From: Elusimicrobiota bacterium
Lineage (GTDB): Bacteria > Elusimicrobiota > Elusimicrobia > Elusimicrobiales > UBA9959
Length of the DNA stretch: 33,649 bases
Assembly (NCBI GenBank): GCA_026388125.1
Contig: JAPLKJ010000296.1
Coordinates: forward strand, 1-33,649
Reading direction: 5' to 3'
The notes below the pieces were generated by a model. It made no database searches, had not been told where the DNA came from, and worked only from the letters and a program-made list of their open reading frames with translations. Below are positions 1 to 33,649 of the stretch, piece after piece (within the stretch, counting starts at the first letter, position 1; the number at the start of each line of letters is the position of its first letter). Both the position numbers and the translations under genes were made by a program.

Positions 1-1
1 T

Positions 2-133
2 TCCCGATTTTTTCCGGACGGCCAATATGAGGCCTGCGCTTATATTTATGATTATCCGGATGCCCCTGCAAATCATTATCAGGATTCTTGCGTGGATTTC
101 ATCAGGCCTAACCTTATTTCTGTCGTCGTTTAA
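2..133 (+). CDS. possible 3' end of a protein-coding gene entering from the left (43 aa, ...SRFFPDGQYEACAYIYDYPDAPANHYQDSCVDFIRPNLISVVV*)
   Basis: Open frame from the window edge to TAA at 131-133 with protein-like composition; too short for a family call. Confidence 0.3.
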   Translation, partial: SRFFPDGQYEACAYIYDYPDAPANHYQDSCVDFIRPNLISVVV

Positions 134-512
134 GTTCATCAGATGATTCTCAAAACCTCTTTCAAACTCCCCTTAAAACTCAACGACTCCAGGACTGTCA
201 CCGTCCACCAGGATCAAAGGAATACTGCACCCTATGTCCCAGTTTCACTGAGTTAAAAATCCGCCACGCTCGCGCTCTTATGAAAACTCCTGCATTACAA
301 AACCGCATAGCCCGAAACAAGCCCGGCCATTCAGCCGGCCATAATAATTCAGTACCCAGAACTTAGGCGCTGTTGCGTATCATTGTTGAGATTTAATCCC
401 TAACGCCCTGGCATAGTATAGGGGAGAGATCACCGTCTGTCAACCACAGGGGGTGTTGCAATCCTTATTTTATAAGACAATTTTGTAGCCAGAGTTAAAG
501 AGTGAGTGATTC

Positions 513-1208
513 TCAGGATTTATCCGGCTTTGGCGGAATATATACCCAACCTAAGGTTCGGTGGTTCTGTATGCGGTCCGCAATAGGGCCAAGATCGTCG
601 CGAAGCCTGGCGAACACCATGCTTAGGACTTTCTTTGTTGCCGGTTCAGGATCATGCCCGTACAGATGTTTAATAATAGCCGCTTCGCTTACAAATGCGG
701 GGCTGTTTTTTACCAGCAGCAGCAACAGATCGAACCGGATCTGGCAAAGCTGAACTAACGGTCTTAGATCAAGGAACACATGGCGGTCAACAGCCTGAAG
801 CCGGAGGTCCCCTTTCTCCTCTATGCCAAGCTCCAACCCTACCCGGCGTTCAACGCTTCGCAGCGCCTGATGGATCGGCTCGCATAATCCGTCTTTGACA
901 ATAAAATAGTCTGCCAGGCATTCGTCATGGGCGGCCTCCCGGCGGGTTGCATCGCCGCTGACCACTACTATAACTGCTTTTTTTAGTTTTTCACTTCTCC
1001 GGACGTGAGAGGCCACCCGCACGGCGTTCCCGTCCTCCAGATGGTAATCGAGCAGAATGTAGTCGGGGAGAAGCGTTTCGGCCAGCGCAATACCCTCGGC
1101 GCAGGTGGCGGCGGTGCGGATATAATATTTTTCCTGGGTAAAATACCTGGTAGTGATGCGGCGCCAATCGGCATCGTCGTCGATAATAAGCAGTGTGCGG
1201 CCTAACAT
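513..1208 (-). CDS. response regulator: N-terminal receiver (IIDDDADW, LLDYHL, VVVSGD, VKDG) plus C-terminal OmpR/PhoB-like winged helix (KVLSMVFARLRDDLG...HRTLGWVYIP)
   Basis: ORF 231 aa, receiver motifs, wHTH-like C-terminus, purine-rich ribosome-binding stretch upstream. Confidence 0.85.
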   Translation of the reverse strand: MLGRTLLIIDDDADWRRITTRYFTQEKYYIRTAATCAEGIALAETLLPDYILLDYHLEDGNAVRVASHVRRSEKLKKAVIVVVSGDATRREAAHDECLADYFIVKDGLCEPIHQALRSVERRVGLELGIEEKGDLRLQAVDRHVFLDLRPLVQLCQIRFDLLLLLVKNSPAFVSEAAIIKHLYGHDPEPATKKVLSMVFARLRDDLGPIADRIQNHRTLGWVYIPPKPDKS

Positions 1209-1237
1209 GCGCCCCCCTTCGTTTTACCAAGCGGAAT

Positions 1238-1243
1238 ATTATA
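1238..1243 (-). promoter_or_regulatory. putative -10 element TATAAT for the 513-1208 response regulator; poor -35 (GGAAGC at 1261-1266)
   Basis: TATAAT on the minus strand 30 bp upstream of the start codon, 17-bp spacer. Confidence 0.5.
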
Positions 1244-1273
1244 TCAGAATAAGCTGACTGGCTTCCGCGCAAT

Positions 1274-1318
1274 TACCGGGATTCCCGGTACGATTTTTCA
1301 GTTACCGGGAATCCCGGT
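1274..1318. promoter_or_regulatory. two perfect 1-nt-centre inverted repeats ACCGGGA-T-TCCCGGT (1275-1289) and ACCGGGA-A-TCCCGGT (1304-1318), candidate twin operator
   Basis: Direct reading; centres 29 bp apart, immediately upstream of the weak -35. Confidence 0.6.
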
Positions 1319-1351
1319 GTTTTTGGCCTTATTTACCAGGCCCGAACAGAT

Positions 1352-1388
1352 AAGAACCGCCCCCTCGCTGAACGAGGGGGCGGCTCTT
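1352..1388 (-). terminator. hairpin terminator after C11 copy 1 (GAGCCGCCCCCTCG / CGAGGGGGCGGTTC)
   Basis: Long GC-rich inverted repeat followed by TTCTTAT on the minus strand. Confidence 0.65.
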
Positions 1389-1411
1389 ATTGGGTTCTCT
1401 TCAGGGGGCGC

Positions 1412-2785
1412 TTACTTCGCCGCGTCCCAGGCTATGAACTCGTCCCACTTCGTGGCCGAGGCCCAGGCCAGTTCGGAGTAGCCCTCGGCCGCGGCGGAGC
1501 CGGGCAGGTAGACCGCTATGCCGTGCGATTCGGAATAATCCTTGCCGCCCCATCTGGAGAGCTTCGCGCGGTACGTGTCCCAGTCGTCGGGGCTGTTGTC
1601 GTTGCCGCTGTCGGGCTGGTCGTTGAAGCGGTTGTGCTGCACCAGGTCTTTGGCGATATAGCTAAGCAGGTCGGCGGACTTCGCTTTCACGCCCGCATCC
1701 TGCGTTTTCCCCGCCACCAGGCTCACCAGGTGGTACAGGTCCTTATTCTCCGAGATGGAGTAGGACAGGGCCTCCGAGCGCGCGGCCGCCACTTCCGCCT
1801 TCAGGCCGGCGGCCATCACGGCGTCCACCCAGGCGTCCACGCGGACCACCAGGCCGGGCAGGGCCGCGGTCTTTATGAAGCTCTGCGTGGAGCCGGTGCG
1901 CTGCTCCTTATAATGGTCGCTGTACGCGTCCACCGCAACCTTGGCCAGTTCCGCGGGGGTCATGGCGGGCTTCGCCGCCACGGGGACCAGGAAAGTATTG
2001 TAGGTGTAGCCGTCGCCGGGCTCGGTCTCTTCCGAACCTACTATATAGGCCGCGCCATCCTTCAGTTCGTAGTCCACTTCCGGCATCTGCATCAGGCAGG
2101 CGTCCGAACCGTACACGTCCACCCCGCCCATTTCCTTCAGGGCCAGGCCCAGCTGCGGCGTGGTTATGTGGTTGTCGGTCTCGTCGTCGTAGGAGATGCC
2201 TTTATTGACGCGGAACCGCAGGCTTTTTTCCCAGCCGGAGCCGTGGTTCCAGACTATCAGCATATATTTTTTAGCGGGGTATTTCGCTTTGGCCCATTTG
2301 CCGAAAGCTATCAGGCTTTTATAATCGCCCATGTCCGTCTTGCCCAGGTCCTCCACCACTTTCGAAGAAACATGCTCGGTATCGGTATCCTTCTGCACCA
2401 GGTAGCGGCGGGTGCCCGTCCAGTCGCCGTCGGAATCGTCGTAGCCGTCGATGCGGCCGGTCTCGGTAACGATGTTAAGCTTCTCCGTGGAGCCCACCAT
2501 CTCCATCTCGTTCATGTCCTTGAGCGCGTACTGCTCCAGGTTGTTCTTGCCGTTGATGAACACCATTATGGTCCATTCTTTGGAAACTTTCTGCGGGGCC
2601 GCGTGCTGCCCGAACAGCCAGTGCCCCAGCCCTTTTTCGCCGGCGGGCGACGGAGCCGGAACCTGCGCGCCTGAAAGCTCCTCCTTCAGGCCGCCTGTGC
2701 CGCGGTCGAAATCCACGGGGGCCGCGGACGCGGCTGAAATTGAAAAGAACGCCGAAAGCGCTAAAAGCCCGGCTTTATTAAGCAT
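1412..2785 (-). CDS. secreted clostripain-like C11 family cysteine peptidase, copy 1
   Basis: Signal peptide; EWTIMVFINGKNNLE, His motif (IVWNHGSGW), Cys motif (GSDACLMQM), C-terminal WDEFIAW. Confidence 0.9.
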   Translation of the reverse strand: MLNKAGLLALSAFFSISAASAAPVDFDRGTGGLKEELSGAQVPAPSPAGEKGLGHWLFGQHAAPQKVSKEWTIMVFINGKNNLEQYALKDMNEMEMVGSTEKLNIVTETGRIDGYDDSDGDWTGTRRYLVQKDTDTEHVSSKVVEDLGKTDMGDYKSLIAFGKWAKAKYPAKKYMLIVWNHGSGWEKSLRFRVNKGISYDDETDNHITTPQLGLALKEMGGVDVYGSDACLMQMPEVDYELKDGAAYIVGSEETEPGDGYTYNTFLVPVAAKPAMTPAELAKVAVDAYSDHYKEQRTGSTQSFIKTAALPGLVVRVDAWVDAVMAAGLKAEVAAARSEALSYSISENKDLYHLVSLVAGKTQDAGVKAKSADLLSYIAKDLVQHNRFNDQPDSGNDNSPDDWDTYRAKLSRWGGKDYSESHGIAVYLPGSAAAEGYSELAWASATKWDEFIAWDAAK

Positions 2786-2878
2786 GAGTCCTCCAGAAAA
2801 GCATCTTTACTAGTTTAACAGTCCGCGGCCCCGGGCGACAGGGCCGAAAAGCCCAGAGGTTTTTCGCTAAAGGGCCTA

Positions 2879-2910
2879 TAAAAAAGCCGCCCGCTTTCGG
2901 CGGGCGGCTC
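2879..2910 (-). terminator. Rho-independent terminator after C11 copy 2 (AGCCGCCCGC-CGAAA-GCGGGCGGCT + TTTTT)
   Basis: 10-bp perfect stem with T-tract on the minus strand. Confidence 0.85.
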
Positions 2911-2932
2911 ACTAGCTGCGCTGTGCCTGAAC

Positions 2933-4222
2933 TTAAGGCAGCGCCAGCCAGGCTATGAACTCGTCCCAGTTGGAGTACGTGGCCCACTGGAGCTCCGCGT
3001 AGCCGGCCGGGGCGGCGGTACCGGGCAGGTACACCGCTATGCCGTGGGAGTTCTCGTAGTTGGCCGGGGGGTTCCAGTAGCCGCTGCCAGGGCTGTTGGT
3101 GGTGCGGTTATAGCCCACCAGCGTATCGGTGATGTAGCTCATCAGCGCCTGGCCTTTCGCCTTCACGTCGTCGCTCTTGGTTTCGGCCAGCACCAGCTGG
3201 GCGAAGTGGTAGAAATCCTTGTTCTCGGGGTAGGCGTAGCTCTGCGCGGCGCCCATGGCCTTTTTGGCCAGGTCTTTTTCCCCGGCCTGCGTAACGGCGT
3301 AGGCGAAGGCGTTGGAGGCGTCCAGGAAGCCGGGCAGCGCCGCGGTCCGCACGTAGCTCTGCGTGGAGCCTTCCTTGTTGGCGGCGTAATGGTTCGCGTA
3401 AGCGTCCACGGCCACCCGGGCCAGTTCCTCGGGTTCCATGGCGGGCTTGGCCGCAATAGGGGCGAGGAAGTCGTTGTAAGTATAGCCGTCGCCGGGCTCG
3501 GTCTCTTCGGAGCCCACTATGAACTTAACGTAGTTCATTATTTCATAGTCCACTTCGGCCATCTGCATCAGGCAGGCGTCGGAACCGTACACGTCCACGC
3601 CGCCTATCTCCTTAAGGATCTGGGCCATCTGCGGGGTGTTGATGTTGTGCTTGGTCTCGTCGTCGTAGGAAATGCCTTTCGTGGCCTCCAGGCCGCGGGC
3701 TTTTATCCAGCCGGCGCCGTGGTTCCAGAGAATGAGCATATACTTCTTGGCCGGGTAGTTGGCTTTGGCCCAGCTGGCGAAGTCTATAACGCTCTTATAA
3801 TCGCCCATGTCCACCTTGGGGAACTCGGCCAGCACCGGGGAGGTGACCTTCGTGGTGTCCGTGTCCTTCGTAACCAGGTAACGGCGCACGGTCTTCCAGT
3901 CGCCGTCGGAGCTGTCGAAGCCTTTTATGCGGCCCACCTCGGTGACTATGTTCACCTTGTCGGTGGAGCCCACCATTTCCATCTCGTTCATGTCTTTCAG
4001 CGCGAACTGCTCAAGGTTGTTCTTGCCGTTCACGAACACCATTATGGTCCATTCCTTGGCCGGGCGGTGGGCCTTGTCGGCGGCCGGGGCGGGCACGGAC
4101 AGCTCTAATTTGGTTATTTCGCTGTTAAGGTCGAAGGCTTTGCCGTCGAAATTCACTTCCGCCATCAGCACCGGGGCGGAAACGGACAGGACCAGCGCGG
4201 CCGATATCAGTTTATGTATCAT
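2933..4222 (-). CDS. secreted clostripain-like C11 family cysteine peptidase, copy 2
   Basis: Paralogous to copy 1; WNHGAGW and GSDACLMQM; signal peptide. Confidence 0.9.
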   Translation of the reverse strand: MIHKLISAALVLSVSAPVLMAEVNFDGKAFDLNSEITKLELSVPAPAADKAHRPAKEWTIMVFVNGKNNLEQFALKDMNEMEMVGSTDKVNIVTEVGRIKGFDSSDGDWKTVRRYLVTKDTDTTKVTSPVLAEFPKVDMGDYKSVIDFASWAKANYPAKKYMLILWNHGAGWIKARGLEATKGISYDDETKHNINTPQMAQILKEIGGVDVYGSDACLMQMAEVDYEIMNYVKFIVGSEETEPGDGYTYNDFLAPIAAKPAMEPEELARVAVDAYANHYAANKEGSTQSYVRTAALPGFLDASNAFAYAVTQAGEKDLAKKAMGAAQSYAYPENKDFYHFAQLVLAETKSDDVKAKGQALMSYITDTLVGYNRTTNSPGSGYWNPPANYENSHGIAVYLPGTAAPAGYAELQWATYSNWDEFIAWLALP

Positions 4223-4305
4223 TAACTTCCTCCAAAAATATAGCCCTTGCGGGCCTTTTTCGCTATATTAATGATTATTATATCCTTTTATACCAGCCCG
4301 GGCCC

Positions 4306-4337
4306 AAAAAAGAGGGCCGGCTGTTAAGCCGGCCCCC
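4306..4337 (-). terminator. Rho-independent terminator after C11 copy 3 (GGGCCGGCTTAACAGCCGGCCC + TCTTTTTT)
   Basis: 9-bp stem, short loop, T-tract on the minus strand. Confidence 0.8.
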
Positions 4338-4360
4338 CATTCGGTGGTAATACCGCTTTA

Positions 4361-5683
4361 TTAAGGCTGGTTGATCCAGGTGGTGAACTCGTCCCACTTG
4401 GAGGCCTTGGCCCAGGCCAGGTCGGCGTAGCCGCCGGCCAGGGAACCGTTGGGGAAGTAGGCCGCTATGCCCTTGGTAATAGTGTACGCCTTGGGGCCGC
4501 TCCAGTAGCCGCCCTTGTCGTCATGGGCGCGGTTGAGCAGCACCAGCTGGGTGGTGATGTAGCTCATCAGCGCCTGGCCTTTCGCTTTCACGTCCGCGTT
4601 CTTGGAACCTTCCACCACCAGGCGGGTGAAGTCGTACAGGTCGCGGTTCTCGTCCATAGCGAAGTTGATGGCGGCGTCGCGGGAGGTCTTGGCCAGCGCC
4701 TTTTCGCCGGAGGCGATCAGCGCGTCGGTGAAGGCGTCGGTCACGGGCTGCAGCTGGCCTACGGCGGAGGCTTTCACCAGGCTCTGGGTATAGCCCTGCT
4801 CGATAGAGTCGTAATGGTCGCCGTAGCCGTTCACGGCCGCTTTGCCCACTTCCATCGCGGTCATGGTAGGCTTGGCCACCACGGGCCCGAGGAACAGGTC
4901 GTAGGTGTAGCCGTCGCCCGGCTCGGTCTCTTCGGAAGCCACTATATAGTCAACCGAGTCCTTGATCTCGTAATCCACTTCGGCCATCTGCATCAGGCAG
5001 GCGTCGGTGCCGATCACGTCGGTCTTGCCCAGCGCTTTCATGATCAGGCCCATCTGCGGGGTATTGATGTGGTTGCCGCTCTGCTCGTCATAAGAGATGC
5101 CCTTGGCAACGCCGGCCAGCCGCCTGCTTTTTTCCCAGCCTGAGCCGTGGTTCCACAGTATCAGCATATACTTCTTGGCGGGATAGGCGGTCTTGGCCCA
5201 TTTCGCGAAATCGATCACGCTCTGGTAGGAGCCCATGTCCACCTGGCCCAGGTCCTGCAGCATCTTGGAAGTGACCTTGGTAGTGTCGGTATCCTTGGTC
5301 ATGCGGTAGCGGCGCACGCCTTTCCAGTCGCCGTCGGTGGCGTCATAGCCGTCAATGCGGCCGGCTTCCACCACTATGTTCACTTTGTCGGTGGAGCCTA
5401 TCTTCTCCATCTCGTTCATGTCCTTGAGCAGGAAAGGCTCAAGGTCGTTCTTGCCGTTGCCGAAAACCATTATGGTCCACTCCGCCTGGGCCTTTACGGC
5501 GGCGGGTTTGCCGAACAGCCAGTCCCAGATCACGCCTTTGTCCGCGCCGGAGGGCGCCGTTACTTCCGTATTGGAGAGCTCTTTGTTTATGTCGAAGCCG
5601 CCCTTATCGAAATTAACTTCAGCCGCGGCCATAGAAGCGGTCATAGCCAGCGCCAGCGCAGACAGCGATAATTTAGGGATCAT
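4361..5683 (-). CDS. secreted clostripain-like C11 family cysteine peptidase, copy 3 (start reassigned to MIPKLSLSALALAM)
   Basis: ORF 4361-5722; ATG at 5683 has a GGAGG ribosome-binding site and lies downstream of the promoter; WNHGSGW, GTDACLMQM. Confidence 0.88.
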   Translation of the reverse strand: MIPKLSLSALALAMTASMAAAEVNFDKGGFDINKELSNTEVTAPSGADKGVIWDWLFGKPAAVKAQAEWTIMVFGNGKNDLEPFLLKDMNEMEKIGSTDKVNIVVEAGRIDGYDATDGDWKGVRRYRMTKDTDTTKVTSKMLQDLGQVDMGSYQSVIDFAKWAKTAYPAKKYMLILWNHGSGWEKSRRLAGVAKGISYDEQSGNHINTPQMGLIMKALGKTDVIGTDACLMQMAEVDYEIKDSVDYIVASEETEPGDGYTYDLFLGPVVAKPTMTAMEVGKAAVNGYGDHYDSIEQGYTQSLVKASAVGQLQPVTDAFTDALIASGEKALAKTSRDAAINFAMDENRDLYDFTRLVVEGSKNADVKAKGQALMSYITTQLVLLNRAHDDKGGYWSGPKAYTITKGIAAYFPNGSLAGGYADLAWAKASKWDEFTTWINQP

Positions 5684-5722
5684 GGTTAGCCTCCGGGACA
5701 ATGTTGAGAAGTTCACATACAT

Positions 5723-5750
5723 ATTCTAGCTAAACCCTGACCATTAACAA
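5723..5750 (-). promoter_or_regulatory. promoter of C11 copy 3: TTGTTA-16-TAGAAT
   Basis: Minus-strand reading; consistent with the ATG at 5683. Confidence 0.5.
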
Positions 5751-5792
5751 GGAACCTAAGACCCGGTATCAAGGGGCCAAAGGGCCTATAAA

Positions 5793-5828
5793 TATAAAAA
5801 GAAAGGCCGGCGGTTAAGCCGGCCCTTC
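5793..5828 (-). terminator. Rho-independent terminator after C11 copy 4 (GGCCGGC-TTAACC-GCCGGCC + TTTCTTTTTATATTT)
   Basis: 7-bp stem and T-rich tract on the minus strand. Confidence 0.75.
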
Positions 5829-5851
5829 CGTTGCGCGCTGGGCGCTTTAAC

Positions 5852-7108
5852 TTATTTTACGTACCAGGCAATGAACTCGTCCCACTGCGAGGCCTTCGCC
5901 CAGGCCAGTTCGGCGTAGGCGGAGTTCACGGAGTTGGGCATATAGATCGCCAGACCGTGTGAGTCGCTGTAGTTGGCGTTCACGCGGTTGTGCAGTACCA
6001 GCGTGCCGGTCAGGTAATCCTGCAGGGCTTTCGCGGCAGCCTTCACGTTCGCGTCCTTGGAGGAGGCGGAGTAGAGGCTCAGGAAATGCCACAGGTCCTT
6101 GTTCTCGGCGTAGGCATAAGCCTGCGCGCCGCTCATCGCGGTTTTGATCAGGGGTTTTTCGTTGGCGGCCATGGCGGCTTTAACGAAGTTATTGATCGGG
6201 GCTATCAGGCCGTTCATGGCGGAGGCCAGAACGAGGCTCTGCGTGTGGTCCTGGGTACCGTAATGGTCGGCATAGGCGTCCACGGCCAGTTTGCCGAGTT
6301 CGGCGCTGGTCATGGTGGGCTTGGCCGCCAGAGGGCCCAGCAGCAGGTTATAGGTATAACCGTCGCCGGGTTCGGTCTCTTAGGAACCTACTATATAGTC
6401 TACATAGTCCTTTATCTCATAGTTCACTTCGGGCATCTGCATCAGGCAGGCGTCCGAGCCGTAGACGTCTATCTTGCCCATGGCTTTCAGGGCCATTCCC
6501 AGCTGGGGGGTGGTTATGTGGTTGCCGGTCTCGTCATCGTAGGAGATGCCTTTTGCGGCGTCCATGCTGCGGGACTTGATCCAGCCGGCGCCGTGGTTCC
6601 AGACCACCAGCATATAGCGCTTGGCGGGATAAGTGGCCTTGGCCCAGTTGACGAAGTCGATGAGGTGCTTATAATCGCCCATATCGACCTTGCCCAGGTC
6701 TTTTACCACGGGGGAGGCGATCTTGGCCATATTGGCGTCTTTAACCACCAGGTAGCGGCGGGAAGAGATCCAGTTGCCGTCCGAGCTGTCATAGCCGGCT
6801 ATGCGGCCCAGTTCGGTCACAACGTTGACTTTATCGGTGGAGCCTATCATCTCCATCTCGTTCATATCAAGCAGGCCGTACTTTTCAAGGTTGTTCTTGG
6901 CGTTAATGAACACCATTACCGTCCATTCCTTATCAACCTTGGCGTGGGCCGCCTTATCCGCGGCGGGGGCCGCGGGCACGCTCAGTTCGAGAGCGGTTAT
7001 TTCCTGCTGAAGGGTTTTCGTATTGGGGATGTCGAAGTTAACGGCTGCCGACACCATGGTGGATACTGCGGTGATTATCGCGAACGCTGCGGCTGTCTTT
7101 CTAAACAT
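5852..7108 (-). pseudogene. secreted clostripain-like C11 peptidase, copy 4, interrupted by a single in-frame TAA at 6380-6382 (VGS*ETEPGDGYTYN); possible pseudogene or readthrough gene
   Basis: ORFs 6380-7153 and 5852-6313 are in the same frame; the stop replaces a Glu codon (GAA) conserved in the other three copies; start reassigned to MFRKTAAAF at 7108 (GGAGGAG ribosome-binding site). Confidence 0.85.
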
Positions 7109-7143
7109 TACTCCTCCCGTGCTGCGTTTTGGTCTGTAGGCCC

Positions 7144-7268
7144 TTTGGGCCAAGGGCCCTTGAACTTACACCCATATTATAACTCATTATTGACCAGCAT
7201 CAAGGACAAAGTACCCAGATAGTTTTGGGCCAGTGTGCCCATTGCGCTTTGGGCCCTAAGGCCCATGG
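7144..7268. promoter_or_regulatory. cluster of three TTTGGGCC-N3/4-(G/T)GCCC dyads around the copy-4 promoter (7144-7162, 7224-7244, 7248-7268)
   Basis: Direct sequence comparison of the three sites. Confidence 0.45.
7176..7203 (-). promoter_or_regulatory. promoter of C11 copy 4: TTGATG-16-TATAAT
   Basis: Minus-strand reading. Confidence 0.6.
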
Positions 7269-7421
7269 ACATGTCAAGGCTTCATAGGAGAGGGGCCTGT
7301 TTGACGCTAAAACGCGGAAAAATATATTTTTGTGATAATCGGCCCGAGGGGTTAAAGGGCCTATGACATAGGTCTATTGGCCGCCGCCCGAATTACGCGT
7401 CCGGCACAGGCCTGCGGAATA

Positions 7422-7835
7422 TTAATCCCCGGGTTTTTTTACCCGCCACGGCCTGTCACCCGGCTTTTTAACGCCTTCCCTGTCCGCAAGGGCGGACAGC
7501 ACGACTTTCCGTATAACATCGACCTCGAACGGCTTGGTAACATAACTTACTGCGCCCATCTCAAGAGCCTTGTTCACCATTTCCAGCTCATCATTTCCCG
7601 TAAGCATGACGATCAGCGGCTTATCCTTCATGTCTTTAAGCGCGAGCAACACCTCAAGGCCGCCCATCAGCGGCATTTTAAGGTCCAGCAGTACTACAGA
7701 AGGGCGCTCAGCCGCTATCACGCACATAGCGGCCTGGCCGTCGCAGGCGGTAATAATGATATGGTCCGCGAACGCATATTCGAGGGCCTGCCTTATGTTT
7801 TCGTCATCGTCCGCTATAAGTATTTTATGTTTCAA
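7422..7835 (-). CDS. single-domain CheY-like response regulator (TTG start)
   Basis: ILIADDDENIRQALE, VVLLDLKMPLMGG, VMLTGND, YVTKPFEVD motifs. Confidence 0.88.
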   Translation of the reverse strand: MKHKILIADDDENIRQALEYAFADHIIITACDGQAAMCVIAAERPSVVLLDLKMPLMGGLEVLLALKDMKDKPLIVMLTGNDELEMVNKALEMGAVSYVTKPFEVDVIRKVVLSALADREGVKKPGDRPWRVKKPGD

Positions 7836-8075
7836 GTTTCACCTCGATCCGCCCCCTCTGCCGGCGCGGAGCCGCCGCCGGCACGGACAGCACAACACAC
7901 CCCTCTTTACCGGGGAATTCTCTCAGTAAACGCTTAATGAGGCCGGGCCTTCGAATGCAGCAATTATCGAAAATACCCCACCGCCCTTTCCACATGATAG
8001 CAAAAGTTTGCGCGTTTTCACCCGGCCAATACCGCCAATACCGCCTTAAATATGCGCGCGCGGAAAAACAGCTTT

Positions 8076-9848
8076 TTATTTTCCCGGCAGCGCCTGCAGG
8101 GCGCGCAGGCCGGCGGCGGCTTCGGCGTAGTCCGGCTTAAGCTCCAGGGCCTTTTCGTAATGAGCCCTGGCTTTCAGGAAAAGCCCGCGGGCCTCGGCTT
8201 TCTGCCCCCAGGCATAGACCACCGTGCCTTTCTGCCGGCAGGCCAGCGCCAGGTTATAATGCAGTTTTACGGCCCCGGGCTCGGTGAGCAGCGCCGTTTC
8301 AAAGGCCGCAATGGCGCCGTCGTAGCGCCGCTGCCGCGCGAACACGATGCCCAGGTTCACCCGCGCGTCCAGGTCGAGGGGGTCGCGCTTCAGCGCCTCC
8401 TGGAAGGCCAGTTCCGCAGCCGTCAGGTCGCCCTCCCCCAGGTGCGCCAGGCCCAGCGTGTTATAGGGCAGCGGGAACTTGTCCGCTATCGGCGAGAGCC
8501 TGAGCGCCCGCAGCACCAGTTCCCGGGCTTCCCCGAATTTTCTGCGCTCCACCAGCGCCTGGGCGGCGTTGACCAGCGCCCGCACGGAAGCGGGCGAGGT
8601 GGCGGCGGTCTTCACGAAAAGAGTGTTGTCGTCACGCCAGTCACGGTTGCGCGCGAAACTGCGGCCGGCGTAAAGGCAGAGCAGCAGCGCGGCGGCCAGC
8701 GCGGGCAGCCACCCCCGGCCCCTCGGGAAGGCCATGGCCGCCAGCAGGCAGAAACCCGCGGACGGCATATACAGCAGCCGTTCCGCCATGATAGTGCCGA
8801 TGGGGAAGGCTATATTCGAGACGATCGTGAAGGTGAGCAGGAAGAAGCCCGCGGCGAACAGGACCTCCCGGCGGCGCCAGGCCCAGCGCCAGAGCAGGCC
8901 GCCCGCGGCGGCCAGGCCCGCGGCGGCGGAAAGGTTCCGCAAAGACAGCACGCCGAGCAGCGGGATGGCGTTGGGCGAATAATCGGCCGACAGCGTGCCG
9001 GGGTAAACGCAGAGCAGGAGATAGCGCCACAGGATATAAAGAGCGTTCGAGCACCTTTGAAAGAACGGCAGGGCGGCCAGCGGGTTGTCCAGTTCCAGCG
9101 CCGCGCCACCCACGGAAACCGCGCCCGCGCCCGGCACGAAAGCCCCGATAGCCAGCCGGCGGTAAAGCACATACGCCGCCGTCAAAGCGGCCAGCAGCAG
9201 GCAGTAGCGCACAACGCGCCGCCAGCCGCCGGCGGCAGGCTTCAGCCAGGCGAGCGCGGGAACCAGCAGTATGAAGGTGGCGGCGCTTTCCTTGGAAAGC
9301 AGGCCTAGCGCGAAGAAGCCCGCAGCCCAAAGGCGCCGCCCGCGGCCGTAAGCCAGGCAGGCCAGCAGCACGAACAGCGTAGCCAGGAGATCGGCCCGGC
9401 CCACTATGGAATTGAGCGCCTCGGTATGTATGGGGTGCAGCGCGAACAGCAGCCCGGCGAGCAGCGGCACCGGTCCGGCCAGCCCCATGAACTCCGCCAG
9501 GCGTACAATAAGAACGCTGTTGGCCGCGTGGAGCGCAAGGTTAACCGCGCGGAAAGCCGCGGGGTCCGGCCCGCTAAGCTTCCAGTTAAGGGCGAAGCTG
9601 GTAGAGGTAAGGGGCCGCCAGACAGTATCGTCCTTGTCCGGGAACCAGGAGGCGGGCTCCGTCCAGAGCCCCTGTATATCAGCCTGCGTCACTTTCCTGT
9701 TCTCAACTATCACCCGCCGGTCGTCGAAAACAAAAGCGTTGGGCAGGGAGTTGCCGAAAGCGGCGGCCACGGCGGCCGCCAGGATAGCGGCTTCCAGCCA
9801 GCGGTTAGGCTTCCGTACCTGCGCCAGGTCTTGTTTATTGCGCGGCAT
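8076..9848 (-). CDS. membrane protein with C-terminal TPR repeats, TMTC/DUF1736-like
   Basis: N-terminal multi-TM region with FVFDDRRVIVEN and FALHPIHTEALNSIVGRADLLA motifs; C-terminal TPRs. Confidence 0.8.
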   Translation of the reverse strand: MPRNKQDLAQVRKPNRWLEAAILAAAVAAAFGNSLPNAFVFDDRRVIVENRKVTQADIQGLWTEPASWFPDKDDTVWRPLTSTSFALNWKLSGPDPAAFRAVNLALHAANSVLIVRLAEFMGLAGPVPLLAGLLFALHPIHTEALNSIVGRADLLATLFVLLACLAYGRGRRLWAAGFFALGLLSKESAATFILLVPALAWLKPAAGGWRRVVRYCLLLAALTAAYVLYRRLAIGAFVPGAGAVSVGGAALELDNPLAALPFFQRCSNALYILWRYLLLCVYPGTLSADYSPNAIPLLGVLSLRNLSAAAGLAAAGGLLWRWAWRRREVLFAAGFFLLTFTIVSNIAFPIGTIMAERLLYMPSAGFCLLAAMAFPRGRGWLPALAAALLLCLYAGRSFARNRDWRDDNTLFVKTAATSPASVRALVNAAQALVERRKFGEARELVLRALRLSPIADKFPLPYNTLGLAHLGEGDLTAAELAFQEALKRDPLDLDARVNLGIVFARQRRYDGAIAAFETALLTEPGAVKLHYNLALACRQKGTVVYAWGQKAEARGLFLKARAHYEKALELKPDYAEAAAGLRALQALPGK

Positions 9849-9853
9849 TACAG

Positions 9854-9970
9854 TTATCCCGCTTTCCCGTTAAACTGAAGCAAAGGGACCAGGCCGAGCG
9901 TCAGGTAATAGAGGCGCCGGCCCAGGCGGAATACCTGCATTTCCCAGGTAAATTTTCTGACTGGGGACAT
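9854..9970 (-). CDS. possible small protein (38 aa: MSPVRKFTWEMQVFRLGRRLYYLTLGLVPLLQFNGKAG)
   Basis: Short ORF ending 5 nt before the start of the downstream TPR membrane protein; no clear ribosome-binding site. Confidence 0.3.
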   Translation of the reverse strand: MSPVRKFTWEMQVFRLGRRLYYLTLGLVPLLQFNGKAG

Positions 9971-9997
9971 TGAGCTAATAATACAAAATCGGCGTTT

Positions 9998-10732
9998 TCA
10001 GCGCTTCTTAATATCCACGCTGCCGGCGCCGGTCTTTACGTCCAGTTTGAAAGCGGCGGCGCTGTCGCTGGCCAGCTCGCTGTTGAAGCTGCCGGCCCCG
10101 CTGCTGTGGCTGATCTTAAGCTTGCTGTCGGCCGGGAAAGCCAGTTTTATGGTGCCCGCGCCCGATTTTATCGAAGCCGAGCCGGCCTTGGGCGCCCTGG
10201 TCCAGGCCAGGTCCACCGTGCCGGCCCCGCTCTTGCACTGGAAAGCTTCGGAGTAGATCTCGCCGGAGATCCGCCCTGCGCCGCTGGTAAGGTCCAGCGC
10301 CCCGGCCAGCCCCGCGAACTTTACGCCGCCCGCCCCGGAGACGACCTCCGCCCCGGCGGTGAAAGCCCCGGCCTCTACGCTGCCGGCGCCGGTCTTTATA
10401 TTAAGTTTCAAGCCGGCGGGAGCCGTCACGGAAAAGCCGGTTTTGCAGCCGTCCATGCCCAGCTTGAACCATTTAGCTTTCTTCGTTTTTGCGGCTAGGA
10501 AAACCACCCCGCCGCGGACCTCGGCCGTTATTTCGCATTTATCCGCTTTATATTCGCCTGTCTGCTGGGCTTTTACGGCGGCGCCGGCCGCCGGAATAAA
10601 TTTAATATCACCCGACTCGGTCTGAACCTGCACCGCGGTTATTCCCGCCGCGGGGAATTCCCAGTTCCCGGCCGTTTCGGCCGCCATGCAGTTCCCGCCC
10701 AGCAACATCAGCGCGCACACGATAGTTTTCAT
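9998..10732 (-). CDS. secreted DUF4097-like protein with repeated SGAG/TGAGS beta-repeat motifs
   Basis: Signal peptide; recurrent KTGAGSV/KSGAGT motifs. Confidence 0.65.
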   Translation of the reverse strand: MKTIVCALMLLGGNCMAAETAGNWEFPAAGITAVQVQTESGDIKFIPAAGAAVKAQQTGEYKADKCEITAEVRGGVVFLAAKTKKAKWFKLGMDGCKTGFSVTAPAGLKLNIKTGAGSVEAGAFTAGAEVVSGAGGVKFAGLAGALDLTSGAGRISGEIYSEAFQCKSGAGTVDLAWTRAPKAGSASIKSGAGTIKLAFPADSKLKISHSSGAGSFNSELASDSAAAFKLDVKTGAGSVDIKKR

Positions 10733-10765
10733 ATAACTGTATCTCCTTTTACTAACTCAAGGGGA

Positions 10766-10839
10766 GGGGACGTATTTGACTATTTGCGGACGAAACTTTG
10801 GCTTTGTTAATAGATAGTCAAATAGTCAAATACGTCCCC
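10766..10839. repeat. REP-like inverted repeat: GGGGACGTATTTGACTATTTG ... CAAATAGTCAAATACGTCCCC (21-bp perfect arms)
   Basis: Perfect arms 10766-10786 and 10819-10839. Confidence 0.85.
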
Positions 10840-10844
10840 ACCTC

Positions 10845-12065
10845 CTAAATTGTTTTCCGCAGTTCATCCAGGATGAAATTCGCGGCGCAGGCCCGTACGT
10901 AGGCGCGAGTCTTGGAAAATTGCCGCCGGAACACTTTTACGCCTTTTTTTCCAGCCAGCGCGAAATAGACCAGGCCGACAGGCTTGGCGGCCGTGCCGCC
11001 GTCGGGCCCGGCGATACCGGTAACCGCCAGGGCGTAATCGCTTTTAAAAAGTTTCCGCGCGCCCAGCGCCATTTCCCGCGCGCTCTGCATGGACACTGCG
11101 CCGTATTTTTTCAGCGTGGCGGAGCGCACCCCCAGCAGTTTTATTTTGGCGGCGTTGGAATAGGCAACAGCGCCGCCCTGCAGATAGGCCGAGCTGCCCG
11201 GCACGGAAGTAAGCAGCTCCGATACCAGCCCGCCGGTGCATGACTCGGCCGTGGCTACGGTCTTTCCCGCGGCGGCGAGTTCTTTCCCCACGGCTGAAGC
11301 CAGCGTTTCGTCGTCAAAGCCGTAGATCTTCTCCGCCAGTATTTTCACGGCGGCCGCTTTTATTTTCTCCGTCAAACCCGAGCCCGCCGGCGCGGAGGCC
11401 GTGAATTCCACCGTGTACGGCCCGGCCAGAATGGTGTACGCAGCGGTCGGAAATCTTTTCATCACCGGGCGCAGCAGCGCCTCGGCCTGCGGCTCCCAGA
11501 GGCCGGCTATCTTGAATTTCACCGAAGCTACTGCCGGCGCGCCGGGGAATGCCGCCCGTATTTCCGCGTTCAGGGACTGCCCGAACATGGGCTCCCATTC
11601 CAGCCGCGGCCCCGGCAGCAGCACCATCAGCTTGCGCCCTTTGCGCAGGAGCTCGCCGAAAGCGGTGCCGTTGTCGTTCCTGATATACTTCGCCCCGGCC
11701 ACCAGCCGGCACTGGTCCTTGAGATTGGGCAGCCGCACACGCGCCCCGTATCTCGCGCGCAGCATGCTTTCGCATTCCTTCGAGTGGTAAATGGAGCGCC
11801 TGAACACCCGCGCCGCGGCGGCCCGGGTAAGGTCGTCGAAAGTGGGGCCCAGCCCGCCGCAGACCAGCACCAGGTCGGCGCGCCCGAGCGCGCCCCGCAT
11901 GCAGGAGGCTATGTCCCCGAGCCCGTCCCCGCAGGATTGTTCGCGCGTTATCGCGAAGCCCAGCGGCGCCAGGCGTTCATGAAAAAGTGGCACGTACAGG
12001 TTCAGCTTGCCGCCGAGCAGTTCCGAGCCGGTGCAGATAATTTCAGCCTTAAGGCGCGCGTTCAT
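10845..12065 (-). CDS. cinA: CinA family protein (MoCF-like domain plus nicotinamide-nucleotide amidase domain)
   Basis: EIICTGSELLGG, CGGLGPTFDDLT, TVATAESCTGGLVSELLTSVPGSS, VTGIAGPDGGTAAKPVGLV. Confidence 0.93.
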   Translation of the reverse strand: MNARLKAEIICTGSELLGGKLNLYVPLFHERLAPLGFAITREQSCGDGLGDIASCMRGALGRADLVLVCGGLGPTFDDLTRAAAARVFRRSIYHSKECESMLRARYGARVRLPNLKDQCRLVAGAKYIRNDNGTAFGELLRKGRKLMVLLPGPRLEWEPMFGQSLNAEIRAAFPGAPAVASVKFKIAGLWEPQAEALLRPVMKRFPTAAYTILAGPYTVEFTASAPAGSGLTEKIKAAAVKILAEKIYGFDDETLASAVGKELAAAGKTVATAESCTGGLVSELLTSVPGSSAYLQGGAVAYSNAAKIKLLGVRSATLKKYGAVSMQSAREMALGARKLFKSDYALAVTGIAGPDGGTAAKPVGLVYFALAGKKGVKVFRRQFSKTRAYVRACAANFILDELRKTI

Positions 12066-12096
12066 AGAAGAAAGATTACCAAATAATCGGGCGTAA

Positions 12097-12174
12097 GGGG
12101 ACGCTTGACGATATGATTATTTATCCATACCCAAAACGGATCGTTAATGATAAGTCATTTCGTCAAGCGTCCCC
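12097..12174. repeat. REP-like inverted repeat: GGGGACGCTTGACGA ... TCGTCAAGCGTCCCC (15-bp perfect core arms)
   Basis: Arms 12097-12111 and 12160-12174. Confidence 0.8.
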
Positions 12175-12245
12175 CCTCCCTTGCTTCTGCTCGGAGGGAG
12201 CAGTATACTCTATGGAAATACGCTGCAAACGGGGAATTTCAACTT

Positions 12246-13346
12246 ATGACTGAAAAGATCTCGCTGATAGCTGGCCTGCTGCTGATGGCCGCCGGTTATT
12301 TCAGGCTGCATGGTCCGCATTACTCCGAAAACGCGCTGGGAGTTGCGCTGACCCTGATGGGCGCCGGCCTGCTGCTGGTGCTGTTCCCGGCCTACCGGTT
12401 CGCCCTGGCGGCCTCGAAACTGAAGGAGCTGCTGCGCGGGGAGAGTAAGATCGAGAACGAGCTGACCGAGATACGGCTGCGCTTCATCTGCATAGCAGCG
12501 GGCGTTGCCGGCGCGGTGGGGCTGGAGTTCTCCCCCGGCGGGTTTAACTACTGGACGCTGGGTTTTTCGGGATTCATCCTGGCCGCGGGGCTGGTCTACG
12601 TGGCAGGCTACGCCCGCCTGAAAGGAGCGGCCGGCCTTTCCAACACGCTGCGCCTGCTGCTCAGCGCGGCGGCTCTATTCGGGGGCATGGTCAGCGTTAT
12701 CACGCTGATCCAGCAGCTTTCCGGCGCCTCCGATATGCCGACCCGGTGGAACATCTATTCTTTCCTCGGCCTGGCAGGCCTGGCCGCAAGCGTCTACGCC
12801 GGATATTACGGCATGGCGTACCAGACCAACACGGACATCCTCGAGACGCTGCGGCCATTCGGCTTCACTCCCGCCGACAGCGGCCTGCTGGGCAAGGACG
12901 GCAGATACGACGCCCGCGGCGTGTGGGAAGGCGTGGAAACGCTGGTGAACGTGAACCAGACCGAAGCGCAGGAGAACTGCCCCGCCGGTTTCTATCTGGA
13001 GATAAGCTGCGCGGCCGCCGGCTGGGACGGGCGCCGGCTGCTGGTGCACCCGGCCGGATATTTCAACCGGCCTTTTGGCGCGCCGCTCACCCTGCCGCGG
13101 GCCGAGGCGCCCGCGGGCTGGGAGAAATACGGTGTTTACTGCGACCCCCCCGAAGCCGCCCCGTCCCTGCTGGCGGTAATAGGCGGCCCAGGCGGGCCGA
13201 TGCTCGGTGCCGGCACGGATTTTTCCTACCTGCTGCTGGATAAAGGCCGCCTGGTCCTGGGCGTTTCCTGCGCCGGGCACCCCGAGCCCGGCCGCCTGAA
13301 GCGGACAATGACGCTGGCCGCCGACTGCGCCAGACACCTGGCCTGA
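12246..13346 (+). CDS. hypothetical membrane protein (start reassigned to MTEKISLIAGLL; the predicted upstream extension overlaps the inverted repeat)
   Basis: ORF 12147-13346, several TM helices at the N-terminus. Confidence 0.65.
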   Translation: MTEKISLIAGLLLMAAGYFRLHGPHYSENALGVALTLMGAGLLLVLFPAYRFALAASKLKELLRGESKIENELTEIRLRFICIAAGVAGAVGLEFSPGGFNYWTLGFSGFILAAGLVYVAGYARLKGAAGLSNTLRLLLSAAALFGGMVSVITLIQQLSGASDMPTRWNIYSFLGLAGLAASVYAGYYGMAYQTNTDILETLRPFGFTPADSGLLGKDGRYDARGVWEGVETLVNVNQTEAQENCPAGFYLEISCAAAGWDGRRLLVHPAGYFNRPFGAPLTLPRAEAPAGWEKYGVYCDPPEAAPSLLAVIGGPGGPMLGAGTDFSYLLLDKGRLVLGVSCAGHPEPGRLKRTMTLAADCARHLA

Positions 13347-13351
13347 GGGCC

Positions 13352-13368
13352 GGGGACGCTTCGTCCCC
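13352..13368. repeat. short hairpin GGGGACG-CTT-CGTCCCC, same motif as the two REP-like repeats
   Basis: 7-bp perfect arms. Confidence 0.6.
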
Positions 13369-13372
13369 TCTA

Positions 13373-14896
13373 CTATTCTAAACGCAATTCGCCGGTGACC
13401 CCGATCCCTTTTAGAAAAGTAAGGTCGTGGGAGATCACGAGCAGCGCGCCCTCGAAGCGGGCCAGGGCGGCCTCCAGGAATTCGAGGTTCACGATATCGA
13501 GATTATTGGTGGGCTCGTCCAGTATCAGCAGCTGCGGCGGCGGGTCGGAGATAAGTATCTTGGCCAGCGACGCCCGCAGCCTTTCTCCCCCGCTTAAAGT
13601 GTCCACGCGCTGAAGGGCCTTGTCGCCCTGGAACAGGAACTGGGCCAGGAGGTTACGCACCTCCACCTCGGTCTTCCTGGAACCGCTCCTTACATTGTCC
13701 AGCACGCTGCGCCCGGCGTCGAGCAAGGTGGAGTTCTGGTCCACGAAGCCGTAAGCCACGCCGCCCAGCTTCAGCTCGCCGGAGATGTCGCCGTCCAGCT
13801 CCCTGAACCCGGTGAGCAGGTTGAGCAAGGTGGTCTTGCCCGAACCATTGCGCCCCGCTATGGCTATGCGCGCGGGCCCGTGCATCTCGAACGTCACGCT
13901 CTGCGCCCAAAGGTCGCGTTCCATGCCCGCGTACCTGAAGTTCAGGTCGCGCGCGGCGAACACCAGCTTGGAGGCGGGCAGGGCGGTCTCCGGAAACTCC
14001 GCGTAGATGACGGGGTCTGTCTTCTGCCGCTCGAAGGCGCTGCGGGCGGAATCCACTTTCGCCTGAATGTCCTCGTCGGCGGCCGACCGTATTTTGCCCA
14101 TGGTTTTCTGCGCGCGCATTTTTTTGCCGCCGAGCAGGATCTTCGGCGCCCCTCCCTTGGCGGCCGCCTTCTGCCCGCGGCGCATCCGCTTTTCCTGGGC
14201 GCGCAGCTTGTCGGCCCTTTCGCCGGCCGCTTTGTCGCGCTCCCGTGCGGCCTGGTCCAGGTCGCCGGCCAGCCGGGCCCGCTCCCGGGCGCGCTCGCCT
14301 TCATAAAAGGTCCAGTTCCCGCCGAAAACGGCCAGCCCCTGGTTGGACAGCTCCAGGATGGCGTCCGCTTCGTCCAGCAGTTCCCTGTCGTGCGAAATTA
14401 TAAGCAGCCCGCGGCGCGTAAGGCGGACGAAAGCCAGCACGCTTTCCCGCGCCTGCCTGTCGAGATTGTTAGTAGGCTCGTCCAGCACTATGAAGTCGGC
14501 CCCCGACGCCAGCTGTTTAAGGAACCGCACCCTGGTCCACTCGCCGCCGCTCAGGGAGGCGCAGGAGGCCGACGGGTTTATGTCTTTCTGCAGGGCCGCC
14601 ACCGTGCCGGCGTCGGCCGGGGCGATGCCTGCCCACAGCCCGGAAAGATACTCTTCCACCGTTATATCTGGCGGGGGCTCTATCTGGTCGAAATAGGCCA
14701 CCTGGGAATCTTTTTTTATCCGGCCGGCTGCGGGAGAAAGCCTGCCCTGCGCCAGCCGCGCGAGCGTGGATTTGCCGATGCCGTTAGGGCCGATGAGGCC
14801 GTATTTCCTGCCCGACTCCAGCGAAAGGCTCAGGCCTTTGAATACCGCGCTGCCGTTCGGCCATTCGAAATCCACGGAGTTGAAGATTATCGACAT
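13373..14896 (-). CDS. ABC-F family ATP-binding protein (two nucleotide-binding domains)
   Basis: GPNGIGKST, LSGGEWTRV, LDEPTNNLD; second GRNGSGKTT, LSGGERLRAS, LDEPTNNLD. Confidence 0.93.
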   Translation of the reverse strand: MSIIFNSVDFEWPNGSAVFKGLSLSLESGRKYGLIGPNGIGKSTLARLAQGRLSPAAGRIKKDSQVAYFDQIEPPPDITVEEYLSGLWAGIAPADAGTVAALQKDINPSASCASLSGGEWTRVRFLKQLASGADFIVLDEPTNNLDRQARESVLAFVRLTRRGLLIISHDRELLDEADAILELSNQGLAVFGGNWTFYEGERARERARLAGDLDQAARERDKAAGERADKLRAQEKRMRRGQKAAAKGGAPKILLGGKKMRAQKTMGKIRSAADEDIQAKVDSARSAFERQKTDPVIYAEFPETALPASKLVFAARDLNFRYAGMERDLWAQSVTFEMHGPARIAIAGRNGSGKTTLLNLLTGFRELDGDISGELKLGGVAYGFVDQNSTLLDAGRSVLDNVRSGSRKTEVEVRNLLAQFLFQGDKALQRVDTLSGGERLRASLAKILISDPPPQLLILDEPTNNLDIVNLEFLEAALARFEGALLVISHDLTFLKGIGVTGELRLE

Positions 14897-15058
14897 ATGG
14901 GGTATCCAGGTAGCCTATACAATTTTTGCCGATTATTCAATAATTCGAAAGCAGCGCCAGAACCGCCTGCACCCGGTCCGTTTCCCCGGATGGCACCATA
15001 CATTGCACCGCCCCGCTTTAGCGCTTCACGAAATATTGTAGAATTGTCAATGAGAAAT

Positions 15059-15096
15059 GCCGACGTAGCTCAGCGGTAGAGCAACCGCCTTGTAAG
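15059..15096 (+). pseudogene. truncated tRNA-Thr 5' half (GCCGACGTAGCTCAGCGGTAGAGCAACCGCCTTGTAAG), diverges after the anticodon loop
   Basis: 37 of 38 nt identical to the 5' half of the intact tRNA at 16284. Confidence 0.9.
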
Positions 15097-15310
15097 CCCG
15101 CAGAAGTATTCAGTTGGAGTGAGCCCGGCTTAGTTCCCCGTCGTAAACCCAAAACCTAATTTCGTCAGAGTAAGCCTGATTACGTTGGAATCAGTTGGTC
15201 GGATTGCACCAGGAATTGCACCACTTCAGGGCTTAATGCCACAAAGCCAAAAGGATATAATAGAACTTAGTTTGGGGAACCACTAAGAGACAGGGTTTGA
15301 GGTATTACTG

Positions 15311-16162
15311 ATGATAAAGAAATTGATTGGGGTAATCGTGCTGCTCACTGTAGCATTAAAGGTTCACGCGATAGCCAATAATCAGTTAGATATTTGGGGC
15401 AATTATAGTCTATGGAGTAATTATAGCCTGACAAATAAGAACGTCAAATATTTATCTGCTATTGAAACCAGGAAACACAGATCCAAAACCTATGAAACAA
15501 CCTATATTTATGATAAAGCGGGGCATTTGATTCATGAGAGCAATTCTATAATTAACGGGGAGCAGAATATTAAGACGGAGACCGTGTATGAGTATGCTGA
15601 CAATAAGCTGATTAAAATTACAGAGAAATCCCCTTACGGCCAAAACTCACGCATATCAATAATCAAATATAGTGATAAGACGAAGCAGATTTTGCAATCT
15701 AATGTCGACCCAAAAACCGGGGGAATTAAAGACGAAGATATTACGTATACATACAATGACAATGGTTTATTGATTGAACGTGACGCTCCATTTGAGCCTT
15801 CAGATGAAAAATTTACATATGATAAAAACGGACTACTTATATATTCTGAATACCTCGGGGATGACTCTAAAACCACAATTAAGATTACCAGAACAATCGA
15901 CGAAAAAAACAAGATAAAGGAGGAAAAAAGAGTCAAGAATACTCGCCATCTGGAAGAAAAAGAGGTAACTCGCGTCACAGTGGTGGATTATATTTATAAG
16001 GGCGACAACTGTGTGCAAGAAGAGAAGAACGAAGTCACTGGTTCAAAAAAGTCACTCAAAGAACTAATTAAGTATGAGTATGACAAAAATAATGAAATAA
16101 AAAGCGAAGATCACTTTGATGCTAAAGGGCAAAATATAAAAAAGATTGTTTACACCTATTAA
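15311..16162 (+). CDS. secreted YD/RHS-repeat-like hypothetical protein (AT-rich cargo)
   Basis: Signal peptide; repeated YxYDxxGxLI/TYDKNGLLIY units; composition clearly AT-richer than the surroundings. Confidence 0.75.
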   Translation: MIKKLIGVIVLLTVALKVHAIANNQLDIWGNYSLWSNYSLTNKNVKYLSAIETRKHRSKTYETTYIYDKAGHLIHESNSIINGEQNIKTETVYEYADNKLIKITEKSPYGQNSRISIIKYSDKTKQILQSNVDPKTGGIKDEDITYTYNDNGLLIERDAPFEPSDEKFTYDKNGLLIYSEYLGDDSKTTIKITRTIDEKNKIKEEKRVKNTRHLEEKEVTRVTVVDYIYKGDNCVQEEKNEVTGSKKSLKELIKYEYDKNNEIKSEDHFDAKGQNIKKIVYTY

Positions 16163-16283
16163 ACAACAAAAAAATATATTTGCGGTGATTAAGTTGCTTT
16201 CCGGTTCTTCTCGAATTGCACCACTGACCGCACCACGCCACTTTAGCACAGCGCGAAATATTGTAGAATTGTCAATGAAGAAC

Positions 16284-16355
16284 GCCGACGTAGCTCAGCG
16301 GTAGAGCACCCGCCTTGTAAGCGGTAGGGCGAGAGTTCAATTCTCTCCGTCGGCT
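16284..16355 (+). tRNA. tRNA-Thr (anticodon UGU)
   Basis: Cloverleaf by eye: GCCGACG/CGTCGGC acceptor, GCTC/GAGC D-stem, CTTGTAA loop, GAGAG-TTCAATT-CTCTC T-arm; C27-U43 mismatch. Confidence 0.93.
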
Positions 16356-16396
16356 GTTTTTTTTTGCCCGGTATACCTTCAACAAGGATAAAACGA

Positions 16397-17470
16397 ATGA
16401 ACAAGCTACTGCTCCCGGCCCTGCTGCTTTTCTGTGCGTGCGCGCAGGCCTCCGCCGAAGCCACCTCCAAGCTCAAGGTGGATATTTACGGCTTCGTCAA
16501 AACCGATATCAGCTATTCCGACCACGGCACCGGCACCAACGAGTACCGCACCTACGCCGCCGGCCGCGCGGACAAAGCGTTCCGCGCTTCGGCCAGGGGC
16601 ACCCGCTTCGGCATGAACATAAGCAGCGGCGCCAGCGTGAACGGAAAGATAGAGATGGATTTCCTGGGCCTGACCGAGAGCCTGGGCGGCACGGCCGGCA
16701 CTACCGCCGATGTGCGCCTGCGCCACGCCTATGTGGCGTTCAAAACGGGCAAGACCGAGATACTGGCCGGCCAGACCTTTTACCCGATAACCGCCGACAT
16801 CCCCGAAACCTATAACGATTATTTCCTCGGCCATTCCGGGGCGCTGTGGTCCAGGGCGCCGCAGCTGCGCGCCACCTACGTCCCGGTAAGGAAACTTAAA
16901 ATTATAGCCGCCGTGGTGCGGCCCTCCGCCAAACTTACCGACGCGGAAGGCACCCGTTCCGCCCTGCCCGGCGTGCAGGGCAAGATAGAGAAAGAATTCG
17001 GCAAGGCCAGGTTCAGCGTGGCCGGCGCGGCCGGCGTCTGGAAAAGCACCTTCAGCGCGCAGACCGCGGACAGCTCGGTGCTGGTAGCGGGCTTCAATGT
17101 GCCGCTCTCGCCCTTTACCGTTTACGGCGAAGCCTGGGCAGGCCGGAACCTTTCGGATTTCCTGGGCGGTCTCGGCAATACCGGCTACGGCGCCAACGCC
17201 GTGCCCGGGAAAGGCGGCTACCTGGCGCTTAAGTTCAAGCCGAAAGATACGCTCTGGTTCAACCTGATCTACGGCGTGGACGATCCGAGGAATTCCAAAG
17301 TGCTGACCAAGGGCAAAACGAGGAACTCCACCGCCATAGCCAACGCCTCGGCACTGTTCTACGACTGCGTGGAAACGGGCGTGGAAGTTTCGGCGCTGAA
17401 CACTGAATACAAAGACCTTCAGAACAGGTCGGCCATGATCTATCAGCTGACCGTAAAGCTGCTGTTTTAA
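16397..17470 (+). CDS. outer-membrane beta-barrel/porin-like protein (DcaP-like)
   Basis: Signal peptide MNKLLLPALLLFCACAQASAEA; VDIYGFVKTDISY..., alternating beta-strand pattern, C-terminal aromatic ending VKLLF. Confidence 0.7.
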   Translation: MNKLLLPALLLFCACAQASAEATSKLKVDIYGFVKTDISYSDHGTGTNEYRTYAAGRADKAFRASARGTRFGMNISSGASVNGKIEMDFLGLTESLGGTAGTTADVRLRHAYVAFKTGKTEILAGQTFYPITADIPETYNDYFLGHSGALWSRAPQLRATYVPVRKLKIIAAVVRPSAKLTDAEGTRSALPGVQGKIEKEFGKARFSVAGAAGVWKSTFSAQTADSSVLVAGFNVPLSPFTVYGEAWAGRNLSDFLGGLGNTGYGANAVPGKGGYLALKFKPKDTLWFNLIYGVDDPRNSKVLTKGKTRNSTAIANASALFYDCVETGVEVSALNTEYKDLQNRSAMIYQLTVKLLF

Positions 17471-17520
17471 CCCCCGGCCTCCCAAATGGTAGCGGGGTAT
17501 TTGATATAATTTACAGGTAC

Positions 17521-17596
17521 GGCCCCTTCGTCTAGCGGTTAGGACGCTGCCCTCTCAAGGCAGAGATCACGGGTTCGAATCCCGTAGGGGCCGCCA
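17521..17596 (+). tRNA. tRNA-Glu (anticodon CUC), CCA encoded
   Basis: GGCCCCT/AGGGGCC acceptor, CTGCC-CTCTCAA-GGCAG anticodon arm, CGGG-GTTCGAATCCCG T-arm. Confidence 0.95.
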
Positions 17597-17619
17597 AAAT
17601 TCACCGGCGGCATAAAAAG

Positions 17620-17656
17620 AAAGCCGGTTCCCCAAAGGAACCGGTTTTTTCTTTTT
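17620..17656. terminator. bidirectional terminator between tRNA-Glu and valS (CCGGTTCC-CCAAA-GGAACCGG + TTTTTT)
   Basis: 8-bp perfect stem with T-tract on + and A/T-rich tract on -. Confidence 0.8.
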
Positions 17657-17670
17657 ACTGCCCTTAGCTT

Positions 17671-20301
17671 TTACGCGGCGCCCAGCTCCACGGTTACCGA
17701 CGGGTCTTTATCGTCGGAACCGGTTCCCTCTATGGCCAGCCCGGCGCGGTCCACGCAGCCGGCCAGCAGCAGGTCCTCGAGGGCCAGCTTCAGCGCGGCG
17801 GCCTGCGCCGGGCCGCACTGCACGGCCAGTTTCGCCACCGGCCATTTCACGCTGCGCTTCTCGGCGGCTTTCTTGGTGCGCACGGCTTCCAGCACTTTGC
17901 GCGTGACGGCCAGCACCTTCAGGTCGCCCGGCGCGCAAGGCATTTCCGCGGCCGCAGGCCACGGGGCTTTATGCACGGAGGGCTGGCCAAGGCTTGCGGC
18001 GAACGACCAGCCCCACACTTCCTCGGTGATGAAAGGCAGGAACGGCGCGAACAGGCGCAGGAACACGCCCAGCGTCCACTCCAGCGCCGCGCAGGCAGAG
18101 CGCGCGGCCGCGGGCGTGCCGGAATAGGCGCGGTTCTTCACCAGCTCCAGGTAATTGTCGCAGAAGTCCCAGAACGCGGTCTCAGTGTAAAGCAGCATGG
18201 CCGCGTAATCGTAATTGGCGAAATCCTCGCGGGAAGCTTCCGCCAGCGCCTTCATGTGCTCCATCCAGGCTTTATCCAAAGGCTCGGTGATGTCGGCGGC
18301 GTTCAGATGCGCGCCGGCCGCGGCGGGGCTACCAAGCTGCATCATGGTGAACTTGGAGGCGTTGAAGAGCTTGGTGGCCAGGCGCATGCCCACCTTGAAC
18401 ACGCTCTCGTCGTACACGGTGTCCTGGCCGAGCTTCGCCTTGCCGGCCCAGTAGCGCAGCGCGTCGGCGGAGTAGGTCTTGAGCAGGTCGTCGGGCGAGA
18501 CCGTCTTGCCCTTGGATTTGCTCATCTTGCCCTTGTCGGGGCTCACCACCCAGCCGCTGATGGCGGCGTTGTACCAGGGCACGGAATTTTCGTGCATCCA
18601 GGCTTTGGTGATGGTGTAGAAGGCCCAGGTGCGGATGATCTCGTGCGCCTGCGGGCGCAGGTCGGCCGGGAAAAGGTTCCCGTGGCGCTGCTTGTCGTCC
18701 GCCCAATGGCTGGAGACCATCGGCGTAAGGGAAGACGTGGCCCAGGTGTCCATCACGTCATTGTCGCCGGTGAAACCGCCCGGCTTGTGGCGCTGCTCCT
18801 CGGTATACCCGGGAGGGCAGTCGGTCTGAGGGTCCAGCGGCAGGCTTTCCGGCGCCGCCACTATGGGCTTGGCGAACTCGGTGTTCCCTTCAGCGTCCAC
18901 CGGGTACCACACGGGGAACGGCACGCCGAAGTACCGCTGGCGGCTGATGCACCAGTCCTGGTTGAGGCCCGCCACCCACTGCTCATAGCGCTTGAACATG
19001 TACTCAGGATGCCAGGCCACTTTTCTGCCCTGCTCCAGCAGCGCCGGCTTGTTGGCGAGGATCTTTATGTACCACTGGCGGGCCGGCACGAATTCCAGCG
19101 GCATGTCGCCTTTCTCGTAATATTTCACGGCCTGCTGAATGGGCCTGGGCTCGCCTACCAGCGCGCCGGCTTCTTTCAGCAGCGCGGCGGTCCTGGTGCG
19201 GGCCTGCTTGGCGTACAGGCCCGCCAACTGGGCGTAGACGGCGTTGGCGGCGGCGGGGTCGGCGCTGTCGAACACCGGCCCTCCGAACTCGGCCGGGGCC
19301 AGCCGGCCGTCGCGGCCTATTATCTGGCGCATGGGCAGCCGCTCCTTGCGCCAGAATTCCACGTCGGCGATGTCGCCGAACGTGCAGATCATCATGATGC
19401 CGGTGCCCTTTTCGGGATCGGCGTGGTAGGAAGGCATTATGGGCACGCGCGCGCCGAACAGCGGCGTTACGGCCCGATGGCCGAACAGCGGCTTGAAGCG
19501 TTCGTCGTCCGGGTGGGCCACTACGGCTATGCAGGCCGCCAGCAGCTCCGGGCGCGTGGTGGCTATCACGAACTCCCCGCCGCCCTCCACGCCGAACTTG
19601 ATGTCATGGAAAAGGCCCGAGACCTCGCGGTCCTCGGATTCGGCCTGCGCCACGGCGGTCTTGAAAGTGGTATCCCACAGCGTGGGCGCCTCGGCGCTGT
19701 AAACGTGGCCTTTGTTGAACAGGTCCAGGAAAGACAGTTGTGAGGTCTTGCGGCAATGCTCGCCCACGGTGGAATAGGTCTGCCGCCAGTCCACGGACAG
19801 GCCGAAGCGGCGCCACAGCGCCTCGTACTTCTTTTCGTCCACCGCCGTTTGCTGCTCGCAGAGCTCCAGGAAATTGCGGAGCGAGACGTGCTCGTAATCC
19901 TTAAGGTCCTTCTTGGCGCCGGAAGACTTGAAATCCGGCTTGTAATGCAGCGCGGGGTCGCAGCGCACGCCGAACAGGTTCTGCACGCGGCGCTCCGTCG
20001 GGAGGCCGTTGTCGTCCCAGCCCATGGGATAAAAAATGTTCTTGCCCAGCATCCGCTGGTAGCGCACCAGGATGTCGGTCTGCACGTAGCTGAAAACGTG
20101 GCCTATATGGAGTTCGCCCGAAACGGTGGGCGGCGGGGTGTCCACTACGAAGGTGTCTTTGCGGGGCCGGGCCGCGTCGTAATGATAGAGCTTTTCCTGC
20201 TCCCACTTTCCGCACCAGGCCGGTTCCACCTCGGCGGGCAGGTAGTTGGCGGGGAAGGCGGCAGCGGCGGCGGGTTTTTCCAGTGAAGCGTTATTTTCCA
20301 T
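17671..20301 (-). CDS. valS: valine--tRNA ligase
   Basis: 876 aa; PPPTVSGELHIGHVFSYVQTD (HIGH), KMSKSKGKTVSPDDLL (KMSKS). Confidence 0.95.
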   Translation of the reverse strand: MENNASLEKPAAAAAFPANYLPAEVEPAWCGKWEQEKLYHYDAARPRKDTFVVDTPPPTVSGELHIGHVFSYVQTDILVRYQRMLGKNIFYPMGWDDNGLPTERRVQNLFGVRCDPALHYKPDFKSSGAKKDLKDYEHVSLRNFLELCEQQTAVDEKKYEALWRRFGLSVDWRQTYSTVGEHCRKTSQLSFLDLFNKGHVYSAEAPTLWDTTFKTAVAQAESEDREVSGLFHDIKFGVEGGGEFVIATTRPELLAACIAVVAHPDDERFKPLFGHRAVTPLFGARVPIMPSYHADPEKGTGIMMICTFGDIADVEFWRKERLPMRQIIGRDGRLAPAEFGGPVFDSADPAAANAVYAQLAGLYAKQARTRTAALLKEAGALVGEPRPIQQAVKYYEKGDMPLEFVPARQWYIKILANKPALLEQGRKVAWHPEYMFKRYEQWVAGLNQDWCISRQRYFGVPFPVWYPVDAEGNTEFAKPIVAAPESLPLDPQTDCPPGYTEEQRHKPGGFTGDNDVMDTWATSSLTPMVSSHWADDKQRHGNLFPADLRPQAHEIIRTWAFYTITKAWMHENSVPWYNAAISGWVVSPDKGKMSKSKGKTVSPDDLLKTYSADALRYWAGKAKLGQDTVYDESVFKVGMRLATKLFNASKFTMMQLGSPAAAGAHLNAADITEPLDKAWMEHMKALAEASREDFANYDYAAMLLYTETAFWDFCDNYLELVKNRAYSGTPAAARSACAALEWTLGVFLRLFAPFLPFITEEVWGWSFAASLGQPSVHKAPWPAAAEMPCAPGDLKVLAVTRKVLEAVRTKKAAEKRSVKWPVAKLAVQCGPAQAAALKLALEDLLLAGCVDRAGLAIEGTGSDDKDPSVTVELGAA

Positions 20302-20421
20302 ATAAGGTTATTTTAGCTGTTTTCCCACAGGCGCACAAAGCGCGCGCCGCTATAAGGCCGCGCCTAAAATTGTTATAATTCATTCTGGTTTTTACGCCTT
20401 CCGCGGCTTTAAGGATATAAC

Positions 20422-21495
20422 ATGGAAATCGGCATTGTAGGTCTGCCCAACGTGGGAAAGTCGACGCTGTTCAACGCGCTCACCCGCGCCGGCGCGGCCT
20501 CCTCCAACTACCCCTTTACCACCATCGACCCCAACGTGGGCGTGGTGCCGGTGCCGGACAAACGCCTGGACGCGCTGTTCGACCTGTTCAAACCCCCGAA
20601 GAAAGTGGCTTCCTATATAAAGTTCGTCGACATCGCCGGCCTGATGAAAGGCGCCTCCAAGGGCGAGGGCCTGGGCAACAAGTTCCTGGCCAACATCCGC
20701 GAGGTGGACGCCATAGTGCAGGTGGTGCGCGTGTTCAAGGACCCGGACGTGGTGCATGTGCTGGGCGAAGTGGACCCCATACGCGACATCGAGGTGATAG
20801 AGACCGAGCTGATGCTGGCCGACCTGGAAACCGTGGACAAGGCGCTGGAGAAGAACCAGCGCGACCTGAAAGCCAGGACCAAGGACGCAGAAGAGAAGAA
20901 AGTGCGGCTCGAGAAGCTCAAGGCGCTGCTGGCCGACGGCAAGCCCGCCCGCGACGCCGGCTATACCATTGAGGAAGTGCGCGACTTCAACCTGCTTACC
21001 GTGAAACCCGCTTTTTTCGTGGCCAACACTTCGGAACAGCCCGACCAGGCGGTACTGGGGAAACTGCGCGACTTCATAAAGGCCCGCGGCGCCATCCTGG
21101 TGGAGATCTCCGCCAAGATAGAGTCCGAGATCGTCGAGCTGCCCGACGAGGAGAAAGCCGTATTTTTAAAGGACCTCGGCGAGGACTATACCGGCCTCGA
21201 GAAGATGGCGCTGGCCGGCTACCGGCTGCTGGACCTCATCAGCTTCTTCACCGCCGGCTCGGAGGACGAGGTGCGCGCCTGGAGCCTGAAGCGCGGCCTG
21301 AAGGCCCCGCAGGCCGCGGGCCGCATCCACACGGATTTCGAGAAAGGCTTCATCCGCGCCGAGGTCTATTCCTTCGACGACATCATGAAGTACAAAGAGG
21401 AGAAGGCGCTGAAGGAAAAAGGCCTGATCCGCTCCGAAGGCAAGGAATACGTGATGAAGGACGGGGACATCTGTTTCTTCAAGTTTAACGTCTAG
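20422..21495 (+). CDS. ychF: redox-regulated ATPase YchF (Obg-like GTPase family)
   Basis: [40 protein letters not shown] and C-terminal TGS-like domain. Confidence 0.97.
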
Positions 21496-21512
21496 CCGTA
21501 CCTGGCAGGCTC

Positions 21513-21559
21513 AAAGTTCCGGAACGCGCTGAGGGTTTCCCCTCCCGTTCCGGAACTTT
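21513..21559. terminator. convergent-gene hairpin AAAGTTCCGGAAC ... GTTCCGGAACTTT
   Basis: 13-bp perfect arms between convergent ychF and the deacetylase gene. Confidence 0.7.
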
Positions 21560-21569
21560 ATTTTCCGGC

Positions 21570-22475
21570 TTATGGCTTGCGCCGCCATTCCCGGATAGCG
21601 GCCGCCAGCGTGCCGGCGTGTATGCGCACCGTGTCGGCGAACTTTTTGGCGTAACCGCCGCCCAGGACCACGGCCACCGGCAGCCCGCTGCGGCGGCATT
21701 CCCCGAGAACGTAAGCGTCCCTTTTCCTTATCCCGCCTATGGTCAGCTTCAGGCCGCCCAGCAGGTCGCCTTTATAAACGTCGGCGCCGGCCACGTAGAC
21801 CGCGAAGTCGGGCCGCGCGCGCGCTATAACGTCCGGGAGATTTTCCTTAAGCGCCGCCAGGTAGCGCGCGTCGCCCGTGCCCGCAGGCAGCTCCACGTCC
21901 AGAGAGCTCTTTTCCTTTTTTTCCGGGTAAAGGCCGCGCTGGTGCATGGAGAACGTGAACACCCGCCCGTCCCGGCGGAAAATAGCGGCCGTGCCGTCGC
22001 CCTGGTGCACGTCGAGATCTATCACCAGCGCGCGCTTTATCCTCCCCTCTTTAAGAAGTTTTTTTATGGCCACGGCCATGTCGTTGAGCAGGCAGAAGCC
22101 GCCGCCGCGCCCCCTGAACGCGTGATGGGCGCCGCCGCCGCAGTTCAGGCCCACGCCGGTCTCCAGCGCGTGCCGCGCGGCCAGGATGGTGCCGCCCACG
22201 TTCATCAGATGGGCCCCGGCCACGGCCGGGGTCAGCTCGAGCTCGGCCCGGGCCGAATCCGCCGGCGTGAACGCGCAACTGAGGTTCTTGGCCGCCCAGC
22301 GCCGCGTATGCGCCAGCTCCAGGTCCCGGCGCGACGGGCGCGCGGGCTCCGTAACGTCGCGGCGCGAGATCAGCCCGGCCGCCAGCAGGCGCCGCAGGGC
22401 GGCTTCGAACTTGTCCGCACGGAACACGTGGCCCTGGTCCTTAACGGTATATTTTTTTGAAAATACGATGCGCAT
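21570..22475 (-). CDS. histone deacetylase superfamily protein
   Basis: GGGAHHAFRGRGGGFCLLNDMAVAI, IDLDVHQGDGTA, YVAGADVYKGDLLGG, GGGYA. Confidence 0.93.
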   Translation of the reverse strand: MRIVFSKKYTVKDQGHVFRADKFEAALRRLLAAGLISRRDVTEPARPSRRDLELAHTRRWAAKNLSCAFTPADSARAELELTPAVAGAHLMNVGGTILAARHALETGVGLNCGGGAHHAFRGRGGGFCLLNDMAVAIKKLLKEGRIKRALVIDLDVHQGDGTAAIFRRDGRVFTFSMHQRGLYPEKKEKSSLDVELPAGTGDARYLAALKENLPDVIARARPDFAVYVAGADVYKGDLLGGLKLTIGGIRKRDAYVLGECRRSGLPVAVVLGGGYAKKFADTVRIHAGTLAAAIREWRRKP

Positions 22476-22479
22476 CGGG

Positions 22480-24039
22480 TTAAAGGAACAGCACCGCCAG
22501 CAGGAAAGCGGCGCAGAGCATCATGCAGCCGTAAACGAAGAAATCGCCGTTGAGCACATAGAAGCTTTGCGCGGCCGCCGGGTCTATTTCCGGAGCGGCG
22601 CTGAGAACCCCCACGGCATTGAGCGCGAGCCGGGAGGTTATCCGGCCGTAGGGGTCGATGAAGGCCGAAACGCCGTTGTTGGCCGCCCGCAGCACGGGCC
22701 GGCGGGTTTCCACGGCCCGGAACACGTTCACCAGCAGGTGCTGATAGGGCGCGGCGGTGTCCAGGTACCAGCCGTCGTTGGTGATGTTCACGAACAGCTG
22801 CGCCCCGCGCGCGGCGTCGCTGCGGAACAGGAAAGGGAAAACGGATTCATAGCAGATCACGGCCGAGGTCGTGACGCCCTTTACCGTCATCAGCTGCTGC
22901 TCCGGAGCGCCCGGGTAAAATTCGCCCATGGCGGCCACGGGCCCGACGAATTTTCCCAGCAGGTCCCTGAAGGGCACATATTCCCCGAACGGCACCAGCA
23001 CCCGCTTGTGATAATCCGCCGCCTGCGCGCCCGCCGGGTCTATAAGGAAAGCCGCCACGCGGCGGCCGTCGCCGCGGGAGACCGAACCCACCAGGTTGTA
23101 AGCCTTCCCCTCCCTGGCCAGCCGGGACACCCAGCCGCCCCAGCGCTTCTCCTCTATCCAGCCCGGCAGCGCGTTCTCCGGCCAGACCACCAGGTCGGAG
23201 CCGGCGGCGCTTTTCACCAGCCCCTCTATGCGGGCCTCTATCTCCGAGGCGCGGGCGGGCTCCCATTTGTCGTAAAGAGCTATGGAGGGCTGGAGCAGCG
23301 CGGCCTTAAGCGCCACCGCGCCGGCCGGCGCCTGTATTTTTTTCAGCACGCCGGCGCCGTACAGCCCCAGCCCGCCGATCACCAGCGCCGCCGGCGCCAG
23401 GCGCAGCAGCGCGCGCAGCGGGCCGACGCGCCCGAAAAGGGTTACGCCGGCCAGCGCGCCGGTGAAACAGACGGCCCAGCTCAGCCCGTAAAGGCCGGTC
23501 ACGGAAACGACCTGGATAAGACTGGTATACTGCCACTGCGTATAGGCCAGCGTGAACCAGGGGAACCAGACGCCCTTCAAATTCACCGAGACCTTGGCCC
23601 ACTCCATCACAACCCAGCCGGCCGCGAACACGTAAGGCCACGCGCCGGGTCCCGCTTTTTTAAGATAGAAGCCGAAGGCGGCCGGCAGCGCGAATTCCAC
23701 GGACAGCAGCCCTGCCAGCAGCGCCAGCCCCAGCGCGCTGACGGCCGGCTCCACGCCGCCGGCCCGCATGGTGTGATAGATCCAGTAAAGCAGCCCGAGA
23801 TAGAACAGGAACCAGGCGCCGAAGCCGCCGGCCAGGGCGGCCTTGACGCTGCGGCAGCCCAGGATGTAATAGGTCAGCGGCGCCAGGGCCAGCCAGGCCA
23901 GCCAGCCCTGGTCGAATTTAGGGTAACTGAGGATCAGGAGTACGGAGGTCAGCGCGGGCAGCAGCCGGGCCGCCGCTTTGGACCGGCCTGCGGCTGACAC
24001 GGAAGAGAAAAAAGAGCGGACCATTCCGGGAGTTATCAT
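22480..24039 (-). CDS. lnt: apolipoprotein N-acyltransferase
   Basis: N-terminal TM region plus nitrilase domain (VVWPENALPGW, YHKRVLVPFGEYVPFRD, CYESVFP). Confidence 0.93.
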   Translation of the reverse strand: MITPGMVRSFFSSVSAAGRSKAAARLLPALTSVLLILSYPKFDQGWLAWLALAPLTYYILGCRSVKAALAGGFGAWFLFYLGLLYWIYHTMRAGGVEPAVSALGLALLAGLLSVEFALPAAFGFYLKKAGPGAWPYVFAAGWVVMEWAKVSVNLKGVWFPWFTLAYTQWQYTSLIQVVSVTGLYGLSWAVCFTGALAGVTLFGRVGPLRALLRLAPAALVIGGLGLYGAGVLKKIQAPAGAVALKAALLQPSIALYDKWEPARASEIEARIEGLVKSAAGSDLVVWPENALPGWIEEKRWGGWVSRLAREGKAYNLVGSVSRGDGRRVAAFLIDPAGAQAADYHKRVLVPFGEYVPFRDLLGKFVGPVAAMGEFYPGAPEQQLMTVKGVTTSAVICYESVFPFLFRSDAARGAQLFVNITNDGWYLDTAAPYQHLLVNVFRAVETRRPVLRAANNGVSAFIDPYGRITSRLALNAVGVLSAAPEIDPAAAQSFYVLNGDFFVYGCMMLCAAFLLAVLFL

Positions 24040-24081
24040 CTTATCCGCCGCTCTCCGCCGCCAGGCGGCCGCCGCGCGCCG

Positions 24082-26703
24082 CTAGCCCGCGCCGTGGCAC
24101 TTTTTATATTTCTTACCGGAGCCGCAGGGACAGGGATCATTGCGGCCCACTTTATCGTTGACGAACTTGGAGGCCGGCGACGGCGCCGCCGCCGGGGCCG
24201 GCCTGGCCGGCGCCGCCGCCGGCGCGCCCTCTACCGCCACCGGGCGCGCAACGGGGCGCGGCGGCAGCTGCACGTGGAACACGTACTCCACCATCTGGTC
24301 GCGCACGCGTCCGAGCATGGTCTCGAACAAAGCGTAGGACTCCTTCTGGTATTCTATCAGCGGGTCCTTCTGGCCGTAGGCGCGCAGGCCCACGCCCTTC
24401 TTCAGGTGGTCCAGGTCGTAAAGGTGGTTCTTCCACACGTGGTCCATGATCTGCAGCAGCAGCACGCGCTCCAGTTCGGCGAAGTTCACGTTGCGCTCGG
24501 CGAAGTCGGCCACGCGCACGTCGAAGGCCGCGTTCACGCGCTGCATGACCGCCTCTTCCAGGGCGGGCCTGATCAGCACGTGCACCTCGTCGGCGGTATA
24601 GGTTACTTCGAAACCGAAGGTCTTTTTAAGGTAGACGTTGAGCACGTCCAGCTTCCACAGCTGCGCGGCCTGCTCCGCGGGGGCGTTGATGTCCAGTTGT
24701 TCCAGCACGGACTCGTGTATCATCTTCTTCACGCGCTCGCCCACTTCGAGGCCGTCGAGGACGATATTGCGCAGCTCGTAGATGGCAAGGCGCTGCTTGT
24801 TCATCACGTTGTCGTAGTCCAGCAGCTGCTTGCGGGCGTCGAAGTTCATGCCTTCCACGCGCTTCTGGGCGCCCTCTATCTGGCGGCTGACCAGGGCGGA
24901 CTCTATCACCTCGCCCTCTTCCATGCCCAGCTTCTCCATTATCATCGAGATGCGCTCGCTGCCGAACAGGCGCATCAGCTCGTCCTCCAGCGAAACGTAG
25001 AACACCGACGAGCCGTGGTCGCCCTGGCGCGCGCAGCGGCCGCGCAGCTGGTTGTCGATGCGGCGGCTCTCGTGGCGCTCGGTGCCCATCACGTGCAGGC
25101 CGCCGGCTTCGGTAACGAACGCCTGCTCGCCCGGCTCGGCCGGGTTGCCGCCCAGCACGATGTCGGTGCCGCGGCCGGCCATGTTGGTGGCGATGGTGAC
25201 CTGGCCCTTGCGGCCGGCCTGCGAGATTATCTGCGCCTCCATCTCATGGTACTTGGCGTTCAGCACCTGGTGCGGGATGCCTTTCACGCGCAGCATGGTG
25301 GCGTACTTTTCGGATTTCTCTATGGAGCGCGTGCCCACCAGCATAGGCTGGCCCTTGCGCCAGCGCTCCTCTATCTCAGCCACCACGGCGTTGTTCTTTT
25401 CGCGCTCGGTGCGGTAGATGCGGTCCGGGGAATCTTTGCGCACCAGCGGCCGGTTGGGCTCGATCTCCACCACATCCAGGTGGTAGATCTCCCAGAACTC
25501 GTCCGCCTCCGTCATGGCGGTGCCGGTCATGCCGGACAGCTTCTTGTACAGCTTGAAATAGTTCTGGAACGTGATGGTGGCGAGGGTCTGGTTCTCCTCT
25601 TTTATCCGCATGTTCTCCTTGGCCTCTATGGCCTGGTGCAGCCCGTCGGACCAGCGGCGGCCCGGCATCAGGCGGCCGGTGAACTCGTCCACGATGACGA
25701 TCTCGCCGTCCTTCACCACGTAGGCCACGTCCAGCTTGAACAGGTGGTAGGCGCGCAGCCCCTGCGTAAGGTGATGGGCCCATTCGGAGCTGACGTCGTC
25801 GTAGATGTTGCCCACGCCCAGGATCTTCTCGGCCTTGCGCACGCCTTCCTCGGTCAGCGTGGCGGTGTGGCTCTTCTCGTCTATCACGGCGTCATAGCCC
25901 ACGCCCAGGTCCACCCCGTCGCGCTTGGCCTCGATCTCCTCTTTCTCGGTGATGAAGCGGGGCGTGAGCAGCGGGATCACGCGGTTGACCAGGTAATACT
26001 TGTCGGTGGATTCCTCGGCCGGGCCGGAGATGATCAGCGGCGTGCGGGCCTCGTCCACCAGGATGGAGTCCACTTCGTCCACCACGGAGAAGTTGCGCTC
26101 GCGCATCACGCGCTCGCCGGCGTCCATCACCATGTTGTCGCGCAGGTAGTCGAAGCCGACCTCGTTGTTGGTGATGTAGGTGATGTCGCGGTTGTACATC
26201 TCGCGGCGCTCTTCGTTCTTCATGTCGTGCTGCACGGAGCCCACGGTGAGGCCCAGGAACTCGTGCACGGGCGCCATCCAAGCGCTGTCGCGCTTGGCCA
26301 GGTCGTCGTTGACGGTGACGATATGCACGCCGTGACCGGTGAGGGCGTTGAGGTAGGCGGGCAGCGTGGAGACCAGCGTCTTGCCTTCGCCGGTGCGCAT
26401 CTCGGCGATGTTGCCGCGGTGCAGCACAATGCCGCCCGTCAGCTGCACGTCGTAATGGCGCAGCTTGATGGTGCGCTTCGAGGCCTCGCGCACGCAGGCG
26501 AAAGCTTCGGGCAGCAGGTCGTCGAGGGTTTCGCCCTTGGCGAGGCACTCTCTGAATTCCGGGGTCTTGGCTTTCAGCTCGGCGTCCGAAAGTTTTGAAA
26601 TTTCTTCCTCGAGGGCGTTTATCTGGTCGACTATCGGCTGGATAGTCTTCATGGCGCGCTCGCTCTTGGTACCGATAAAGGATTCAACGATCTTTTTAAG
26701 CAT
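24082..26703 (-). CDS. secA: preprotein translocase subunit SecA
   Basis: [40 protein letters not shown]-terminal zinc-binding [13 protein letters not shown]; start MLKKIVESF at 26703. Confidence 0.97.
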
Positions 26704-26802
26704 AGTACCTCTATTAAACAATTTTTAAACGCGTTTATAAACAATCGGCGCTGAAAAGCGTCCCTGCCGGGGCGGCCCGAGCGCTCGTTCACCGGGAGAG
26801 AA

Positions 26803-28164
26803 CTATATCCCGTTCTTCAAAAGTTTTTTGCGGAGGAACATGAACAGCCAGAGGTCGGGGCCGCCGAACCAGCGGGGCCGCCAGTGCAGGTTCTTGAACC
26901 AGAAACCGACAAGTTTCTTTACCGGGTTGCGGGCCGCGCTCCAGTTCAGGCCGTAATGCGCCACCTCCCACACCTTGGGGAGACTTTTATTCTCTCCGGC
27001 GCTCAGCCACGGGTACCCGGGGCTTTCGTCGAAGACCGAGCCGGTGGGGTTGCTGTCGTAGAAATTTTCCCATTCCTCGAAGCTGGCCGGGAAATGCAGC
27101 CCGTATTTCTTGACCTCTTCGTACAGCGTACCGCCGGGATAAGGCCGGTAGACCTGCGGCCCCAAGATCTCCACCAGCGGCCCGAGCGCGTGCAGGTCCG
27201 AGATCAGGGCGTAAGTTTCTTCCCGGTCCGCGGCCGTCTCGCCGGGAATGCCGGTGATGAACGAACAGTTGGCGCTGATGCCGTGACCGACGCAAGCCAC
27301 CACGGCGCGCTTTATCCGCGCCACGGTCTGGCCCTTGCGCAGGTGGTTCAGCGTCTTCTGCGAACCGCTCTCCACTCCGAAGCGGAGCTGCACGCAGCCG
27401 GAACCTGCCATCCGGTCGAGCAGGACGTCGTTTATTTTCAGGTCGGTGAAATTCGTGACCCGGGAGGTGGCCTCCCATTTGAACCGGTACCCTTTCTCCA
27501 GTATATGCGCGACCACGGCTTTCGCCTTTTCGATATCGAAGAAGAAATCCTCGTCCCGGAAGTAGATCTAGCGCGTGCTGAATTACTTTACCACGTCATC
27601 GATATCAGCAAGTATCTTATCCACCGGTTTGCCTTCGTAGCGGCAGTTCCTGACGCTGTTGACGCAGAAGGCGCACTTGAACGAGCAATTGAACCCGGTG
27701 ATGACCTGGGCCCTGTCCCTGCGGTAGCCCTCGCGCACCTTTTCCGGCAGGAATTCATACAGGAAATTATCGCGGGGCAGTTCGTACGTTACCACCTCGT
27801 CGATAAGCTTTCCGGGGTCCTGGCCGGGAAAGAGTATGTGGTGGATGCCCCCGGTAATGACGCGCACGCCGGGATGATGTTCCTTTATATAACGGATGAG
27901 CGGCAGCGTGTACTTTATCTGCATCGAGGTCACGGAGAAGCCGACCGTGTCGCGGTCCTTCACGATTTCGGCGAACTTGGCGAAAAAATCGTCCTCGTTG
28001 TTCTCGTCCAGATATTTAACGTCCGCGTCTTTTACGGCGGTCTTAAAATAGCTGGCTACGGCCCAGGCGCCCCACATGACCTGCCCGGCGAGCTTCGCCG
28101 GGCCGGAGCGGGAATTCACCACCAGGATCCTGCGCATTCCGGACAGATCTAGTTCTTTTGTCAT
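26803..28164 (-). pseudogene. B12-binding-domain radical SAM protein split by two in-frame stops (TAA 27583-27585, TAG 27568-27570)
   Basis: ORFs 27583-28236 (cobalamin-like N-terminus plus CSFKCAFC cluster motif) and 26803-27516 share one frame; the intervening frame reads VVK*FSTR*IYFRDEDFFF, an uninterrupted radical-SAM-like segment apart from the stops. Confidence 0.8.
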
Positions 28165-28274
28165 TTGAGCTTCTTCTGCAATTATAAAACAATATGACCG
28201 CCCATTGGAAACGAATAGCCCGCGCCGGCCCGGCACGCTCCTGCCGGGGAAATACCGGTAACGCCTGAAAAGCT

Positions 28275-29240
28275 TTGCCGCATTTGCTAAAATCAGACTC
28301 GATGCTGCCGGATATCAGACAGATAATAATGAGAAGCGGTCCCTGCGTGGATGCGCTGCCTTTGCTCGATTTTTACCTGTCGGCCCTGGAAAGCCCCGTC
28401 TTAAAATGGCCGCTCATTCTTCTGCGGCTGAAATTCACCCCCGACATACTTGAAAAGATACGCGCCTCAGGGCTGCCGGCGCAGGAGAAAGGGCGGCTTT
28501 TTTCCCGCGCCATGACGCTGTTCAGGAGCGGGGGCGCGTACAAGACCACCGCCGTCAACCGCAGCCCGCTGACGGACCGGGCCGTAATGGAAAAGGTGCG
28601 GCCGGGCGACCTGCTGCTGGAAACGGGCGTTTCCGACGGTATCTCCGCCGCGAACCTGCTCGCAGGGGCGAAAGACGCCGAAATAATCCTTTCCGACAGG
28701 CAGAGCTGTTTCCGCTACCGCGACCGCGGCTTCGCGCGGTTCTTTTATAACAACGAGAACGGCGCGCTGGCCGTCAAGCTGCCCGGGTTCTACCTGTGCG
28801 CGGGGATACCCGCCGGCCCCATACCGGAAGACGCGGGCGTGATAAGGATCCTTAACCCCCTGCTCGAGGAAAGGTTCAAGGCGGCAGAATTGATCGCGTT
28901 CGATATTTTTTCCGGTTCCCTGCCGCGAAAGGCGAACATAATAAAATGCGCCAACGTGCTGAGCAATATCGGCTTTTCCGTACCCCGGATGAGGGACGCC
29001 ATCGCGAACCTGGGGAACAACCTGGCGGAAGGCGGCTGGCTTTTCATAGCCCAGAATAACGCTAAATACAGGGACGGCGAGGCCTTCTTCGCGCTGCGGA
29101 AAACCAACGGCACGCTTGTCCTTGAGCTGGAGGTCAACGGCCACGAGCTGCTGCCGCACCTCAGTTCCCGGCAATTCGCCGGTTTGGTGAGCGCAGCCCC
29201 CGGGAAAGCGGACGGGCCGCCGGCACAGCCGGACCTATGA
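28275..29240 (+). CDS. hypothetical protein, possibly a SAM-dependent methyltransferase
   Basis: LLETGVSDGISAANLL resembles a methyltransferase motif I; stop overlaps the next start (ATGA). Confidence 0.55.
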   Translation: MPHLLKSDSMLPDIRQIIMRSGPCVDALPLLDFYLSALESPVLKWPLILLRLKFTPDILEKIRASGLPAQEKGRLFSRAMTLFRSGGAYKTTAVNRSPLTDRAVMEKVRPGDLLLETGVSDGISAANLLAGAKDAEIILSDRQSCFRYRDRGFARFFYNNENGALAVKLPGFYLCAGIPAGPIPEDAGVIRILNPLLEERFKAAELIAFDIFSGSLPRKANIIKCANVLSNIGFSVPRMRDAIANLGNNLAEGGWLFIAQNNAKYRDGEAFFALRKTNGTLVLELEVNGHELLPHLSSRQFAGLVSAAPGKADGPPAQPDL

Positions 29241-30517
29241 CCGAGAACGGCACCAACGTTACCAACTCCCTCTACCGGCGCCTCGCCGGCGAACGCCTTG
29301 AACAGGGCGCCAGGGACTTTATCCGGAATTTGAGCTGGATAGGCTTATGTTTCGCGCTGGCCAAGATCATCTCGGCGCTGGTCAGCATAGCCGCCGGCAG
29401 ACTGCTCGGCCCGGCGGAATTCGGGAAGATCAACGTTCTGGTTTCCGCGGGAGCCGCGCTCTCCCCTTTTATCATCGCGGGGCTGAACGGCGCCGTTATC
29501 CGGTACGGGGTGGACCCGGCCGACAGGGACCGGGTTTTCACGGCGGCAGGGGCCCTGGTCCTCGCGCTCGCGCTGGCGACAACGGCTTTTGTGCTGCTGT
29601 TCCGGACGGCGCTGAGCGCTTTTTTCGGGATCTCTCCGGCGATGCTCGGGCTGGCGCTTTGCTACGCCCTGGCCACGGCCGCCTTTCTGCTGGCTTCCGG
29701 CCTGCTCCAGGCCGCCGGTAATTTCTCAAAACGAGGACTGAGCGAGATCGGCTTCAGCGTCCTGCTGGCGGCGGTTTTTTTCTTTGCGGTATATCACTTC
29801 GGCCGGACCTATGAAGCGATGGCTTATGCCTACATAGCGGCTTTCGGCGGCATCGGCTTTTTCTGGCTGACAAAGATCGGCTGCGCCACCGAACTTTCAT
29901 TCCCGGAAAAGGAAAAATTTCGCGCGCTGGCGCAGTACAGCGCCTACTCCTTCGGCAGCGGCCTCGGCTATTTCCTGATGATGAACGTGCAGGGGCTTAT
30001 CATCAACGCCTTCCTGGCGCCGAAAGAAGTTGGGATCTACGCCGCTTACAATACGGCCACGATCGGCATTGCCGCCTATCTGGGCTACGCAATAGGCACC
30101 GTACTGTTCCCGAAAGCTTCCGCCAGCACCAACCGCAAAAGACTATGGGAAATAGCAGTCAGGAGCTGGGTGCGCCTGGCCCCGGCGGCCATAGTGTGCT
30201 TTATCGGGGTGGAGGCCGCGGTGCTGGCGCTGATGGGCCGGCACCAGTACGGAATGCAGAGCTGGCTGATGCTGCTTTTCGCCGTCGCCGGCGCTATAAC
30301 GCTGGCGCACAGTTCGCTGGCGCAGATAGTTTTTTCCGAGGGGGTGAAAGCTTCCAGGCTTTCGCTGTTCATGAGCTGGGGCGGCGGGCTGGTGAATTTC
30401 GCGGCCTGCCTGCTGTTTATACCGGTTTTCAAGGTGGGCGGGGCCGCGCTCGCCCTTATACTTACCTATGTTTTCCTGCTGGCCTGGCTCTGGAAAGTGA
30501 AGGATTCCTATCTATAG
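29237..30517 (+). CDS. polysaccharide flippase-like integral membrane protein (MATE/MOP superfamily)
   Basis: Multi-TM; GRLLGPAEFGKINVL; conserved spacing typical of Wzx-like proteins. Confidence 0.85.
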   Translation: MTENGTNVTNSLYRRLAGERLEQGARDFIRNLSWIGLCFALAKIISALVSIAAGRLLGPAEFGKINVLVSAGAALSPFIIAGLNGAVIRYGVDPADRDRVFTAAGALVLALALATTAFVLLFRTALSAFFGISPAMLGLALCYALATAAFLLASGLLQAAGNFSKRGLSEIGFSVLLAAVFFFAVYHFGRTYEAMAYAYIAAFGGIGFFWLTKIGCATELSFPEKEKFRALAQYSAYSFGSGLGYFLMMNVQGLIINAFLAPKEVGIYAAYNTATIGIAAYLGYAIGTVLFPKASASTNRKRLWEIAVRSWVRLAPAAIVCFIGVEAAVLALMGRHQYGMQSWLMLLFAVAGAITLAHSSLAQIVFSEGVKASRLSLFMSWGGGLVNFAACLLFIPVFKVGGAALALILTYVFLLAWLWKVKDSYL

Positions 30518-30531
30518 GCGCGGCACCGGTA

Positions 30532-32028
30532 CTATTTAAAAACAGCCTCTATCCTGTGCTTGCAGGCGCGCAGGAAATTACGGATGGGCCACGGGATAGA
30601 AGCCACCGCCAGATACCGCAGCCAGACAGCGGTATCCGCCGCTATCACCGACATGACGGGAAGAGCATACCGGCTTAAAAGCACCCGGGACAGATACCGC
30701 GGCTCCCGGAATACCGCCGTAAGGCTTACGGGCAGCCGCCGCGCGTACACGGCCAGCCAGTACGAATCAAGGACCCTGTTCAGCGGCAGATCATGCTCGC
30801 AAAGCTTGAAATAGCCGGCGAGCTCCGGGCCGATGTTCGAGAAGAGCCAGAAATTCTCCGGCTTTTTCCCCACATACTTCGCGTAGATTGCGGTCCCGGG
30901 GTACGGGGTCAGAACGGCCTGATTTATCCCGTCCGGCCGGATCTCACGCAGCAGTCTGACTGTCAACTCAACGTCTTTCTCCGTTTCGCCGGGATGATTG
31001 CACATTATGTACGCCATACGCGCGCAGCCCTGCGCCCTGCAGACCGCAAAAGCGTTGCGTATCTGCGCTGTGGTTATGCCTTTATTGATCCGCTTAAGTA
31101 TGGCGTCGGACCCGGATTCCACGCCGAAACCTATCATTACGCAGCCTGCTCCGCGCATTGCCGAAACCACTTCGGAGGTTATATGCTCGACCCGGCCCTG
31201 AACGGACCAGAAAATATCCAGTTTTCGTATCGCTTCGCAGAAAGCCAGCACCCTGCTTTTTTTTATCAGGAAGGAATCATCGCCGAAAGCCACGCACTGT
31301 ATCCCGTATTTCGCCTTCAGCGCCCCCACTTCGAGCATCACGTCCTCGATAGGCCGGAACCGCACGGACGGACCGGTATTGCATTTCCAGACGGTGTTGG
31401 CCGCGCAGAACTCGCAGTTGGAAGGGCAGCCGCGCGAGGTGTAAACGGTCCCGGTCCTGGCCGGGAAACCCGGCACGCCCCTGTTGGCCGGGGCGAGATA
31501 CGGCTCCATCGCGACCATGCCGTAGTCAATGCGCGGCAGCACGCCCAGGTCGGCGATAAGCGGGCGTTTTTCGCCCAGCAGCATAGTTCCGCCGGGGCCA
31601 TGCGCCGCGGCGCCGGCGAGGCCGGCCGGGCTCCGGCCGGCGGCGAGTTTATCCAGAAGCTCGGCCAGCGTGAGCTCGCCTTCCCCTCTGACCACAAAAT
31701 CCACCGGGCTGCCGGAGAAAATAAAATCCTCCGGATACAGCGACGCGTGCACGTTGCCGACGACGACGCGGCACCCGGAACTTTTTTCAACCAGCTTTGA
31801 AAGCCTCATCACCTCGGGATAGTCGCAGGTAAAGCAGCTGAACCCCACAAGGCCGGGCGGATCCAGTTTCAACCGCTCCGCTATGGCCTCCTCCGCGTCT
31901 TTGCGCCCGTTCAGGTCAAGAATACCGGCCGTATGCTCCGTTCTTTGGTTGATATACGACGCGAGCGCCAGCAGGGAGAACGGCGGCAGTTTTTTCGGCA
32001 GTGCGATAAAGAGAATGCTGGTTTTCAT
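30532..32028 (-). CDS. B12-binding-domain radical SAM protein
   Basis: VVVGNVHASLYPEDF, VVRGEGE, TSRGCPSNCEFCAANTVW, GVESGSDAILKRINKG; start MKTSILFIALPKK. Confidence 0.9.
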   Translation of the reverse strand: MKTSILFIALPKKLPPFSLLALASYINQRTEHTAGILDLNGRKDAEEAIAERLKLDPPGLVGFSCFTCDYPEVMRLSKLVEKSSGCRVVVGNVHASLYPEDFIFSGSPVDFVVRGEGELTLAELLDKLAAGRSPAGLAGAAAHGPGGTMLLGEKRPLIADLGVLPRIDYGMVAMEPYLAPANRGVPGFPARTGTVYTSRGCPSNCEFCAANTVWKCNTGPSVRFRPIEDVMLEVGALKAKYGIQCVAFGDDSFLIKKSRVLAFCEAIRKLDIFWSVQGRVEHITSEVVSAMRGAGCVMIGFGVESGSDAILKRINKGITTAQIRNAFAVCRAQGCARMAYIMCNHPGETEKDVELTVRLLREIRPDGINQAVLTPYPGTAIYAKYVGKKPENFWLFSNIGPELAGYFKLCEHDLPLNRVLDSYWLAVYARRLPVSLTAVFREPRYLSRVLLSRYALPVMSVIAADTAVWLRYLAVASIPWPIRNFLRACKHRIEAVFK

Positions 32029-32030
32029 TT

Positions 32031-32882
32031 TTAACGGCCCCGCCCCCGCATATATTCGCAGGTCTTGCGCAAAAGCTTCATGGTTTTGTATTTGAAATTG
32101 CCGAGACACATCCGAAGCATGATCCGGAGAAAACCCAGCCTGCGGTCATAGCGAACGCCCATGAACCAGTATACCTCCAGCCAGTTATAAAGCAGGCTCG
32201 GCGGGATCACATCGATGATCGTCTGGCTGTCGTTCATGGTAACCAGCGGGTCCGCGATCAAAAAAACCGGCGAACCCGGCAGGAACGAATGTATCCTTTG
32301 GACGTGGGCCACAAAACGATGCCCGCTATCCGCAACGGAATTCCACTTGGCCCGGTTCACTATCAGCGACGTATAGAACGTGAATTTAGCCGGGTCCCAT
32401 TCGTTGACGTTGAAATGCGAAAGGCCGTAATCGATATATTCCTGCGCGGTCCTGAATAACATATCGCCCGGCAGCCTGATCACCGCCGTAGGGTTGTCCG
32501 TGTTGCGGTAGTTCACATAGATCAACCCCAGCCCGGGGTTAGCGGAAATGGTCTTTACGATCTTTTTTACCGCGCCCGGATGGATAAGATCATCGTCTCC
32601 CATCAGCCAGCAATATTCGCCTTTGGCCATATCGATGACCTTGTTAAGATTGAGCGCGCCGCCCAGATTGGCCGGATTCCTGCCGGTGACCAGGTTCGCT
32701 GACCTGAAACTGCGTACGACCTCCGCCGTACCGTCTTGCGAGGCGTTATCGGAAACGACGACCTCCACGGCCGCGGGAACAGCCAGCTCCGCTATCTGCC
32801 CCAGGACATTGGATAGCGTCTCCCTGAGATATTTTTCCCGGTTATAGGTAGGTATGCAGATGCTCAGCAACAGTTTTTCCAT
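32031..32882 (-). CDS. glycosyltransferase family 2
   Basis: SICIPTYNREKYLRETLSNVL, VVSDNASQDGT, LMGDDDLIHPGAV. Confidence 0.92.
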   Translation of the reverse strand: MEKLLLSICIPTYNREKYLRETLSNVLGQIAELAVPAAVEVVVSDNASQDGTAEVVRSFRSANLVTGRNPANLGGALNLNKVIDMAKGEYCWLMGDDDLIHPGAVKKIVKTISANPGLGLIYVNYRNTDNPTAVIRLPGDMLFRTAQEYIDYGLSHFNVNEWDPAKFTFYTSLIVNRAKWNSVADSGHRFVAHVQRIHSFLPGSPVFLIADPLVTMNDSQTIIDVIPPSLLYNWLEVYWFMGVRYDRRLGFLRIMLRMCLGNFKYKTMKLLRKTCEYMRGRGR

Positions 32883-32893
32883 ATCCCGGAGCC

Positions 32894-33352
32894 CTATTCA
32901 GCTTTCACTGTCTGCCTTAACGCTTCGTAAAGCGCCACGCCCGCGGCCGTGGAAAGATTTATCGAACGGACGCGGTCGGACCACATCGGGATCCTGTAAA
33001 GCCGGTCCGCGTATTTCTCGTACATCCAATCCGGGAAGCCGGCGGTCTCGGCCCCGAACACCAGGCAGGAATCCTCCCGGTACGGGGCCTGCCAGTAATT
33101 CGTCCCCCCCTTCGTGGAGAAGAACAGCAGCGAGGGGTTTTCCGGCAAAGTTTTCAGGAAAGCCTCGAAATCGGCGTGCACCGAATACTTCAGGAACTGC
33201 CAGTAATCCAGGCCGGAGCGGCGTATCTCCTTCGCGCTCAGCTCGAAACCCATTTTGCCCACGAACGCCAGTTCCGTGCCGGTGGCCACGCAGGTGCGCC
33301 CTATATTGCCCGCGTTCCACGGGATGTCGGGATTGATCAGGACTATCTTCAT
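32894..33352 (-). CDS. trmL: tRNA (cytidine(34)-2'-O)-methyltransferase, SpoU/TrmL type
   Basis: NPDIPWNAGNIGRTCVATG, LVFGAETAGFPDW, IPMWSDRVRSINLSTAAGVALYE. Confidence 0.92.
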   Translation of the reverse strand: MKIVLINPDIPWNAGNIGRTCVATGTELAFVGKMGFELSAKEIRRSGLDYWQFLKYSVHADFEAFLKTLPENPSLLFFSTKGGTNYWQAPYREDSCLVFGAETAGFPDWMYEKYADRLYRIPMWSDRVRSINLSTAAGVALYEALRQTVKAE

Positions 33353-33370
33353 TTAACTTTTGCCCGGCGG

Positions 33371-33649
33371 CTAGCCTACTTTAAAATCGTCCGCGAACTG
33401 CCTGTGCCACAGCTCCAGCATCATCAGCGCCCAGAGTTTGTAGCCGTGATCGCGCATACCGCCCTGGTGCTCGTCCCAGAAACGGAACAGTTCTTCTTTT
33501 TTGAAGTAGCCGCGGTCCAGCGCTTTCTGCGAAAGACAAAGCCCGGCCCAGTACTCCTTCAGTTCGCCGCGGAACCAGGGCCCCAGCGGCACGCCGAAGC
33601 CCATCTTGCCGCGCTTATAGATGTCGGGCGGCAGCATGTCCCGGAAGGT
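33371..33649 (-). CDS. asnB: asparagine synthetase B C-terminal fragment (continues past the window end)
   Basis: KMGFGVPLGPWFRGELKEYW ... LMMLELWHRQF typical of the AsnB C-terminus. Confidence 0.85.
   Translation of the reverse strand, partial: TFRDMLPPDIYKRGKMGFGVPLGPWFRGELKEYWAGLCLSQKALDRGYFKKEELFRFWDEHQGGMRDHGYKLWALMMLELWHRQFADDFKVG

What the first reader, a model, noticed from the sequence alone, without database searches (positions are those of the whole stretch)
15005..16355. Element integrated in the tRNA-Thr anticodon region that replaces the 5' half of the tRNA and its promoter region
Seen: a ~92-bp direct repeat (15005-15096 vs 16230-16321, collinear, 1225 bp offset, ~11 mismatches) covers upstream DNA plus the tRNA 5' half and stops at TTGTAAG in the anticodon loop. 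The left copy then runs into unrelated sequence; the right copy continues into a proper 3' half. Knowledge: tyrosine-integrase elements usually use a tRNA gene and most restore the 3' end. Inference: here the element supplied the promoter-side half and the host kept only the 3' half. No integrase is recognisable, so it may be a minimal passenger element moved in trans or a remnant.
Basis: partly seen in the sequence, partly recalled or inferred. Interest (0 to 1): 0.75.

Follow-up and report, generated by a model that had tools for sequence, protein, structure and literature searches.

The report
Integrase-less element in tRNA-Thr 5' half
A 1.2-kb piece of foreign DNA sits inside the only tRNA-Thr(UGU) gene found in this uncultured Elusimicrobia genome; it is most likely what is left of a virus-like integrating element that, unusually for bacteria, supplies the front half and promoter of the tRNA instead of the back half.

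Summary
The repeat (111 bp, 18 mismatches, offset 1225) is an attL/attR pair. The left copy is the host's displaced tRNA-Thr 5' half; the right copy, supplied by the element, completes the tRNA. A congener (G010) shares the left flank and left end and holds a 6.1-kb element at the same site, with an intact tyrosine integrase. Its gene runs into the tRNA and stops at TAG in the D-loop, so the 'upstream DNA' in the repeat is the 3' end of an integrase gene. Window and G010 align up to one pair of arm-like repeats (15224) and again from the next (16214); only the interior differs. The window lacks integrase and carries one YD-repeat-like secreted-protein gene with no relative in 342 genomes of the phylum. 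Related integrases lie just 5' of tRNA-Val, Phe, Tyr, Leu, Arg, Lys and Asp genes, clustered on the tree. Most likely it is a decayed, CIME-like derivative whose right end persists because it is now the tRNA's promoter; mobilisation in trans is possible but unshown. Users of the 5' half are known but rare (159 of 3919 islands in Islander).

The parts
14933..15058 (+). 3' end of an older integrase gene (tail A), scar of an earlier occupant; promoter-like TTTAGC (15017) and TAGAAT (15039) lie in it
   Evidence: tblastn of the G010 integrase: 14933-15076 (residues 336-382, E 2.2e-6); 14987-15076 (353-382, 70%, E 3e-7); motif positions
15059..15097 (+). displaced 5' half of the host tRNA-Thr (attL); identical in G010
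15098..15224 (+). left end of the element, ending in two arm-like repeats ATTGCACCA (15203-15211, 15215-15223)
   Evidence: 96.1% identical to G010; same module in G002 and in G155, another genus; repeats. Role as integrase arm sites is inferred
15225..16213 (.). interior, unrelated to the 5.9-kb interior of the G010 element; G+C about 35%
15311..16162 (+). cargo ORF, 283 aa, N-terminal hydrophobic stretch (signal-peptide-like, by eye), YD/RHS-repeat-like; orphan
   Evidence: ORF; TIGR01643 22.9 bits over cut-off 15.8, PF05593 E 0.001 below cut-off; no relative in 342 genomes of the phylum or in phages
16209..16283 (+). 3' end of an integrase gene (right tail) with arm-like repeats at 16215 and, degenerate, 16227; promoter-like TTTAGC 16242 and TAGAAT 16264, presumed tRNA promoter
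   Evidence: tblastn 16209-16301 to residues 352-382, E 4e-5; motifs; only 75.7% identical to the G010 tail
16284..16322 (+). 5' half of tRNA-Thr supplied by the element (attR)
16323..16355 (+). 3' half of tRNA-Thr kept by the host

Best explanation
A tyrosine integrase that recombines at the anticodon stem-loop of tRNA-Thr(UGU) inserted an element of the phage or satellite type. [quoted passage not shown] Integration pushes the host's own 5' half and promoter to the far end (attL) and rebuilds the tRNA at attR with the element's 5' half and the promoter-like sequence in the integrase tail. In this genome integrase and other genes were lost, or exchanged with a second element, leaving both att ends around one foreign secreted-protein gene: a CIME-like derivative. 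The right end is probably kept because it is now the promoter of what looks like a single-copy tRNA. Shown by sequence: attL/attR structure, integrase tails, the G010 counterpart with integrase. Inferred: arm binding, exact crossover, promoter use, reason for retention, order of losses.
For: G010: same flank and left end, 6.1-kb element with integrase (PF00589 E 2.6e-29) that ends inside the tRNA. Window and G010 differ only between arm-like repeats. Left end 96.1% but right tail 75.7% identical, host genes 94.5-95%, so the window's right end comes from another integrase gene. G011 keeps a broken integrase tail in front of tRNA-Thr. G002 has the same left end with other cargo and no integrase found. 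One tRNA-Thr(TGT) among the tRNAs read in this assembly. The only close relative of the G010 integrase in the own genome (C23, 45%) sits at tRNA-Val and has different repeats, TTGGACACC, so no cognate enzyme was found.
Against: Both sets of arm-like repeats survive and the breakpoints abut them, which chance decay need not give. The left end has no obvious reason to survive. The consensus scan does not call the tRNA promoter. No intermediate between G010 and the window is known, and the parent of the right end was not found.
Confidence: 0.62

Rival explanations
1. A minimal non-autonomous passenger: cargo between intact attP arms, moved in trans by a related integrase.
For: Both core halves and arm-like repeats on both sides are present and the interior change stops at the arms; the cargo ORF is intact, foreign in G+C and unique in the phylum.
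Against: No second copy of cargo or left end in the own genome; no integrase with matching repeats in the assembly; the second right arm repeat is degenerate and G010 has a third that the window lacks.
Confidence: 0.2
2. Accretion and deletion: a second element entered the tRNA of the first, and a deletion from inside one to inside the other left the first element's left end with the second's right end.
For: Left end is as similar to G010 as host DNA while the right tail is not; the left copy is already the scar of a still older occupant, so serial occupancy happened here. This is a specific form of the best explanation.
Against: Entry of one element that was already chimaeric, or later exchange of the interior, would give the same pattern; there is no intermediate.
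Confidence: 0.4
3. Two ancestral tandem tRNA-Thr genes with an internal deletion or insertion, no site-specific integration.
For: In G002 the right copy carries 213 bp of host upstream DNA, which looks like a tandem duplication.
Against: No congener locus read has two intact tRNA-Thr(TGT) genes in tandem; G010 has an integrase in the interval; the half tRNA is followed by the same left-end module in four genomes of two genera.
Confidence: 0.04

Closest known systems
Genomic islands with a displaced 5' tDNA fragment (Islander, PMC4383910)
   Same: Tyrosine-integrase element at the anticodon region, with the 5' fragment of the tRNA gene displaced upstream of the intact tRNA; 159 of 3919 islands are of this kind
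   Different: Islander requires an integrase gene; the window has none. Integrase tail in the tRNA promoter position was not looked up there
pTN3/TKV4-type archaeal integrative plasmids (PMC5495485, PMC8371274)
   Same: [quoted passage not shown] the tRNA is separated from its original promoter
   Different: Archaeal; the integrase gene is disrupted by integration, whereas the G010 integrase stop lies before the crossover so the gene stays whole
CIMEs, cis-mobilizable elements of the ICE/IME literature (PMC5704250)
   Same: attL and attR kept, integration genes lost, same site reused by later elements
   Different: The relative here (G010) has replication but no conjugation genes recognised; mobilisation not shown
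Phage satellites such as PICIs (considered for the G010 element)
   Same: Small; integrase, AlpA-like HTH, replication initiator, helicase loader, no structural genes recognised
   Different: No helper or packaging evidence; not filed as a PICI

Membership tests
Integrative element at a tRNA gene (tyrosine-integrase type) | Target tRNA rebuilt at one end, fragment of it displaced to the other, same orientation | tested here: met
Integrative element at a tRNA gene (tyrosine-integrase type) | Integrase gene on board | tested here: not met
   Only the last about 30 codons remain in the window; present in G010
5'-tDNA-fragment class | 5' fragment upstream of the intact tRNA | tested here: met
   15059-15097 upstream of 16284-16355
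CIME | attL and attR kept, integration genes lost | tested here: met
CIME | Derived from an ICE or IME | tested here: inconclusive
   Relative in G010 carries int, HTH, replication genes; no conjugation family among the nine proteins scanned
CIME | Mobilised by a cognate element | not testable with these tools
   Needs circle reads or an excision assay
[quoted passage not shown]
pTN3-type integrase | Integrase gene disrupted on integration | tested here: not met
   G010 integrase ends at the TAG of the D-loop, before the crossover

The most novel reading that the evidence does not exclude
A minimal cargo module bounded only by attP arms and half a tRNA gene, moved in trans by integrases whose own 3' coding end doubles as the promoter of the target tRNA, so that the host comes to depend on the element's right end.
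Probability: 0.18. Interest if true: 0.65.

Novelty: new variant of a known kind. Interest (0 to 1): 0.46.

Why it matters
Most tRNA-borne elements leave the host promoter in charge of the tRNA. Here a bacterial integrase lineage, seen in Elusimicrobiota and, by gene order, in Acidobacteriota, Zixibacteria and Myxococcota, lies on the promoter side; in the Thr elements of the window, G010 and G011 the presumed tRNA promoter lies in the 3' end of the integrase gene. That gives a simple, testable reason why integrase tails persist after the rest of an element has gone: removing them would silence what looks like a single-copy tRNA. Island finders that demand an integrase gene would miss such loci.

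Tried and rejected
A third integrase tail in front of the cargo (15199-15285): not above shuffles (117 and 317 of 500 reach the score). Structure of the cargo protein: single-sequence model, mean pLDDT 44.5, too poor for a fold search. Cargo relatives: none in genus, phylum or phages. Viral-contig scans: the server gave no answer. Strict empty site: not found, left flank shared only with G010. Left end for the tRNA-Val integrase of the own genome: no half-tRNA repeat on the 39 kb of its contig searched. Two literature searches were malformed, one found nothing, and Williams 2002 is not held.

Full report
Observation. The repeat is real: 92 bp with 11 mismatches at the stated coordinates, 111 bp with 18 mismatches when extended (14987-15097 vs 16212-16322). 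One intact tRNA-Thr(TGT) lies at 16284-16355. The interior of the 1225-bp unit is low in G+C (about 35% against about 63%) and holds one 283-codon ORF.

What the repeat is. There the interval holds a tyrosine integrase (382 aa, PF00589 E 2.6e-29), an HTH/excisionase-like gene, a DnaC-like helicase loader and an O-like replication initiator. The integrase gene runs toward the tRNA and its stop codon is the TAG of the D-loop, so the DNA in front of the tRNA is the 3' end of the integrase gene. In the window both copies of the repeat begin with such a tail: 14987-15076 (E 3e-7) and 16209-16301 (E 4e-5), the left one reaching 14933. The left tail is therefore best read as the scar of an older occupant of the same tRNA. 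The ABC-F gene beside it, found in the genus only in G000 and G010 at the cut-off used, may be older cargo; that is a guess.

Comparison with G010. The two genomes align, at 94.5-95% in the flanking genes, up to window 15224 and again from 16214; between them 989 bp in the window face 5.9 kb in G010 without similarity. The breakpoints abut direct repeats ATTGCACCA (15203, 15215, 16215; 3 found in the window, 0.12 expected) that look like arm-type integrase sites (inference). The left end is as similar as host DNA (96.1%), the right tail is not (75.7%), so the two right ends come from different integrase genes.

Which half belongs to whom. In G002, and in G155 of another genus, the half tRNA stands behind an ordinary host-type upstream region without a recognisable integrase tail and is followed by the same left-end module with two arm-like repeats. 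The left copy is thus the host side. Joined to the host 3' half it gives a normal tRNA-Thr(TGT) one base from the genes of G001 and G031. The present tRNA has C at gene position 26, where the left copy and those congener genes have A, and ARAGORN then draws one pair fewer in the anticodon stem. If that difference predates integration, the crossover lies at 15085-15097.

Breadth. Related integrases in the genus lie 5' of tRNA-Val (own genome C23), tRNA-Phe (G023) and tRNA-Tyr (G004), in the same orientation, with remnants before tRNA-Val in G027 and, about 1.4 kb away, tRNA-Phe in G018. In G004 tRNA positions 2-40 are repeated 29 kb away, with a 21-bp arm-like repeat near both copies. Of 80 relatives kept from public genomes, 16 have a tRNA in the same orientation starting within 36 bp of the integrase stop and 15 have one in the opposite orientation downstream. 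With labelled Elusimicrobia loci added, 18 '5-prime' and 16 '3-prime' rows need 3 changes on the tree against a shuffled mean of 11.4; near-identical rows inflate such clustering. Gene order is only a proxy: a repeated 5' half was seen in the window, G010, G002 and G004, as a half tRNA without its partner in G155, and weakly in Acidicapsa (28 bp). A G028 integrase of this family is an ordinary 3' user, with 49 bp of tRNA-Gly repeated, so the habit is not fixed.

Why the ends persist. Among the tRNA genes read in this assembly, estimated 95% complete, there is one tRNA-Thr(TGT). A promoter-like TTTAGC-16-TAGAAT lies in the right integrase tail (16242-16269), though the consensus scan did not call it. 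If it drives the tRNA, selection would keep the right end. The left end has no such reason; its survival may be chance or a sign of continued mobility, and these data cannot decide.

Literature. Islander lists 159 islands with a 5' tDNA fragment and 3760 with a 3' fragment (PMC4383910). pTN3-type archaeal integrases use the 5' half and separate the tRNA from its promoter (PMC5495485), a situation 'seldomly encountered in bacteria' according to a review (PMC8371274). Elements that keep attL and attR but lose integration and transfer genes are called CIMEs (PMC5704250).

Verdict. A real, integrase-less derivative of an integrative element that uses the 5' half of tRNA-Thr; remnant more likely than active passenger. 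The kind is known but rare. The integrase tail in the tRNA promoter position, the serial occupancy and the clade-level gene order make it a variant worth recording.

Noticed in passing
L086 (G002:C26) 13000-17270: Second integrase-less interval at a tRNA-Thr(TGT): half tRNA and left-end module, about 4 kb with SLFN AlbA_2, RecG-C-like and DUF6880 genes, then the intact tRNA; the right copy carries 213 bp of host upstream DNA (start of a DJ-1-like gene, named by eye) instead of an integrase tail.
   Followed up: partly
L229 (G155:C17) 5215-5388: Half tRNA-Thr plus left-end module in another genus; ARAGORN finds no tRNA on the contig from 36000 to its end, so the element is long or its right end is lost. 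A reverse transcriptase gene lies about 4 kb inside.
   Followed up: partly
L081 (G004:C90) around 6166-6254 (-): Integrase ORF reading through the whole tRNA-Tyr gene (tail ...GQVAEWLIAPDCKSGVLRTAKVRILPCPF), so its C-terminus would change on excision.
   Followed up: no
window 13373-14896 (-): ABC-F ATPase gene next to the old integrase tail; best NCBIfam match is the ribosomal-protection-like ABC-F family, below its cut-off; in the genus only here and in G010 at E <= 1e-150.
   Followed up: partly
window 1412-7153 (-): Tandem set of related genes for secreted proteins of about 430-460 aa (4 copies, the last apparently split in two ORFs: 5852-6313 and 6380-7153), also present in G010. Family not looked up.
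   Followed up: no
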